Shown piece by piece: positions 1 through 64,000 of a stretch of DNA of 64,000 nt. The stretch's first letter is position 1; every line of letters begins with the position of its first letter. Location: the NCBI GenBank assembly GCA_029101305.1, contig JAQXQS010000090.1, forward strand, positions 29,881-93,880, in the 5' to 3' direction. Source of the stretch: Clostridia bacterium (GTDB lineage Bacteria > Bacillota > Clostridia > Lachnospirales > Lachnospiraceae). Below the pieces are notes generated by a model. That model worked only from the letters and a program-made list of their open reading frames with translations, searched no databases and was not told where the DNA came from. The position numbers and the translations under genes were made by a program.

Positions 1-42
1 AAAGAAGTACACAGGAACCAATAAATAGCTGTGTTAATTTCT

Positions 43-267
43 TCATTCTTGTTTTATATCCTCCGAATCCAGAAATGGTACAGGAAGAAAATCAAAAATC
101 TGCCGGTATGCATCCCATTCTACCTGATCATACGGCATGCGATAACCTAGCCCTGTACATTCTGTAGTGGCATTTGTGTTCATGTAATTATCATAAAAAA
201 TGTTATAAGGATTTTCAAGTACTAATTGTTTTTGCTGAAAAACTGGTCTTGCTTTTTTGATACTCAT
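43..267 (-). CDS. Small hypothetical protein with TECTGL motif
   Basis: A 74-residue protein. I start it at the ATG at 267 because an AAAGGAG ribosome binding site lies just upstream on the minus strand; a longer frame reaching 390 has no such signal. The centre carries a TECTGL segment followed by an acidic, aromatic tail (YDQVEWDAYRQIFDF). From memory, short Lachnospiraceae proteins with a C-T-G-L core and a YxDIY-like tail form an uncharacterised family. No signal peptide or membrane segment is visible. Function unknown. Confidence 0.55.
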   Translation of the reverse strand: MSIKKARPVFQQKQLVLENPYNIFYDNYMNTNATTECTGLGYRMPYDQVEWDAYRQIFDFLPVPFLDSEDIKQE

Positions 268-456
268 AGAACTACTCCTTTTTCTATATTTTACGATTGC
301 GAAAATATGAAACGGTATCCTGATATACTGGAGTCTGTTTGAACCAGGGGATAGTTTTAGAGTATGCCAAAAATTTAAGAGTATACACAATCTGACTCAA
401 TTATAGATTGGCCATATTGCTACAAAAAATTATGTGAATATTATAACAAATACATA

Positions 457-484
457 TTGAAATTTCCATATTTTGTGCTATAAT
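457..484 (+). promoter_or_regulatory. Sigma-A promoter of the THF riboswitch-folT transcript
   Basis: TTGAAA at 457-462 and TATAAT at 479-484 with a 16-nt spacer. The predicted start near 491 lies just before the riboswitch. Confidence 0.75.
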
Positions 485-500
485 CATTTTAAATAAATAA

Positions 501-604
501 TAGCGAAGTAGGAATTTATGCGTCAAGTGTTCATAGGCTGGGGAGTCGCCGTGAAACGAAAAGCAGCAGGGCTGCTTACGATATATTTTCCGCACCCGTT
601 GCTA
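501..604 (+). promoter_or_regulatory. THF (tetrahydrofolate) riboswitch
   Basis: The segment contains the hallmarks of the THF-I aptamer: GCGTCAAGTG at 520-529, GGGGAGTCGCC around 540-550, and a closing CCGCACCCGTTGCTA. TAGCGA (501-506) pairs with TTGCTA (599-604) as P1. It sits between a promoter and a folate transporter gene, the usual context. An ATGAG/CTCAT hairpin follows at about 608-622 and may belong to the expression platform; no strong terminator is seen, so control may be translational. Confidence 0.85.
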
Positions 605-688
605 CATATGAGAACATCTCATAATGTGGAGGGATTATTATTTATGGTAACTACTCTGTTATTCTAATCATTATGGAGGTGTTTTTTT

Positions 689-1249
689 ATGCAAAAAAAC
701 AAACAGACATGGAGCGTTAAGACTCTTGTATTTCTGGCACTGCTGGTTGCAATCCAGCTTGTTTTGACACGTGTTCTGGTAATCGATCTTGGTGTATACC
801 GCATCACATTTGGAACCATTGCTACCATACTGGCTGGTCTGTGGATGGGTCCTGTAGCTGGCGGTGTGGAAGGTGCGGTTGCCGACATTGTTGGATGTTT
901 TATGAAAGGCTATGGAGTTAATCCACTGATTACTTTATCAGCAATAACCTGGGGCGTGGTTGCAGGACTGGCAGGAAATCTGATGGCTCAGAAGAGCAGA
1001 AAAGTAAAAACAGCTATTATGTGTGCTGCAATTGTAATTTCTGGTGTTGTGGGAACTCTTGGATTTACTACCGCAGGGCTGGTAATGATCGGCGCAAGCT
1101 TCTATGGAATTATGCCGGGACGCATTGTCCAGTTTGCAATTATGACACCGATCTACTGTGTGCTTACAAGCCTTCTCTATTTCAGCCCGCTTACCAGCAT
1201 GGTTGTTGGCAATGTAAGGCCAGCAAAGCTTGAGAAAAAAACAGTATAA
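689..1249 (+). CDS. folT: Folate ECF transporter substrate-binding (S) component FolT
   Basis: A 186-residue hydrophobic protein with about six membrane segments. Its features (N-terminal KTLVFLALLVAIQLVLTR, then GVYRITFGTIATILAGLWMGP and a GAVADIVG segment) fit the ECF S-component family, folate branch. It would bind folates at the membrane and dock with a shared EcfA/A'/T energy module, which is not encoded in this window. The start follows ATGGAGGTG by 7 nt. The THF riboswitch immediately upstream independently supports folate as substrate and implies repression when reduced folates are plentiful. The gene appears monocistronic, with a terminator at 1341. Confidence 0.88.
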   Translation: MQKNKQTWSVKTLVFLALLVAIQLVLTRVLVIDLGVYRITFGTIATILAGLWMGPVAGGVEGAVADIVGCFMKGYGVNPLITLSAITWGVVAGLAGNLMAQKSRKVKTAIMCAAIVISGVVGTLGFTTAGLVMIGASFYGIMPGRIVQFAIMTPIYCVLTSLLYFSPLTSMVVGNVRPAKLEKKTV

Positions 1250-1340
1250 AACTTCTTGCTTAAAAATTGAATAATGAGACGTAATATAGAGCGGATTAAC
1301 TAGTTGAATGTTCTATAAGATACGATTCCCCAAAAGAAAG

Positions 1341-1386
1341 AGACTGTGAGTGGATATGTTTGTAAAACATGCTCACAGTCTTTTTA
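1341..1386 (+). terminator. Intrinsic terminator after folT
   Basis: GACTGTGAG (1342-1350) pairs with CTCACAGTC (1372-1380) and is followed by TTTTT. It lies between convergent folT and the GNAT gene and may also act weakly on the minus strand. Confidence 0.8.
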
Positions 1387-1390
1387 CATC

Positions 1391-1429
1391 CTGAAATCTG
1401 TACGATCCACTTTGCGGAAAATTTTACAT
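1391..1429. repeat. Dispersed intergenic repeat, copy 1
   Basis: Related to 31745-31782 as described there. It lies just after the folT terminator. Confidence 0.5.
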
Positions 1430-1474
1430 GAAAAGCTTTACCGTGTGGATCCTTTCTTACTGTTTCGAAGTTTT

Positions 1475-2230
1475 TCAATCAATATGGGTCTGTACCCGGA
1501 ACCAATAGGTGTAAAGATAATGCAGTCCCAGTGATTCATAAAGGGTACGTGCTGGTGTATTTCCCTCTACAACCTGAAGGTACGCTTTGGTTGCGCCTTT
1601 CTTTTTCCCTTCTTTTAAAAGTGCGGTACAGATCTGACGGGCATATCCCTTGTGCCTGAAATCTTCCCGTACATGAATCGCATAAAGACCGATATAATTC
1701 CGGTCTAAGATTCCAAGACCAGTGGCAATGATTTTTCCATTACTCCAGATGGAGGCACATATAGTATCCTTTACGATGGCATGATACATAGATGGAACAA
1801 CTGCCCGGTGTACAGGATTGACAGTTCCCTTCAGATCAAAAAGACTTTCAATCCAGATATCAGGAATGTCATCTGTAAGGGTTACCAGGTCACAGGAAGC
1901 AGAAAGGTCAGTACCATCAAGAGAAGCTGCCATAACATTGGTGGTATGCTGAATCTCGTAACCGCGGTTTTCCAGAAGATAATCAAAATCCGTGGAGACC
2001 AGAGGACTGATCTTAAAAATAGCAGGGCTTCCAAGGCGGGCATATTCTGCCTCACAGAAAGAAACTTTTTCTCTCCAGGAAAGGGTAGAAGTTCCGAATT
2101 GTTCTACACTATTGGTTCTGTGGGTATAAAAATAGGAAAAACGCAGGATCCATCCGTCGTAAAGCTCCATTTTATGGGAAGGCCAGGCATTTAACGACAT
2201 ATCTTCAATTTCTTTGATAATTTTATCCAT
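1475..2230 (-). CDS. GNAT-family N-acetyltransferase
   Basis: A 251-residue protein. The C-terminal half is a GNAT fold with the acetyl-CoA-binding motif A near residues 187-199 (VREDFRHKGYARQ) and motif B in GNTPARTLYESLGL. The N-terminal ~100 residues (WPSHKMELYDGWILRFS) match the architecture of two-lobed GNAT proteins seen in clostridia. It transfers acetyl from acetyl-CoA to an unknown amine. The start has AGAAGG upstream. A promoter lies in the 70-nt gap to the SGNH gene, so it can be expressed alone. Confidence 0.8.
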   Translation of the reverse strand: MDKIIKEIEDMSLNAWPSHKMELYDGWILRFSYFYTHRTNSVEQFGTSTLSWREKVSFCEAEYARLGSPAIFKISPLVSTDFDYLLENRGYEIQHTTNVMAASLDGTDLSASCDLVTLTDDIPDIWIESLFDLKGTVNPVHRAVVPSMYHAIVKDTICASIWSNGKIIATGLGILDRNYIGLYAIHVREDFRHKGYARQICTALLKEGKKKGATKAYLQVVEGNTPARTLYESLGLHYLYTYWFRVQTHID

Positions 2231-2265
2231 TGAAAAAACCTTCTTTTGTTTAGAAATTTATGTTA

Positions 2266-2295
2266 ATTATACAATAACTGTATGGGCGAATGCAA
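2266..2295 (-). promoter_or_regulatory. Promoter of the GNAT gene
   Basis: On the minus strand TTGCAT (2295-2290) and TATAAT (2271-2266) are separated by 18 nt, upstream of the GNAT start. Confidence 0.55.
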
Positions 2296-2300
2296 CATCT

Positions 2301-2918
2301 TCACTTTAGGTTGTCACATAATGCCTGGTAAAGATGGTCTGCAAGATATTTCTGCCCCTGTTCTGTAAGGTGGATACCGTCGGTTGTGATGGCAGAATAT
2401 CCATAACGGCGTGCCTCTTCATTCAATTCCTGGTGTAAAGGAAGGTAAGGCAGTTGAAACTGTTCCCCTAGCTTTTTTATTATTTCGGACATTTCCAGAC
2501 GGAATGGAAGCCAGGTCTTATAAAAAGCAGGCCAGGGAAACAGAAATGGCTCCATTAAAATAATCTGCGAAGTGACTTTTGTTAATATTGTTAAAAGCTC
2601 TGCATAGTGCTTCTGAAAAGAAACAAGCATATCTTTCTGTTGTTCCAATGTTCTTCCTGTATTCATCATCATTCCGATATCATTGATTCCTATCAAAATT
2701 GTTATGATATTGCTTGCGAAGCCGGAACAACTTTGAATTCTTTGAAGCAATCTGTTTACAGTGAAACCGTCTGTACCGTAATTATGCACCTGACAGTTTA
2801 TGCCCATTTCCTGAAAACGTTCCGAAAGCATTTTTACATATCCATTGCCAAGCAGATCTTTGGAAAAACAATGATCACAATCTGTAATACTGTCACCAAG
2901 ACATGTTAATATTGTCAT
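2301..2918 (-). CDS. SGNH/GDSL-family esterase or lipase
   Basis: A 205-residue protein with the four SGNH blocks: GDSIT at residues 8-12 (nucleophilic Ser), a Gly block, GIND near 77-80 (Asn), and DGIHLT near 180 (Asp/His). This supports a serine hydrolase acting on acyl esters. No signal peptide is visible, so a cytoplasmic role is likely. The substrate cannot be read from sequence. It precedes the GNAT gene on the same strand. Confidence 0.82.
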   Translation of the reverse strand: MTILTCLGDSITDCDHCFSKDLLGNGYVKMLSERFQEMGINCQVHNYGTDGFTVNRLLQRIQSCSGFASNIITILIGINDIGMMMNTGRTLEQQKDMLVSFQKHYAELLTILTKVTSQIILMEPFLFPWPAFYKTWLPFRLEMSEIIKKLGEQFQLPYLPLHQELNEEARRYGYSAITTDGIHLTEQGQKYLADHLYQALCDNLK

Positions 2919-2985
2919 GATTTTATCTCCGTTATTTTGGGAAAAACAGTTTATAGTTTTTTTATAAAATTTTGAAAAAAAGGAC

Positions 2986-3014
2986 TGGACAAATCAAAAA
3001 GGAAAAACTATAAT
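2986..3014 (+). promoter_or_regulatory. Promoter of the Tad locus
   Basis: TGGACA (2986-2991) and TATAAT (3009-3014) with a 17-nt spacer. The next ~150 nt are an untranslated leader with two small hairpins: ACCAGA/TCTGGT at 3022-3038 and GAAAG/CTTTC at about 3042-3056. Confidence 0.7.
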
Positions 3015-3171
3015 AAGACTCACCAGAAGTCATCTGGTATCGAAAGTCATCCTTTCGGATTGACGATTCCCTATTCTACGAATGAGAAAGAACATATTTT
3101 TGGTTCAGAAATACCCGAGATATCCTCCTGTTAAGAATAAACATTATATCAAAGAAGGGCGGGATCCGTCT

Positions 3172-3681
3172 ATGCTTTTTTACAGAATATTTCCAGCTGT
3201 GGTGGCTGGATGTGCTGTTCTGATGGACCTTCAAAGAGAGAAGGTTGACAATGGCTGGCTGTTGTTTTGTACTCTGCTCAGTCTGTTTACACAACTATGG
3301 GAAAGGGATGCGGGGAACTTTATCACCTGGATATGTGGTCTGTTATTTCCGGTGCTGCTTTTGGGCGTCCTATTTGTATTCAGGATGCTGGGAGCCGGAG
3401 ATATCAAGCTTTTGAGCGTTATAGGAAGTCTGATCGGACCTGTGAAAATTCTTAAATGCATTTCCTATTCATTTCTGATCGGAGCTGTTATATCAGCTGC
3501 CATTATGATTTCAAACGGCATTATCTGCCAGAGAATCCTTTATTTCTTACATTATATTCATGCTTATTTCGAAACAGGAAAAAGAGAACCTTATTATAAA
3601 TGCGGTATGCCGCTGGAAAACTTTCATTTTACAGTTCCTATATTTTTTAGTGCATTGCTTTATGCGGGAGGTGTCTATTGA
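3172..3681 (+). CDS. Prepilin peptidase, A24 family (TadV/CpaA-like)
   Basis: A 169-residue integral membrane protein. The two catalytic aspartates of A24 aspartyl peptidases are visible, in MDLQREKVDN near residue 20 and in GAGDIKLL near 80. It lacks the N-terminal methylase domain of PilD, as CpaA/TadV proteins do. It would cleave the leader of the Flp pilin and pseudopilins encoded downstream. I prefer the ATG at 3172, since the 30 residues from 3082 are charged, unlike the family, and overlap the leader. Its end overlaps the next gene. Confidence 0.82.
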   Translation: MLFYRIFPAVVAGCAVLMDLQREKVDNGWLLFCTLLSLFTQLWERDAGNFITWICGLLFPVLLLGVLFVFRMLGAGDIKLLSVIGSLIGPVKILKCISYSFLIGAVISAAIMISNGIICQRILYFLHYIHAYFETGKREPYYKCGMPLENFHFTVPIFFSALLYAGGVY

Positions 3682-4688
3682 AAAATATTTTCGCAGTCTG
3701 CGATCTTGAGGTGGATTATGCCCTGAATTTTATGGATTATCTGAATCAGAAGAAAAATATACCTTTTGAAATTCAGGCATTTACAAATGTAGAGAGTCTG
3801 GTTGCTTATGGGAAAGTCAACCGAATTGAGTTGCTGCTGATTTCCCAGAAGGCTATGTGCCGCCAGGTACAGGAATTGGAAATTGGTAAGATTGTTATAC
3901 TTTCGGAAGGAGTGCACCCTCCGGAACTGGACCGCTACCCAAGTGTATATAAGTATCAGGCTTCTTCTGATGTTGTAAGAGAAGTGATGGCTTGTTACGG
4001 GGCAGAGAAAGCTGTTGCGCCAGTTGTGTTTCCTGTGCTGAAAAAGACTACAGAGATATATGCAGTATATTCCCCCTTAGGCCGTTGTCTGAAAACCTCC
4101 TTTGCGCTCACTTTAGGCCAGATCCTGGCAAGAGAGAGGGCGGTGCTTTATCTCAATCTGGAAGAGTATTCCGGGTTTGAGGAAATGTTGGGAAAAGGTT
4201 TTGCCCAGAACTTAAGTGATCTTCTTTATTATGTACGGCAGGAAAACGGAAATCTGGTTTATAAGATGAACAGCATGATACAGACCATCAATAATCTTGA
4301 TTTTATTCCACCAGTGCGCACACCGGAAGATATACGTGGAACTGTATGGGAAGACTGGGAAAAGCTGCTGCAGGAAATATTGCTCCATAGTAATTATGAA
4401 ACAGTGATTCTGGACATGGGAGGTGCCGTAGATGGAACTTTTCAAATGTTGGACATGTGTCAGAAAATCTATATGCCTGTGTTGTCAGATTCGGTATCGG
4501 TATCAAAGATTTCCCAGTTTGAAAATCTGGTGAGAATCTGGGATTATCCACAGATTCTTACCAGAACCACAAAAGTACGTCCACCATTTCACGGCGGGAA
4601 TGTGACACCAGAAAATTACATAGAAGGACTATTGTGGAGTGAACTTGGGGACTATGTGAGAGAAGTCCTGAGAAAGGAAAGAGAATGA
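3678..4688 (+). CDS. TadZ/CpaE-like pilus assembly ATPase
   Basis: A 336-residue protein with a TTG start overlapping the upstream stop, implying translational coupling. The first ~110 residues look like a divergent receiver-type domain. From about residue 130 a MinD/ParA-like ATPase begins, with a deviant Walker A (SPLGRCLKTS) and an ETVILDMGG Walker B-like strand. TadZ proteins place the Tad machine at a cell site. The P-loop is atypical (GRCLKTS instead of KGGxGKT), so hydrolysis may be weak or absent. Confidence 0.75.
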   Translation: MKNIFAVCDLEVDYALNFMDYLNQKKNIPFEIQAFTNVESLVAYGKVNRIELLLISQKAMCRQVQELEIGKIVILSEGVHPPELDRYPSVYKYQASSDVVREVMACYGAEKAVAPVVFPVLKKTTEIYAVYSPLGRCLKTSFALTLGQILARERAVLYLNLEEYSGFEEMLGKGFAQNLSDLLYYVRQENGNLVYKMNSMIQTINNLDFIPPVRTPEDIRGTVWEDWEKLLQEILLHSNYETVILDMGGAVDGTFQMLDMCQKIYMPVLSDSVSVSKISQFENLVRIWDYPQILTRTTKVRPPFHGGNVTPENYIEGLLWSELGDYVREVLRKERE

Positions 4689-5878
4689 GTCAGGAAATAT
4701 TTCGGAAACTTAGAAAAATGTTAATAGAAAAACTGGACGTTTATAGAGAACTCACTGATCAGGAAATTCTGGAAACGATAGACGAATTGATTGTAAATAC
4801 GCTGCGGGAATCCGGTGTGAGTCTGAAGGAAAAAGTGCAGCTTAGGCAGGAACTGTTCTATTCAGTAAGAAAACTGGATGTTTTGCAGGAGCTGATCGAG
4901 GATGAAACGGTAACAGAGATCATGGTAAATGGGCCGGATGCGATTTTCGTGGAAAGAAAAGGAAAACTGACAAGATGGCAGAAGTCCTTTACAGATCAGG
5001 AAAAGCTGGAAGACGTGATCCAGCAGATCGTAGGAAAATGCAATCGTATTGTGAATGAATCCAGCCCCATTGTGGATGCAAGGCTGGAAAATGGTTCGAG
5101 GGTAAATGTGGTTGTAGCTCCGGTTGCACTCAATGGTCCGATATTGACAATACGGCGTTTCCCAGACACACCGATTACGATGGAAAAGCTGATCGAACTG
5201 GGAAGCATTACCCGGGAGTGCGCTGTGTTTCTGGAAAAACTGGTGGAGGCCCGGTATTCGATCGTAATCGGAGGAGGAACGGGGTGTGGTAAAACTACTT
5301 TTCTGGGAGCGTTGTCAGAATACATACCGAAGGATGAGCGGATTATCACAATTGAAGATAATGCTGAATTAAAAATACAGGGAATCACAAATCTGGTGCG
5401 ATTAGAAGCCCGCCCTGCGACTGCAAATGGGGCGCCTGCTGTAAGCATCCGGGATCTTATCCGGACAGCGCTTCGTATGCGGCCAAGCCGCATTATTGTG
5501 GGAGAGGTGCGCGGAGGAGAGGCCATGGATATGCTGCAGGCGCTAAATACAGGACATGAGGGCAGCCTTGGAACAGCACATGCGAATAGCTGCCGTGATA
5601 TGCTGGCCCGGTTGGAGATTATGACTTTAATGGCAGAGCTGGATCTGCCTTTGCCAGCCGTAAGAAGACAGATCGCTTCTGGTGTAGACATTCTTATTCA
5701 TTTAGGTCGTATGCGGGACAAATCAAGAAAACTTCTGGAGGTTTCAGAGGTGTGCGGATATGAGGATGGCGAAATCAGGATACAGCCTTTATATCAATGG
5801 CAGGAAGGAAAAGGGCTGATACAGGTTGCACCATTAATGCATAGGGAAAAGCTGGAACGTGCGGGGGTGATGCTATGA
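4685..5878 (+). CDS. TadA/CpaF secretion ATPase
   Basis: A 397-residue type II/IV secretion ATPase that powers Flp pilus assembly or retraction from the cytoplasmic face. Walker A is GGGTGCGKTT near residue 197. An EDNAEL segment is near 221, the Walker B region VGEVRGGEAMDM near 272, and the His box is TGHEGSLGTAHANS. Length and motif order are complete for the CpaF family. ATGA overlaps link it to both neighbours. Confidence 0.93.
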   Translation: MSQEIFRKLRKMLIEKLDVYRELTDQEILETIDELIVNTLRESGVSLKEKVQLRQELFYSVRKLDVLQELIEDETVTEIMVNGPDAIFVERKGKLTRWQKSFTDQEKLEDVIQQIVGKCNRIVNESSPIVDARLENGSRVNVVVAPVALNGPILTIRRFPDTPITMEKLIELGSITRECAVFLEKLVEARYSIVIGGGTGCGKTTFLGALSEYIPKDERIITIEDNAELKIQGITNLVRLEARPATANGAPAVSIRDLIRTALRMRPSRIIVGEVRGGEAMDMLQALNTGHEGSLGTAHANSCRDMLARLEIMTLMAELDLPLPAVRRQIASGVDILIHLGRMRDKSRKLLEVSEVCGYEDGEIRIQPLYQWQEGKGLIQVAPLMHREKLERAGVML

Positions 5879-6627
5879 ATGGGAAAAATCCGGATTATGG
5901 AAAATATCATTATTCCATTAAAGAAACTGTGAGATATATCACAGAATGTATGGCACTATGTGCTGCGGTGGATTACCTGTTTTATAAAAATCCATGGATC
6001 ATGCTGCTCATGGTGCCAGCACCCGTTTTATACCTGAAATGGAAAAAGAAACAGCTGATTAAAGAACGGAAGAGACGCCTTAATTATCAGTTCCGGGATG
6101 CCTTAAATTCCATGAGCGTGGCTGTTCAGGCTGGATATTCTGTGGAAAATGCAGTTTCGGCCTGTGTGCGGGATCTGGAACAGCTGTATGCGCCTGGTGA
6201 AGATATTGTAATGGAATTCCGGTATATAGAAACACAGCAGAGAGTCAGTGTACCTGTGGAAGAGTTATTTCTGGATCTGGGAAAACGCAGCAAGGTAGAA
6301 GATATTGAAAATTTTGCCTCTGTTCTGTACACCGCGAAGCGAAGTGGGGGAGATCTGGGAAATGTAATCCAGAAAGTTGCGAGAATGCTGGGAGATAAGA
6401 TTGATGTGAAAAAGGAAATTGAAGCTACACTGGCGGCAAAAAAATCAGAACAGATGATCATGAGTCTTATGCCGGCAGGGATTATTCTTTACCTTCAGCT
6501 TGCCTCACCTGGCTTTCTGGATATTCTTTATGGAAACCCATTTGGAATCTGCGCGATGACAGTGTGTCTGACTGTATATGGAACTGCATACTGGATGGGG
6601 AAAAGAATCGTGGAAATCGAGGTGTAG
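5875..6627 (+). CDS. TadB-like inner-membrane platform protein
   Basis: A 250-residue type II secretion F-domain protein. A cytoplasmic helical segment (RDALNSMSVAVQAGYSVENAV) is typical of the family, with hydrophobic helices before it and at the C-terminus. With the next gene product it should form the platform under the CpaF motor. It overlaps tadA by 4 nt and is 3 nt from the next gene. Confidence 0.85.
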   Translation: MNGKNPDYGKYHYSIKETVRYITECMALCAAVDYLFYKNPWIMLLMVPAPVLYLKWKKKQLIKERKRRLNYQFRDALNSMSVAVQAGYSVENAVSACVRDLEQLYAPGEDIVMEFRYIETQQRVSVPVEELFLDLGKRSKVEDIENFASVLYTAKRSGGDLGNVIQKVARMLGDKIDVKKEIEATLAAKKSEQMIMSLMPAGIILYLQLASPGFLDILYGNPFGICAMTVCLTVYGTAYWMGKRIVEIEV

Positions 6628-6630
6628 CGG

Positions 6631-7647
6631 ATGTGGCTTCATATTGTTATTTTTGTTATATTACTGATTCTGACTGCCGGAAGTGTTATGGGATGGATCC
6701 ATATAGAACAGATTGGTACAGCGAAAGGAAGAAAACTGTTTCTTGCAGTTGTACTGGCTGGAAATACCATTGGATTACTTCTCACAATTACCAAAGGTGG
6801 CGGACAGATCCTGGATGGTGGTTATGAATTGAAAAAGGAGGAAGATCCATATGAAGAAAAATTTATGGTATCTATCGAAGGAGAAGAAACAGGCAGCGTT
6901 TATGTACAGATCCCGGAAAAAGAATTGGAGAAGGAAAATGCCGGGCAGCAGGAAGTGCTGACGGAGGAAGAACGGGAAGAACAGCAGCTCCTGGAATATG
7001 TAGAAAATTATAATAGTGAATTGGAAAATCCTGACTACTACTATCTTCCGGATAACTGGGATGGAAGAACATTAGAATGGAAAACGCCTTATGACAGTAC
7101 GGGAAATCTTCTGTCTGCAATGGCTGTTGCAACGGCTTTTGCGCTGATTGTTATAACTGCAAGAGAAGAACAGAAGGCCAGAGCACAAAGATATGAAGAG
7201 CTGATGATGGATTATCCGGGGGTGATCATGAAATTTACGTTACTTGTACAGGCCGGGATGACGGTGCGGAATGCATTCCGGAAGATGGCTGTGGATTATA
7301 CAAGGAAAGAGGAAAAAAGAATCGCATATGAAGAAATTGTTACTGCCTGCCATGAAATGGAGAGTGGGATTTCGGAACTGGAAGCTTATCGACGCTTCGG
7401 AGAGCGGTGCGGACATGTAAAATATAAAACATTTGCCACTCTTCTGATTCAGAATCTCCAAAAGGGCAGTCGTCATATGGGGGAAATGCTGGAAAAAGAA
7501 TCTGTGGAAGCCTGGGATGACAGGAAGAGAAAAGCAAAAGTTCTTGGAGAAGCGGCAACTACAAAACTGTTGGTACCCATGGTTCTTATGCTTGGCGTGG
7601 TCATGGCAATTGTCATGCTTCCGGCCTGTCTGTCCTTTTATGGATAA
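6631..7647 (+). CDS. TadC-like inner-membrane platform protein
   Basis: A 338-residue protein. The C-terminal half is a T2SS F-type domain (DYPGVIMKFTLLVQAGMTVRNAF near residue 190, then a C-terminal hydrophobic helix). The N-terminal third has two membrane helices followed by a long, very acidic stretch (about residues 65-145) that ordinary TadC lacks. That insert would face solvent between helices and might contact pilins or the wall; this is inference. Confidence 0.8.
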   Translation: MWLHIVIFVILLILTAGSVMGWIHIEQIGTAKGRKLFLAVVLAGNTIGLLLTITKGGGQILDGGYELKKEEDPYEEKFMVSIEGEETGSVYVQIPEKELEKENAGQQEVLTEEEREEQQLLEYVENYNSELENPDYYYLPDNWDGRTLEWKTPYDSTGNLLSAMAVATAFALIVITAREEQKARAQRYEELMMDYPGVIMKFTLLVQAGMTVRNAFRKMAVDYTRKEEKRIAYEEIVTACHEMESGISELEAYRRFGERCGHVKYKTFATLLIQNLQKGSRHMGEMLEKESVEAWDDRKRKAKVLGEAATTKLLVPMVLMLGVVMAIVMLPACLSFYG

Positions 7648-7725
7648 ATCCGATCTGATGGGAACTCCAGACTGTAAAAGCGGTGAGAACATCAGAAATT
7701 GATCAGGCAGAGGGAGGTGAAGAAA

Positions 7726-7905
7726 ATGAAGGAACTGCGTAGTCTTATTAAGGAATTTTTACAGGAAGAGGATGCGGTGGGTGTTGTGGAAATCATTCTG
7801 ATTCTTGTAGTTCTTATTGGTCTGGTCATGATTTTTAAGGACCAGCTGACCAGTCTTGTAAAGAATATTCTGTCAAAGATCACAAAACAAAGTAATTCTA
7901 TTTAA
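7726..7905 (+). CDS. Flp1-like type IVb pilin
   Basis: A 59-residue protein and the probable major pilin. Start chosen at 7726 after AGGGAGGTG; an upstream in-frame ATG at 7699 lacks a site. A short charged leader ends in EEDA, then VGVVEIILILVVLIGLVMIF forms the hydrophobic helix. Cleavage after Ala would leave Glu at +5, the usual prepilin rule. The Lys-rich tail is very short, as in the clostridial Flp1 family. Confidence 0.82.
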   Translation: MKELRSLIKEFLQEEDAVGVVEIILILVVLIGLVMIFKDQLTSLVKNILSKITKQSNSI

Positions 7906-7950
7906 CTGATTCCAAAATAATGAAGTGACACAAAAAAGGAGAGGTGCTCC

Positions 7951-9459
7951 ATGATGAAAAGAGGAAGTATTACTGTTTTCCTGGCATTAACCCTTGGACT
8001 TATTTTATCCTTGCTGAGCTCAGGACTCGAGTCAGCGAGGATGGCTGCTGCCAGAACACAGATACTGAATGGGATGGATATTGGACTGTATTCTTTGTTT
8101 GGACAGTACAATAAGTCCTTTTTAAAGGACTATGATTTGTTCGCGGTTGATGGAGCCTGCGGGGGAAAGGAACTGGATCTGGCTTTTGTATATGATAATC
8201 TGGAATCTTATATGAAGCCTGTGCTGAAGCAAAATAGTCAGGACTTATCAGTAGAACAAGGCGGGATATCTGGTTATCTGCTAATGACAGATCTGGATGG
8301 CGAGGTTTTTTATCAACAGGCTGTTCAATATATGAAAGAAACTCTGGGGAGTCGTGGGGCAAAACTCCTGTTAAACAAGATCCGGAATATGCAGAAAAAG
8401 ACAATAGAAGCAGAGAAAAGAGGAAATGCGCTGGAAGATAAAGGAACTCTTGAAAATTATGAAAGTGAAATGGATTCTGCCAGTCAGAAAAGTCAGGCTT
8501 TATTGGAAGAAAAGAAAAAGCAGGAAGAACAGAATCGTCAAAATCAGAATGGTTTTACCGACGGGAAAATGCTTCCATCTGTGACGGAGGAAAAAAATCT
8601 TCCTGCAAAAGTGGATAATCCAATTCCGGCAATCAGAAAAATCAGATGGATGGGAATCCTGGACCTGGTACTTCCGGCTGGAAAAGACGTTTCGAATAAA
8701 AAGGTAAAGAAAAAGGAGCTGGTTTCCGGACGAAAGCTGGAAAGTGGACTTGCAATGGAAGATACAGTGAAAAAAGACGGGACATTAATTTCCCAGGTAT
8801 TGTATCAGCAATATCTGATGGAAAAACTGGGTAATTACATGGAACCTGGAAAGGGCGGCTTGCGTTATCAGATCGAATACATTATTGAAAAGAAAAACAG
8901 TGATGAAGCAAATCTGAAAGCAGTCGCAAAAAAACTTTTAATGGTAAGGGAAGGAATCAATGCCGCTTATCTGATGTCAGATTCACTTATGATGTCGCAG
9001 GTTCAGGCTCTGGCAGCTGCTATTGCAGCTGGATTCCTGATTCCACCGGCGACGGTTGTAATCGAAGGTGCATTGGTGTTGTGCTGGGCATTTGCAGAAA
9101 GCATTCTGGATGTGAGGGAATTGTTCGCAGGTGGTAAAGTGCCGGCCATTAAGAATGCGTCAAACTGGCAGTTATCCTTACAAGGAATGCCAGCATTGGT
9201 GGATAAGCTGGATACGGACAGACAGAGTGATACAAAGGGGCTGTCTTATGAAGATTATCTGCAGATTTTTTTGCTTACAACATCTAAGGAGCAGAAAATC
9301 GAGGGTGGTATGGATATGATCGAAAGCTCGTTCCGTGAGGTTGAACAGTGGGATGAATTTCGGCTGGATTGTTGTATTACGGCGTTGGAAGCTTCTGTGG
9401 ATGTAAAAGCAAATAAGCGTAAAGTTTTTACTGTAGCGAGAGAATATCATTATATTTAG
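7951..9459 (+). CDS. DUF5702-type exported pseudopilin-like protein
   Basis: A 502-residue protein, which I assign to the DUF5702 family from memory. It begins MMKRGSITVFLALTLG, a prepilin-like signal with Phe where Glu is usual at +5. A surface-exposed body follows with a charged coiled segment (about 145-200) and a second hydrophobic stretch near 350-380 (VQALAAAIAAGFLIPPATVV). Family members sit in clostridial Tad loci in the position of TadG/TadF-like minor components. Role in pilus priming or anchoring is inference. Start at the first of two ATGs after AAAGGAGAGG. Confidence 0.75.
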   Translation: MMKRGSITVFLALTLGLILSLLSSGLESARMAAARTQILNGMDIGLYSLFGQYNKSFLKDYDLFAVDGACGGKELDLAFVYDNLESYMKPVLKQNSQDLSVEQGGISGYLLMTDLDGEVFYQQAVQYMKETLGSRGAKLLLNKIRNMQKKTIEAEKRGNALEDKGTLENYESEMDSASQKSQALLEEKKKQEEQNRQNQNGFTDGKMLPSVTEEKNLPAKVDNPIPAIRKIRWMGILDLVLPAGKDVSNKKVKKKELVSGRKLESGLAMEDTVKKDGTLISQVLYQQYLMEKLGNYMEPGKGGLRYQIEYIIEKKNSDEANLKAVAKKLLMVREGINAAYLMSDSLMMSQVQALAAAIAAGFLIPPATVVIEGALVLCWAFAESILDVRELFAGGKVPAIKNASNWQLSLQGMPALVDKLDTDRQSDTKGLSYEDYLQIFLLTTSKEQKIEGGMDMIESSFREVEQWDEFRLDCCITALEASVDVKANKRKVFTVAREYHYI

Positions 9460-9675
9460 AAAAGGGACTGGCTTTGAGAAAAAGGTGCAGAAGGATGCTT
9501 TCCCGGAAAGGAGATGGGAGTACTGATCAAAATAGGAATGAGAAAAGATATACAAATTTTCAAAAAGAGCGAAACAAGAAGGAAGAGTTCTCTGGGAAAA
9601 TGGTCTGCCAGAACATCCCCGGGTTCTGGCGGAGTCCTTTTGGGGAAAGTGTCTTTGTGCACCTTTTGGAGAAAA

Positions 9676-10323
9676 ATGGAAAGTGTATTAAAAAAAGCAA
9701 GTCTTACAGTAGAAGCTGCTATTGTATTGCCTTTGTTTTTCTTTGCAATGGTTACAATGACCTCTTTTTTAGATGTTTACAGAATACAGACAGAACATTT
9801 GAGCAAGCTTTGCGAGAACGCAAAAACGGCTGGGATGTATGCTTATACAGCAGGAGAAAGTGATGTGGGAGATATTACACTTCCGGATATATATAAATAT
9901 AAACCGGTTAGTGGGATGATACCGCTTCCAGCAATCTGGATGTACAATACAGTGAAAGTACACGCCTGGACGGGGGAAGATCAGGGCGAGGGTGGCACTG
10001 AAAATAGTGACAGACATGAGAAAATGGTATATGTTACTGCTTCGGGCTCCGTATATCACAAAAAGCTGGACTGTAGTCATCTTAATCTGTCTGTTACCAA
10101 GGTATCAGGAGGCAGTATTTCGTCGATGCGGAATGAATATGGAGAGAAATACCATGCCTGCGAAAGCTGCAGCAGAGGGCAAAAACCAGGAAGCACGGTA
10201 TATATAACAGAATCCGGGAATCGGTACCATAACGATAAAAACTGTAGTGGATTAAAAAGAACTGTGAGAATGGTAAAAGAATCAGATGTTGGAAAATTGC
10301 ATGCATGTAAGCGATGTGGCTGA
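9676..10323 (+). CDS. TadE-like pseudopilin with two C-terminal Cys/His modules
   Basis: A 215-residue protein from the ATG at 9676, which follows TTGGAG. An open frame extends to 9514, but its extra 54 residues are basic and would bury the signal. KKASLTVEAAIVLP fits the TadE prepilin signal (cleavage after Ala, Glu +5). The C-terminal ~100 residues hold two copies of a module: VYVTASGSVYHKKLDC...HACESC and VYITESGNRYHNDKNC...HACKRC. The YH-x4-C and C-x2-C spacing suggests a metal site in each. Such modules are known to me at the ends of other clostridial exported proteins. The fusion to TadE is unusual. Confidence 0.75.
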   Translation: MESVLKKASLTVEAAIVLPLFFFAMVTMTSFLDVYRIQTEHLSKLCENAKTAGMYAYTAGESDVGDITLPDIYKYKPVSGMIPLPAIWMYNTVKVHAWTGEDQGEGGTENSDRHEKMVYVTASGSVYHKKLDCSHLNLSVTKVSGGSISSMRNEYGEKYHACESCSRGQKPGSTVYITESGNRYHNDKNCSGLKRTVRMVKESDVGKLHACKRCG

Positions 10324-10401
10324 TCAGATTAGCGAAAGAAGTTTGAATTTCGGAAATAAGTTTGAGGAAAGAAGATAGAAATAGAATGTGGGGGTGGAAA
10401 A

Positions 10402-10812
10402 ATGGAACAGGTGTGTATTCTTACATTTTTAGGTGTTAATAGCTGGAAAGATATACGGACAAGGGAAGTTTCACTTTTGACGGTAGGAATATTCGGAATA
10501 GTTGGATCAGTTCGGGCCTGTTTTCTTGGAACGATAGGTATAAACTGGCTGGCCGCTGCCGGGATAGGCGGCAGTGTGATCGTGTTGGGCATAGTGTCAA
10601 AAGGTGCAGTGGGAATTGGAGATGGTCTATTATTGCTCGCGCTTGGAACGGTTTTATCCTTTGGGGAACTTTTGACTACTTTTTTGTTGGGACTTTTATG
10701 CTGCAGCTTCTGGGGGATTATTTTACTGGTTTTACCCATGAATGGAAAAAAGAAGGAAATACCGCTTGTGCCGTTTTTGCTGCTTGGATACATAGGGGGA
10801 TTGATCTATTGA
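10402..10812 (+). CDS. Second A24 prepilin peptidase-like protein
   Basis: A 136-residue membrane protein. The two aspartates expected of A24 peptidases are seen in SWKDIRTREV (near residue 16) and GIGDGLLLLALG (near 74). It lacks the conserved Lys of GxGDxK (here GIGDG). It is short but has about four to five helices. A locus with two such peptidases may assign one to Flp and the other to minor pilins, or one may be accessory. It overlaps the next gene at TTGA. Confidence 0.75.
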   Translation: MEQVCILTFLGVNSWKDIRTREVSLLTVGIFGIVGSVRACFLGTIGINWLAAAGIGGSVIVLGIVSKGAVGIGDGLLLLALGTVLSFGELLTTFLLGLLCCSFWGIILLVLPMNGKKKEIPLVPFLLLGYIGGLIY

Positions 10813-11243
10813 AAAGAGACGTGAGACAGGGAAGTTTGACGATAGAAGCAGCACTTTTGATGCCTGTTATCTTATTGGTTTTGATGGTAACTTTATATTT
10901 GTTTTTTTACATGCATAACAAGGCCTGGCTTACGGCGGCTGCATATGAAGCCGTACTTGATGGCAGTATGGAAGCTGCAAGACCAGATGGAAAAATCGGG
11001 GATAAAGCATTAAAGAAAGGAAAAGAGCTTGGAAATACTGGCTTTTTCAGTAGTAAAAATCTGAAACTACAGGCTAGCGAAGGAAATAAGATTCAGGTGA
11101 TTTATAATTTAGATGTATTTTCAGTATTCGGAGGAATCAATAGTCATCTTCAGGTGCAGGGAAATGTAAAAGTAATAAAACCAGTATCGTGGATCAGGAA
11201 AGTTAAAGGCGCTACGGATGTTGTTAGAAAACTGAGGGAATAA
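10809..11243 (+). CDS. TadE-like minor pilin
   Basis: A 144-residue protein with a TTG start overlapping the stop of the peptidase gene, so probably translationally coupled. The N-terminus KRDVRQGSLTIEAALLMP is a prepilin signal (cleavage after Gly, Glu +5), followed by one helix and a ~110-residue exported domain. A longer frame from 10698 runs inside the previous gene and is not credible as the start. Confidence 0.78.
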   Translation: MKRDVRQGSLTIEAALLMPVILLVLMVTLYLFFYMHNKAWLTAAAYEAVLDGSMEAARPDGKIGDKALKKGKELGNTGFFSSKNLKLQASEGNKIQVIYNLDVFSVFGGINSHLQVQGNVKVIKPVSWIRKVKGATDVVRKLRE

Positions 11244-11245
11244 GG

Positions 11246-12751
11246 ATGAGAGCTGAGTATAAAAGAGATATAAACGGAAATTATCTGATGTTGTATGAAA
11301 AGGAAGAACCGGACACTTCTTCATACCAGATGCGGATGCTGGTAGGAAATACCATTCCGTCAATTCTTAAATGCAGAATGCAAGGGATTGATGGACAGTT
11401 TATGGTGTGCTTTGATATTACTTCCAAGCAGTCGGTTTTGTCTCTGTATGAAGAAAAAAAGATGGGATATGAAGACTTGCAGATGATTCTGGGGGGCTTT
11501 GTACAGGTGATGGAAGAAATGGCAGAATATCTGCTGAATCCATGCAGACTAATCATAAAACCTGAATATATGTATGTGGATGTAGAAAGAAGACAAAACT
11601 AAATCTGCTATCTTCCAGTGTATGATCAGGACATTCGTGAGAAATTCCAGGAGTTAACCGAATATATTCTTCCCATATTGGATCATGAGGATTCAAGGGC
11701 AGTAATGCTTGGATATGGAATATATCGTAGAGCCTTGGAAGACAGCTTTCATCTGGAATATATAAAAAAAGAATTGTACCAGGAACGGGAAGAAACAGGG
11801 AAAACGGGTAGTATGTTAAATACGCAGAAAGCAGATCTGTTTTTGGAACCCCATAAGTGCGTAAATATAGGGGAGATAAACGAAAATATAGAAAAAGAAT
11901 TAACTGAAGGTAAGACCGAAATAGAAGAACAAGCCTTAGAAAAAGGTGTAGAAAGTCTTATGTGGCAGGATGAGGAACCGACACAAAAAGGCAGTCGGCG
12001 TTTGGGAAATACGAAAGGAATCCTGTTATGGTGTGTGGGAGCTGCTGTAGTAGCGTTGCTGGTAGTAACAGCAGAAACTTTAGGTTATCTTCCACAAATT
12101 TCTGTGGCAGTAATCCTGGGAGTGATCATAGCTGGTATGGGAATTGGAATGCTGAGTTGTTGGCTTGTCTCTATGAGGAAGAGAAAAAGAGAAAAAAACA
12201 GTGAAGTGGAAAATGAAGTAAAAGAAAATATAGGCAAATCATATGCATTTGATAAAGAAATAAGTGAGCTGGAAAAAAATATCCAGGAAAGGGATGTCCA
12301 GGAAAAAAATATCCAAAGGTATGGAAAAAGAGAGACTGCTCCAGAAGAAAAAAGTATAGCAGGAGAAAAAAGAAAGATAACAGAAGAAACAAAAATGTCA
12401 ATATCACAGAAAAATTGTGGCGAAACAGTAGTACTATCTGCAAATATTGTTAGCGGACCGGCAACCCTTGTAAGTCGGGAACCAGGAGAACTTGCCACGA
12501 TTTATCTACAGGATGATCTGACTGTGATTGGAAAAATGGAAACAGCAGCAGATGCTGTGGTGAATCTGCCCACTGTGAGCAGAATTCATGCAAAAATACG
12601 CAGAAGAGATGGAGAGTATTATCTGACGGATTTAAATTCCCGCAATGGGACATCTGTAAATGGAAAAATGCTAAAAGGCGATGAGGACTATTGCCTTCAG
12701 GATCAGGATGAAGTGGACTTTGCGCAGGCCAGATATGTGTTTTTGAAATAA
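11246..12751 (+). pseudogene. DUF6382-FHA protein gene interrupted by an in-frame TAA
   Basis: Two open segments, 11246-11602 (118 aa) and 11618-12751 (377 aa), lie in the same frame and are separated only by TAA at 11600-11602. Read through, the protein would be about 500 residues: a DUF6382 domain spanning the stop (VDVERRQN-stop-ICYLPVYDQDIREKF), two hydrophobic helices near residues 260-310, a charged linker, and a C-terminal FHA phosphopeptide domain (TVSRIHAKI, DLNSRNGTSVNG). One base change (such as AAA to TAA) explains it. The GTG at 11618 has no ribosome binding site. A recent pseudogene, read-through, or sequencing error are all possible. Confidence 0.75.
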
Positions 12752-12753
12752 TG

Positions 12754-12782
12754 TTGAGGTATCAGAGAAATTGTGCTATACT
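12754..12782 (+). promoter_or_regulatory. Promoter of the rhomboid gene
   Basis: TTGAGG (12754-12759) and TATACT (12777-12782) with a 17-nt spacer, directly after the FHA stop codon. It separates the rhomboid from the Tad operon. Confidence 0.65.
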
Positions 12783-12847
12783 TTCCTTATTATCAGAAAG
12801 TAATAAGGCTAATCCTTATAGTAAGCTGAAAATATCGAGGTGGTTAA

Positions 12848-13450
12848 GTGGAAGAAATAAAAAAAGAACCAGTTACGGTTCTTTTTATACTTCTGAATGT
12901 GCTGATATTTCTTGTTGTAGATTTTACCGGCGGATCTGAAAATACGGTCCATATGATTGAATGTGGGGCAGCTTATCCGCCGCTGATCCTTGAAAATGGT
13001 GAAATCTACCGGTTGTTTACATGTATGTTCCTGCATTTTGGAATATATCATATTGCTAATAATATGCTGGTTCTTTTTGTTCTGGGACAACGTCTGGAAC
13101 CGGTAGTTGGAAAAGTTAAATTTATAGTTATCTATCTCCTTGGAGGATTGGGAGGAAATATTTTTTCTCTTGCAATGGAGATGAAAAAAACAGAATACGC
13201 AGTATCTGCCGGTGCATCTGGCGCTATATTTGCTGTGATGGGAGCTATGGTTTATGTAGTGCTTCGCCATCGTGGAAGAATTCGGGATATTTCTGGACGC
13301 CAGATGCTGATCCTGGCAGGTTTTTCCTTATATTTTGGATTTACAAGTACTGGTGTTGATAATGCTGCACATGTTGGTGGAATGGTCTGTGGCTTTATTT
13401 TAGCCGCTATTCTGTATCATCCGCGGAAGTTTTCAGGAAGAAGTATATGA
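12848..13450 (+). CDS. Rhomboid-family intramembrane serine protease
   Basis: A 200-residue protein with six predicted helices. The catalytic Ser lies in SAGASGAIFAVMGA (about residue 122) and the His in NAAHVGGMVCG (about 178). The conserved HFGIYHIANNML segment is in helix 2. It cleaves transmembrane substrates within the bilayer. Start is GTG after GAGGTGG. Its last 34 nt overlap the 3' end of the opposing kinase gene. A link to Tad substrates is possible but unproven. Confidence 0.9.
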   Translation: MEEIKKEPVTVLFILLNVLIFLVVDFTGGSENTVHMIECGAAYPPLILENGEIYRLFTCMFLHFGIYHIANNMLVLFVLGQRLEPVVGKVKFIVIYLLGGLGGNIFSLAMEMKKTEYAVSAGASGAIFAVMGAMVYVVLRHRGRIRDISGRQMLILAGFSLYFGFTSTGVDNAAHVGGMVCGFILAAILYHPRKFSGRSI

Positions 13451-14106
13451 AATACAGCTCCCTGGTCTTCGGCATTTTCAGCATAGATTTCACCATTGTG
13501 TGAGAGGATGATCTGTCTGGTGATCGCCAGACCAAGACCAGTTCCATTTTTCTTAGAGGTGGCGAACGGTGTGAAAATCTGTCCAAACTGATTTGCTGGT
13601 ATGCCACATCCGTTATCAGTGATGGAAATATGTATGCCATTGTCTGAAGAGACTGCACGGAAGGTCACATTTCCGTTGGACTCGGTGATGGCTTCAGCAG
13701 CATTGCGAAAAAGGTTTAGTAATGCCTGTTTTAGTTTGACACGGTCAATAAAAAGGGATGGCAGTGTCGGAGCAATCTGTACAGTCAACTTGATTCCCAG
13801 ATAGTCATAGGTTGGTCGGATACTGGAAAGAACTGCTCTCAGATAGGGAGGCAATTCTGTCTTCTGTGGCATGAGTTTATAAGCGTTGTTATAGTCTGAA
13901 AGATTGTTCAGAAGTTCTTTTGTGTATTCCAGATTTGCAGCAATGTCATTCCAGTAATCAAAGTCAGTTACTTCTGGATGGGTATCCTCGATCATCTGAA
14001 GCTCACTTCCGATAAGTGCTATGGGATTGCGGATTTCGTGGGAAAAACGGGAGAGTATCAGATGAAATTCATCTGGATTAATATTTGATAAATTGTTATT
14101 TTGCAT
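13417..14106 (-). CDS. Orphan soluble sensor histidine kinase
   Basis: A 229-residue kinase core without membrane helices or a sensory domain. H-box FSHEIRNPIALIGSE (His near residue 23), N-box LLNLFRNAAEAI, G1 DNGCGIP, F FTPFATSKKNGTG, and G2 GLGLAITRQ are intact. It could autophosphorylate and pass phosphate to a response regulator, but none is adjacent. Small sensorless kinases of this type are found among sporulation kinases; that role is only a suggestion. Convergent overlap with the rhomboid gene. Confidence 0.85.
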   Translation of the reverse strand: MQNNNLSNINPDEFHLILSRFSHEIRNPIALIGSELQMIEDTHPEVTDFDYWNDIAANLEYTKELLNNLSDYNNAYKLMPQKTELPPYLRAVLSSIRPTYDYLGIKLTVQIAPTLPSLFIDRVKLKQALLNLFRNAAEAITESNGNVTFRAVSSDNGIHISITDNGCGIPANQFGQIFTPFATSKKNGTGLGLAITRQIILSHNGEIYAENAEDQGAVFHILLPENFRG

Positions 14107-14282
14107 AAGCTCACCTCATGTGAAGTGTAACATCAGGTTCATAAAATGACAAATGAAATCGTAGTAAAGAAATCGAGATTATTCGACAGAAAATAAAAAA
14201 ATAAAATTTTTTTTTAGAAAAAATGTGATTTTCAACGTTTACAAACGTATTATTTATATATTCTTTTGGGAGGAATAAGACT

Positions 14283-14687
14283 ATGGATAATTGTATTTTT
14301 TGTAAAATCGCCAATGGCGAAATTCCAGCAGCAACATTATATGAGGACGAGGATTTCAGGGTAATTCTGGATCTGGGACCGGCAAGTAAAGGACATGCGC
14401 TGATCTTGCCTAAGACACATGCTGCAAATATTTATGAAATCTCTGACGAGATGGCTGCAAAAGCGATGATTCTGGCTAAGAAAATGGCAACCAAGATGAC
14501 AGATGCACTTAACTGCGATGGATTTAATATTGTCCAGAACAATGGAGAGCAGGCAGGTCAGACTGTATTTCATTTTCATATGCATCTGATTCCAAGATAT
14601 GAAGGGGATAAGGTAGGAATTACCTGGGAACCTGGAACTTTGACAGATGAAGTGAAAAATGAAATCCTGGAGAAAATGAAAAACTGA
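14283..14687 (+). CDS. HIT-family nucleotide hydrolase (Hint-like)
   Basis: A 134-residue protein with the histidine triad HFHMHLIPR near residues 97-105 and an N-terminal CIFCKIANGEIPA segment with two of the usual cysteines. It hydrolyses nucleoside phosphoramidates or related AMP conjugates in the cytoplasm. Start after GGGAGG. The sigma factor gene follows after 20 nt, so the two may be cotranscribed. Confidence 0.92.
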   Translation: MDNCIFCKIANGEIPAATLYEDEDFRVILDLGPASKGHALILPKTHAANIYEISDEMAAKAMILAKKMATKMTDALNCDGFNIVQNNGEQAGQTVFHFHMHLIPRYEGDKVGITWEPGTLTDEVKNEILEKMKN

Positions 14688-14707
14688 AAAGAAACGGGGT
14701 ACAAGAG

Positions 14708-15235
14708 ATGAATAGTGAAGAATTCAGGGCATTTTATGATCGCTACTATGATGTCTCAGTGAAAGTTGCCAATGCAATTGTACAAAGCCGTTTTACCGCA
14801 GAAGATGTAACCCAGGAAGTATTCATGTATTTTTATGGAATTAAGGAAAGACTGGATGTCTCTTGTGAAGCGAGACTACATGCGCTGGTAGTGTGGAAAA
14901 CAACAAACAAAGGCAGAGATTACCTGAGAAAATCATATGTGAAGCGGGAAGTAATGTATGATAATGATATAGCAGAAATGCAATATCGGACGACAGAAAG
15001 CGCAGAGGCTGCGTTACTGGGAATGGAAAAAAGACAGTATTTGTCAATGGCATTCGAAAACCTTCACCGTAAAAACCCGGTAAACTATATGATTTTTATG
15101 AGAGTGGTAATGGAAGGCATTCCGACAGAAGAAGTAGCGCGGGAATTTGGGTATACAAGAAATAATGTAAACAACAGAGTGCTTAGAGCGAGAAACTGGC
15201 TTTTAGAAGAACTTGAGAGATTGGAAAAAGAGTAA
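14708..15235 (+). CDS. Sigma-70 family RNA polymerase sigma factor (ECF-like)
   Basis: A 175-residue protein. Region 2 appears as AEDVTQEVFMYFYG (about residues 32-45), and a region 4 helix-turn-helix as EEVAREFGYTRNNVNNRVLRARNWL (about 141-165). No region 1 or 3, so group 4 type. No anti-sigma gene is adjacent in the same orientation; the membrane protein gene at 16551 beyond murG is a possible but unproven partner. Confidence 0.8.
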   Translation: MNSEEFRAFYDRYYDVSVKVANAIVQSRFTAEDVTQEVFMYFYGIKERLDVSCEARLHALVVWKTTNKGRDYLRKSYVKREVMYDNDIAEMQYRTTESAEAALLGMEKRQYLSMAFENLHRKNPVNYMIFMRVVMEGIPTEEVAREFGYTRNNVNNRVLRARNWLLEELERLEKE

Positions 15236-15248
15236 CTTTAATAAAAAA

Positions 15249-15279
15249 AGCATACCCCTGTATGCAACAGGGGTATGCT
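15249..15279. terminator. Bidirectional terminator between the sigma factor and murG
   Basis: AGCATACCCCTG pairs with CAGGGGTATGCT around an 7-nt loop. An A-run on the left gives the T-run for leftward murG transcription. Confidence 0.8.
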
Positions 15280-15284
15280 GGATA

Positions 15285-16346
15285 TTAATGGGCACATTCA
15301 TCAATCAGATCGACGATATGCTGAATGGAATTTAAGTTTTTGCCTGCAGACATAGCCGCAATATATTTATCACGATCCAGATAGAGCTTGCGGATGGCAC
15401 TCATAAGAGTGGATTCTGTGATTTCCTCCTCTTCCAGTACCATGCTGTATCCCTGGCGTTCAAATGAACGTGCATTCAGGATCTGGTCGCCGCGGCTTGC
15501 CTTTGCGGATAAAGGAATCAGGAGATTTGGCTTGGAAAGTGCGGCAAGTTCGCAGATCGCATTAGCTCCTGCACGGGAGATTACCACATCTGCAAGTGCA
15601 AACATGTCAGGAAGCTGTTCCTGGACATATTCGTATTGAACATAACCTGTCAACTGGATACTTTCATCCATTTTTCCTTTACCACAGATATGAATTACCT
15701 GGAACTCTTTTAACAGTTCCGGGAGAATTTTTCTTACATTTTCGTTTACAGAAGCAGCACCAAGGCTTCCTCCGATCACAAGCAGAACTGGTTTCTCTGA
15801 GTTGAAACCACAATATGCGCGTGCGCGTTCTTTATCTCCATGAAGAAGCTCCTGCCGGATCGGTGTACCTGTGAGAACTGCTTTATCTTTTGGAAGATTG
15901 TTGACTGTCTCAGGAAAATTACAGCATATTTTAACTGCTGAAGAGAGACATAATTTATTGGCAAGACCAGGAGTCATGTCAGACTCATGGATAATTGCTG
16001 GAATATGACGTTTTCCCGCTGCAATTACAACGGGTACAGTTACAAAACCACCTTTGGAAAAAACAACATCAGGTTTAAGCTTTTTCATTAATTTTTTTGC
16101 CTGAAAGAAACCTTTTACAACACGGAATGGATCCGAGAAGTTTTTTAAATCAAAATATCTTCTTAATTTACCGGATGCAATTCCATAATAAGGAATACCA
16201 AGTTCTTCAATCAATTTTTTTTCGATTCCATTGTAGGAGCCGATATAAGAAATTTCATAACCTTTTTCCTTTAATGCAGGAATCAGGGCAATATTCGGGG
16301 TAACATGTCCGGCAGTACCACCGCCGGTAAGGATAATATGTTTCAT
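15285..16346 (-). CDS. murG: MurG, lipid II synthase (UDP-GlcNAc transferase)
   Basis: A 353-residue GT28 enzyme that adds GlcNAc to lipid I to make lipid II on the inner face of the membrane. Seen: N-terminal [14 protein letters not shown], the [14 protein letters not shown] region, the nucleotide-binding [10 protein letters not shown], and the C-terminal [16 protein letters not shown]. Length is typical. Start follows CAGGAGGATC. It stands alone rather than in a dcw cluster. Confidence 0.96.
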
Positions 16347-16453
16347 AGGATCCTCCTGAATAATTGTTTTTGTTAATGTATTTGTTTAGGAAAATTACAC
16401 CTATTGTATAAATATGAACCCATGAAGGGAAATTGTCAAGAAAAGAAAATATG

Positions 16454-16533
16454 GTAACTGTTAAAATCCATTTGGCAGATACGCCGCACCGACGAAATGC
16501 AGAGCATTTTGGAAGTTGGCTCTGAACAGTTGC
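16454..16533. repeat. MITE-like inverted-repeat element, copy 1
   Basis: Ends are GTAACTGTT (16454-16462) and AACAGTTGC (16525-16533). The right end TGGCTCTGAACAGTTGC and the internal AAAATCCATTT are shared with the element at 20488-20552. It lies between murG and the next gene, ending 17 nt before that gene's start. Confidence 0.6.
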
Positions 16534-16550
16534 AAAATCTGGGAGAAAAT

Positions 16551-17096
16551 ATGAACAAAGAAATAAAAGACGAGAAGGCAGATAAGCTGCTGGAAGCAGA
16601 AATGATCAGAGAAGCAAAAATGATAGAGGAGAGCCTTCTTGGAGACAGGAAGGACGATACGCCAATTTCTTCGGAGGAGATAGATAAATCTTACCAGCGT
16701 TTTTTGAAAAGGCTAAAAGCTGAGGGAATGCTGGACGAGGAAAAAGAGAACAGTGATGCAGAAATAAGATCCGCTGAAATCGTAAGATTTCCGGGCGCAT
16801 GGGAGGAAACAGAAAAGTTTCAGAGAGAGACACTGGAAGCGGATCAGGATACATTGCCAGAAATGGAAGAGAGAAAAGAAGTATCTATTCTCGAAAAAGA
16901 TAGTGATATTATAGCGGAGTTCTGTGACAAATTGCTTTCAATTGAAAGCGAAGAGAGAAAGCCCTGGTATAAATGGGGAATGACGGCAGGAATTGCTTTA
17001 TTGGCTGCAATAGGAATTCTGGCTGGAAGCATGGCAAGTCAGGCAGACTCTACCAGGTTTGTGAGCACTGTTCAGCATATTATAGATAATAAATAA
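16551..17096 (+). CDS. Hypothetical single-pass membrane protein
   Basis: A 181-residue protein that I do not recognise. The first ~135 residues are highly charged and probably helical (KADKLLEAEMIREAKMIEES, DKSYQRFLKRLKAEG). One membrane helix follows near 143-162 (GMTAGIALLAAIGILAG), then a short tail. A long cytoplasmic N-terminus with one C-terminal helix resembles anti-sigma architecture, but no zinc motif or known domain is visible. Start at 16551 follows GGGAG; an upstream ATG at 16497 lies in the repeat. Confidence 0.6.
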   Translation: MNKEIKDEKADKLLEAEMIREAKMIEESLLGDRKDDTPISSEEIDKSYQRFLKRLKAEGMLDEEKENSDAEIRSAEIVRFPGAWEETEKFQRETLEADQDTLPEMEERKEVSILEKDSDIIAEFCDKLLSIESEERKPWYKWGMTAGIALLAAIGILAGSMASQADSTRFVSTVQHIIDNK

Positions 17097-17174
17097 TAGT
17101 TCAGAGCAAAGCCTTTAGAAGATAGGTACTAAACATCTATAAAAATATAGTTCTGGGTAAAAGGGGGAATCTGT

Positions 17175-18791
17175 ATGAAGATCACTTTTATTGGAGCAAC
17201 TCATGAGGTTACCGGAAGCTGTTATTATCTTGAAGCTGCCGGAAAAAAATTCCTTGTAGATTGTGGAATGGAGCAGGGGCCAAACTATTACGAGAATAAA
17301 GATATTCCTGTTTCGCCGGGAGATTTGGATTTTGTGCTTTTGACACATGCCCATATGGATCATTCTGGTAATCTGCCGGCGATATATGCAAAAGGCTTTA
17401 AGGGACCGGTTTATGCCACAGAAGCTACCTGCAATCTGTGTGATATTATGCTTCGTGACAGTGCCCATATCCAGATGTTTGAGGCTGAATGGCGTAACCG
17501 TAAGGCGAAACGCCAGGGAAAACCGGAATTTGTTCCGGCTTATACTATGGAAGATGCCATGGGGATAATTCATAATTTTGTAGGCTGTCCGTATAAAAAG
17601 GGAATTATCCTTGGAGAGGGTCTTCGGATAAGATTTATTGATGCAGGTCATCTTCTGGGCTCCAGCAGCATAGAAGTAAATATTTGTGAAGATGGTATAG
17701 AAAAGACAATTGTATTTTCTGGAGATATTGGAAATAAAAATCAGCCTTTGATAAAAGACCCTGTCTATTTTAAGAAAGCGGATTATGTGGTAATGGAATC
17801 CACATATGGAGACAGGAGCCACGGGGAACGTCCGGATTATGTAAAACTTCTTGCGGATATTATTCAGGAGACCTTTGACAGAGGCGGCAATGTTGTGATT
17901 CCGTCTTTTGCAGTGGGAAGAACACAGGAGATGCTGTATTTTATCCGCCAGATCAAGGCGGAAGGACTGGTACATGGACATGATAATTTTAAGGTTTTTG
18001 TAGATAGTCCTCTTGCTGTGGAAGCAACTAATATTTTTGGAAATCATAAATATGACTGTTTCGATGAAGAGGCACTGGAACTTATCCGGAAAGGGATTAA
18101 TCCTATTAGCTTTCCGGGGCTAAAGATATCAGTAACCAGCGAGGATTCAAGGGCAATCAATTTTGATGAAGAAAGTAAAGTTATTATTTCTGCCAGCGGA
18201 ATGTGTGATGCCGGAAGAATCAAGCACCATTTAAAACACAATCTGTGGAGAGAGGATAGTACCATTCTTTTTGTAGGATATCAGGCTGTTGGAACTGCGG
18301 GCCGTGCGCTTTTGGAAGGAGCACAGGAGATTAAGCTTTTTGGTGAACCCGTGCATGTCGCAGCTAAAATCAGCAGAATGCCTGGAATCAGTGGGCATGC
18401 AGATGTAAATGGCTTACTTGACTGGATAAAGGCATTTGAAGAAAAGCCGCAGAAGGTTTTTGTGACTCATGGTGAGGATACGGTGACCGAATTGTTTGCG
18501 TCGAGACTGCGCGATGAATTGGGATATGATGCCTACGCTCCATTTAGTGGAACTGAGTTTGACCTGGCTACAGGAGAATTCCTGTATGAAGCACAAGGCG
18601 TTAAAATTGAGAAAACTTCCACTGTTCAAAAAGCGTCCAAAGCTGCGAGGGTATACGAAAAGCTTCTTGCCCTTGGATATCGTCTGTTGTCAGTTATCCG
18701 CAAAAATGAAGGATGTCCAAATAAAGATCTGGAGAAATTTTCCCGGGATGTGCAGTCTTTATGTGATAAATGGGACAGAAATGATATTTGA
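17175..18791 (+). CDS. Metallo-beta-lactamase/beta-CASP RNA-processing hydrolase
   Basis: A 538-residue protein. The zinc motif THAHMDHSGNLP is near residue 56, later metal ligands in DAGHLLG and FSGDIG, and the beta-CASP part includes VIPSFAVGRTQEML, SGMCDAGR, GISGHADV and VTHGE. It resembles archaeal CPSF-like and bacterial YSH1-type nucleases rather than RNase J. Expected role is endo- or 5'-exonucleolytic RNA processing in the cytoplasm. The last ~60 residues (after FDLATGEF) are a less conserved tail. Confidence 0.85.
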   Translation: MKITFIGATHEVTGSCYYLEAAGKKFLVDCGMEQGPNYYENKDIPVSPGDLDFVLLTHAHMDHSGNLPAIYAKGFKGPVYATEATCNLCDIMLRDSAHIQMFEAEWRNRKAKRQGKPEFVPAYTMEDAMGIIHNFVGCPYKKGIILGEGLRIRFIDAGHLLGSSSIEVNICEDGIEKTIVFSGDIGNKNQPLIKDPVYFKKADYVVMESTYGDRSHGERPDYVKLLADIIQETFDRGGNVVIPSFAVGRTQEMLYFIRQIKAEGLVHGHDNFKVFVDSPLAVEATNIFGNHKYDCFDEEALELIRKGINPISFPGLKISVTSEDSRAINFDEESKVIISASGMCDAGRIKHHLKHNLWREDSTILFVGYQAVGTAGRALLEGAQEIKLFGEPVHVAAKISRMPGISGHADVNGLLDWIKAFEEKPQKVFVTHGEDTVTELFASRLRDELGYDAYAPFSGTEFDLATGEFLYEAQGVKIEKTSTVQKASKAARVYEKLLALGYRLLSVIRKNEGCPNKDLEKFSRDVQSLCDKWDRNDI

Positions 18792-18875
18792 AAGAGATAA
18801 AATTGTACCTGTATAGAAAGTAAAATGGATACAGAACGAATCAATATAGTTGAATAATAAAAAATAGTTGAATAA

Positions 18876-18904
18876 AAATCCCCGGGACTTAAGATCCCGG
18901 GGAA
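18876..18904 (-). terminator. Terminator of the TSCPD gene
   Basis: A GC-rich CCCCGGGA/TCCCGGGG hairpin, with a T-run on the minus strand immediately after it. Confidence 0.8.
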
Positions 18905-18908
18905 ATGA

Positions 18909-19151
18909 TCATGAAAGTGCTTCTTTTAAAGCAGTAGCAAGCTGGTCTGGACATGAAGTTGGTCTGCGGCCACACTGGATTCCTTCCAGACGTGCGATTA
19001 CTTCTTTGGCTGGCATGCCTTCTACAAGTTTGGCAACGCCCTGGGTATTGCCAGAACATCCACCAATGAATTTCACATTATGAACCTTCTGTTCATCATC
19101 AAGATCATACTGGATTGCCATAGAGCAAACACCTTTTGTTTTATATTCCAT
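18909..19151 (-). CDS. TSCPD-domain protein (TIGR03905-type, four Cys)
   Basis: An 80-residue protein with four cysteines: GVCS, GGCSGN, and IQCGRRPTSCPD. This matches the small four-Cys TSCPD family, related to the C-terminal domain of some ribonucleotide reductases. Possible metal or redox role; function unproven. Start at 19151 follows TGGAGG. A frame extending to 19199 has no binding site. Confidence 0.82.
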   Translation of the reverse strand: MEYKTKGVCSMAIQYDLDDEQKVHNVKFIGGCSGNTQGVAKLVEGMPAKEVIARLEGIQCGRRPTSCPDQLATALKEALS

Positions 19152-19249
19152 TGCTTTTCCTCCAATTGTATTTATAAAGTCGGAAACAAATATTTGCACC
19201 TGTTCTTATTATAACAGAACATAATATAACTTTCCATGCCAAATTTAAG

Positions 19250-19278
19250 TTGGATATGGGAAGAAGTTTTGGTATAAT
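19250..19278 (+). promoter_or_regulatory. Promoter of mtnN
   Basis: TTGGAT (19250-19255) and TATAAT (19273-19278) with 17 nt between. Confidence 0.65.
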
Positions 19279-19336
19279 GGCAGAGAAAGAATCAGTTTAC
19301 TTTTAAATAAGAGATAAAAATAGAGGAGAATGCCTA

Positions 19337-20038
19337 ATGAAGACAATTGGTATTATTGGTGCAATGGAAGTTGAAGTTGCAATTCTGAAAGAAAAAATGG
19401 AGAATGTCAGGATTATAAAAAAGGCTTCTATGGAATTTTTTGAGGGAACTTTAGCCGGAAAGAAAGCGATTGTAGTCCGTTCCGGAATCGGAAAGGTAAA
19501 TGCAGGTATCTGTGCACAGATTCTGGCAGATGTATTTTGTGTAGATGCAATTATAAATACAGGGGTTGCAGGAAGCCTGAATAAAGATATCAATATTGGG
19601 GATATTGTGCTCTCTACAGATGTTGTACAGCACGATATGGATGCTACGGGATTTGGATACCGTAAAGGCCAGATTCCTCAGATGCCTGTATTTTTCTTTC
19701 CGGCTGATGAGATGCTGCGCAAACTTGCAGGCGAGGTATGCCGTGAAGTGAATCCAGATATTCAGGTATTTGAAGGCAGGATCGCTTCCGGAGACCAGTT
19801 TGTCTGTGATAAGGATGTAAAGGATAGAATCGTGTCAGAATTTTCAGCATATGCGACAGAAATGGAAGGCGCAGCTATTGGACAGGCTGCATATCTGAAT
19901 GAAATTCCATTCCTTGTCATTCGTGCTATTTCAGACAAAGCTGATGGAAGTGCACAGATGGATTACGGAGAATTTGAAAAAGCAGCTGCTATACACAGTG
20001 TGAATCTTACTCTTAATATGCTGGCAAAAATGGCATAA
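19337..20038 (+). CDS. mtnN: 5'-methylthioadenosine/S-adenosylhomocysteine nucleosidase
   Basis: A 233-residue MtnN/Pfs enzyme that removes adenine from MTA and SAH, recycling methionine and feeding the LuxS route. Seen: IGIIGAMEVEVAILKEKM at the N-terminus, SGIGKVNAG, NTGVAGSL, the catalytic region ATEMEGAAIGQAA, and ISDKADGSA with the catalytic Asp. Length is typical. Start follows AGAGGAG. Confidence 0.95.
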   Translation: MKTIGIIGAMEVEVAILKEKMENVRIIKKASMEFFEGTLAGKKAIVVRSGIGKVNAGICAQILADVFCVDAIINTGVAGSLNKDINIGDIVLSTDVVQHDMDATGFGYRKGQIPQMPVFFFPADEMLRKLAGEVCREVNPDIQVFEGRIASGDQFVCDKDVKDRIVSEFSAYATEMEGAAIGQAAYLNEIPFLVIRAISDKADGSAQMDYGEFEKAAAIHSVNLTLNMLAKMA

Positions 20039-20102
20039 TTGACCTGATGGAACACTGTTGCATATACTGAAAGTGAAATGGAAAAGGAATCAGAATGCTG
20101 AT

Positions 20103-20477
20103 ATGATATATAAAGATTTTTATCCATTTTACACCAGCTTTGCAAATCCCATGATTTACAGAGGGGAAATGGAGCAGGAGAAAGAATTTTCCCTGATGAA
20201 ATCATATTATCCGGAGACTGCAAGAAAAATTCAGGAAAAAGTGGAAGAAGAATGCGACCTTTTGGATTACGAAGGCAGCAGATTGTATGATGAGCATCCG
20301 GATCGGTATATGCTCTATCATCTTGGAACCAAAATCATGGATGAGGTAAAAAAGGAGTCCGATGTAGAGGCAATGTCAGACGGCCTTTTGGGAGATTTGG
20401 TGGAAGTATTGCTTTTTCATGAAATATCCAGAAGAAGATGCCGGAGAAGACGGTGCCGTGGGGTTTTTTACAGATGA
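20103..20477 (+). CDS. Hypothetical protein with Arg/Cys-rich tail
   Basis: A protein of about 124 residues from the ATG at 20103 (MIYKDFYPFYTSFANP); a longer frame begins at 20058. The core is acidic (REFSLMKSYYPETARKIQ-like, EEECDLLDYEGS, DEHPDRYMLY) and the C-terminus ends in a run of Arg and Cys (RRRCRRRRC). I recall similar Lachnospiraceae proteins of unknown function. The basic tail could bind nucleic acid or membrane; this is speculation. It may be cotranscribed with mtnN. Confidence 0.6.
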   Translation: MIYKDFYPFYTSFANPMIYRGEMEQEKEFSLMKSYYPETARKIQEKVEEECDLLDYEGSRLYDEHPDRYMLYHLGTKIMDEVKKESDVEAMSDGLLGDLVEVLLFHEISRRRCRRRRCRGVFYR

Positions 20478-20487
20478 TAGAAAGTGT

Positions 20488-20552
20488 GTAATTGTTCAGA
20501 GCCAGGAGGTTTTTTAACAAAATCCATTTAAGGGCTGGCTCTGAACAGTTAC
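20488..20552. repeat. MITE-like inverted-repeat element, copy 2
   Basis: A 65-bp element with 17-bp terminal inverted repeats: GTAATTGTTCAGAGCCA (20488-20504) against the complement of TGGCTCTGAACAGTTAC (20536-20552), 16 of 17 matching. No coding capacity. Related to 16454-16533. Confidence 0.7.
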
Positions 20553-20622
20553 GAAAATGAGCAAATAGGATTACAGAATATAAAAGAAAATAGAATATAA
20601 TATGAAAACGATAGAATAAACT

Positions 20623-21834
20623 ATGAAAACAATAGATGAATATTTAGAAGAGCAGATAAATGAACAGCTAAATCAGATTGTCTTAAGCGGCAACAAGGGA
20701 GAAGGACCTTCAAAGATCAAGGTACGTCCTGTGGAAATTAAAGGACAGGTGGTTTACCAGGCTTCTGAAACGGTAGGACCTAAAGTACTTCACAAGAATT
20801 ACCCAAAGAAAGAACTGATCAGTTATCTGAAAAATGAGCTGCTGAACAATTTTTTGCAACTTCAGGCCAGTGGGATGGCACTGGACGGAACTGTTCTGGT
20901 GAGTAAAAAAGGCAGGATGACAATAAAGACCAAACGTCATCCTGGAAACGAACTGGGGAAAAGTGATGCGCAGAATACAGACATGCTGGGAAAGATGGGG
21001 AAGAATCCACAGATACTGGCGCATAACCGTGTGAAGCAGTATATTTTGAAGGAAAATATTCCGGTACCGTTACTGGTTGACCTTGGGGTTATGAATAAAG
21101 AGGGGAAAGTTATTACCCAGAAATATGACAAGTTCCGTCAGATTAACCGGTTCCTGGAATTTATTCAGGATATCCTTCCGAGGCTTGAAAAGCAGAGAGA
21201 GGTAACGATACTGGATTTTGGGTGTGGGAAATCCTATCTTACATTTGCCATGTATTACTATCTGAGAGAATTAAAAGGCTATGATGTTAATATAATAGGC
21301 CTGGATCTGAAGACGGACGTAATAAAAAAATGTAATGAGCTTGCTGAAAAATATGGGTATAAGAAATTACACTTTTATCAGGGAGATATTGCCGATTACG
21401 AAGGCGTTTCCGCGGTAGATATGGTAGTAACGCTTCATGCGTGTGATACAGCGACGGACTATGCTCTAGCAAAGGCGGTAGAATGGGGCGCAAAGGTGAT
21501 TTTATCAGTGCCATGCTGTCAGCATGAGGTAAATCGTCAGATCAGAAATGAAATGCTGGAGCCGGTTTTGAAGTATGGAATTCTCAAAGAGAGAATATCT
21601 GCGCTTGTTACAGATGGAATCCGGGCTAATCTTCTGGAAAGTATGGGATATGAAACACAGCTTCTGGAATTTATAGACATGGAACATACTCCGAAGAATC
21701 TTCTTATCCGTGCTGTGAAAACTGGAAACAAAAAGAATATGAAAAAAGCTGCGGATCTTATGGATTCGCTGCATATTAATCCCACATTGGAACGACTTTT
21801 GTACCCAGAGGGGGAGGTACATTCAGAAAATTAA
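20623..21834 (+). CDS. Class I SAM-dependent methyltransferase
   Basis: A 403-residue protein. The N-terminal ~130 residues form a lineage-specific region. The Rossmann methyltransferase core begins at TILDFGCGKSYLTFAMYYYL (about 193) with DLK and QGDIADYEG as acidic loops and VPCCQHEVNRQI near 290. These mark the Methyltransf_32 (GSTCD-like) group. The substrate is unknown; RNA or protein are candidates. No strong ribosome binding site is obvious. It is 11 nt from the next gene. Confidence 0.75.
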   Translation: MKTIDEYLEEQINEQLNQIVLSGNKGEGPSKIKVRPVEIKGQVVYQASETVGPKVLHKNYPKKELISYLKNELLNNFLQLQASGMALDGTVLVSKKGRMTIKTKRHPGNELGKSDAQNTDMLGKMGKNPQILAHNRVKQYILKENIPVPLLVDLGVMNKEGKVITQKYDKFRQINRFLEFIQDILPRLEKQREVTILDFGCGKSYLTFAMYYYLRELKGYDVNIIGLDLKTDVIKKCNELAEKYGYKKLHFYQGDIADYEGVSAVDMVVTLHACDTATDYALAKAVEWGAKVILSVPCCQHEVNRQIRNEMLEPVLKYGILKERISALVTDGIRANLLESMGYETQLLEFIDMEHTPKNLLIRAVKTGNKKNMKKAADLMDSLHINPTLERLLYPEGEVHSEN

Positions 21835-21845
21835 GGGGAGAAAAG

Positions 21846-24305
21846 ATGATTAAATTTTTGCGCAGGGCAGTGATTCTCCTGTTTATTTTTGTTCTCGGCG
21901 TAGCAGGAAGCTCTTTTCTGCTGAATAGCGAGACAACGGATGACCGCTCTGATATGAATGATCCGGTTTTTCCGGAGATAATGGTTGATTTTGATGGAAA
22001 TTACGCAAACAGAATGTATGGATATGCACAGCCCATGCAAACAGATTTTATCAGGGATAGTGTAACTCCGTTAGATACATCCAGGGAATTATCTTTTGTT
22101 ATAAATCCTTATGATACAAAGGTGAAGAGCTTTTCGTATGAAATCCGTACTTCAGATGGAAGCAAGGTACTTGAAAATCGTAAAGTGAAAAGTCTTGACA
22201 AACAGGATAGCTATCTGACAACAAAGATCCAGATAAATAGTGATCTTCTTATGAATCAGGAGTATTCCCTGCAGATATCTCTGGAGACAAATAAAGGAAC
22301 TGCGTATTATTATACACGTGTGGTATCAAGATCGAATGTGAACGCTGCACAGTATGTAAAATTTGTACAAAGCTTTTATGAGAAATGTATGGATAAGGCA
22401 TCTGCAGAGGATCTGACAAGTTATCTGGAACCAGATAATTCAGGAAGTGCCACGAATTATACATCTGTTAATATCAATTCTACATTTGCAGAGATAAGCT
22501 GGGGAAATTTAAGTCCCCAGATTTACAGGAGAGGTATTCCGGTTGTAAAGGACATAAATGAAACAACAGCCAGTCTTTCCCTGGAATATCAGATTGCAGC
22601 AACCAATGGAGAGGGAAAACAGGAAATTTATGATGTGACAGAATTTTACCGGATGCGTTATACTGAGACCAGAATTATGCTTTTGGATTTCAACAGGAGT
22701 GCATCTCAGGTATTTAGCGAAAGTTCCATAAGTATTTCGGATAAAGGCCTTCTTCTTGGCGTAAGAGACCGAAATGTAGAATATATGATGAATGAAAATG
22801 CCGGGGTTATCGCATTTGTTCAGGAAGGAGATCTGTGGTCATATTCACCGGATGATGGAAAGTTTTCCAGAATATTCAGTTTCCGTAAAGAAAATGATGG
22901 GGACTTCAGAGATGCGAGATTAGAGCATAATATAAAAATCATTCGCGTGGAAGATAATGGAGATGTTGATTTCGTTCTGTACGGATATATGAACCGTGGA
23001 ATACGGGAAGGATACTGTGGGGTATGTGTATATCATTACAGCAATGACCAGAATGTTGTGGAGGAAAAAGTATTTATTCCGTCTACGGAGTCCTATGAAT
23101 TTCTGAAAGAAGATCTTGGGACTTTATCATATGTAAGTACAGATAATTCGTTATTTTTATTATTTGCACAGAAGCTTTACAGAATAAATATTACAGATGG
23201 AAAGAGCGAAGTTCTGGATCAGGATATCCGGACAGATGCATTTGCCGTATCAGACACAGGAGCTCATGCTGCATGGGTGATCCAGAATGGTGAAAGTGCA
23301 GGATATATAAAAGAAATAGATTTTGAAACATTGGAAACCAGAACTCTTGCACCGTCGCAAGGACAGACACTTACGTTAACCGGTTTTATGAATGAGGATC
23401 TTGTGTACGGAATCGTAGTAGATGGAGATCGTATCTCAGACAGTAACGGGCGGGAGACTACAGGTATTCATACTATCCGTATTGAGGGGTTTGACGGAAC
23501 CTTAAAAAAGGAATATCATCAGGAAGGACTATACATAACCAATGTGACCATGGGAAATACCATGATGGAATTTGAACTGTCTAAAAAGTCAAAAAAAGGT
23601 TATAAATTAGTTAATAAAGATAATATTCTGAATAATACAAAAGCTGCGGCAAGCATTGCTTCAATAGAACTGGTAAGCAATAACAGAACCGGAACACAGG
23701 TAAGACTGTCACTTGATGAGGCACCGGAGATACAGGATGCATTGGTTGTATATGCAAAAATGAAAAATGCAGGTGATGACCGTGTTGTTCTGGATATCCA
23801 GGTTCCAGATGAGAATGTTTATTATGTTTACGCAAAAGGTGGTCTGGATGGTATTTATACAGATCCTGCACTTGCAGTATTACGGGCTGATGAACAGACT
23901 GGCGTGGTATTGAACCGTGCACAGCAGTATGTATGGGAACGCGGTAATAAGAAAACCAAGTTGACACTTAACCTGGAGGATATTCCAGAAGCGATGAAGA
24001 CTGCATCTACAGATACAGTTGCTTTGCAGGAGGCTCTTGGAGCAGAGGGAACAGTTATAAATCTTTCTGGCTGCACCCTGGACAGTGTATTATATGAGAT
24101 CAGTGCCCAGAGACCTGTGATAGCCAAAACAGGAGACAATACCTGTGTATTGATCATTGGGTATGATGAGTATAACACCTATCTGTATGACCCGGTAAAA
24201 GGTGAAACTTACCCGTATGGTATGAATGACAGTACGGACCTGTTTGAAAAGGCTGGTAATATTTTTATCAGTTATGTAGAAAGCATAAATGAAAGCAACA
24301 ATTGA
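21846..24305 (+). CDS. Large exported protein with degenerate C39-like C-terminal domain
   Basis: An 819-residue protein with an N-terminal signal anchor (FLRRAVILLFIFVLGVAGSSF), so extracellular. The middle (about 290-560) has repeating beta-rich segments such as DGKFSRIFSF, FLLFAQKLYRINI and GAHAAWVIQNG, suggesting a propeller-like fold. The last ~100 residues (RPVIAKTGDNTCVLIIGYDEYNTYLYDPVKGET) resemble a C39-type papain-like domain, but the expected GH catalytic His is replaced in the DNTCV segment, so it is likely not a protease. Function unknown; a wall- or ligand-binding role is inference. Confidence 0.65.
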   Translation: MIKFLRRAVILLFIFVLGVAGSSFLLNSETTDDRSDMNDPVFPEIMVDFDGNYANRMYGYAQPMQTDFIRDSVTPLDTSRELSFVINPYDTKVKSFSYEIRTSDGSKVLENRKVKSLDKQDSYLTTKIQINSDLLMNQEYSLQISLETNKGTAYYYTRVVSRSNVNAAQYVKFVQSFYEKCMDKASAEDLTSYLEPDNSGSATNYTSVNINSTFAEISWGNLSPQIYRRGIPVVKDINETTASLSLEYQIAATNGEGKQEIYDVTEFYRMRYTETRIMLLDFNRSASQVFSESSISISDKGLLLGVRDRNVEYMMNENAGVIAFVQEGDLWSYSPDDGKFSRIFSFRKENDGDFRDARLEHNIKIIRVEDNGDVDFVLYGYMNRGIREGYCGVCVYHYSNDQNVVEEKVFIPSTESYEFLKEDLGTLSYVSTDNSLFLLFAQKLYRINITDGKSEVLDQDIRTDAFAVSDTGAHAAWVIQNGESAGYIKEIDFETLETRTLAPSQGQTLTLTGFMNEDLVYGIVVDGDRISDSNGRETTGIHTIRIEGFDGTLKKEYHQEGLYITNVTMGNTMMEFELSKKSKKGYKLVNKDNILNNTKAAASIASIELVSNNRTGTQVRLSLDEAPEIQDALVVYAKMKNAGDDRVVLDIQVPDENVYYVYAKGGLDGIYTDPALAVLRADEQTGVVLNRAQQYVWERGNKKTKLTLNLEDIPEAMKTASTDTVALQEALGAEGTVINLSGCTLDSVLYEISAQRPVIAKTGDNTCVLIIGYDEYNTYLYDPVKGETYPYGMNDSTDLFEKAGNIFISYVESINESNN

Positions 24306-24354
24306 AAAGCAACAATTGGGAGCATAAAATAAAGTAACAGGAAAGGACAGAAAA

Positions 24355-25845
24355 ATGTTAAGCGAAAATATCAAAAAACTGGTACAGTATGGAATTGAAA
24401 CAGGATTAACACCTGCCTGTGAGAAAAATTACACAACAAATCTTCTTCTTGATGTTTTTAAAGAAGACGAATACATGGAACCAGCAGAAGAATATTCAGA
24501 CATTAATCTGGAAGAAGTTCTGAAAGAGCTGCTTGATGAAGCTGTAGCACGTGGACTGATTCAGGACAGTGTGGTTTACAGGGATTTGTTTGATACCAGA
24601 TTAATGAATTGCCTCATGCCACGTCCGGCCCAGGTACAGAAGACTTTTTGGGAGAAATACGAGGAATCACCGGAGAAAGCTACAGATTATTTTTATAAAT
24701 TGAGCCAGGATAGCGACTATATCCGACGTTATCGTGTAAAGAAAGATCAGAAGTGGACTGTGGATTCTCCTTATGGAACTATGGATATTACGATCAACCT
24801 TTCCAAGCCGGAAAAGGATCCAAAAGCAATTGCAGCTGCAAAGCTTGTAAAATCAAGCAGTTATCCGAAATGTCTGCTCTGTCCGGAAAACGAAGGCTAT
24901 GCAGGCCGTGCAAATCATCCGGCAAGGGAAAATCATAGAATTATTCCAATTACAATTAATGACAGCCCATGGGGAATGCAGTATTCTCCATATGTGTATT
25001 ATAATGAGCATTGTATTGTATTCAATTTCCAGCATACACCTATGAAAATCGAGCGGAATACCTTTATTAAACTGTTTGATTTTGTAAAGCTGTTTCCGCA
25101 TTATTTCCTTGGCTCCAATGCAGATCTTCCTATTGTAGGCGGTTCTATTCTCAGCCATGACCATTTCCAGGGAGGACATTATACATTTGCAATGGCGAAA
25201 GCTGAAATTGAGAAACATGTAACTATTCCAGGATATGAAGATGTAGAGGCTGGCATTGTAAAATGGCCGCTTTCTGTACTGCGTATCCGTCATAAAGATG
25301 AGAAGAGACTGATAGATCTTGCGACACATGTGCTGGAGGTATGGAGAGGTTATACAGATGAGAATGCATTTATTTTTGCTGAGACAGATGGGGAACCACA
25401 CAATACCATTACTCCGATTGCACGTAAAAAGGGTGATATGTATGAACTGGATCTGACTTTAAGAAATAATATTACTACAGAGGAGAATCCTCTTGGAGTA
25501 TATCATCCGCATGCCCAGTATCATCACATTAAGAAAGAAAACATTGGTCTGATCGAGGTTATGGGACTTGCTGTTCTTCCGGCAAGACTGAAAGAAGAGC
25601 TGGAGCTTCTGGCAGATTATATTCTGGAAGGAAAGGATGTTGCATCCAATGAGAAAATTGAGAAGCATGCAGAATGGGTAAAAGAATTTCTTCCGAAATA
25701 TGATCATCTCGACCGCAGTAATATTGAAGAAGTTCTGCATAAAGAGGTTGGAAATGTATTTGTACATGTTCTGGAAGATGCAGGAGTCTATAAATGTACG
25801 GAAGAGGGAAGAGATGCATTTATGCGTTTTATCCAGGTACTGTAA
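24355..25845 (+). CDS. galT: UDP-glucose--hexose-1-phosphate uridylyltransferase
   Basis: A 496-residue class II (Firmicute-type) GalT, which swaps UMP between UDP-glucose and galactose-1-phosphate in the Leloir pathway. Seen: RVKKDQKWTVDSPYGTMDITINLSK-like region near 125, CLLCPENEGYAGR, GGSILSHDHFQGG with the HxHxQ-like active site, and YHPHAQYHHIKKENIGLIEV near 383. Length fits this class. No galK or galE is nearby. Confidence 0.95.
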   Translation: MLSENIKKLVQYGIETGLTPACEKNYTTNLLLDVFKEDEYMEPAEEYSDINLEEVLKELLDEAVARGLIQDSVVYRDLFDTRLMNCLMPRPAQVQKTFWEKYEESPEKATDYFYKLSQDSDYIRRYRVKKDQKWTVDSPYGTMDITINLSKPEKDPKAIAAAKLVKSSSYPKCLLCPENEGYAGRANHPARENHRIIPITINDSPWGMQYSPYVYYNEHCIVFNFQHTPMKIERNTFIKLFDFVKLFPHYFLGSNADLPIVGGSILSHDHFQGGHYTFAMAKAEIEKHVTIPGYEDVEAGIVKWPLSVLRIRHKDEKRLIDLATHVLEVWRGYTDENAFIFAETDGEPHNTITPIARKKGDMYELDLTLRNNITTEENPLGVYHPHAQYHHIKKENIGLIEVMGLAVLPARLKEELELLADYILEGKDVASNEKIEKHAEWVKEFLPKYDHLDRSNIEEVLHKEVGNVFVHVLEDAGVYKCTEEGRDAFMRFIQVL

Positions 25846-25922
25846 AAATGTTGAAAAACAGCTTCTTTGCAATATGTCAGTAACAAAAATGTAACAAAAA
25901 TGTGAAAATACTTGTTTAAATG

Positions 25923-25951
25923 TTGAAAGAAAAAAGGTTTTCTATTATACT
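25923..25951 (+). promoter_or_regulatory. Promoter of the exported SGNH protein gene
   Basis: TTGAAA (25923-25928) and TATACT (25946-25951) with a 17-nt spacer. Confidence 0.65.
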
Positions 25952-25997
25952 GAAACTAAAGGGAACAGGAGAGACATTTAAAAGCAGAGGAGTGTCT

Positions 25998-27497
25998 ATG
26001 GAAAATAAAAAAAAGAAAAGTGCGATTTTCTGGATTTTGCTGACGGTTATGCTGGTAGTGTCCGGAATGTCTGTAGGAAATGAGAAGGGGACTACCATTG
26101 GTGGTGTACAGACCGTGCAGGCTGCTACCCAGTATGTTACTGCCAGATTCTGGAATACCAGCGGAAAGCCTTCTTATACAAATCTTCGGGTTAAGGTGAA
26201 GGCGGGATCCAGGATTCAGCTGCCAGCAGTTCCATCTGTGACAGGCTATCAGAATCTTGGGTGGTCTACGAAGAAAAATGCGACGAAAGCGGTATATACC
26301 GCAGGTAAGAAAATCCGGCTGAAAAAGAACATAAGTCTGTATGCAGTCCGGAAAAAGGTTGGTGTATATAAAGTTTACTTTTATAATTCCAATGGAAGTA
26401 GCAACAGCAGTTTTAAGTCATTGAACAAATCGGTTACCCGTAATAGCTACATGACTTTACCGTCGGTTCCTGTGAAAAATGGGTATGAAGCTTTAGGATG
26501 GAGTACAAGCAAAAATGCATCAAAAGCTACATATACAGAAGGACAGAAAGTACGGATCAAGAAAACACAGAAGCTTTATGCGGTATACAAAACGAGCAAA
26601 GCATTTACGGTAACTCTTTGCAAAAACAATGGTACTGTTTATAAGACAGAAAGTGTTTCTTCTGGAAACACTTATACACTTCCATCTGTACGAAATGCTT
26701 CGGGATACACGTTTATGGGATGGGATGTCCAGCCTGGTAAGAGAACAGCACCCCGTTATGAAGCAGGAGATACGATTACGGTAAATGGAAACCTGAAGCT
26801 TTATGCAGTTGTATTTAACCGAGCTTATGAGGAAGAACTGACGGCTTCTGATCTGATTGCCTCTAGTGGATGGAGAATCGGAAATGGAAGTGGCAGCAGG
26901 GGATATAACCACATAATATTTGTGGGAGATTCCAGAACTGTCCGTATGGAGCTTACATTACAGAGACAATTTGGTACAGATTCTGGCATTACAAGAGATA
27001 TTGATTTTGTGTGTCAGGAAGGAAAGGGGCTTGACTGGCTGAAACAGGAGGGAATCAATTCGATTCTCAAACTTGCTGAATCAAGTTATTCCGTGCAACG
27101 GCCAACAGCTGTAATTTTTAACCTGGGTGTCAACGATCCTGGAAATATGTACAATTATGTAGAATATTTACAGAAAATTGCTGGAAATCTTCAGAAGAAA
27201 AATTGTAAGCTGTTTATCATGTCTGTGAATCCGGTTAACAGTAAGACGATTGAGTATTTAGGCAGAAATTCCATAAGAAAAGAAGAGGTTATCCGCAAGT
27301 TCAATTCTGTTATGAAAAGTGGCTTAAGCAGTTCCTATGGATATATTGATACCTATTCCTACCTTCTTGGAAACGGTTATGGAACGAATCTGGGAGGTGG
27401 AGGTCAGGATGTGACCACAGATGATGGTCTGCATTATACTACGAAGACGTATAAGCGGATATTTAAATATTGTCTGGATTACCTGACTACGCATTAA
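25998..27497 (+). CDS. Exported SGNH hydrolase with InlB-type repeats
   Basis: A 499-residue protein with a signal peptide (IFWILLTVMLVVSGMSV). Three repeats of the Listeria-Bacteroides/InlB-B type follow (each with GYxxLGWSTxKNA or GYTFMGWD and an LYAV end), about residues 45-275. The C-terminal domain is SGNH-like: FVGDSRTVRM near 310, NLGVNDPGN near 375, and DGLHYT near the end. Repeats probably bind surface or wall; the enzyme may de-esterify polysaccharides. Start after GAGGAG; an upstream ATG at 25920 falls in the promoter. Confidence 0.8.
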   Translation: MENKKKKSAIFWILLTVMLVVSGMSVGNEKGTTIGGVQTVQAATQYVTARFWNTSGKPSYTNLRVKVKAGSRIQLPAVPSVTGYQNLGWSTKKNATKAVYTAGKKIRLKKNISLYAVRKKVGVYKVYFYNSNGSSNSSFKSLNKSVTRNSYMTLPSVPVKNGYEALGWSTSKNASKATYTEGQKVRIKKTQKLYAVYKTSKAFTVTLCKNNGTVYKTESVSSGNTYTLPSVRNASGYTFMGWDVQPGKRTAPRYEAGDTITVNGNLKLYAVVFNRAYEEELTASDLIASSGWRIGNGSGSRGYNHIIFVGDSRTVRMELTLQRQFGTDSGITRDIDFVCQEGKGLDWLKQEGINSILKLAESSYSVQRPTAVIFNLGVNDPGNMYNYVEYLQKIAGNLQKKNCKLFIMSVNPVNSKTIEYLGRNSIRKEEVIRKFNSVMKSGLSSSYGYIDTYSYLLGNGYGTNLGGGGQDVTTDDGLHYTTKTYKRIFKYCLDYLTTH

Positions 27498-27576
27498 AAG
27501 CTGAAAAAGATAGAAACTGAAAAATAAAAACTGATAAAACTCATCGAAATAAAAGCTTACGGAATTTACAAAAGAG

Positions 27577-27616
27577 GAGATCTCAGCCTGGATGTTTGCG
27601 GGCCGGGATCTCTTTT
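27577..27616 (+). terminator. Terminator after the SGNH gene
   Basis: GAGATCTCAGCC (27577-27588) pairs imperfectly with GGCCGGGATCTC (27601-27612), then TTTT. The gap from 27498 to 27753 holds this terminator and the asnS promoter; I see no T-box. Confidence 0.7.
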
Positions 27617-27676
27617 CAGTTAAAGAATTTTGCAAGAAATCATGCATGAATCATACACGAATCAATTAAAATATCC

Positions 27677-27705
27677 TTGCGCGAATAAGAGGAATAGTCT
27701 ATACT
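27677..27705 (+). promoter_or_regulatory. Promoter of asnS
   Basis: TTGCGC (27677-27682) and TATACT (27700-27705) with a 17-nt spacer. Confidence 0.55.
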
Positions 27706-27753
27706 ATAGAGAAACGAGTGTTTGGAAAAATGAGGAGAAAGAGGAACTAAATT

Positions 27754-29145
27754 ATGAAACTTACAACAGTAAAAGAGATTTATAGAGAGCGTGAGAAATA
27801 CCTGGATCAGGAGATTACAGTCGGTGGCTGGGTACGAAGCGTACGCGATTCCAAGACATTTGGATTCATTGTTCTTCATGATGGAACATATTTTGAGACA
27901 CTTCAGGTTGTTTACCATGATACAATGGATAATTTTGCTGAGATTTCCAAGCTGAATGTAGGAGCTGCGATCATTGTAAAGGGAACTCTTGTAGCGACTC
28001 CGCAGGCGAAGCAGCCATTTGAGATTCAGGCTACAGAGATTTCTGTTGAGGGAGCTTCCGCACCAGATTATCCCCTTCAGAAGAAACGTCACAGCCTTGA
28101 ATATCTGAGAACAATCACACATCTCCGTTCCAGAACAAATACATTCCAGGCTGTATTCCGTGTACGTTCTCTTTGTGCATACGCGATCCACAAATTCTTC
28201 CAGGAAAGAGGCTTCGTTTATGTACACACACCATTGATCACTGGAAGTGACTGTGAAGGCGCTGGTGAAATGTTCCAGGTTACTACAATGGATCTGAACA
28301 ATATTCCTACTGATGATAAAGGAAACATTGATTATTCCCAGGACTTCTTTGGTAAAGAGACAAATCTGACAGTAAGCGGCCAGCTGAACTGTGAGACATT
28401 TGCACAGGCATTCCGTAATGTATATACATTTGGACCAACTTTCCGTGCAGAGAACTCCAATACTACACGTCATGCAGCCGAATTCTGGATGATCGAGCCA
28501 GAATGTGCATTTGCTGATCTTGAGGACAATATGAATCTGGCTGAGTCCATGTTGAAATATGTGATCCGCTACGTTCTGGAGAATGCTCCGGAGGAAATGA
28601 ATTTCTTTAATTCTTTCGTAGACAAGGGACTTCTTGACAGACTGAACCATGTAGCAAACTCAGAGTTTGGCCGTGTTACTTATACAGAAGCAATCGAGCT
28701 GCTTGAGAAGAATAATGATAAATTTGATTATAAAGTATCCTGGGGATGTGATCTGCAGACAGAGCATGAGCGTTATCTGACAGAACAGATTTTCAAGAAA
28801 CCTATTTTTGTTACTGACTATCCGAAAGAAATCAAAGCTTTCTATATGAAAGCAAACGAGGATGGCAAGACGGTAGCTGCTATGGACTGCCTGGTTCCTG
28901 GAATTGGCGAGATCATCGGCGGAAGCCAGAGAGAGGATGACTATGGCAAGTTGAAAGCACGTATGGACGAGCTTGGACTGAAGGAAGAAGATTATGATTT
29001 CTACCTTGATCTGCGTAAATACGGTTCTACACGTCATTCTGGATTCGGCCTTGGATTCGAGCGTTGCGTAATGTATCTTACAGGAATGGGTAATATCCGC
29101 GACGTGATTCCATTCCCGAGAACAGTTAATAACTGCGATTTATAA
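27754..29145 (+). CDS. asnS: Asparaginyl-tRNA synthetase
   Basis: A 463-residue class IIb synthetase that charges tRNA-Asn. The OB-fold anticodon-binding domain comes first ([20 protein letters not shown] near 18). Class II motif 2 is [21 protein letters not shown] near 230, and motif 3 is [15 protein letters not shown] near 430. Length is that of bacterial AsnRS. Followed after 14 nt by the metallophosphoesterase gene, so possibly cotranscribed. Confidence 0.97.
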
Positions 29146-29159
29146 AAAGAGGTAAAAGA

Positions 29160-30218
29160 ATGAGATTTATTCATCTTGCAGATGTACACCTTGGAGCGGT
29201 TCCAGACAGGGGCTGCCCATGGAGTGAGAAGCGGGCGAATGAAATCTGGGAAACATTCCGCCGGGTTATTGCGGGTATCCGCGAAAATCCGGTGGATTTG
29301 TTATTTATAGCCGGAGATCTGTTTCACCGCCAGCCACTGCCGCACGAACTAAAGGAAGTTAATGAGCTGTTTTCAGGGATTCCAGAAACCAGGATTTACC
29401 TGATGGCTGGAGACAGCGATTATCTGAAGGCGGATTCTTTTTACAGAAGCTTTCCCTGGGCACCTAATGTTACTTTTTTTGAGAAAGAAAGGGTTACCTG
29501 TGTGGAGAATCCGGAAGATGGCATATATGTATATGGAATGAGTTATGAGCATCCGGAAATTGTAGAGCCCATGTATGATGACGTGCGTCCTGCTAAGAAA
29601 GAAGGTGTGCATATTCTTTTAGCCCACGGTGGGGATGAAAAACATTGCCCTGTGAATGTGGCTGCACTTGCTGGTGCAGGCTTTGATTATATTGCACTTG
29701 GCCATTTTCATACACCACAAAATGTGATCCGGGATATGGCTGCTTACAGTGGAGCGCTGGAACCTGTCAAAAACAATGATTTCGGGGAACATGGCTACAT
29801 TGAGGGACGAATTGAAAATGGAAAAATAAGAACCAGGTTTGTTCCGTTTTCTGTAAGGACATACAGCCAGTTACTGATTACCGTAAATGAGGAAAGTACC
29901 CAGTTGTCTATCGAGGAAAAATTGAAGGATGAGATATTCAGAAGAGGTGGTCTGAATATATACAGGATAATCCTTCAGGGGAAAAGGAAACCAGAACTTT
30001 TTCTGATTCCGGAGAAGTTAAAGTCTTTTGGAAATATTACGGAAGTATTGGATGAGACAAGACCTGCGTATGATCTGGAAGAGCTGCAGGAGAAGTATGC
30101 CGGGACATTGATAGGGGATTATATACACTTTTTTCTGGAAAAAAACAGAAATACAGTGGAAGATAAGGCGTTCTATTATGGTCTGCAGGCATTGCTGGAA
30201 ACCAGACATTCCAGTTGA
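29160..30218 (+). CDS. SbcD/YhaO-like DNA repair metallophosphoesterase
   Basis: A 352-residue protein. Metal-binding phosphoesterase motifs: HLADVHLGA near residue 4, FIAGDLFHR near 50, AGDSDY (in place of the usual GNHD) near 82, LLAHGG near 152, and LGHFHTPQ near 178. This is the nuclease partner of SMC-like ATPases (Mre11/SbcD, YhaO). GDSD instead of GNHD removes the catalytic histidine, so activity may differ. The partner ATPase gene follows after 19 nt. Confidence 0.85.
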   Translation: MRFIHLADVHLGAVPDRGCPWSEKRANEIWETFRRVIAGIRENPVDLLFIAGDLFHRQPLPHELKEVNELFSGIPETRIYLMAGDSDYLKADSFYRSFPWAPNVTFFEKERVTCVENPEDGIYVYGMSYEHPEIVEPMYDDVRPAKKEGVHILLAHGGDEKHCPVNVAALAGAGFDYIALGHFHTPQNVIRDMAAYSGALEPVKNNDFGEHGYIEGRIENGKIRTRFVPFSVRTYSQLLITVNEESTQLSIEEKLKDEIFRRGGLNIYRIILQGKRKPELFLIPEKLKSFGNITEVLDETRPAYDLEELQEKYAGTLIGDYIHFFLEKNRNTVEDKAFYYGLQALLETRHSS

Positions 30219-30237
30219 AAAGAGGTAACAAAAATAT

Positions 30238-31725
30238 ATGATTTTAAAACGCATATTAATAAATGATTTTGGTGGACTTCATAATAAATCCATTGAATTA
30301 TCTCCTGGAATGAATGTGGTCTATGAGGCGGATGAAGCTGAAAAAAATACTGTATTTATTTTTGTAAAAAATATGTTCTTTGGAATGCCAGAGGAAGGCA
30401 GGGGGAAGAATGGTTTACAGGCAGAGGGAAGCGATGTTGCTCCATTAGAGGAACACGGCGGGACAATATGGTTTCAGGCTGCTGGAAAAAATTACCGGTT
30501 AACACGGAAATCTGGCATAGAAACAGAGGAATGTGAACTGTTCTGTGAAGATGACCAGAAACTTCTGAATATGGAAGAGGAACCAATGAAGAAGCTTCTT
30601 GGCGGAATCAGCGAAACCATATTTGATAATGTTATGCTGGTAGAGCCTCTTGGCGGTATTTCTCCAACAGAAAAGGCAAAAGAGATTCAAAGTAAACTTA
30701 TGATTCTTAGTAAAAGTGCTGACCAGCTGGTGGATCTTGGAAGATCAGAACAGATGTTGAAAATGTGGCGGAAGGGATATCTTACGCAGAAGGAACGCAG
30801 CCAGAAAACAGTTCAAAAGGAAAAAGAAATCCTTGCCGGTAAGTTGGAAATTCTGGAAAATGAACTGGACAGTCTGCGCGGTCAAAAGGGACAGGTTGCC
30901 AAGGAACAGGCAGAAATCCATTCTACAGCCGGAAAAGAAGAAGCGGCAGTAATTGAAACGCAATTGCAGGCCATAGAGAAAAAGAATCTTGGAATGGTGA
31001 TTGCTGGGCTTTTGGCTATTATTGTTGGAATTGTGGGTATTATTGGAAGATTCCAGCTAATCGATGAAATGTCTAAAATAGGGATGGATGTGTGTGTCCT
31101 CGCAGCAATAGCAACTGTAATCTATACGCTTTCTGCAAGAAGAAAACTGCGGACGGAATTTATAAAGCAAAAGAAGAAAAAAGTGCATTTGCAGTCGCAA
31201 CAGGAAAAACTGAAATCTAGCAGGGAAGACATCAATGGAAGCTATGAAGAGAAGCTGACTGCATTTACGAATCTGCAGAGTGAGTATCAGGAATATGAGG
31301 CAGAGACGGCACTGCCTACCTCAGAGGATATGGAAACACAGGCCCTTACCCTGGCATTGGATACAATCGAAATGTTATCACGGGATATTTATCTGAAGAA
31401 AGGCAGAAAGATACGGATACGGGCTTCCAGAATCTTCCGAGAGCTTACAAATGGAAAATATATGGAGTTCTATGGAGATGAGGGGCAAAGCATTGAGCTT
31501 GTTACAGAAACTGGAACCATAAAAGCTGAAAATCTGGACAGTGGAGAACTGGAGCTTCTGTATTTCTCTATTGGAATGGCAGCAAGCGAATTGTTTGCAG
31601 TTGAGGAAGTGCTTCCGGTAGTACTGGACGATATTTTTAGTGGAACTAATAAAGAACTGCTTGGACGGGTGGAAAGATGGCTGAAAAAGCAGTCCAGGCA
31701 GGTAGTGCTTATTACTGCAAACTAG
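30238..31725 (+). CDS. SbcC/YhaN-like AAA ATPase with membrane helices
   Basis: A 495-residue protein. The N-terminus (INDFGGLHNKSIEL) matches YhaN/RecF-type ATPases. Walker A is degenerate: NVVYEADEAEKNTVF replaces GxxGxGKST. A coiled coil (about 190-245) leads to two hydrophobic helices (GMVIAGLLAIIVGIVGIIG and CVLAAIATVIYTLSA), then another coil and the C-terminal LDSGELELLYFSIGMA signature with VVLDDIF Walker B. It pairs with the upstream phosphoesterase. Helices at the coil tip are typical of YhaN and suggest membrane attachment. Confidence 0.8.
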   Translation: MILKRILINDFGGLHNKSIELSPGMNVVYEADEAEKNTVFIFVKNMFFGMPEEGRGKNGLQAEGSDVAPLEEHGGTIWFQAAGKNYRLTRKSGIETEECELFCEDDQKLLNMEEEPMKKLLGGISETIFDNVMLVEPLGGISPTEKAKEIQSKLMILSKSADQLVDLGRSEQMLKMWRKGYLTQKERSQKTVQKEKEILAGKLEILENELDSLRGQKGQVAKEQAEIHSTAGKEEAAVIETQLQAIEKKNLGMVIAGLLAIIVGIVGIIGRFQLIDEMSKIGMDVCVLAAIATVIYTLSARRKLRTEFIKQKKKKVHLQSQQEKLKSSREDINGSYEEKLTAFTNLQSEYQEYEAETALPTSEDMETQALTLALDTIEMLSRDIYLKKGRKIRIRASRIFRELTNGKYMEFYGDEGQSIELVTETGTIKAENLDSGELELLYFSIGMAASELFAVEEVLPVVLDDIFSGTNKELLGRVERWLKKQSRQVVLITAN

Positions 31726-31744
31726 AGCGTGTTTGAAAAATCAT

Positions 31745-31782
31745 TCCTGCAATCTGCACGCCCCATTTTGCGGAAATTTTGC
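31745..31782. repeat. Dispersed intergenic repeat, copy 2
   Basis: CTGCAATCTGCACGCCCC followed by ATTTTGCGGAAATTTT is roughly 80% identical, by eye, to 1391-1429 (CTGAAATCTGTACGATCC, ACTTTGCGGAAAATTTT). Both lie in gene gaps. Confidence 0.5.
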
Positions 31783-31867
31783 CTAAATTTGGTTGGCGTA
31801 GCTAGAACATGGCAAAGCTTTTGGCAAAATGAAAGATAATTGGTTTATTGGAAGTTTTAACAAAAAA

Positions 31868-31900
31868 GGGCTGACACAAACAATCGTGTCAGCCCTTCCT
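31868..31900 (-). terminator. Terminator of the dnaD-dnaI-prs unit
   Basis: GGGCTGACAC (31868-31877) pairs with GTGTCAGCCC (31886-31895); leftward transcripts then meet a T-run. It also separates the convergent ATPase gene. Confidence 0.85.
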
Positions 31901-31912
31901 AGTCTTTAATTC

Positions 31913-33088
31913 TTATTTCTCATACTGAGCCATATATTTGTTTACACAGCGCTTGATTCTGTCAACCGGATTCAGAAGATGGCTTACAGACATATCATGA
32001 TTCAGAGTATCGATGATCAGTGCAATGTATTTGCTCATATCACAGGAAATGTAATATGGTTTTGCAAGAAGCTCATCAGACTGGTATACCATGTTTGTAG
32101 TAAGAAGCCTGTCAAATACGCCTGCGGCATATGCTTCATCAAACTTTTTAAGATTATCTGTAAACAGACCGAAAGTGGAGCAGAGGAAAATTCTGCCGGC
32201 ACCTCTTTCCTTCAAAAGAGAAGCAATCTTAAGGATAGTATCTCCGGAAGAAATCATATCGTCAATAAGGATCATATCCTTGCCTGCTACGTTTGGTCCA
32301 AGGAACTCATAAGCAGCGATAGGGTGCCTGCCATCTACATTCTTGGAATAATCAAGACGTTTGTAATACATACCCATGTCAACACCGAGAATATTAGCAA
32401 GATAAATAGCACGGCTCATGCTGCCCTCATCCGGGCTGATGATCATGAAGTGCTCATTGTCAATATGAAGTCCCTGCTCATGATTCAGAAGAGCCTTGAT
32501 AAACTGATAGGAAGGCTGGACTGTCTCGAATCCATGAAGCGGTGTAGCATTCTGGATCTGTGGATCATGTGCGTCGAAAGTGATAATGTTTTCAACACCC
32601 ATATTGATCAGTTCATGAAGGGCGGTCGCGCAGTCAAGAGACTCTCTTCCGATACGCTTGCTCTGACGGCCTTCATAAAGATATGGCATAATTACATTCA
32701 CACGGCGGGCTTTTCCACCGATCGCTGCAATCACACGCTTCAGATCCTGGTAGTGATCATCAGGAGACATCAGGTTCGTATATTTGCCGATAGGGTAAGA
32801 GATATTATAGTTACATACATCTACAAGAATATAAATATCATCACCCCGGACTGATTCAGTGATCACGCATTTGCCTTCACCGGAACCGAAACGCGGGTTC
32901 TGAACTTTGATCGTGTAGGAATCTCTTTTGTATCCTTCAAAGGCGAAAGAATCTGATTCTGAATGCTCACGCTCCTTACGCCACCGAACGAGCCATTCAT
33001 CGACCTTCTGCCCAAGGCTCTTGCAGCTTTCCAAAGGAACTAATCCCAGTCTTCCAACGGGAAGTGTAGTCAATTCTTCTTGTGCCAT
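31913..33088 (-). CDS. prs: Ribose-phosphate diphosphokinase (PRPP synthetase)
   Basis: A 391-residue enzyme making PRPP from ribose-5-phosphate and ATP for nucleotide, His and Trp synthesis. Seen: VIMPYLYEGRQSKR (ATP-binding loop), the VENIITFDAHDPQIQ metal site, and the PRPP loop ILIDDMISSGDT. It is longer than the usual ~315 residues, with an extra N-terminal region, a form I recall in clostridia. It lies 3 nt from dnaI. Confidence 0.92.
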   Translation of the reverse strand: MAQEELTTLPVGRLGLVPLESCKSLGQKVDEWLVRWRKEREHSESDSFAFEGYKRDSYTIKVQNPRFGSGEGKCVITESVRGDDIYILVDVCNYNISYPIGKYTNLMSPDDHYQDLKRVIAAIGGKARRVNVIMPYLYEGRQSKRIGRESLDCATALHELINMGVENIITFDAHDPQIQNATPLHGFETVQPSYQFIKALLNHEQGLHIDNEHFMIISPDEGSMSRAIYLANILGVDMGMYYKRLDYSKNVDGRHPIAAYEFLGPNVAGKDMILIDDMISSGDTILKIASLLKERGAGRIFLCSTFGLFTDNLKKFDEAYAAGVFDRLLTTNMVYQSDELLAKPYYISCDMSKYIALIIDTLNHDMSVSHLLNPVDRIKRCVNKYMAQYEK

Positions 33089-33091
33089 TCT

Positions 33092-34078
33092 TTACTTTCC
33101 TCCTAAAAAAATTTTCTGAATGCGGATATCTTTTCCCACAAGCTTGGTCATCTGATAGTTGCTGGCAATACGGGAAAAGGTTCTCTCAGAATAAGTTGCT
33201 GAGAAATCTTCCAGTTTCAGGTTTGTGGAAATGATTGTAGATTTCTTGCGCATGATCCGCTCATTGATACACAGGAAAAGCTGTGAGGATACGAAGCTGT
33301 TAGTAAGCTCTGTACCCAGATCATCAATGATCAGCAGGTCACAGTCAAAAATCGGTTCATCATCAGGGGCATCACCGCCTCTGGAAAAAGCAGAGCTTGC
33401 AAGAAAATCAAAAAGCTCAAATGCAGAAAAATACAGTACACAATGTGCACTGTCCAGAAGATCATGAGCAATGCAGTGGGAAAGAAAAGTCTTACCCACG
33501 CCTGTATCGCCATAGAAAAAAAGATTCTGGAAGGAATTATCAAAGTCAGCAATAAAGTCCTTCGCAAGATGATAAGCACGGCGCGCAGTCTCACGTTCGG
33601 TCAGTCCCGTTGAATCATTTGTTATTGTATCAGAATAAAAGTCAAATGAAAAGTGGTCAAAGTTCTCTTTTTCAAGAATTTCTTTCAAATTTGACTGTGT
33701 GTACAGAAGTTCTATCTCAGCTTTCTTGAAACAGGAGCACTTCTGGCTGCCGATATAGCCGGTATCCTGGCAAAGCGGGCAGGTATATGTCATCTCCAGA
33801 TAATCAGCCGGATAGCCGGCTGACAACAAAAGAGCAGTGCGCTCCTGGGAAAGCAGTGCAATATCATTGCGTAGATCCTCTATACCAGTTTCCTGGCGGC
33901 TGATCAGGGCGCGTGCTTTCCTCGCACTTAATGTGGCAACCTCCTCATCAATTTCCCTGAGACGTGGAAGCTTCTCATAGGCCTCAGTCTGATGCTCCTC
34001 CTGCCGACGCCGGTTGCGGACCTGCCGGCGGTTATATTCACGCATGATCGTATCATATTGGTAATTCTGTAAGGGCAT
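33092..34078 (-). CDS. dnaI: DnaI/DnaC-like helicase loader ATPase
   Basis: A 328-residue AAA+ protein. An N-terminal coil is followed by a Cys cluster (CPLCQDTGYIGSQKCSC, about residues 99-115), then Walker A FFYGDTGVGKTFLSH near 190 and Walker B LLIIDDLGTE near 253. It loads replicative helicase with DnaD and DnaB. Its position directly after dnaD supports the assignment over an IstB-type transposition helper. Confidence 0.87.
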   Translation of the reverse strand: MPLQNYQYDTIMREYNRRQVRNRRRQEEHQTEAYEKLPRLREIDEEVATLSARKARALISRQETGIEDLRNDIALLSQERTALLLSAGYPADYLEMTYTCPLCQDTGYIGSQKCSCFKKAEIELLYTQSNLKEILEKENFDHFSFDFYSDTITNDSTGLTERETARRAYHLAKDFIADFDNSFQNLFFYGDTGVGKTFLSHCIAHDLLDSAHCVLYFSAFELFDFLASSAFSRGGDAPDDEPIFDCDLLIIDDLGTELTNSFVSSQLFLCINERIMRKKSTIISTNLKLEDFSATYSERTFSRIASNYQMTKLVGKDIRIQKIFLGGK

Positions 34079-34127
34079 TAAAAATTCTCCTTCCAGTTAA
34101 AACATGTTTGTTCTATAAATGACAGGG

Positions 34128-35204
34128 TTAATTCGGTTTATTGAGCAGTTTCTTCTCATATTCTGCAAAATCATAATCTCTCTGATGGAAATTATTAAAA
34201 CGGTTAGGTGCAGCAGATTTTTGCTGTGCTGGTTTACTAACAGACTTTTCCAGCTTGCGCTTCTGGTGCTGGGCATCCTGGAGACGTACATCCTCCAGGG
34301 TACGGATATTTTTATCCTTCCAGCGCTGCAAAATCTTATCTGCATATGGGAAACTTGGCTGTCCGGTCTGCAGGACAGTACGGGAGCAGGCTTCCTGAAT
34401 CAGCTCCATTGTAAAGCCATAATCCTTCGTCCAGGTATTGATCAGGGAAATTTCCACATCGGAAGGATTACGGTTCGTGATGCCCATGGCTTTCAGAACG
34501 GAAAAATATTCTTTGCTGTAGCGGGATGTGGAATCCTTGGCCATCTCAACTGTGGTGATTCCTTCTTCCCTCCAGGCCATAGCCACTGTCTCTATGTAAC
34601 GGATGCTGCGGTGGTCACGTCCCACACAGTATTCAATCAGATAATCGATCAGATCCACGGACATATGCAGTTCATCATAGAAAAACAGAATCTTGCGTGT
34701 CTCTGTAGGCGTGAGGGTTTTACCAAGGTACTGCTCGGCAATATAAAGAAGTTGGATGATATCCTCGTTCTGCTTCAGCTCTTTCACCCGGTCCGGAGTA
34801 AGGGGCTTGACCTCGGAAAGAGGACTGGTGGAAGGAACGTTAGAAACAGATTCAGCCGCCGAATCAGCTTCATCTGTCTGCTGCGGTGCCACTGCGGCAA
34901 GGACGTCATCCTCATTCCAGGGCGTCCTTAAAGTAATCCCTGCCAGAGCATTATCTTCATATGAAAGTGTGACCAGATTTTCGCTCTCCCAGTATTTTAG
35001 CGCGCGGAGAATGTCCCCCTCTGTGCAGAACAGAGAGTCTGCCATCTGGGAAAGCCCAAAAGCAGCGCCTGGTCTGCCCAGCATGCGAAGCAGGTAAATA
35101 TATACTTTTACAAATTCACCGTTAGCCTTTGGCATAAAACGGTCAATAAAAATATTGGATAAAACAGTGGCATCATTAAGCCCTGTGCTATGTAACTTGA
35201 TCAT
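34128..35204 (-). CDS. dnaD: DnaD-domain primosome protein
   Basis: A 358-residue protein starting at 35204, which follows AAAGGAG; an upstream in-frame start at 35243 has none. A winged-helix N-terminal domain (KVYIYLLRMLGRPGAAF) is followed by a DnaD/DnaB2 domain (LTPTETRKILFFYDELHMSVDLIDYLIEYC) and a second one (DVEISLINTWTKDYGFTMELIQEAC). It remodels DNA at origins and stalled forks and recruits the DnaI-helicase complex. DnaA boxes crowd its upstream region. Confidence 0.87.
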   Translation of the reverse strand: MIKLHSTGLNDATVLSNIFIDRFMPKANGEFVKVYIYLLRMLGRPGAAFGLSQMADSLFCTEGDILRALKYWESENLVTLSYEDNALAGITLRTPWNEDDVLAAVAPQQTDEADSAAESVSNVPSTSPLSEVKPLTPDRVKELKQNEDIIQLLYIAEQYLGKTLTPTETRKILFFYDELHMSVDLIDYLIEYCVGRDHRSIRYIETVAMAWREEGITTVEMAKDSTSRYSKEYFSVLKAMGITNRNPSDVEISLINTWTKDYGFTMELIQEACSRTVLQTGQPSFPYADKILQRWKDKNIRTLEDVRLQDAQHQKRKLEKSVSKPAQQKSAAPNRFNNFHQRDYDFAEYEKKLLNKPN

Positions 35205-35305
35205 GGGGATTCTCCTTTGGGACATCCAGTTTGATGCTTGCATTATAGCACAACATTTTTTAAAAGAGAATAGCAGATTTTGGGCGGTGGATATCAGCGA
35301 CTGTG

Positions 35306-35557
35306 TGTGGATTACAATGTGGATAATGTGGATAATGTGGAAACCCAGTTGCGCATAATATTTATGGGAAACCAGGAAAATGCAGAAAATTAAAGAAAAA
35401 CTGTGATTTTTGTCGAGCGGTGTCGTAATATTATGTTAAGCACTTTATACACATAAGAATCCACATGGAACCTGATGTGAAAATGTGCATAAGCATGTGG
35501 ATAATGTGGATAACTTCCAAAATACTTGTATTTACAAGCTTGTGTGTGTGTGGATAA
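35306..35557. promoter_or_regulatory. DnaA-box cluster upstream of dnaD
   Basis: TGTGGATAA (complement of TTATCCACA) occurs exactly at 35318-35326, 35327-35335, 35496-35504, 35505-35513 and 35549-35557. TGTGCATAA is at 35484-35492, TTATACACA at 35445-35453, and a one-mismatch TGTGGATTA at 35306-35314. Two pairs are back-to-back 9-mers. All but one point the same way. The array fills the dnaD upstream region. Confidence 0.85.
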
Positions 35558-35599
35558 AATTTTAGGATATGTCTGAAAAAAAGGAACTGGTGCAAAATA

Positions 35600-35645
35600 A
35601 AAAACGGCGGCTGTCAGGCTTTAAAAAGCCATGACAGTCGCCGAT
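35600..35645 (-). terminator. Terminator of murC
   Basis: CGGCGGCTGTCA pairs with TGACAGTCGCCG around an inner GGCTTT/AAAGCC hairpin (35606-35643). A T-run follows on the minus strand. This isolates murC from dnaD. Confidence 0.85.
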
Positions 35646-35734
35646 GTAAAACTGCAAAAAGTTGCAAATACCGCAGATTGTTGCAAAAGATGCAAAAAGT
35701 TGTAAAAGATACCAAAGGCAACAGATGTCACAGA

Positions 35735-37114
35735 TTATTTGCCAAGCAGCTGTTCACCGATTTTTACAACATCGCCAGCACCCATTGTGATCAGAAGGTC
35801 TCCTGTTTCGCAATTATTCAGCAGGAAATTTTCGATTTCATCAAAAGTAGGGAAATACTCACATGGAGTACCCAGTTCCTGGATTCTTGCCTGTAGATCC
35901 TGTGAGGAGATTCCCAGATTATCAGTCTCTCTTGCTGCATAGATATCAGCCAGTACTACATGGTCTGCCAGCTTAAGAGCCTGTGCAAACTCCGGAAGCA
36001 ATGCCTTGGTACGTGTGTAGGTGTGAGGCTGGAATACGCACCACAGTTTCTTGTGAGGATAATTGTGGGCAGCATTTAAGGTGGCCTGGATCTCAGTTGG
36101 ATGATGGGCATAATCATCTACGATGGTAACGCCTGCTACTTCCCCTTTATATTGGAAACGACGGTCTGTACCAGTAAAGCTTCCCAGTCCTTTGACAATT
36201 GTTTCGTCCGGAATCTGAAGAAGTCTGGCCAGTGCGATCGCTGCCAGTGCATTGGAAACATTGTGGCTGCCCGGAACCTTCAGATAAAAGCTTCCGGTCT
36301 TTTTGCCATCCTTCAGAACTGTGAAGGAAGCATGTCCATATTTGTCATAAGTAATATCGGCAGCCTGATACTGAGCGTCATGCTCAAGGCCGTATGTAAT
36401 CACCTCACATGGAAGATCTTTGATAATGTCTTCATAGTGAGGAGTATCTGCGTTGATGATCAGGGCTCCGTCAGCAGGAAGCAGCTGGGCAAATTTGCGG
36501 AAAGAATGACGGATGTCATCGATGTCCTTAAAAAAGTCCAGATGATCCGCATCAATGTTTAAGATGACACTGATCTTTGGGAAAAAGCTTAAAAAGCTGT
36601 TGGTATACTCGCAGGCTTCTGTGATAAAGGTTTCAGACTGGCCTACGCGGATGTTTCCACCAATGGAAGGGAGGATTCCGCCAACACTGATGGTGGGATC
36701 TGCGCCTGCTTCCAGAAGAATCTGGGAAATCATGGAAGTAGTGGTTGTTTTTCCATGGGTACCGGAGACTGCGATCGGAGTGTCGTAGTTACGCATGATC
36801 TGGCCAAGAAGCTGTGCCCTGGTAAGCATTGGAATGCCTTTTTCCACTGCACAGGCATACTCCGGGTTGTCTGGATGAATGGCTGCAGTGTAAACAACAA
36901 GCTCTACATCATCGGTAATATTGGAAGCACGCTGTCCGTAGAAAATACGTGCGCCTTTCTTCGTAAGGGAATCGGTAAGGGGGCTCTCTTTGGAATCGGA
37001 GCCGGAAACCTTGAAATCTTCTCCAAGAAGAATCTCAGCCAGTCCACTCATGCTGATTCCGCCAATACCGATAAAATGGATATGAAGCGGTTTATGAAAG
37101 TCTATCTGATACAT
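35735..37114 (-). CDS. murC: UDP-N-acetylmuramate--L-alanine ligase
   Basis: A 459-residue Mur ligase adding the first amino acid to UDP-MurNAc. Seen: HIHFIGIGGISMSGLAEIL at the N-terminus, ATP loop VSGTHGKTTTTSM near 115, ITEACEYTNSFLSF, and the C-terminal VDDYAHHPTEI. Start at 37114 follows AAGGAG; the frame open to 37237 adds 41 residues unlike the family. Monocistronic, with its own terminator. Confidence 0.95.
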   Translation of the reverse strand: MYQIDFHKPLHIHFIGIGGISMSGLAEILLGEDFKVSGSDSKESPLTDSLTKKGARIFYGQRASNITDDVELVVYTAAIHPDNPEYACAVEKGIPMLTRAQLLGQIMRNYDTPIAVSGTHGKTTTTSMISQILLEAGADPTISVGGILPSIGGNIRVGQSETFITEACEYTNSFLSFFPKISVILNIDADHLDFFKDIDDIRHSFRKFAQLLPADGALIINADTPHYEDIIKDLPCEVITYGLEHDAQYQAADITYDKYGHASFTVLKDGKKTGSFYLKVPGSHNVSNALAAIALARLLQIPDETIVKGLGSFTGTDRRFQYKGEVAGVTIVDDYAHHPTEIQATLNAAHNYPHKKLWCVFQPHTYTRTKALLPEFAQALKLADHVVLADIYAARETDNLGISSQDLQARIQELGTPCEYFPTFDEIENFLLNNCETGDLLITMGAGDVVKIGEQLLGK

Positions 37115-37344
37115 AATAATCTCCTTAATCAAAGTGATGTTTTTATCATTATTTTCATTTATTATACCCCGAACCGGGAAAAATGCAAAGTATTTCTTTG
37201 GGCGAGCTATATGTGAAACAAAGTATTTCTTTAACACTGTACAAAATGAATAAAAAATAACAAAGGCACTTTAAAGTTTGTCGAAAAAACATGTACAATA
37301 ACGATAAAAAAAGTAAAATGACGCCAATTATTTTGTAAAAAATG

Positions 37345-37373
37345 TTCACTAAATAAGAGAAGTATGGTATAAT
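37345..37373 (+). promoter_or_regulatory. Promoter of glgC
   Basis: TTCACT (37345-37350) and TATAAT (37368-37373) with a 17-nt spacer. The gap to murC (37115-37405) shows nothing else I can support. Confidence 0.65.
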
Positions 37374-37405
37374 AATAAATCATAACGACAACAAGAGGTG
37401 ATAGC

Positions 37406-38683
37406 ATGATTAAAAAAGAAATGATTGCCATGCTCTTAGCCGGCGGCCAAGGCAGCAGACTTGGGGTACTGACAGAAAAAGTGGCCAAACCAGCAGTTGC
37501 TTTTGGAGGAAAATACCGTATCATCGACTTTCCGTTAAGTAACTGTATTAATTCAGGAATTGATACAGTTGGAGTTCTGACACAGTATCAGCCTCTGAGA
37601 CTGAATACCCATATCGGTATCGGTGTTCCGTGGGACCTGGACAGAAATGAAGGCGGTGTGACCGTACTTCCACCTTATGAGAAGAGCACAAACAGTGAGT
37701 GGTACACAGGAACAGCCAATGCCATTTTCCAGAATATGGCGTATATGGAGCAGTACAATCCTGATTATGTGCTTATCCTTTCCGGAGATCATATATATAA
37801 GATGGATTACGAGGTGATGCTTGACTTCCACAAGGCAAATAAGGCAGATGTTACCATTGCCTGTATGCCTGTGCCAATCGAGGAAGCAAGCCGTTTCGGT
37901 ATCATGGTAACGGATGAGACCTTCCGTGTGACCGAATTTGAGGAGAAACCAGAGCACCCAAGCAGCAATCTTGCTTCTATGGGAATTTATATTTTCAGCT
38001 GGCCGGTTCTGAAGGAAGCGCGTTATGCCTTGAAGGATCAGCAGATCTGTGATTTTGGTAAACATATCCTTCATTATTGTAAAGACAAAGGACAGCGTCT
38101 TTTCGCCTATGAATACAATGGCTATTGGAAAGATGTCGGGACACTTGGTTCTTACTGGGAAGCAAATATGGAGCTCATTGATATCATTCCGGAATTTAAT
38201 CTCTATGAGGAATTCTGGAAGATTTATACCAAGGGTGATATCATTCAGCCACAGTATATTTCAGAGGATGCTGTACTGGACAGATGTCTGATCGGTGAAG
38301 GATCTGAAATATATGGCGAGATACATAATTCTGTAATAGGACCGAATGTTGTAATTGGCAAGGGCAGCGTGATCAAAAATTCGATTATCATGCGTAATAC
38401 AACCATTGGTGAGAACGTAGATATGGACAAGGCAATCGTGGCAGAGGATGTTACCATTGGTAATGATGTGGTGCTTGGCTGCGGCGAGGAAGCACCGAAT
38501 GTAAAGAAACCTGCTGTATATGCATTTGGCATTGCGACCATAGGAGAAGGCTCTGTGATTCCGGACAATGTTAAGATTGGAAAGAACACAGCGATTTCCG
38601 GTGTTACCACTCCGGCAGATTACCCGGACGGTATCCTGGAAAGCGGACAGGTAATTGCAGCAAAGGACGGTGACAAAGCATGA
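37406..38683 (+). CDS. glgC: Glucose-1-phosphate adenylyltransferase, catalytic subunit
   Basis: A 425-residue ADP-glucose pyrophosphorylase, the committed step of glycogen synthesis. Seen: [23 protein letters not shown] at the N-terminus, the substrate site GTANAIFQN near 105, [11 protein letters not shown] near 130, EEKP near 185, and a left-handed beta-helix C-terminus with hexapeptide repeats. Overlaps glgD at ATGA. No glycogen synthase gene is in the window. Confidence 0.95.
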
Positions 38684-39798
38684 GAGCAATTGGAATTATT
38701 TTGGCAGGCGGCAACAATAACCGCATGAGAGAATTATCAGATAAGAGGGCGATTGCAGCAATGCCCATCGCCGGAAGCTACAGAAGTATTGATTTTGCCC
38801 TGAGTAATATGGCGAATTCCCGTATCCAGAAGGTTGCGGTACTGACCCAGTACAATGCCCGTTCCCTGAATGAGCATTTAAGTTCTTCCAAATGGTGGGA
38901 TTTCGGAAGAAAGCAGGGCGGTCTTTTCGTATTTACGCCTACTATCACCAAAGAAAATGGTTTCTGGTACCAGGGAACTGCAGATGCGATCTATCAGAAC
39001 TTAAGCTTCCTGAAGAACAGCCATGAACCATATGTTGTCATTGCGTCCGGCGATTGTATTTATAAAATGGATTATAATAAGGTGCTGGAATATCACATTG
39101 CGAAGCGTGCAGATATCACAGTTGTGTGTACAACCTGTCCGGATCCTTCAGAGGTGGAGCGTTTCGGAGTACTCCGCATGAATGAGGACTGCAGAATCGA
39201 GGAATTTGAGGAGAAACCGATGGTTTCCCCGTATAATACGATTTCTACCGGTATTTATGTGATCAGAAGAAGACAGCTGATCGAGCTGATCGAGAAAGCT
39301 GCACAGGAAGGCCGCAATGATTTCGTTAAGGATATTCTGATCCGTTATAAGAATCTTAAGAGAATCTACGGATATAAGATTGACAGCTATTGGAGCAATA
39401 TTTCCACAGTTGAATCCTATTATAAAACCAATATGGATTTCCTGAAACCAGAGATCCGCAACTATTTCTTCAAGCAGGAGCCGGGCATTAAGACGAAGAT
39501 CGATGACCTTCCACCGGCAAAATACAATCCTGGCGCAGAGGTGAAGAACAGCCTGATTTCCAGTGGATGCATTGTGAATGGTGTTGTTGAGAACTCTGTT
39601 CTGTTTAAGGATGTTTATGTTGGAAACAACTGTGTGATTAAGAATTCTGTGATTTTGAATGATGTATATCTGGGGGATAATACACATATCGAGAATTGTA
39701 TTGTTGAGAGCCGGGATACGATCCGGGCCAATTCCTACTACAGCGGCGATGGAGAAGTGAAGATCGTTGTGGAGAAAAATGAGAGATATAGCTTGTAA
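38680..39798 (+). CDS. glgD: GlgD, regulatory subunit of ADP-glucose pyrophosphorylase
   Basis: A 372-residue GlgC paralogue. The N-terminal loop is [20 protein letters not shown], lacking the GQGSRL catalytic Arg pattern of GlgC, as is usual for GlgD. In Bacillus-type systems GlgC-GlgD heteromers are more active than GlgC alone. Translationally coupled to glgC. Confidence 0.93.
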
Positions 39799-39854
39799 TA
39801 TACAAAAAGACTTAAAGCGCAGGAAATGCGATTAAGAGGAAAGGGGCCGCAAAA

Positions 39855-40127
39855 ATGAACATTACAGATGTACGGGTGAGAAAGGTTGCGAAGGAGGGAA
39901 AGATGAAAGCCGTAGTTTCCATCACCATTGATGAAGAATTTGTAGTACATGATATCAAGGTGATCGAAGGAGAGAAAGGTCTTTTCATCGCAATGCCAAG
40001 CCGTAAAGCAACTGATGGGGAATACCGTGATATTGCCCATCCGATCAATTCTTCCACTCGTGACAAGATCCAGACGATCATTCTCGAGAAATATAAGGAA
40101 GCTGCAGCTGAAGAGGCAGCTGTATAA
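39855..40127 (+). CDS. spoVG: SpoVG regulatory RNA/DNA-binding protein
   Basis: A 90-residue protein beginning [11 protein letters not shown] and containing [21 protein letters not shown], the family signature. SpoVG affects septation and cortex formation in spore formers and binds nucleic acids. Start follows GAGGAAAGGGG. A strong terminator follows. Confidence 0.95.
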
Positions 40128-40168
40128 GGAATAGAATAGTAGTTATACAGATTGGTTAAAAGAGGTTC

Positions 40169-40222
40169 TTACACCCTGCATTTTGTGGAGAGATTCACGG
40201 AATGCGGGGTGTTTTTTTTATA
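40169..40222 (+). terminator. Terminator after spoVG
   Basis: ACACCCTGCATT pairs with AATGCGGGGTGT, followed by eight Ts. A second short hairpin (GACCGCC/GGCGGTC) is at 40228-40244. Confidence 0.85.
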
Positions 40223-40316
40223 GGAAAGACCGCCTGTGGCGGTCTCTTGTGTAATAGAAAAAGCCGTTGGAATCGATTAAATATTACATAAATATTACAA
40301 AAGTTAAATAAAAGTG

Positions 40317-40344
40317 TTGAAAAAATTACAAAATATGTTATACT
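40317..40344 (+). promoter_or_regulatory. Promoter of the 3D-domain protein gene
   Basis: TTGAAA (40317-40322) and TATACT (40339-40344) with a 16-nt spacer. Confidence 0.65.
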
Positions 40345-40379
40345 TGACCTACGAAAAAGATAATGAGGTGTTTACATAG

Positions 40380-41642
40380 ATGAGATTAAAAAGAGTTTTG
40401 ACATTGCTTTTAACCGGTATGATGATGGTATCAGCGCCAGCGGCTGTATTTGCTTCTTCCACCGAAGAGCAGATCGCAGATGCACAGGCCCAGAGAGATG
40501 CTGCCCAGACGGCGCTGGACCAGGAGCAGGCGAATATGGCGTCTCTTACCAGTAAGAAGCAGGAGCTTGAGAGCTACCTTGAGGAGCTGAATGCCCAGTA
40601 TACAGAGCTTACCAACAGTGTATCGGATCTGGCAATCCAGGCCGCCCAGAAAGAGGAACAGCTGAAAACCCTGGAGAACCAGCTGGAAGAAGCGAAGGCC
40701 ACATCTGATAAGCAGTACGAAGATATGAAGAAACGTATCGTATATATGTATGAGAATGGAAGTGCTTCCATGTTAGAATTGCTTTTATCTTCAGAGGATC
40801 TGGCACAGTTTTTGAACCGTGCTGAGAATATCGCCCAGATTTCCCAGTATGACAGAGATATGCTTGCGAAATATAAAGCGCTTCAGGCAGATATTAAAGC
40901 CCAGGAGGAGCAGGCAGAAGAAGAGGCGAAGAATATAGATGCTCTTCTGGAAGAAAAATCGGCCAAACAGCAGGAGGTGCAGGCACTGACTGCAAGTACC
41001 AGTGAGAATATCCAGTCTTATATTTATCAGATCAGTGCCTGCCAGGATGAGATTAATGCGCTGAATACACAGATTGACAGTGCAGACAGCAGCATTTATG
41101 ATCTTCTGCAGGTTGCAGAGGCTGAGCAGGCAGCAGCGGAAGCTGCGCAGGAGGCTGCAACAGATAGTAGTTCCTCTGAGAATGGAGGCACTGATGCAGA
41201 GTATAGTGAGTCTGATAGCGGAGAATACAGCGAGTCGGATGGAGATTATAGTGCAGACGACACGACAGAGGAAAGTGGGGCTTCTGATGATTCTTACGCA
41301 GAGTCCGAAGGTGACAGCGGAAATACAGAAGATACTTCTGGAAGTACAGGAAGTTCTTCACAGGGAACCTATCTTGGAACTTTTACTCTGACAGCATACT
41401 GCAATTGTGCACAGTGCTGTGGAACTGCAGGTAACCTTACCGCCAGTGGAACTGTTCCAACTGCTGGAAGAACCGTTGCCATGGCGGGGGTTCCATTTGG
41501 CACACAGCTTCTGATCAATGGAACTGTTTATACAGTAGAGGATCTTGGAACACCTTATGGTCATGTGGATATCTATTGTGGAAGCCATTCTGAGGCATTG
41601 GCATTTGGATTACAGAGCGCTGAGGTTTATAGATTGAATTAA
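40380..41642 (+). CDS. Secreted coiled-coil cell wall protein with 3D domain
   Basis: A 420-residue protein. A signal peptide ending near AVFASS is followed by a PcsB/CwlO-like coiled coil (about 30-245), an acidic Ser/Asp/Glu linker (about 260-330), and a C-terminal 3D domain (FTLTAYCNCAQCCG, VEDLGTPYGHVDIYCGSHSEA). 3D domains resemble lytic transglycosylases of the MltA type, with Asp residues in the site; here two of the three family aspartates are visible. The coil suggests FtsEX-type control, by analogy. Role: peptidoglycan cleavage outside the cell. Confidence 0.85.
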   Translation: MRLKRVLTLLLTGMMMVSAPAAVFASSTEEQIADAQAQRDAAQTALDQEQANMASLTSKKQELESYLEELNAQYTELTNSVSDLAIQAAQKEEQLKTLENQLEEAKATSDKQYEDMKKRIVYMYENGSASMLELLLSSEDLAQFLNRAENIAQISQYDRDMLAKYKALQADIKAQEEQAEEEAKNIDALLEEKSAKQQEVQALTASTSENIQSYIYQISACQDEINALNTQIDSADSSIYDLLQVAEAEQAAAEAAQEAATDSSSSENGGTDAEYSESDSGEYSESDGDYSADDTTEESGASDDSYAESEGDSGNTEDTSGSTGSSSQGTYLGTFTLTAYCNCAQCCGTAGNLTASGTVPTAGRTVAMAGVPFGTQLLINGTVYTVEDLGTPYGHVDIYCGSHSEALAFGLQSAEVYRLN

Positions 41643-41648
41643 ATAAAA

Positions 41649-41712
41649 AAACACTCAACAGCTTAGAAGGTTTTGCCTGTAAAAGAAAGCCTTTTAAGCT
41701 GTTGAGTGTTTT
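41649..41712. terminator. Bidirectional terminator
   Basis: AACACTCAACAGCTTA pairs with TAAGCTGTTGAGTGTT, with A-run before and T-run after. It serves the convergent 3D-protein and pduB-like genes. Confidence 0.85.
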
Positions 41713-41742
41713 TATTTTCCCTGATAATAGCGGGGCTTGATT

Positions 41743-42456
41743 TTATAAATAAGGAGTCCCTGGAATTTCCGGATAGCTTCCCATTCCGATCAGTAATTCC
41801 AGTCCGATCTGACGTGCCTGCAGTACCGCTTCTTTTACTGCGCTGGCATCGCCGGAGATAGCAAGGATTACCTCATTGGAATGGCTGGTGCCTACACTTG
41901 GTGTCATATAGCGGGTGATATGGACGGCAGATGCCTTCATTGCCGTATCTGCCATTACGAGTCCGATGGCAGCAGGAGAGCCCGCCATGAATCCAAAAGC
42001 TTCCCCTGGAACGGCATTGAATGCCATGGCAAGGGCACCGCCGGCATTTGCAGAAAAAGCAAATTCCAGATGACCAGATTCACTGATGTATAATTCGCCG
42101 GCATATTTGTTCGTCAGTTCCAATGCCAGTGAGATAGCATGGCGTACGTCGGAAACATCATTGCCACCAATCACAATATAGTTGCCATGTCCACCCCAGC
42201 CCTTGGTATCACGTGGAAATTCAATGGAAAGAACTTCTGTGCCGGTAGCTTTCACCGCGTCATCAACGGCTGTGATCTGTCCCGCAGCACCTGTCCGGGA
42301 GCTGAAAAGTCCCAATGTGTGATAGCGGGTTCCTATATTCATTTCTTTTAAAAGAGTATCGTCCACTCCTGAAATTACAAGTCCGATGGTATCCAGAACT
42401 GCCGTCCCTACAAACTCTGTGCGGGTGCAGCTGGTACTGATGCTGTGCACATCCAT
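41743..42456 (-). CDS. PduB-like tandem-domain microcompartment shell protein
   Basis: A 237-residue BMC-T shell protein matching PduB in order and motif: TEFVGTAVLDTIGLVISGVD, RTGAAGQITAVDDAVKATGTEV, GGNDVSDVRHAI, HGTS-like VGTSHSNEVILAISGDASAV. It lacks the ~35-residue N-terminal extension of PduB that ties enzymes to the shell, so it resembles the short PduB' form. Such trimers form pored facets of metabolosomes. No other shell protein or cargo enzyme is in the window, so it is an isolated locus. Start follows GGAGG. Confidence 0.88.
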   Translation of the reverse strand: MDVHSISTSCTRTEFVGTAVLDTIGLVISGVDDTLLKEMNIGTRYHTLGLFSSRTGAAGQITAVDDAVKATGTEVLSIEFPRDTKGWGGHGNYIVIGGNDVSDVRHAISLALELTNKYAGELYISESGHLEFAFSANAGGALAMAFNAVPGEAFGFMAGSPAAIGLVMADTAMKASAVHITRYMTPSVGTSHSNEVILAISGDASAVKEAVLQARQIGLELLIGMGSYPEIPGTPYL

Positions 42457-42629
42457 GAGAAAAACCTCCGTAGCATTACTTTTCTTAAGTTTAGCATGAT
42501 TGGGCTGATTTGGGAAGTTCTTCCGGGAAAAATATATGTGATTTTATTGTATTTCAACATTTAAAATGCTAAGATGATTGTGTAAATATCTTTTGTCCTG
42601 TGGAAAGTTTCCACCATAAAGGAGGAAAA

Positions 42630-43622
42630 ATGAGCAGAAAAACACAGAGCAAAAGAAAAAAAGACATTGTTTACTATCCAGAACAACATGTAAGAGATGT
42701 AAACAGCAGTGAAATATTCAAAAACGACAGGATGACAAGTCAGTTCTTGAGAAATTATACGAATATTTCACTGTTTGCTAATGTACAGCCGGAAGATATT
42801 GAGGATGTTTCGCGGAAATATCGTGCGTTTTTAGGTGTTGAGTATGAGTCGGATACGATAAAGAAAGTATATATTCGCAAAACCGATGGAACACTGGAAA
42901 GAGAGGTCTATGTAATTTCGTTGATCGAGCACAAAAGTGATATCGATTATGATGTAGCGATGCAGCTTCTACGTTATATGACTGCCATTTGGCAGGAGTA
43001 TAAGAAAAGCCAGGATAAGAAAGTGAAGGAAAGCAGTAAACGAAAGTCCTTCCGATACCCTCTGATTATTCCTATTGTGTATTACGAAGGGGCGAAACGT
43101 TGGACTGCAGATCTTCATTTGAAAGATCGGATTGAATTTGCGGAGCAGATGGAAAAATATATTCCGGATTTTACTTATCAGGTAGTAAGTGTCAATGAAT
43201 ACACAAATGAGGAGCTCAGTAAGAAACACGATGAAATGTCGCTGGTCATGCTGATTAATAAAATACAAACGCCAAAAGACTATGAAGAATTCTGTAAAGT
43301 ATCGGAACAACTTGTTAATTCCATTTATGGAAATGCACCTGAGGAAATAAAGGAAATTTACAGGGATATCTTATGGTCTTTACTAATGAAAATGAATGTG
43401 CCCAGTGAGGATGCGAGAGAATTAATGGGCGAGATTGGAGGTTGTGGAATGGGATATTTATTTGAAAATATGGAAAAAATGGACATCCAGGCTGAAAGAC
43501 GAAATACGCAGAGAGAAAAGGAGCGCGCGGATAGGGCAGAAGAGCGTGCGAATAGAGCAGAAGAGGAAATTCAACGTTTAAAGCAGCAACTTGCGCAAAT
43601 GCAAAAAAACAGAATTCAGTAA
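42630..43622 (+). CDS. Rpn-family recombination-promoting nuclease
   Basis: A 330-residue PD-(D/E)XK protein. The nuclease core is VYVISLIEHKSDIDYDVAMQLLRYM (about 95-119), followed by PLIIPIVYYEGAKRW, the usual Rpn/transposase-31 hallmark. The C-terminal ~45 residues form a coiled coil with RADRAEERANRAEEE heptads. Rpn proteins are mobile DNA endonucleases that raise recombination. Start at 42630 follows AAGGAGG. Flanks show no inverted repeats that I can define. Confidence 0.85.
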   Translation: MSRKTQSKRKKDIVYYPEQHVRDVNSSEIFKNDRMTSQFLRNYTNISLFANVQPEDIEDVSRKYRAFLGVEYESDTIKKVYIRKTDGTLEREVYVISLIEHKSDIDYDVAMQLLRYMTAIWQEYKKSQDKKVKESSKRKSFRYPLIIPIVYYEGAKRWTADLHLKDRIEFAEQMEKYIPDFTYQVVSVNEYTNEELSKKHDEMSLVMLINKIQTPKDYEEFCKVSEQLVNSIYGNAPEEIKEIYRDILWSLLMKMNVPSEDARELMGEIGGCGMGYLFENMEKMDIQAERRNTQREKERADRAEERANRAEEEIQRLKQQLAQMQKNRIQ

Positions 43623-43675
43623 AAAGCTGGAATGGAAACAAACCATAGTAAAAGATATTACAGCTGATCATTGTG

Positions 43676-43712
43676 CAGGCAGTTCCTCCAAAAGGAATTG
43701 CCTGTATTTTGT
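43676..43712 (+). terminator. Terminator after the Rpn gene
   Basis: CAGGCAGTTCCT (43676-43687) pairs with AGGAATTGCCTG (43693-43704), then TATTTTGT. Confidence 0.75.
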
Positions 43713-43811
43713 ATACGGAAATGAAAATATGAAAAGTGGGCAGTTAGCTGAATTTTAGAGATAAATAGAAAAGCCGTTAATTAATTCTTGCAGGTAATTG
43801 AGAAAAAACAG

Positions 43812-43866
43812 AATGTAAACCAAAAATAAATAATAGGTTGACAATTGAAGCGGGCTATGTTAGATT
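43812..43866 (+). promoter_or_regulatory. BirA operator overlapping the bioY promoter
   Basis: ATGTAAACC (43813-43821) and GGTTGACAATT (43836-43846) form an inverted repeat with a 14-nt spacer, matching the BirA site pattern TTGTTAACC-N14/15-GGTTAACAA imperfectly. The right half contains the -35 TTGACA (43838-43843); the -10 TAGATT is at 43861-43866 after 17 nt. Binding of biotinyl-AMP-bound BirA would block polymerase. Confidence 0.7.
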
Positions 43867-43904
43867 GTATCTGACAAAAATAATATTTACCCAAGGAGGA
43901 GAGT

Positions 43905-44462
43905 ATGAGTACCGTAACCGCAACAAAGACAAAAACTTACGACATGGCATACATAGCCATTTTTGCCGTACTGATCGCAATCTGTTCCTGGATTTCCATT
44001 CCAATGACAGTACCATTTACCTTACAGACATTTGGTGTATTTATGGCTGTTGGCGTACTTGGTGGAAAAAGAGGCAGCCTGGCTGTTCTGGTTTACATTC
44101 TGCTGGGAGCTATCGGCGTTCCTGTATTTGCAGGATTTTCCGGAGGGCTTGGAATCCTTCTTAACAACACCGGTGGTTACATTATCGGATTTCTTTTCTC
44201 CGCGCTGGTAATGTGGGCTATGGAGTCCCTCTGGGGCAAGAAGCCTGTAGTCCAGATTATCTCTATGGTAGTTGGCCTGATCGTCTGCTATGCAATGGGA
44301 ACAATCTGGTTTATGATCGTATATACACGGACAACAGGAGCTGTTGGACTTGGAACCGTACTGGGCTGGTGCGTCATTCCGTTTATCATTCCTGATCTTG
44401 TGAAAATTGCGCTGGCATTTATTTTGTCCAGAAGGGTACGCAAAATTGTCCCGATTCAGTAA
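43905..44462 (+). CDS. bioY: Biotin ECF transporter S component BioY
   Basis: A 185-residue protein with six hydrophobic helices. Seen: SIPMTVPFTLQTFGVFMAVGVLGGKRG and GAIGVPVFAGFSGGLGILLNNTGGYIIGF, the BioY signature. It captures biotin and works alone or with an Ecf module, none of which is here. Start follows AAGGAGGAG. A BirA operator upstream supports biotin as ligand and implies biotin scavenging. Confidence 0.95.
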   Translation: MSTVTATKTKTYDMAYIAIFAVLIAICSWISIPMTVPFTLQTFGVFMAVGVLGGKRGSLAVLVYILLGAIGVPVFAGFSGGLGILLNNTGGYIIGFLFSALVMWAMESLWGKKPVVQIISMVVGLIVCYAMGTIWFMIVYTRTTGAVGLGTVLGWCVIPFIIPDLVKIALAFILSRRVRKIVPIQ

Positions 44463-44865
44463 GAAAGAACGTCAGACATATCCCATTCGCCCTCATCACG
44501 GGATGTGCCTGGCGTTTTTTATCGGAAATGGATACAGTAATGGATTTACAGCCCATATGCAGGAAATGCTGGATCTTTTTACCGAAGGTGCAGATGTACG
44601 TCTGGTCATGCAAACAGATGAAATATGTTCCGCCTGTCCCAACAATTGTGAGGGAATCTGCGAAGCAGCAGAGAAAGTGAAGCGATATGACACGGCAGTA
44701 CTGGATGAATGTGGACTAAAAGAAGGGCAGATGCTTGCTTTCTATGAATTTACAGATGCAGTACAGCAAAAAATCATATCCACAGGAAAACGTGAAGAAA
44801 TCTGCGGGGACTGCCAGTGGAATCGGATCTGTCAGGAACAGCCCAGCAGGTGGGAAAGTAAATGA
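44446..44865 (+). CDS. DUF1284 cysteine-rich protein
   Basis: A protein of about 139 residues. I favour the TTG at 44446, overlapping the bioY end by 17 nt; the ATG at 44407 lies deeper in bioY. It begins near YPIRPHHGMCLAFF, the DUF1284 start. Cysteines lie in HHGMC, CSACPNNCEGIC and CGDCQWNRIC, a pattern suggesting an iron-sulfur or zinc site. Function unknown. Coupling with bioY suggests a biotin-linked or Fe-S-dependent role, but this is inference. Confidence 0.75.
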   Translation: MSRFSKKERQTYPIRPHHGMCLAFFIGNGYSNGFTAHMQEMLDLFTEGADVRLVMQTDEICSACPNNCEGICEAAEKVKRYDTAVLDECGLKEGQMLAFYEFTDAVQQKIISTGKREEICGDCQWNRICQEQPSRWESK

Positions 44866-44917
44866 TGTATTGAAAAAAGCACTTTGGACGGGACGACAGA
44901 CCTTTTATTATGCAATA

Positions 44918-44959
44918 AAGAACCGGATATTCAGCATCTTGCGGAAATCCGGTTCTTTT
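44918..44959 (+). terminator. Terminator of the bioY unit
   Basis: AAGAACCGGAT (44918-44928) pairs with ATCCGGTTCTT (44947-44957), followed by TT. Confidence 0.75.
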
Positions 44960-45054
44960 GCATAAAGAGAATTATTTGATTGTGAAGAATTGCCAGTGAA
45001 CAATAACTATCTCGGTCGGAAAGACTGACAATGTAAGACTATGCAACGAGCATA

Positions 45055-45085
45055 TTGACATAAAATACACAGATATATATATAAT
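45055..45085 (+). promoter_or_regulatory. Promoter of the Big2/GLUG gene
   Basis: TTGACA (45055-45060) with TATATA at 45078-45083 (17-nt spacer) or TATAAT at 45080-45085 (19-nt). Confidence 0.6.
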
Positions 45086-45149
45086 CAAATGTACGAATTT
45101 TGTGAAAATTGTCCAAAATTTAATATCACATACGAAAGGAGCAATGCGT

Positions 45150-46525
45150 ATGAAAAAGATTAAAAAATTATCTGTACTGCTGTTAATGTGCTTCCTGGTA
45201 AGCCTGGCTGCCATGCCAGTATCAGTCAGTGCGGCCAAGCTGAACAAAAAGAGTCTTTCCCTTAATGTGGGAAAAAGCTACACATTGAAAGCCAGTGGAA
45301 CCAAAGGGAAAATCACCTCGACAAGCAGTAAAAAGAACGTAGCAACAGTATCTTCAAAAGGCGTTATAAAAGCTAAGAAAAAAGGAACTGCGGTAATTAC
45401 TGCGAAATATGGAAAAAGCAAACTTACCTGCAAGGTTACCGTAAAGCAGCCAGTGACAAGTGTAAAACTGAATAAAAAGTCAGCAAATATAACCGTAGGA
45501 AAGAGTGTAACTTTAAAAGCCACAGTTGGTCCGGCAACTGCGAATAACAAAAATGTTACATGGAAAAGCAGCAATACCTCTGTTGCAATTGTTTCCGCGA
45601 AAGGTGTAGTGACTGGAAGAAAGAGCGGAACTATCACCATCACGGCAACTGCTAAAGATGGAAGCAAGAAGAAAGCAAGCTGCAAGGTGACTGTGAAGGG
45701 AGCAACTCCAGCTGCTAATCCGAATAAACCAACAGATAATTCTACAGTTATTACGACTGCAAAGCAGTTAAGTGATATTCTTGCGTCAGATTCAAAGGGG
45801 AGAACTTATGTACTGGGAAAAGATATTGATCTTAGCGGATATTATCTGTTGTAGAGGGAGGCTGTGCGGCTGGATTAGTAATAGAAAATAATAAAACAAT
45901 TTCGCACTGTGTGAATTATGCAAATGTGAGTGCCAATGGTTATTACAAAGATATTTTGGGAAATGATCAATTTCGTAGCGCTCAAAGTGGTGGAATCTGT
46001 TTTGTATCCTATGGAATTGTTGAAAAATGTACAAATTATGGTACGATAGAAGGAGCTTACTCTGTTGGAGGAATTGTTGGGTATAATTATGCAGGAATAA
46101 TAAATTATGTTATAAATTATGGAAAAGTTGTACAGAATTATTCTGATAACTTATATAATGACTATAAGGGTATTGGCGGAATTGCAGGTTACTGCCAATG
46201 CGGAAAAATTTACAATTCTTTAAATGCAGGAGATATAGGTAATCGCAGCGGTATAATAGGATATAATTATTACTATGATTCTATTGTAAAAAATTGTGTA
46301 AATGTAGGAAAAGCTCGTTTTGGAATTTGTGAACATGTAGCGGAAGGGTATATTGTTGATTGTTATTATTTGAACTCAGCATCAGAGACTGGAGCGCCAG
46401 AAAGTCAGTATACATGAGTTGAAAAAGTTGAAAACAATAATCTGTCAAATATTGCTGCGTATTCAACACTTGATTTCTCAAAAGACTGGAAGATGGGTGC
46501 ACAATATCCAATTCCGCGTCAATAA
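45150..46525 (+). pseudogene. Broken secreted Big2/GLUG-repeat surface protein
   Basis: Three pieces. The first (45150-45854) encodes a signal peptide, two Ig-like Big2 domains (LNVGKSYTLKASG, ITVGKSVTLKATVG) and the start of a GLUG-type region (TYVLGKDIDLSG), then stops. The second, in another frame from about 45850 to 46417, carries GLUG-like repeats (SVGGIVGYNYAG, GIGGIAGYC). Beyond TGA at 46415-46417 the same frame continues with LSNIAAYSTLDFSKDW to 46525, the normal GLUG ending. The expected segment between DIDLSG and the repeats is missing, so an internal deletion plus frameshift, and a later nonsense change, are likely. Start at 45150 has AAAGGAG. Confidence 0.75.
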
Positions 46526-46536
46526 TAAGTAGTTAC

Positions 46537-46563
46537 AAAAGGGAACCTTTGGGTTCCCTTTTA
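46537..46563 (+). terminator. Terminator after the broken surface gene
   Basis: AAAGGGAACC pairs with GGGTTCCCTTT, then T-rich sequence. Confidence 0.75.
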
Positions 46564-46584
46564 TAATAACTGCATGTGTATAAA

Positions 46585-46608
46585 AAATTCGTGACCAAAT
46601 TCGTGACC
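46585..46608. repeat. Two tandem 12-nt repeats
   Basis: AAATTCGTGACC occurs twice in direct succession (46585-46596, 46597-46608), about 100 nt from the 3' end of tRNA-Pro. Meaning unknown. Confidence 0.6.
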
Positions 46609-46654
46609 AGTCATTTTTTAGCTATTTCAAGCACACTATTTACAAGCATAAAAA

Positions 46655-46692
46655 AACACCGAAAACCTTGATTCCTCAAAGCTTTCGGCGCC
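46655..46692 (-). terminator. Terminator of tRNA-Pro
   Basis: On the minus strand CGCCGAAAGC pairs with GTTTTCGGTG, followed by seven Ts. Confidence 0.75.
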
Positions 46693-46704
46693 CCTGCCAA
46701 GTAG

Positions 46705-46778
46705 TCGAAGTGACGGGATTCGAACCCACGACCTCTGCGTCCCGAACGCAGCGCTCTACCAAACTGAGCCACACTTCG
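46705..46778 (-). tRNA. tRNA-Pro (anticodon CGG)
   Basis: Minus-strand cloverleaf: acceptor CGAAGTG/CACTTCG, D-loop GGCTCAGTTTGGTAGAGC, anticodon stem CTGCG/CGCAG with loop TTCGGGA (CGG), T-arm GTGGGTTCGAATCCC. CCA is not encoded. Confidence 0.95.
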
Positions 46779-46793
46779 TCAACGACAAGTGAT

Positions 46794-46822
46794 ATTATAC
46801 ATAGGTTGTGATGGTTTGTCAA
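46794..46822 (-). promoter_or_regulatory. Promoter of tRNA-Pro
   Basis: Consensus TTGACA (46822-46817) and TATAAT (46799-46794) on the minus strand with a 17-nt spacer. Confidence 0.85.
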
Positions 46823-47000
46823 CACAAAAATGAAAAAAATTAAAAATTAAAATCACAAAGTTAAATGGATTCAATTATTTAGGGGAGCACTTCTGCTATG
46901 GTTTTGTGGAGAAAATACATGTCATATTTTATGAATGAAAATCCCAGTCGTTCATATACATTAATGAAGCAAGTGTATGAACAAACAGGGAGGGTGTCAT

Positions 47001-48125
47001 TTGGCTGGATATCGGCGGTTTATCGCATATGTATATGAATACAAAAAAGGAAAAAAAGAAAAAAATTGTGGATTTATGAAGGTAGAAGTCCGGGAAAGAG
47101 TCTGTACGATTGAGATTCATCTTCAGGTAGCCGGACTGGCAGCAGGTGACAAGTGTAAAATATACGGATTTGTGAGAAAAGACGGCCTTATAAATGGAAT
47201 TCAGATAGGAGATTGCAATACAGAAAAAAACAAGATTGATTGCCAGGTGGAAACTGACGGGACGGATATGGGCGGTTCGGGAACGCCTCTTGGAAAAATG
47301 GGTGGTATGATTCTGATTACCCAAACAGGTGGATTTTTTGGAACTGAATGGGATGACCAGGCAATACGACCGGAAAATTTTAAAGAGATAGGTCTGTCTG
47401 CGAAAAAAGAATATGGGAAGGAAGAGATCGCAGAGAAAGAAAAAACGTCAGAAATAAGAAAAATCGCGGAAGCACCTGTAGCTACAGAGAAAGAAGAAAA
47501 GACAGAAATAAAAACAGAAAATGAAATTAGAAGAGAAACAGAGGGGACAACAGAAACAAAAAGGGAAAAAATAGTAGCCACAGAGCTGGAGAAAAATTCA
47601 GAATCGGAGAAAATCCCAGAACCAGAGAAAACAACAGAACAAATAGCAGAAAGTAAAGCCACTGTGGAACAGGAAGCCCCAGTGAAAATCCCGCCAGCCC
47701 CAGAAGAAATTCCGGAAAAAGAAGATGAGATGAGAGCACAGGAAGCAGAATGCGAAAAAGAGCAGGCTACACTACCTTTCGGAAAGCCTTTCTGCCCATT
47801 TTCCGATGGAGACCTGCAGCAGTGCTGGCAAATTACCCCTCAGGATCTGGTCCATTTTCCGAGACGCCAATGTGCCCTGCGCAATAACCGATTCTTGCAA
47901 TATGGTTACTATAATTTCGGGCACATCCTTTTGTGCCGGAAACAAAACGGAAGATACATACTTGGTGTGCCGGGAAGCTATGACCAGCAGGAACAGTTCA
48001 TGGCCGGCATGTTCGGCTTTTCCTGCTTCAAAGAAAGCAGCTATATCAAAGTGAAAAAAGGCAGAGGCGGTTACTGGTACCGGGCAATTGATCCGCCCGC
48101 TTGTACTGGTACAGTTATCAGCTGA
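47001..48125 (+). CDS. DUF6128-type hypothetical protein
   Basis: A 374-residue protein from TTG at 47001, which follows GGGAGGG; an ATG at 46977 has no binding site. The N-terminal ~120 residues (YRRFIAYVYEYKKGKK, GFMKVEVRERVCTIEIHLQ) and the C-terminal ~110 residues (DLVHFPRRQCALRNNRFLQYGYYNFGHILL, GVPGSYDQQEQFMAGMFGF) are the conserved parts. A Glu/Lys/Thr-rich linker (about 135-260) joins them. I know the family as DUF6128 in Lachnospiraceae, function unknown. No signal peptide, so cytoplasmic. Confidence 0.7.
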   Translation: MAGYRRFIAYVYEYKKGKKEKNCGFMKVEVRERVCTIEIHLQVAGLAAGDKCKIYGFVRKDGLINGIQIGDCNTEKNKIDCQVETDGTDMGGSGTPLGKMGGMILITQTGGFFGTEWDDQAIRPENFKEIGLSAKKEYGKEEIAEKEKTSEIRKIAEAPVATEKEEKTEIKTENEIRRETEGTTETKREKIVATELEKNSESEKIPEPEKTTEQIAESKATVEQEAPVKIPPAPEEIPEKEDEMRAQEAECEKEQATLPFGKPFCPFSDGDLQQCWQITPQDLVHFPRRQCALRNNRFLQYGYYNFGHILLCRKQNGRYILGVPGSYDQQEQFMAGMFGFSCFKESSYIKVKKGRGGYWYRAIDPPACTGTVIS

Positions 48126-48141
48126 ATGGAGCAGCTGGAAA

Positions 48142-48170
48142 TTGACATCCATCCGCAGACTGCCTATAAT
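48142..48170 (+). promoter_or_regulatory. Promoter of the MATE gene
   Basis: Perfect TTGACA (48142-48147) and TATAAT (48165-48170) with 17 nt between. Confidence 0.8.
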
Positions 48171-48218
48171 AGAAGCATTCATTGGAAATATATGTGTTAC
48201 GGATGAGGAAAAAGAAAA

Positions 48219-49562
48219 ATGAAACAAAGAGATCTGACAAGAGGCAGCATTACAGGAAATCTGCTTCTGTTTGCTTTGCCCTTGATGGCTGGAAACCTTT
48301 TGCAGCAATGTTATAATATTGCCGACACACTGATCGTGGGAAGGTATTTAGGCGCCAATGCACTTGCAGCAGTTGGTTCGTCTTATACTCTTATGACATT
48401 TCTTACGTCAATTCTGATCGGAATGTGTATGGGAAGCGGTGCCGTATTCTCCATCCGCTTCGGGCAAAAAGATGAGAAGCGTCTAAAAGAGGGAATCCTT
48501 CATTCCTTTGGGTTGATCGCGGCTATGACAGTGGTTATCAACATTGCAGTATATGCCTTTCAGCCGTTGATATTGAAAGTCCTTCGGGTTCCGGCAGAAG
48601 TGGTTCCCTATATGCGGACATATCTGTTGATTATTTTCGTAGGAATCAGTGCAACTTTTTTATATAATTATTTTGCCGCACTTCTTCGAGCTGTGGGAAA
48701 TTCGGTGATTCCGTTGATTTTTCTTGCAGTATCCACTGTACTGAATATTGGGCTGGATCTGCTGTTTGTTCTTGGATTTCAATGGGGTGTGGCCGGAGCT
48801 GCAGGTGCGACTGTACTTGCACAATTCGTGTCTGGCATTGGGATTACAGTGTACACTTTAATGTACTTTCCGGAATTTCGCATTTCCAGAGAAGAAATGC
48901 ATTTTGATAAAAAGATTCTGGGAGAGATTGCCCAGTTATCTTTTCTTACCTGTCTGCAGCAGTCTATCATGAACTTTGGAATCCTGATGGTACAGGGAAG
49001 GGTAAACAGCTTCGGAACAGCAGTTATGGCAGCATTCGCGGCAGCTGTGAAAATCGACTCTTTTGCCTATATGCCAGTACAGGATTTTGGAAATGCTTTT
49101 TCTACTTTTATAGCCCAGAACTATGGGGCAAAGCAGGAAAAAAGAATTTCCCAGGGTATAAAAAGTGCAGTGACGACTGCATTTGTATTTTGCATGGTGA
49201 TCAGTGCGGCAGTCTGCGCCTTTGCAGAACCGCTTATGGGAATCTTTGTGAAAGCTTCTGAAAGGGAAATTATAGCAATTGGCATGGGATATCTTAGGAT
49301 TGAAGGTGCATTTTATTTTGGAATCGGACTTCTTTTCCTGTTGTACGGTTATTACCGTGCTGTGAAAATGCCAGGGATGTCTGTGATCCTGACGATCCTT
49401 TCCCTTGGAACCAGAGTCGTGCTTGCATATACTTTATCTGCAGTACCAGCTATTGGTGTGACGGGAATCTGGGTGTCTGTTCCAATCGGATGGGCTCTTG
49501 CAGACATTGTGGGAGTTGTATACTATTGGAAAAAGATGCGGAATATACGGGAAACATCGTAA
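48219..49562 (+). CDS. MATE-family efflux transporter
   Basis: A 447-residue protein with about twelve membrane helices in two halves. N-terminal PLMAGNLLQQCYNIADTLIVGRYLGANALAAVGSS is the MATE/NorM signature, echoed in the second half by PVQDFGNAFSTFIAQNYGA. It exports cationic drugs or metabolites using an ion gradient. Substrate unknown. Confidence 0.9.
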   Translation: MKQRDLTRGSITGNLLLFALPLMAGNLLQQCYNIADTLIVGRYLGANALAAVGSSYTLMTFLTSILIGMCMGSGAVFSIRFGQKDEKRLKEGILHSFGLIAAMTVVINIAVYAFQPLILKVLRVPAEVVPYMRTYLLIIFVGISATFLYNYFAALLRAVGNSVIPLIFLAVSTVLNIGLDLLFVLGFQWGVAGAAGATVLAQFVSGIGITVYTLMYFPEFRISREEMHFDKKILGEIAQLSFLTCLQQSIMNFGILMVQGRVNSFGTAVMAAFAAAVKIDSFAYMPVQDFGNAFSTFIAQNYGAKQEKRISQGIKSAVTTAFVFCMVISAAVCAFAEPLMGIFVKASEREIIAIGMGYLRIEGAFYFGIGLLFLLYGYYRAVKMPGMSVILTILSLGTRVVLAYTLSAVPAIGVTGIWVSVPIGWALADIVGVVYYWKKMRNIRETS

Positions 49563-49623
49563 CAGTACAAAGACAATCTCCAGAGGGCGTTTTGTTTCAC
49601 CAGTGCGGCTGTAAACAGTTACA
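49559..49623. repeat. Possible degenerate third copy of the MITE-like element
   Basis: GCGGCTGTAAACAGTTAC at 49606-49623 resembles the right end TGGCTCTGAACAGTTAC, and GTAACAGTAC begins at 49559. It would span the MATE stop codon. Weak. Confidence 0.25.
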
Positions 49624-49653
49624 TAATACAAAGATAAGGAAGTATAAAAATAT

Positions 49654-50163
49654 ATGCTTACAGATCAGGAACGATATATGAAAGAAGCAATCCGTCAGGC
49701 GAAAAAGGCCAGAGTGCTGGAAGAGGTTCCCATTGGCTGTGTGATCGTCTGCGACGGAAAGATCATTGCACGGGGCTATAACCGGAGAAATACAGACAAG
49801 AATACTCTTTCCCATGCGGAATTAAATGCAATCAAAAAAGCCAGCAAAAAGCTTGGAGACTGGCGCCTTGAGGGCTGCACCATGTATGTGACATTAGAGC
49901 CATGTCAGATGTGTGCCGGGGCACTTATGCAGTCGCGGATTGACCGTGTAGTGATCGGCAGTATGAATCCCAAGGCAGGATGTGCAGGCTCGGTATTAAA
50001 TCTTTTGGAAATGGATGGATTCAACCACAAGGTGGAGGTAATCCGTGGCGTTTTACAGGAGGAGTGCTCCATTATGCTTTCCGATTTCTTCCGGGAATTG
50101 CGGGAAAAGAAGAAAATGCTGAAAAAATCTTTGGCCGCGCAGGTTGGAAATTTAGAAAAATAG
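49654..50163 (+). CDS. tadA: tRNA adenosine(34) deaminase
   Basis: A 169-residue zinc deaminase converting A34 to inosine in tRNA-Arg(ACG). Catalytic motifs SHAELNAIKKA (HAE near 57) and LEPCQMCAGAL (PCxxC near 88) are intact, and the family segment GCAGSVLNLL is present. The C-terminal ~20 residues are Lys-rich. Named tadA by convention; unrelated to the Tad pilus ATPase. Confidence 0.95.
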   Translation: MLTDQERYMKEAIRQAKKARVLEEVPIGCVIVCDGKIIARGYNRRNTDKNTLSHAELNAIKKASKKLGDWRLEGCTMYVTLEPCQMCAGALMQSRIDRVVIGSMNPKAGCAGSVLNLLEMDGFNHKVEVIRGVLQEECSIMLSDFFRELREKKKMLKKSLAAQVGNLEK

Positions 50164-50270
50164 TGGTATGATAAGAAGCAAATGTAAGAATTGTCCACAG
50201 AAATTTTACCGCTTTATCAGGAAAATAAGAGGCAGAATCGAAAGTGGAAAATGACAGGAGGAAAATCACA

Positions 50271-50708
50271 ATGGAACTTGAAGCATTAAGAAAAGACATG
50301 GTAGCAGCCATGAAAGCAAAGGATAAAGTAACAAAGGACGCAGTTTCTTCCCTGATTTCAGCTGTGAAGAAAGTAGCAATCGACGAAGGCTGCCGTGATG
50401 ACATCAGCAGTGAACTGGTTGACCGTGTGATCCTGAAGGAACTGAAATCTGTGAAAGAGCAGATCGATACCTGTCCGGAATCCAGACAGGATCTGAGAGA
50501 CGAGTATCAGGCAAGATATGATGTAATTGCCAAATATGCGCCGAAGCTGATGGATGCTTCCGAAATCAAAGCTTATCTGCAGGAGAAACATGCAGAGCTT
50601 ATCGCATCCGGAAACAAAGGTCAGATTATGAAAACGATCATGCCAGAGCTGAAAGGAAAGGCTGATGGCAAGGTGATCAATCAGGTAGTAGCGGAGCTGT
50701 GTAAATAA
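50271..50708 (+). CDS. GatB/YqeY domain protein
   Basis: A 145-residue helical protein. Start at 50271 follows GGAGG; an ATG at 50244 has no site. Family features: AMKAKDKVTKDAVSSLISAVKK at the N-terminus and NKGQIMKTIMPELKGKADGKVINQVVAELCK at the end. Homologous to the tail domain of GatB, which binds tRNA; a stand-alone role is not established. Confidence 0.9.
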   Translation: MELEALRKDMVAAMKAKDKVTKDAVSSLISAVKKVAIDEGCRDDISSELVDRVILKELKSVKEQIDTCPESRQDLRDEYQARYDVIAKYAPKLMDASEIKAYLQEKHAELIASGNKGQIMKTIMPELKGKADGKVINQVVAELCK

Positions 50709-50719
50709 TCAGATTGCTC

Positions 50720-50768
50720 AGGCATATATTGCAATGGATTTCTGGATTGCGGTATATGCCTTTTTTTA
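50720..50768 (+). terminator. Terminator after yqeY
   Basis: AGGCATAT near 50720 pairs with ATATGCCT ending at 50761, followed by seven Ts. Confidence 0.8.
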
Positions 50769-50865
50769 TGTAATAGGAAATTCTGTTGGAATCTCCTATT
50801 ACATAAAAAGCCCTGCCGGGCAGGATTCTCTCTTATGCAATGGGAAAATCTGTAAATACAAAAAA

Positions 50866-50889
50866 AGAACGTCCTCATCAGACGTTCCA
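50866..50889 (-). terminator. Terminator of the SRP RNA
   Basis: On the minus strand GAACGTC pairs with GACGTTC, then a run of seven Ts. Confidence 0.8.
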
Positions 50890-50903
50890 CAATTATCTTA
50901 TTA

Positions 50904-51167
50904 CGCGCGCCGCACCTCGGAATGGTCTCACAGACGTTACCTCTACAGTTAACTCAGCCCAGGCACCCTCACGGCACACAGGAGATTCTACTTAGTGCTG
51001 CTACATTCCTGTCCTGACACGGTTCGTAGAGTCCTGTTGCGTAAGACCCAAACGTCAACGCCACTTATAAAGGGCAGCTCCACAAGATACAAGCCTCAGA
51101 TTGGCATCACCCCTGCTGTAGCGGATTGCAGGTACAGGGCACCGCTATCTCCCCGGCTGCGCGGAAT
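50904..51167 (-). ncRNA. ffs: Signal recognition particle RNA, large bacterial type
   Basis: Minus-strand sequence matches the Bacillus scRNA in order: GGGGAGATAGCGGTGCCCTG near the 5' end, TGACGTTTGGGTC, the SRP54-binding apex GTCAGGACAGGAATGTAGCAGC, then CTAAGTAGAATCTCCTGTGT and GCCGTGAGGGTGCCTGGGC. Length of about 264 nt, with an Alu-like domain, fits Firmicutes. Exact ends are estimates. The apical tetraloop region differs from the common GTCCGGAAGGAAGCAGC. Confidence 0.93.
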
Positions 51168-51170
51168 TTA

Positions 51171-51199
51171 ATTATAATAGAAGAAAGCTGATTTGTCAA
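51171..51199 (-). promoter_or_regulatory. Promoter of the SRP RNA
   Basis: TTGACA (51199-51194) and TATAAT (51176-51171) on the minus strand with a 17-nt spacer, ending just upstream of the RNA. Confidence 0.9.
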
Positions 51200-51258
51200 T
51201 AGATTTGTCGGAAACCGATTCATCAACAATTCATTTTCTGCCAGATTCAAATTCCTTG

Positions 51259-51287
51259 TTGTGCCAGCCAACGAAATATTATATAAT
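51259..51287 (+). promoter_or_regulatory. Promoter of pfkA
   Basis: TTGTGC (51259-51264) and TATAAT (51282-51287) with a 17-nt spacer, divergent from the SRP RNA promoter. Confidence 0.6.
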
Positions 51288-51356
51288 TAAAGCCAAGCAT
51301 TAAATGTGTGTGCTACTGGTGTAACACTTGCCAAAGACACAGAAATGGAGGGTACT

Positions 51357-52439
51357 ATGATTAAAAGAATCGGCTTATTAACAAGCGGCGGTGACTGCCA
51401 GGCCCTGAATGCCACCATGCGTGGAGTTGTAAAGGGACTGACGAACAGCATCGATGATCTGGAGGTTTACGGCTTTGATGATGGATACAAAGGATTGATC
51501 TACGGCAAATACCGTATGCTTACATCTAAGGACTTTTCCGGAATCCTTACACAGGGTGGAACGATCCTTGGTACTTCCAGACAGCCGTTTAAGCTTATGC
51601 GTGTACCAGATGCAAATGGACTGGATAAGGTTGAGGCTATGAAGCAGACTTATTATAAGCTCTGTCTGGATTGCCTGGTAATTCTTGGTGGAAATGGAAC
51701 CCAGAAGACAGCCAATCTTTTAAGAGAAGAAGGGCTGAATATCATTCATCTGCCGAAGACGATCGATAATGATATCTGGGGAACCGATATGACATTTGGT
51801 TTCCAGAGCGCAGTAAATATTGCGACCAATGCAATCGACTGCATTCATACTACAGCAGCTTCCCATGGCCGTGTATTTATTGTAGAAGTTATGGGTCATA
51901 AAGTAGGAAGCCTTACTTTACACGCAGGAATCGCTGGCGGAGCAGATATTATCCTGATTCCGGAAATTCCGTATGACATCGAGAAAGTTGTTGCGGCTAT
52001 CCAGAAGAGATCCAAAGCTGGCAAGCGCTTCACGATCCTTGCAGTAGCTGAGGGAGCAATCTCCAAAGAAGACGCATTGCTTTCCAAGAAAGATTATAAG
52101 AAGAAGCTGGAAGACCGTGCGAAGAAGTATCCTTCCGTATCTTATGAAATCGCAGACCAGATTACCCAGAGACTTGGTTCCGAAGTAAGAATCACAGTTC
52201 CTGGACACACACAGCGTGGAGGAGCACCATGTGCATATGACCGTGTGCTTTCCACCAGAATCGGAGCAGGCGCCGCAGAAGCAATCCTGGATGGAGAATA
52301 TGGCATCATGATCGGCATTGTAAATGGCAAGATCAAGAGAGTACCTCTTGAAGAATGTGCCGGCAAGCTGAAGATGGTTTCTCCTAAGGATCAGACTGTC
52401 AAGGCAGCCAAACAGATCGGTATCAGCTTCGGCGACTGA
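51357..52439 (+). CDS. pfkA: 6-phosphofructokinase
   Basis: A 360-residue PfkA-family enzyme phosphorylating fructose-6-phosphate in glycolysis. Start at 51357 follows GGAGGG. Seen: LTSGGDCQALNATMRGVV, the nucleotide site LGGNGTQKTANLL, catalytic PKTIDNDIWGTD, MGHKVGSLTLHAGIAGGAD, and GHTQRGGAPCAYDR. The usual GGDG(S/T) of ATP enzymes or GGDD of PPi enzymes is GGNGT here; I recall this subgroup in clostridia, so donor choice cannot be fixed by eye. Confidence 0.9.
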   Translation: MIKRIGLLTSGGDCQALNATMRGVVKGLTNSIDDLEVYGFDDGYKGLIYGKYRMLTSKDFSGILTQGGTILGTSRQPFKLMRVPDANGLDKVEAMKQTYYKLCLDCLVILGGNGTQKTANLLREEGLNIIHLPKTIDNDIWGTDMTFGFQSAVNIATNAIDCIHTTAASHGRVFIVEVMGHKVGSLTLHAGIAGGADIILIPEIPYDIEKVVAAIQKRSKAGKRFTILAVAEGAISKEDALLSKKDYKKKLEDRAKKYPSVSYEIADQITQRLGSEVRITVPGHTQRGGAPCAYDRVLSTRIGAGAAEAILDGEYGIMIGIVNGKIKRVPLEECAGKLKMVSPKDQTVKAAKQIGISFGD

Positions 52440-52467
52440 TCTGGCTCTTAGAAAGGAGTTTCCATAA

Positions 52468-54093
52468 ATGAGCTATACCGCTCTATACCGGAAGTTCAGA
52501 CCGGATAATTTCGATGATGTCAAAGGACAGGATCACATTGTGACCACTCTGACCAATCAGATCAAACATAACCGTATAGGTCACGCTTATCTGTTCTGCG
52601 GCACCAGAGGAACCGGTAAGACGACCGTTGCAAAAATACTGGCAAAAGCAGTAAACTGCCAGCATCCGGTAAATGGAAGCCCCTGTGGCGAATGCGAAAT
52701 GTGTAAGGCGATACAGGCCGGCACCTCCATGAATGTGATCGAGATAGATGCGGCGTCCAATAACGGCGTTGATAATATCCGTGAGATCCGTGAGGAGGTG
52801 GCCTACCGCCCTACAGAAGGAAACTATAAGGTATACATTATCGACGAGGTTCACATGCTTTCTACAGGAGCGTTTAATGCTCTTCTGAAAACACTGGAGG
52901 AACCTCCGTCTTATGTTATCTTCATTCTTGCGACCACAGAGGCTCACAAGATACCGATTACTATTTTATCCAGATGCCAGCGTTATGATTTTCATCGTAT
53001 TTCTATTGATACCATTGCTGCAAGACTGGATGAGCTTTTAAAGATTGAGAAAGTAGATGCAGAGGAGAAGGCTGTACGCTATGTGGCGAAAGCCGGAGAT
53101 GGCTCCATGCGAGATGCTTTAAGTCTCCTGGATCAGTGTATCGCTTTTTACCTGGGACAGACACTGACTTATGATAAAGTGCTGGAAGTACTTGGCGCTG
53201 TGGATACGGAAGTGTTCAGTAAGCTTTTGCGTAAAGTAATCCAGGGAGATGTGACGGGAGCAATCCGTACTCTGGAGGATCTGATCGTAGGTGGAAGAGA
53301 GCTGGGACAGTTTGTAGGGGATTTCACCTGGTACATGCGTAATCTTCTCCTGGTGAAGACCTCTGAGAATCCAGAGGAAGCGATAGATGTATCATCGGAG
53401 AATCTGAAGCTTCTCAAAGAAGAAAGTGAGATGGTGGATGTAGAGACATTGATGCGCTACATCCGTATTTTTTCTGACCTGTCCAGCCAGATACGCTATT
53501 CCACCCAGAAGCGTGTTCTGGTAGAAATCGCATTGATCAAGCTGTGCCGTCCGGCAATGGAGACCAATCTGGATTCGGTTCTGGACCGTCTCCGCGTACT
53601 GGAGCAGCGCATGGATGAAAGACCTGTACAGCAGGTATTTGTACAGCCGGGAACCGGTGGAATGGAAGGTACTGCTATTTCCGGTGGAGGTGTACCAGAG
53701 GATGGGCAGACCAGGAAGCCGGAAAAGGCGGCACCGGAAGATCTTCAGAAAATCGTAGCCAGCTGGAAAGTAATCGTAGGCCAGACCAGCGGCATTTTTA
53801 AACAGATGCTCCAGAAAGCAATTCCAAAATACAATGGTCAGACAGGGGAACCGGTTCTTTATGTGGAATTCCAGGATTTCCTTGGAAAATCCTATGTGGA
53901 TAATCCGGAAGCTGAGGAAGAACTGAAGAATATCATTCTGGCTCAGACTGGCAAGAGTGTAGAACTTAAGATGGTAGTGGCAAAAGAGCACAACCATACC
54001 AATCTTGCCCAGATTACTGTAGATCAGGCTCTCCGCGAGAATATCCATATGGATATTGTTGTGGAAGAGGATCCTGATGACACAGAGGAATAA
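52468..54093 (+). CDS. dnaX: DNA polymerase III gamma/tau subunit
   Basis: A 541-residue clamp-loader subunit. Walker A GTRGTGKTTVAK near 46, zinc cysteines in CQHPVNGSPCGECEMC (about 64-79), Walker B YIIDEVHMLS near 127, and SRC sensor motif in LSRCQRYDFHRI. The C-terminal part after ~380 is the tau-like polymerase-contact region. First gene of the classic dnaX-ebfC-recR group. Confidence 0.96.
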   Translation: MSYTALYRKFRPDNFDDVKGQDHIVTTLTNQIKHNRIGHAYLFCGTRGTGKTTVAKILAKAVNCQHPVNGSPCGECEMCKAIQAGTSMNVIEIDAASNNGVDNIREIREEVAYRPTEGNYKVYIIDEVHMLSTGAFNALLKTLEEPPSYVIFILATTEAHKIPITILSRCQRYDFHRISIDTIAARLDELLKIEKVDAEEKAVRYVAKAGDGSMRDALSLLDQCIAFYLGQTLTYDKVLEVLGAVDTEVFSKLLRKVIQGDVTGAIRTLEDLIVGGRELGQFVGDFTWYMRNLLLVKTSENPEEAIDVSSENLKLLKEESEMVDVETLMRYIRIFSDLSSQIRYSTQKRVLVEIALIKLCRPAMETNLDSVLDRLRVLEQRMDERPVQQVFVQPGTGGMEGTAISGGGVPEDGQTRKPEKAAPEDLQKIVASWKVIVGQTSGIFKQMLQKAIPKYNGQTGEPVLYVEFQDFLGKSYVDNPEAEEELKNIILAQTGKSVELKMVVAKEHNHTNLAQITVDQALRENIHMDIVVEEDPDDTEE

Positions 54094-54138
54094 AAAGATC
54101 AATCGTATTTGCAAAATAAATTAAAGGAGGACTTTGTA

Positions 54139-54495
54139 ATGGCAAAGCGTGGAGGATTTCCTGGCATGGGTATGCCGGGAAACATGAACAACCTTATGAA
54201 GCAGGCGCAGAAAATGCAGCGCCAGATGGAAGAAAACCAGAAAGCTCTTGAAGAGAAAGAATTCACAGCAGCTGCAGGCGGCGGAGCTGTGGAAGTAACC
54301 ATTTCTGGTAAGAGAGAAGTGACGAAAGTGAAGCTTGCAGAGGAAGTAGTAGATCCAGATGATATTGAAATGCTGGAGGATCTTATCGTTGCAGCGACCA
54401 ACGAAGCACTTCGCAAAGTTGAGCAGGAGAATCAGGCTGTAATGTCTAAGCTTACAGGTGGTCTTGGCGGACTTGGCGGAGGTCTTCCATTCTGA
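54139..54495 (+). CDS. YbaB/EbfC nucleoid-associated protein
   Basis: A 118-residue protein. Start at 54139 follows AAAGGAGG; the frame from 54109 is not supported. Met/Gly-rich N-terminus ([22 protein letters not shown]), the core [29 protein letters not shown], and a Gly-rich tail match the family. It binds DNA as a dimer. Its stop overlaps the recR start by one base. Confidence 0.93.
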
Positions 54496-55091
54496 TGGAA
54501 TACTACAGCAGTCATATTAATAAACTGATCGAGCAGCTTTCCCATCTTCCCGGAATTGGTGCGAAATCTGCCCAGCGTCTGGCTTTTCATATTATGAATA
54601 TGCCCAAGGAGCAGGTACAGCAGCTTACAGCGGCCATTACGGATGCCAGGACAAATGTGCAGTACTGCAAGTGCTGCTATACCCTTACGGACAGGGAAAT
54701 GTGCCCGATCTGCAGCAATCCTAAGCGGGATCACAGCACGATCATGGTAGTGGAGAATACCAGGGATCTTGCAGCCTATGAAAAAACAGGCAAATTTGAA
54801 GGCGTTTATCATGTGCTTCACGGCGCCATTTCCCCTATGCTGGGAATCGGCCCGGATGATATCAAACTGAAAGAGCTGATCATGCGGCTTCAGGGAGATG
54901 TAAAGGAAGTGATCATTGCCACGAACTCCAGTCTGGAGGGAGAAACTACGGCGATGTACATCAGTAAGCTGATCAAACCTACTGGAATCAAGGTCAGCCG
55001 GATTGCCAGCGGTGTGCCAGTAGGCGGTGACCTGGAGTATATTGATGAGGTTACGTTGCTTCGTGCACTGGAGGGGCGTGTGGAACTGTAA
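54495..55091 (+). CDS. recR: Recombination mediator RecR
   Basis: A 198-residue protein. Helix-hairpin-helix [19 protein letters not shown] near 15, zinc motif [16 protein letters not shown] near 57, Toprim segment [16 protein letters not shown] near 80, and C-terminal Walker B-like region. It helps RecO load RecA at gaps. Translationally coupled to the YbaB gene. Confidence 0.96.
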
Positions 55092-55119
55092 TACCCGTTC
55101 GAAAAAAATTTTCAGAACG

Positions 55120-55200
55120 TGTTTGAAACACAGTCTGGGAATGGTTTTTTAAACTGGCGTTAGGATATGTTTGAATATTTTGTGGGAAATTTAAACTGGC
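55120..55200. repeat. Degenerate tandem repeat upstream of the LacI-type gene
   Basis: TGTTTGAA...TGGGAA...TTTAAACTGGC occurs at 55120-55158 and again at 55168-55200. TTTAAACTGGC is exact in both (55148-55158, 55190-55200), 42 nt apart. Confidence 0.6.
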
Positions 55201-55215
55201 AGGGTGGTGATTTTT

Positions 55216-56349
55216 GTGGCAAGAAAAAAGATAACTTCGTCCGATGTGGCAGAAAAGGCAGGGGTATCCCAGGCGACGGTCTCCATGGTACTGAACCATA
55301 AGTACAATGTCTCTTTTTCCAGAGAAACTGTGGAAAAGGTGGAAAATGCAGCCAGAGAACTGGGGTATCAGCTTCCGGGCCACAAAAATAAAAAAGAGAA
55401 CAAAAAGGAAAAACTGATTGTTGTCTTTTGCCCGACCATTACCAGCCCTTATTATGTACTGCTTCTTCAGGGAATTGAGGCAGTAGCAAATGAGAGGGGC
55501 TATGGAGTCTTTATCTGTAATACCCAGCGTGATGCAAGACTGGAGGAAAAATATCTGCGGATGATCCGGGCAATGGCACCGCAGGGAATTATTTACGCCT
55601 GTAATCCCCACCCGGATTATATCAGTCAGGTGGAGGAGATGGCGCGGAGTATTCCTCTGGTCATTATCAGTAACAAAGAGAAAATCAGTACAGTAGATGC
55701 AATCAACCAGGATAATACAGAGGTTGGCCGCCTGATGGCAAGACATCTGCTTGACCTGGGACACCGGGATGTGGCATTTATCACGCCGCCTCTTACCAGA
55801 AGGCAGTGGCAGCGCTCCAAGCGTGTGGATGGTTTTGTCCGCGAATTTGAAAAAGCTGGTCTTTCCGGGCATGTGATCATTAAGGCCGCAGATGAGTCGG
55901 TTGACCGCCGGAATCCCCGTACGGATTCGGAATATTCCATGGGGTATGCACTGACGAAATCTCTTTTGGAGGATGGCGGCAGGTTTACAGCTATCGCAGG
56001 ACAGAATGATATGATGGCAATCGGCGCAGTAGACGCCCTTCAGGATGCCAGACTGCGTGTGCCTAAGGATGTATCTGTGATCGGATGTGATAATATATTT
56101 TATTCAGGTATCCGCCGGGTATCCCTTACGACAATTGATCACTTTGTTGATCTGAAGGGCAGAGATGCCTGCGATATCATTATCCGTAAGATTGATACAG
56201 GCATCCGCTTTGGGGAGGGAATCCGTCCGACCAGCGTATATAATATTGAGTATAATCCTAAGATCATTGTGCGCAAAACCACAGGCTATGCAAGAACAGA
56301 CAGACCTGATCCTGTACTGGAAAAAACAGATGAAAATAAGATTAAATAA
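55216..56349 (+). CDS. LacI-family transcriptional regulator
   Basis: A 377-residue protein. I choose GTG at 55216 (ARKKITSSDVAEKAG) because GGGTGGTG lies about 7 nt upstream; GTG at 55204 and 55207 are alternatives. N-terminal helix-turn-helix SSDVAEKAGVSQATVSMVLNHK, then a periplasmic-binding-like sensor domain (FCPTITSPYYVLLLQGIEAVA, GIIYACNP, NQDNTEVGRLMARHLLDLGHRDVAFI, ISVIGCDN-like). The ligand, probably a sugar, cannot be told. It precedes pentose-phosphate genes that it might control. Confidence 0.88.
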   Translation: MARKKITSSDVAEKAGVSQATVSMVLNHKYNVSFSRETVEKVENAARELGYQLPGHKNKKENKKEKLIVVFCPTITSPYYVLLLQGIEAVANERGYGVFICNTQRDARLEEKYLRMIRAMAPQGIIYACNPHPDYISQVEEMARSIPLVIISNKEKISTVDAINQDNTEVGRLMARHLLDLGHRDVAFITPPLTRRQWQRSKRVDGFVREFEKAGLSGHVIIKAADESVDRRNPRTDSEYSMGYALTKSLLEDGGRFTAIAGQNDMMAIGAVDALQDARLRVPKDVSVIGCDNIFYSGIRRVSLTTIDHFVDLKGRDACDIIIRKIDTGIRFGEGIRPTSVYNIEYNPKIIVRKTTGYARTDRPDPVLEKTDENKIK

Positions 56350-56520
56350 ATAATTTGATTGAAATTATTAGTAATAAATTCTGGGAAAACATGTTTGGAA
56401 AACACTGGAAAAGTCCATAAATACTGTGAGAATTTGATTGATAGAAAGGCAAAAAGGTTTAAAAGAATTAATAAATAATAAAATTATTAATTGAAAATTT
56501 ATTAATAAAATCTGGACGCC

Positions 56521-56548
56521 TTGACCTGTAAATGAAGTCTGGTATAAT
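56521..56548 (+). promoter_or_regulatory. Promoter of the transaldolase-transketolase unit
   Basis: TTGACC (56521-56526) and TATAAT (56543-56548) with a 16-nt spacer. The preceding 56350-56520 is A/T-rich with repeated ATTAATAAA; I see no gene in it. Confidence 0.75.
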
Positions 56549-56591
56549 GAAAGCAAATAAAGCGAAACCATTCATTCAGGAGGAAAAAATA

Positions 56592-57245
56592 ATGAAATTT
56601 TTTATTGACACAGCAAAAGTTGAGGATATTAAAGCAGCTAACGATATGGGAATCATCTGCGGAGTAACCACAAACCCATCCCTGATCGCAAAAGAGGGAA
56701 GAGATTTCAATGAAGTAATCAAAGAAATCACAGAAATCGTTGACGGACCGATCAGCGGCGAGGTTAAAGCTACTACAACAGATGCAGAAGGCATGATCCG
56801 TGAGGGACGTGAGATCGCTAAGATCCATCCGAACATGGTAGTTAAGATTCCTATGACAGCTGAAGGACTTAAAGCAGTAAAAGTTCTTTCCAAAGAAGGA
56901 ATCAAAACAAATGTAACTCTGATCTTCAGTGCTAACCAGGCACTTCTTGCAGCAAGAGCTGGCGCTACATATGTATCTCCATTCCTTGGAAGACTGGATG
57001 ACATCTCTACAGACGGTGTTGAGCTTATCCGCCAGATTGCTGATATGTTTGCTGTTGCAGGAATTGACACAGAGATCATTGCTGCAAGTGTTCGTCATCC
57101 AATGCATGTAACACAGTGTGCTCTTGCAGGTGCTGATATTGCTACTGTACCATTTAAAGTACTTGAGCAGATGATCCACCATCCGCTGACAGATGCTGGT
57201 ATCGTAAAATTCCAGAATGATTACAAAGCTGTATTTGGTGAATAA
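56592..57245 (+). CDS. Transaldolase/fructose-6-phosphate aldolase family protein
   Basis: A 217-residue small (TalC/FSA-type) transaldolase. Start at 56592 follows [39 protein letters not shown], the Schiff-base Lys in MVVKIPMT near 86, and [29 protein letters not shown] mark the family. Next to split transketolase, transaldolase activity in the non-oxidative pentose phosphate route is more likely than free aldolase action. Confidence 0.92.
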
Positions 57246-57319
57246 TTGATAGACAGAATTGCTAAGGCACAAACCGGTCGTAATTCGCATATCATGGAAA
57301 ATTATAAGGAGAATTGATA

Positions 57320-58159
57320 ATGGAGAATTTAGAGCTTCAGAAAACTGCAAACGAAGTCCGCAAGGGCATCGTTACTGCACTTCATGCTGCTAAAGCCGGC
57401 CATCCGGGCGGATCTTTATCTGCAGCAGATGTATTTACATATCTTTATTTTGAGGAAATGAATATCGATCCTAAGGATCCGAAGAAAGCAGACCGCGACC
57501 GTTTTGTCCTTTCCAAAGGTCATACTGCACCGGGACTGTACTCTGTACTTGCACAGAGAGGCTATTTCCCGAAAGAAGATCTGGTAACACTTCGTCATCT
57601 TGGATCTTATCTTCAGGGACATCCGGATATGAAACATATTCCAGGTGTTGATATGTCAAGTGGTTCTCTTGGACAGGGAATTTCTGCAGCAGTTGGAATG
57701 GCACTTTCTGCTAAATTATCTGGTGACAGCTATCGCGTTTATACACTTCTTGGAGATGGTGAGATCCAGGAAGGCCAGGTATGGGAAGCTGCTATGTTCG
57801 CCGGCGCAAGAAAGCTGGATAATCTTGTAGTGATCGTTGACAATAATGGCCTTCAGATCGATGGTAAGATTGAAGATGTATGCTCTCCATATCCTATCGA
57901 TAAGAAATTTGAAGCATTCAATTTCCATGTGATCAATGTGACAGATGGAAATGATATGGCACAGTTACGTGCTGCTTTTGATGAGGCAAAGGCTACCAAA
58001 GGAATGCCGACTGCAATTATTATGAAAACCGTAAAAGGTAAAGGAGTATCCTTCATGGAGAACCAGGTTGGCTGGCATGGAAAAGCTCCGAACGACGAAG
58101 AGTACGCACAGGCTATGGCAGATTTGGAAAAGGTAGGTGAAGCATTATGTCAGAAGTAA
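57320..58159 (+). CDS. Transketolase N-terminal subunit
   Basis: A 279-residue half of a split transketolase, holding the TPP diphosphate-binding part: KAGHPGGSLSAADVFTYLYF near 22 and LGDGEIQEGQVWEAAMFAGARKLDNLVVIVDNNGLQIDG near 145. Start at 57320 follows AAGGAG. It overlaps the C-terminal subunit gene by 13 nt, assuring equal synthesis. Confidence 0.95.
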   Translation: MENLELQKTANEVRKGIVTALHAAKAGHPGGSLSAADVFTYLYFEEMNIDPKDPKKADRDRFVLSKGHTAPGLYSVLAQRGYFPKEDLVTLRHLGSYLQGHPDMKHIPGVDMSSGSLGQGISAAVGMALSAKLSGDSYRVYTLLGDGEIQEGQVWEAAMFAGARKLDNLVVIVDNNGLQIDGKIEDVCSPYPIDKKFEAFNFHVINVTDGNDMAQLRAAFDEAKATKGMPTAIIMKTVKGKGVSFMENQVGWHGKAPNDEEYAQAMADLEKVGEALCQK

Positions 58160-59085
58160 AGAAGATTGCCACCAGAGCAAGTTATGGTAATGCTCTTGTA
58201 GAACTTGGAAAGAAACATGATGATCTGGTTGTTCTGGACGCTGACCTTGCTGCAGCTACCCAGACTGGTATCTTTAAGAAAGCATTCCCAGAGCGTCACA
58301 TTGACTGCGGTATCGCAGAGTGCAACATGATGGGAATTGCAGCCGGACTTGCAACAACAGGTAAAGTACCATTTGCAAGTACATTTGCAATGTTTGCTGC
58401 AGGACGTGCTTTTGAGCAGGTTCGTAACTCTGTTGGATATCCGAAACTGAACGTTAAGATCGGTGCTACCCACGGCGGAATTTCCGTTGGGGAGGATGGT
58501 GCGACGCATCAGTGCTGTGAGGATTTTGCGCTTATGCGTACAATTCCTGGAATGGTTGTTGCATGCCCGTCTGATGATATTGAAGCAAAAGCAATGGTAG
58601 AAGCAGCTTACGAGCACGTAGGACCTGTTTACATGAGATTTGGCCGTCTTGCTGTTCCGGTTATTAATGATAATCCAGATTATAAATTTGAACTCGGTAA
58701 AGGTATCGTTCTCCGCGAGGGCAAGGACCTTACTATTATTGCAAACGGACTTTGCGTAGCTCCATCCCTGGAAGCAGCTGCTAAGCTTGCTGAGGAAGGA
58801 ATTGAAGCAAAAGTTATCAATATCCATACGATCAAACCTCTTGATGAGGAACTGGTAGTGGCAGCAGCCAAAGAAACAGGCAAAGTTGTCACAGTTGAAG
58901 AGCATTCCATTATTGGTGGTCTTGGCGGCGCTGTATGCGAGTGCCTTGCTGAGAAGGCTCCGGTACCGGTTAAACGTATTGGTATTAATGATGTTTATGG
59001 CGAGTCCGGCCCGGCTGTTGCTCTTCTTGAGAAATATGGCCTTGATGCGGCTGGAATCTACAAACAGATCAAAGCATTTATCTGA
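58147..59085 (+). CDS. Transketolase C-terminal subunit
   Basis: A 312-residue pyrimidine-binding half of transketolase. DADLAAATQTGIFKKAFPERHIDCGIAECNMMGIAAGLA holds the catalytic Glu; THGGISVGEDGATHQCCEDFALMRTIPGM and the C-terminal VEEHSIIGGLGGAV complete the fold. With the previous subunit it moves two-carbon units between sugar phosphates. Confidence 0.95.
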   Translation: MSEVKKIATRASYGNALVELGKKHDDLVVLDADLAAATQTGIFKKAFPERHIDCGIAECNMMGIAAGLATTGKVPFASTFAMFAAGRAFEQVRNSVGYPKLNVKIGATHGGISVGEDGATHQCCEDFALMRTIPGMVVACPSDDIEAKAMVEAAYEHVGPVYMRFGRLAVPVINDNPDYKFELGKGIVLREGKDLTIIANGLCVAPSLEAAAKLAEEGIEAKVINIHTIKPLDEELVVAAAKETGKVVTVEEHSIIGGLGGAVCECLAEKAPVPVKRIGINDVYGESGPAVALLEKYGLDAAGIYKQIKAFI

Positions 59086-59137
59086 TCTGAATCGTGGTAT
59101 TGTCTGAATATTAAGATTGTATAAACGATAAAATGTG

Positions 59138-59176
59138 CAGCAGTTGGAAATTTCTATTTCCGGCTGCTGTATTTTT
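59138..59176 (+). terminator. Terminator after the transketolase genes
   Basis: CAGCAGTTGGAAA pairs with TTTCCGGCTGCTG (59157-59169), then TATTTTTT. Confidence 0.85.
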
Positions 59177-59709
59177 TAAGCGGAAAAATTTCCAAGTATT
59201 CCCTGGGTAATAATATCTGCCAGAGAAATCACAGTTGACAGTCTTGTTGTCTGTAAAGTCAGGTATTCCAGAATTCCGGCAATATTTACGATTCCAGTAA
59301 TATAAATATCCCCAACTGGCGGTAAATCCTTCTGGACTGCAGCACCAGGATAAAGAGCCCCATTTCCAATAGTTACATATCCTAAATGTTTTTTGTCTCC
59401 CAAGGATGCATCAATGGCAATTACAAGGGCAAATGGATGCTCTTTTGCAATAAAATCCGTTATATCGTACAGATTGACAGCGTGAACAGGTTGATTTAAG
59501 GTTCCGTAGACGAAGACTCCGGGAAGCTGGTATTTGCTTAAACGGTATCCAACATAGGGGCCGAGACAATCGCCGGTTACCCTATCGCTTCCAATACACA
59601 AAAATACAATTTCTGACCAGTCCTTTTTATGACGCTTTATGCATTTCTCCAGAAGCCGTGCGATTTCTTTAGATGAATCAGGATTTTTCGTATTCACATA
59701 AAAGGGCAT
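59176..59709 (-). CDS. YyaC-like spore protease family protein
   Basis: A 177-residue protein. Start at 59709 follows AGGAG; the frame open to 59787 lacks a site. CIGSDRVTGDCLGPYVGYRL near 44, VYGTLNQPVHAVNL near 72, and VIAIDASLGDKKHLGYVTIGNGALYPGAAVQKDLP near 98 match YyaC, a GPR-related sporulation protein. Role probably in spore development; its target is not known. Confidence 0.85.
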   Translation of the reverse strand: MPFYVNTKNPDSSKEIARLLEKCIKRHKKDWSEIVFLCIGSDRVTGDCLGPYVGYRLSKYQLPGVFVYGTLNQPVHAVNLYDITDFIAKEHPFALVIAIDASLGDKKHLGYVTIGNGALYPGAAVQKDLPPVGDIYITGIVNIAGILEYLTLQTTRLSTVISLADIITQGILGNFSA

Positions 59710-59939
59710 AAGCTTTCTCCTGTTTTGTTTTACAATATGATGAACTGCTATAATCCATCTTATCCCATATCTTGGTAAAATATGCACCGATGTTGTTATC
59801 TGAAAAAAGGAAAACGTATTGCTTGACAGACAGGCACTTTTTTGCAGAAACTGTCGTTAAATTCTGTGAAACAGGTCTTATATTACGCTAAAATCTGCAT
59901 TTCCAGTGTGCTATTCTCATACCCGAAGGGGGAGTGAGT

Positions 59940-61448
59940 ATGATTGAAATTATTTACAAGGATGAGAAAAAAGAGACTGAAAATGGGGAAAATGTATTTA
60001 CTTTACCGAGAAATATACGTCAGGTCGGGCTGACAACTGGGAATATACGCATCTATATAGAAGATTATGTTTATACATTTCTGATACGTCTGACCCAAAG
60101 TGAGATCAGTTTAAAAAAAGAACAAGGCTGTGCGGCTGTTTTTACCGGTGAAACGAAATGGAATGACGGAATCACCTATCTTTTTATCAGGGGAGCGCTT
60201 CAGGTAGAAGATATGGAAGCTGCACCGGATCACATTGATTTTTCGGAAAAGGTTTGGATGAAAATACAGGAAAACCAGGCAAAATATTTTCCAGGACAGG
60301 AAATAACAGGCTGGTTTTTTTCACGTCCTCAGATGTATATGGAAATGGATGAATTGCTGAGCAAAATACATCTTCGATATTTTGGAGGCGAGAAAGTGCT
60401 TATGCTCATGGAACCTGCAGAAAAAGAAGAAGCCTTTTTCTTCTATGAGAATGGCCTGATGATCAGACAGAGAGGGTATTACATTTACTACGAAAAGAAT
60501 CCTCTTATGCAGGAGTACATGATTGAAAAAAATAAAGAGTTTGCGCCGGAACTTACGGAAAAGGTAACGGATGAGGCTGTCGTTTCTTTCCGGAAGATCA
60601 TTAAAAACAAGAAAACAAAGAAACCAGAGAAGACAGAGGAAAAGCCCCAGGAAGAGATGGAGCATACCTCTGTTTTTTCATATGCAGCAACTGCCAGTCT
60701 GGTGCTTGCTGTGCTTGCGGTAGGCGCAGGTTTTTACAGGAATTACAAAGATACAGGGGGAATACCAGAACAAGATTATGCGGTCACTGTTATGTCTGAA
60801 AAAAATATTTCGGTAACGCCGGAAATAATGCAGGAAGAGGCAGAAGGGACAAAGAAAAACGAAATAGCAGATAACAATAAGAATGCTTCGCTTCAGCTGG
60901 ATAATAGCGGATCTGATGAAAATGCAGGGGCAACAGAAATGACAGATTCAGAAAATGACAATATGGGAAATGGCGGCCAGGAAGAAAGCGGTAGTTTGGA
61001 AAACGATAGTTTAGAAAGTGCTAGTTCGGAAAATGGTAGTTTGGAAAGTGCTAATGCAGAGGGCGCTAATTCAAAAAACACTGATTCAGAAAATACTGCA
61101 TTGGAAAGTGTCAACTCGGAAAATACAAACGCAGAAAATACGAACTGGGGAAACGATAATTCAGACAGTAGCCAGGAAAATAACAATTCAAATGATAGTG
61201 CACTTCAGAATGAAACAGCAGAAAATTTTCCGCAAGAGGCAGACGAAAGAAAAATAAGAAAACAGGATACGACACAGGCATCCTCAGATTCTGTACATGA
61301 AACTTATGTGATCAAGCCAGGCGATACCTTGTATCAGATCAGCCTGTCACATTATGGAAATATGGATGCCATCGAAGAAATCTGTCGTTTAAACAATTTA
61401 ACGGAAAACCAGGTGATTTATCCGGGGCAAATGATTGTATTACCTTGA
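59940..61448 (+). CDS. LysM-domain membrane protein with Ser/Asn/Glu repeat linker
   Basis: A 502-residue protein starting at 59940 after GGGGGAG. Residues 1-180 form a cytoplasmic domain whose features (FPGQEITGWFFSRPQ, LMLMEPAEKEEAFFFYENG) recall the MPN/JAB fold without its metal histidines. One helix follows near 245-265 (TASLVLAVLAVGAGFY), then a low-complexity stretch (about 315-440) of SLES/SSEN/NSEN-type units, and a C-terminal LysM (YVIKPGDTLYQISLSHYG) that binds peptidoglycan. It may link an inner sensor to the wall. Confidence 0.75.
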   Translation: MIEIIYKDEKKETENGENVFTLPRNIRQVGLTTGNIRIYIEDYVYTFLIRLTQSEISLKKEQGCAAVFTGETKWNDGITYLFIRGALQVEDMEAAPDHIDFSEKVWMKIQENQAKYFPGQEITGWFFSRPQMYMEMDELLSKIHLRYFGGEKVLMLMEPAEKEEAFFFYENGLMIRQRGYYIYYEKNPLMQEYMIEKNKEFAPELTEKVTDEAVVSFRKIIKNKKTKKPEKTEEKPQEEMEHTSVFSYAATASLVLAVLAVGAGFYRNYKDTGGIPEQDYAVTVMSEKNISVTPEIMQEEAEGTKKNEIADNNKNASLQLDNSGSDENAGATEMTDSENDNMGNGGQEESGSLENDSLESASSENGSLESANAEGANSKNTDSENTALESVNSENTNAENTNWGNDNSDSSQENNNSNDSALQNETAENFPQEADERKIRKQDTTQASSDSVHETYVIKPGDTLYQISLSHYGNMDAIEEICRLNNLTENQVIYPGQMIVLP

Positions 61449-61464
61449 TTGAATGTGGTATAAT
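61435..61464 (+). promoter_or_regulatory. Promoter of the DUF5711-cvpA unit
   Basis: TTGTAT (61435-61440) and TATAAT (61459-61464) with an 18-nt spacer; the -35 lies in the end of the LysM gene. Confidence 0.6.
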
Positions 61465-61550
61465 CGAACAAACAGAATGATAGGGCGAATATGGATAGCA
61501 TTCTAGCGCGTAGTGCTGACTATCATAATAAATACAAGGCAAGGTAAAAT

Positions 61551-62795
61551 ATGGCAAACACATTTAAAAATATCAAAAAGAAACTGCGGCGGAAACGTCT
61601 GCTGGCAGAGAAACACCGCCTGGAAAAAGCTCAGACAGGTGCACAGGGAAATGAAGCTGTAAGAAAAAAGATTAAAGTAGCAATGCATAAAAGGAAAGCT
61701 GTGCTGAAACCAGTTGCTGTGATACTGGCAGCTGCGATTGTTGTTTTGGCAGGCTTTCTTTTCATGGAAAAAAGAAGCTATCGCAGTTACAAGATACAGG
61801 TCTCCAGTGAGCAGGAGGATACAGTATCGACACAGTATATAAATCTTTCAGGAAAAATCCTGCGCTATAGTTCAGACGAGGTTTCTCTTGTAAATAATAA
61901 ATTGGAGACTGTATGGAGCCAGACTTATGATATGCAGAATCCGGTAGCTGACGTGTGTGGTGACTGCGCGGTTATAGCGGATAAAGATGGTACATCCATG
62001 GTTTTTCTGGATAAAAACGGTATTACAGGAACTGTTTCAACTTCATATAGCATTGTCAAAGCAAAAGTATCCAAAAATGGAATGGCAGCAGCAATTCTGG
62101 ATGGGGGAGACCATACATGGATCAATTTTTATAATCTTGATGGAAGCCTGATTGCTGAGAATCAGACAAATATACAGGATCCTGGCTATCCTATGGATGT
62201 TGCCGTGGCTGATAATGGCGTGGTAATGATGGTAGCGTATCAATTTGTAGATAGCAGTGAGACTACCAGTTATGTGGCCTTTTATAACTTTGGCGAAGTG
62301 GGACAGAACGAAGATGACAGGATCGTAAGCGGTTATACATATGATGGTGTGGTTGTTCCGCAGATTCAATACCTTGGAAGCAATGCTGTTGCGCTTAGAG
62401 ATGATGGATTTACATTATATTCCGGCCGTCAGATTCCGAAGGAACTAAAGACTATCCAGGTTGAAAAGGAAATTGTCAGTACATTTTGTGATGAAAATAA
62501 TATAGGCCTGGTATTTAAAAATGACAGTAAGGATAAGCAGTACACTATGGAGGTGTATTCTTCTGATGGCAAGCTGAAATTTAGTAAGGATTTTAATATT
62601 CCATATTCTACGATCAGAATGAGCGATGATTATATAATCATGTATAATAGCTCCCAGCTTTGCGTCCTGAATCAGAATGGTACGGAAAAATATTTTGGAA
62701 GCGTTGATGGAACTGTGAAGGATTTCTTCAAATTAGGATGGAATAAGTATCTGCTTGTCCTGGATACAGGTGTAAATGTGATAAAGCTCAGTTAA
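61551..62795 (+). CDS. DUF5711-family membrane protein
   Basis: A 414-residue protein. A basic cytoplasmic N-terminus (NIKKKLRRKRLLAEKHRLEK) is followed by a helix near 57-76 (VAVILAAAIVVLAGFLFM). The extracellular part consists of repeated beta units (KILRYSSDEVSLVNNKLETVW, FLDKNGITGTVST, TLYSGRQIPKEL), likely a propeller. I assign it to DUF5711 from memory. Function unknown. Ten nucleotides from cvpA, so probably cotranscribed. Confidence 0.78.
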   Translation: MANTFKNIKKKLRRKRLLAEKHRLEKAQTGAQGNEAVRKKIKVAMHKRKAVLKPVAVILAAAIVVLAGFLFMEKRSYRSYKIQVSSEQEDTVSTQYINLSGKILRYSSDEVSLVNNKLETVWSQTYDMQNPVADVCGDCAVIADKDGTSMVFLDKNGITGTVSTSYSIVKAKVSKNGMAAAILDGGDHTWINFYNLDGSLIAENQTNIQDPGYPMDVAVADNGVVMMVAYQFVDSSETTSYVAFYNFGEVGQNEDDRIVSGYTYDGVVVPQIQYLGSNAVALRDDGFTLYSGRQIPKELKTIQVEKEIVSTFCDENNIGLVFKNDSKDKQYTMEVYSSDGKLKFSKDFNIPYSTIRMSDDYIIMYNSSQLCVLNQNGTEKYFGSVDGTVKDFFKLGWNKYLLVLDTGVNVIKLS

Positions 62796-62805
62796 GGAGA
62801 AGAAA

Positions 62806-63519
62806 ATGAATATAAGCTGGACCTGGCTTGGGATTGTTGGAATTGTACTGATCTGCGCTGCTTGTATTATAGGATTCAGAAAAGGATTTGTGAAAGAAGT
62901 GGTGTCTGCATTTTTTATGATCTTATCCTTTCTTCTGGTCTGGGTGATTAATCCGTATGTGAATACATTTGTGAAAGAGTATACACCTGTTTATACCGTG
63001 ATCCAGGAAAAATGCAAGGATATGGTAACGGAGCAGACAGAAGGAAAGAAAACTCCGGACAAAGAAGAACAGACACAGATTCTGGAAAATATGGAAATTC
63101 CAGAACTATTAAAGACTACCCTGGAAAAGGATAACACTGTTGAAACGTATCGCTATCTTGCTGTAAGCACTTTTTCGGAATATATTGCGCATTCTTTGGC
63201 AGTAATGGCGGTAAATGGTATATCCTTCCTTTTTTCTTATATTTTATCAGTGATTGTGATTAGATTATTAGGATATATATTAAATGTTTTGACCAAACTT
63301 CCTGTCATCCATGGGATTAACAAAATCGCAGGAGGAGCAGTAGGCGGGCTGAAATGTGTGATCTTTATCTGGATTGCCCTTCTTATATTAACTCTATTAT
63401 GTGATACTTCACTGGGAAAGCAGGGAATGGTACTGGTACAGCAGGATACATTTTTGAATTTCCTGTATGACCAAAATATATTTGTGAAGGTATTTATGAG
63501 TGTGTTTTACGGAATGTAG
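62806..63519 (+). CDS. CvpA-family membrane protein
   Basis: A 237-residue protein with four hydrophobic helices. The N-terminus (CAACIIGFRKGFVKEVVSAFFMILSFLLVWVINPYV) is the CvpA hallmark. An acidic/Lys loop lies near 70-110 and HGINKIAGGAVGGLKCVIFIW near 165. CvpA proteins are tied to colicin V export and envelope stress, with unclear mechanism. Confidence 0.85.
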   Translation: MNISWTWLGIVGIVLICAACIIGFRKGFVKEVVSAFFMILSFLLVWVINPYVNTFVKEYTPVYTVIQEKCKDMVTEQTEGKKTPDKEEQTQILENMEIPELLKTTLEKDNTVETYRYLAVSTFSEYIAHSLAVMAVNGISFLFSYILSVIVIRLLGYILNVLTKLPVIHGINKIAGGAVGGLKCVIFIWIALLILTLLCDTSLGKQGMVLVQQDTFLNFLYDQNIFVKVFMSVFYGM

Positions 63520-63613
63520 TATAATAAATGGTTTGCCCGTAGGGTGTGTTGAATTGAAAAAATGTGAAAACGTGAAAAAAGTGCAGAAAATTAAAAAAAT
63601 ATTAAAAAAAGGG

Positions 63614-63642
63614 TTGACGAATATAAAATCCAATGATATACT
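63614..63642 (+). promoter_or_regulatory. rRNA promoter P1
   Basis: TTGACG (63614-63619) and TATACT (63637-63642) with a 17-nt spacer. Confidence 0.75.
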
Positions 63643-63676
63643 AAATCTCGCTTCAAAGGAAGCGGGATTTCTTTTT
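63643..63676 (+). terminator. Terminator hairpin between the two rRNA promoters
   Basis: AAATCTCGCTTC (63643-63654) pairs with GAAGCGGGATTT (63659-63670) with one wobble, then CTTTTT. The left arm starts right after the P1 -10 box. Confidence 0.75.
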
Positions 63677-63717
63677 GGGAAAATGAAAAAGAAATCAAAA
63701 GAAAATAAAAAAAGTTG

Positions 63718-63746
63718 TTGACAAACGAAAAAGCTTATGGTAATAT
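63718..63746 (+). promoter_or_regulatory. rRNA promoter P2
   Basis: TTGACA (63718-63723) and TAATAT (63741-63746) with a 17-nt spacer, about 175 nt before 16S. The leader after it includes CCTTGATAACTAAACAGTG, common before Firmicute rRNA operons. Confidence 0.85.
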
Positions 63747-63921
63747 AAATAAGCTGTCGAACAGACAACAACAGATAAACAACCTTGATAACTAAACAGT
63801 GAAACACATACGATTCTCGAAAATTTCTTTATACAATTCATTTTCGAATGAAAACTTTTAAAACAGTAATGACGAGAGATAACTAAGCTAGTTGGTTGTC
63901 TTGAGTGCATCAAACTACATT

Positions 63922-64000
<79 letters not shown>

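Follow-up and report, generated by a model that had tools for sequence, protein, structure and literature searches.

A conserved array of DnaA boxes with periodic spacing upstream of dnaD in Lachnospirales, a candidate control region of helicase-loader genes

Gene organization and DnaA boxes at the dnaD locus

The window analysed here is a 64-kb stretch of contig C90, which belongs to a 3.52-Mb assembly in 226 contigs. On its minus strand, murC (35735-37117, the gene ending at 35735) is followed by dnaD, which encodes a DnaB_2/DnaD-domain protein (34128-35204), by a dnaI-like gene for a helicase-loader ATPase (33092-34078) and, 3 nt downstream of dnaI, by a prs-like gene of the ribose-phosphate pyrophosphokinase family (31913-33088), which probably shares an operon with dnaD-dnaI. 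The dnaI-like gene was assigned by its profile match: its product, an IstB/DnaA-type AAA+ protein, passes NF005304 ("ATP-binding protein") and falls far under the cut-off of the DnaI model NF006505.

A dense array of DnaA boxes lies between murC and dnaD, and all boxes named in the original prediction were found in place: five exact copies of TGTGGATAA (at 35318, 35327, 35496, 35505 and 35549), TGTGCATAA at 35484, TTATACACA at 35445 and the single-mismatch box TGTGGATTA at 35306-35314, with the head-to-tail pairs 35318/35327 and 35496/35505 lacking any spacer. Read along the minus strand, the array begins with an outer box TTATCCACA (35549-35557), which is common to a subset of the genus and lies 44 nt before the distal ('left') tandem pair TTATCCACA-TTATCCACA (35496-35513), itself kept in relatives. 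A third distal box, TTATGCACA (35484-35492), follows 3 nt past the left pair and has the form TTAT[AG]CACA in many genus members. An inverted box on the plus strand, TTATACACA (35445-35453), was found by the box scan here and at genus loci. Next comes the promoter-side ('right') tandem group GTTTCCACA-TTATCCACA-TTATCCACA (35318-35344), also present in relatives, whose first member (35336-35344, minus strand) is an additional box with two mismatches; reading of the sequence then gives the single-mismatch box TAATCCACA (35306-35314, minus strand). The distance from the start of the left pair to the right group is 169 nt.

Seven matches to TTWTNCACA fall within 240 nt (35318-35557), and the other eight of the 15 in the window are scattered over the rest of the 64 kb. 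Shuffled sequences gave an expectation of 8.9 per 64 kb, or 0.033 per 240 nt, and the box density has a Poisson P of ~9e-15 before correction for the choice of place. The boxes are therefore crowded beyond chance, as expected of a DnaA-box cluster.

Promoter and terminator elements flanking the array

The array had originally been bounded by the dnaD start, and the listed dnaD ORF begins at 35243. Translation more probably starts at the ATG at 35204, because an extended -10 element (TGCTATAAT, 35242-35250, minus strand) that is conserved in relatives sits by that listed position; the nearest exact box begins 114 nt ahead of this ATG. A weak -35 (TTCTCT, 35265-35270, minus strand) lies 17 nt before the -10, and its commonest versions in relatives are TTCTCA, TTTTCT and TTCTCT. 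These elements constitute the putative dnaD promoter, which was absent from a consensus promoter scan of the window, and transcription would start near 35235 on the minus strand. The start of the right pair is 88 nt from the -10, and its centre would be ~91 bp before the transcription start. Among 65 family loci, 62 had an extended -10 score of at least 11 (14% of shuffled tails) and 38 a perfect score (0.9% of shuffled tails).

Behind murC, the terminator of the original prediction was recovered as a strong hairpin at about 35605-35643 on the minus strand (-25.2 kcal/mol, z -6.7) with a T-run, a putative terminator that was absent from a simple terminator scan of the window. In the window a further hairpin, ATCCACATG...CATGTGGAT (35459-35502, minus strand, fold z -2.5), encloses the second left box. 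The left pair was followed by an inverted TGTGGA[TA] within 70 nt in 60 of 65 two-group family loci, and the latter by a T-run (at least six T in 10 nt) in 56 of the 65; since these elements come after it, the left pair apparently has a second role within the murC terminator. The tandem pair starts 0-8 nt past the estimated murC stop in 24/46 genus loci and 49/69 named loci having both. Such an arrangement might mean that the boxes are a by-product of the terminator, the repeated TTATCCACA being a stem and not a protein site. We consider this very improbable: neither the right group nor the first left box is in the stem, a stem requires complementarity but not one invariant 9-mer, and the window has a separate strong hairpin behind murC with the boxes still there.

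The spacer between the two groups contains other motifs. A motif at 35430-35439 on the minus strand, TTAACATAAT, is enriched in family spacers as TTTACATAA (27/65; shuffled 0.3), and TTCGACA was found in 9/65 (shuffled 0.5). Because of this enrichment, more than one protein may bind. TTCGACA resembles a Spo0A (0A) box. An input from Spo0A was dropped as unsupported, not disproved: the motif also occurs at L166 of genome G195 (96% complete) and at L167 of G077 (78%), and neither genome had a Spo0A_C match, with the reservation that drafts can miss genes. The spo0A search covered 79 of the 109 family-set relatives, 13 of which lacked a Spo0A_C match. The enriched motifs TTTACATAA and TTCGACA could also speak for a different regulator that recognises a TTATCCACA-like site and controls dnaD. 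This is improbable, as the 9-mer fits the DnaA consensus TTWTNCACA given in the accessible text of PMC7561715 and this genome has clusters of the same 9-mers at dnaA.

Two further sequences were observed. The inverted repeat GCTTGTAAATACAAGT (35524-35539) may be an operator of some regulator, and CCTTG..ACTGG-like versions of it lie between the right group and the start codon in 10 of 65 relatives (shuffled 1.1). GGTTTCCCATAA is located at 35362-35373 on the minus strand; GTT.C..ATAA occurs upstream of dnaD in 26/45 genus loci and GGTT.C..ATAA in 4/65 family spacers.

Conservation of the array upstream of dnaD

Four sets of relatives were searched by one common rule, a tandem TTATCCACA pair with at most two mismatches in 18 positions within 600 nt upstream of dnaD. 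The pair was present in 47 of 59 genus loci (dnaD having been found in 59 of 60 genomes), in 71 of 80 named loci (the best 80 of 582, overlapping with the genus set), in 92 of the 110 genomes of the family set (a single genome for each genus, taken from the best-scoring end of 247 dnaD-bearing genomes) and, outside the family but within the order, at 32 of 40 loci (40 of 125; 20/20 of the best-scoring and 12/20 of the lower-ranked ones taken). The reversed pattern, used as control, gave no match in any of the four sets at this stringency and one match, in the family set, at three mismatches. In other orders of the class, none of 25 loci (L301-L325, the best 25 of 138) had the tandem pair; several of these were matched by the C-terminal part of DnaD only, so the 1,100-1,500 nt scanned includes part of the gene. 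A comparison of the dnaD upstream region across Lachnospiraceae had been proposed with the original prediction, and boxes not kept in relatives had been named as a refuting outcome. This refutation clearly fails, since a large part of the order retains the array at dnaD.

At least four TTATNCACA were found within 700 nt upstream of dnaD in 47/59 genus loci, and a frequent layout in the genus consists of a pair, a third box 3 nt on, an inverted box 39 nt further and a second pair. In the family set, the mean number of TTATNCACA in 450 nt was 2.65 (reversed control 0.03), and 15 of the 110 genomes had none. Twelve genus members had at most three boxes, with a murC-dnaD gap of no more than 110 nt in nine and of 149, 275 and 287 nt in the others, compared with at least 301 nt in 46 array-bearing members; three of the 12 retained a perfect extended -10. 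Array loss thus usually accompanies gap loss, in which case transcription of dnaD may come from murC.

Genome-wide distribution of the array

A whole-genome search for a tandem-triple pattern (at most two mismatches) in 250 genomes of the family, each from a different genus, found it in 79 (control 0). We compared its locations with the positions of dnaD and inspected doubtful loci. In 69 of the 79 genomes it lies just upstream of dnaD and in one more, G114, it immediately follows murC at the end of a contig, giving 70/79. Two genomes (G073 and G241) have it upstream of dnaA, and four (G079, G120, G184 and G257) elsewhere or without an identified neighbour; the other three of the 79 are G067, G089 and G147, described below.

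Several individual sites were also noted, at which gene names of the hpf, secA, mnmE and pseudouridine synthase type rest on reading of the protein start. Tandem arrays precede an hpf-like gene (ribosome hibernation factor) in L347 (G066), L349 (G242), L351 (G107) and L359 (G147), and three of these four loci also have a secA-like gene next to it; the site is a second one besides that at dnaD in G066, G107 and G242 and is the one counted for G147. Tandem-triples within an mnmE/trmE-like ORF were found in L348 (G195, a second site) and L352 (G067) at differing positions of the ORF and are perhaps chance matches; trmE appears as a DnaA-bound locus of B. subtilis in the accessible part of PMC4447404. 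G282 has a second site inside a pseudouridine synthase-like ORF. In G089 (L376) the array abuts murC and dnaD is 1.7 kb away, which makes this genome a natural test case.

Spacing and helical phasing

Two tandem groups could be paired (at most three mismatches) in 65 of the 110 family genomes. The left-right distances were 77, 86-88, 97-101, 120-122, 130-131, 134-136, 140-146, 150-158, 165-169, 176 and 187-189 nt, with a best period of 11.2 bp (R 0.63; R 0.26 at 10.5); the values of 134-136 fall off the ~11-bp steps. When the 37 distinct values were compared with 20,000 random draws, the period being scanned, no draw was equally periodic, under a null that ignores relatedness; the period was weaker (R 0.52) if the last rather than the first frame of a group was chosen. 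In other families of the order, the distance was 161-166 nt in 21 of 22 loci.

Distances from the right group to the -10 were 56-57, 67-68, 75-78, 85-88, 93-99, 113, 117, 128, 139-140 and once 175 nt. Measured to the best extended -10, they had a period of 10.1-10.6 (R 0.78-0.79; 64 of 65 family loci), and the control distance from the -10 to the ATG in the same loci ranged from 13 to 250 nt with no period (R 0.22). The -10 cut of this first test, 10 of 13, is loose and is passed by 54% of shuffled tails. With a stricter promoter cut, 96 family loci having at least one group gave a period of 10.8 (R 0.61; R 0.55 at 10.5), and R at 10.5 was 0.79 for 48 genus loci and 0.76 for 73 named loci, two sets that overlap. 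The scan-corrected P for distinct distances was 0.014, and a value of 0.0003 was reached only after the distances had been limited post hoc to 150 nt. No clear promoter phasing was seen in the order set (34 loci, up to eight of them from the family of the window), where R was 0.25 at 10.5 and the best period 12.1.

Relatedness was controlled by tree-disjoint pairs on a DnaD tree with 169 leaves. Between such pairs, the shifts in both DnaA distances tend towards multiples of ~11 and the control distance is flat. The left-right distance changed in 11 of 63 pairs (V-test u 2.26 at 11.2 and 0.97 at 10.5) and the distance from the right group to the -10 in 24 of 62 (u 2.17 at 10.5, 2.55 at 11 and 0.09 at 10); a period of 12 gives 2.1-2.3 for both. 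With relatedness removed, the phasing signal is modest and points in the expected direction.

A spacer filled with low-affinity DnaA sites at 11-bp pitch was considered and rejected, since 11 did not stand out in the base composition by phase: periods of 10, 12 and 13 score at least as high as 11 when counted from the left anchor, and 10 and 11 are about equal from the right anchor. As such an array is unsupported, we read the steps as helical phasing. The array keeps its position relative to promoter and gene, as would a DnaA-regulated promoter, to a modest degree after tree correction.

Position relative to the replication origin

In the whole assembly TTATNCACA occurs 224 times (reversed control 102). 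The dnaA gene is on contig C37, with boxes upstream of dnaA and between dnaA and a dnaN-like ORF. GC skew, checked within the 64-kb window, is positive in all 31 profile steps on both sides of the array. In line with the original prediction, the array is thus not the main origin, since the skew does not flip and dnaA, with box clusters of its own, lies on another contig; it is neither next to dnaA/dnaN nor at a GC-skew switch. An origin-like site, which had also been offered as an option, is disfavoured on the same grounds. Two box clusters and an AT-rich interval would resemble a bipartite oriC, but a secondary or back-up origin is hardly credible with the skew positive over 64 kb, dnaA flanked by box clusters on a different contig and the array phased with a promoter.

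Where a single contig carries both dnaA and dnaD, these genes are separated by about 334, 353, 422, 446, 652 and 708 kb within the genus (six of eight genomes examined) and by about 180, 251, 254, 287, 518, 667 and 830 kb in other genera and families (seven of eight), the values of 422, 254 and 830 kb assuming a circular contig. With dnaA taken as oriC, this amounts to about 4-23% of the genome in the 13 genomes. With separations this variable, the array does not lie at dnaA and does not seem to keep a constant distance from it.

These distances bear on the idea that the array is a DnaA-titration or recycling site, acting by dosage or distance from oriC and not through dnaD. DnaA-box clusters of B. 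subtilis are described as inhibitory via sequestration of DnaA in the accessible text of PMC11019786, that of PMC4585315 has E. coli datA/DARS keeping their box spacings and relative distance from oriC, and dnaD remains within the above range of dnaA. On the other hand, the array is at dnaD in 70 of the 79 genomes with the tandem-triple pattern, it is phased with the dnaD promoter, and its relative distance to dnaA varies about five-fold. Titration in place of control is therefore rather unlikely, and it may be an effect added to control of dnaD.

A proposed role in the regulation of dnaD-dnaI

Among the roles first suggested for the array, control of primosome supply is the best-supported option, with the array conserved at dnaD and rotationally phased with a promoter-like element. 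We propose, with a probability of about 0.68, that the array serves the dnaD-dnaI operon as its upstream regulatory region, at which DnaA bound cooperatively to the two groups joins and contacts RNA polymerase. From the boxes, their conservation, the promoter-like element and the periodicity of the spacing, we infer DnaA binding, a loop or wrap and the contact with polymerase. A DnaA complex on the promoter is favoured over plain titration because the distances are phased, including that to the -10. Because the pairs keep the same face to each other and the nearer pair to the promoter, a looping or wrapping complex that touches polymerase would be the best explanation. In such a mechanism, DnaA would bind cooperatively to two tandem groups of high-affinity boxes on matching helix faces, and the two complexes would be joined via looping or wrapping of the intervening DNA (for most genus members ~165 bp). 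With its centre ~90 bp before the putative start, the promoter-side group would offer DnaA to RNA polymerase sitting at a promoter that has an extended -10 and a weak -35, and transcription of the helicase-loader genes would follow the amount or the ATP state of free DnaA.

Class I activators bind at positions of about -61, -72, -82 and -92. As the group is placed like such activators and no box of the window overlaps the promoter, activation is slightly preferred (about 60:40) over repression, for which that contact or loop might also serve. Four of 65 family loci had one more box within 60 nt past the right group. Thirteen of 110 family genomes lack a tandem group; a stronger, compensating -35 was sought in them and none was seen, so compensation lends activation no support. 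DnaA acts as activator or repressor elsewhere (PMC8203912, in its accessible part).

DnaD is reported to inhibit cooperative binding of DnaA in B. subtilis, as cited in the accessible part of PMC4447404, and for this reason one may conjecture a feedback loop between DnaA and DnaD. An order-wide form of it, in which a DnaA loop or filament of whole-turn length reads active DnaA and sets loader supply, and DnaD reopens the loop, so that the initiator is balanced against the loader in every cell cycle, is a tentative and less than likely extension.

The sequence patterns suggest that DnaA may directly set the supply of its own partner proteins. If helicase-loader supply were coupled to the initiator, it would be a simple and testable link in an order of abundant gut commensals, for which the natural spacing variants, in steps of about one helix turn, resemble a phasing experiment run by evolution. 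If true, the transcriptional role of DnaA would extend to the primosome, with a clean case for telling regulation from titration.

Comparison with known DnaA-dependent systems

No report of DnaA boxes at dnaD was found in the open-licence literature, searched by titles and abstract openings, and a query with six terms of a 2026 review with frequent mention of dnaD (PMC13220808) gave no hit. DnaA regulation being known, we take the dnaD target and the phased two-group architecture as new; DnaA as a transcription factor is not. The DnaA-regulated promoters of B. subtilis given in the accessible parts of PMC4447404 and PMC8203912 are sda, ywlC, ywcI-sacT, vpr, yyzF-yyd, trmE and dnaA-dnaN. They resemble the present case in having box clusters beside promoters at which DnaA is an activator or repressor, but dnaD is not named in those parts as a DnaA-bound or regulated locus (the word does not occur in PMC8203912), nor do they describe the order-wide, helix-phased spacing seen here. 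In Caulobacter crescentus, predicted DnaA boxes are located upstream of the helicase gene dnaB, a member of the DnaA regulon, and dnaQ is also under DnaA control (PMC8203912). Both systems thus have boxes upstream of a gene for helicase function, with the difference that it is the helicase itself in Caulobacter and its loader here, and that the accessible text describes no paired, phased array.

Like E. coli datA/DARS and the B. subtilis clusters, as far as covered by the accessible text of PMC4585315 and PMC11019786, the dnaD array is a non-origin array, and the spacing in E. coli is conserved as well; unlike them, it seems to be tied to one operon and its promoter and not to a fixed relative distance from oriC. 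The bipartite oriC of Firmicutes also has two DnaA-box clusters, which are thought to be brought together (PMC7561715, accessible part), whereas the array at dnaD, with no dnaA/dnaN and no skew switch, is phased with a promoter.
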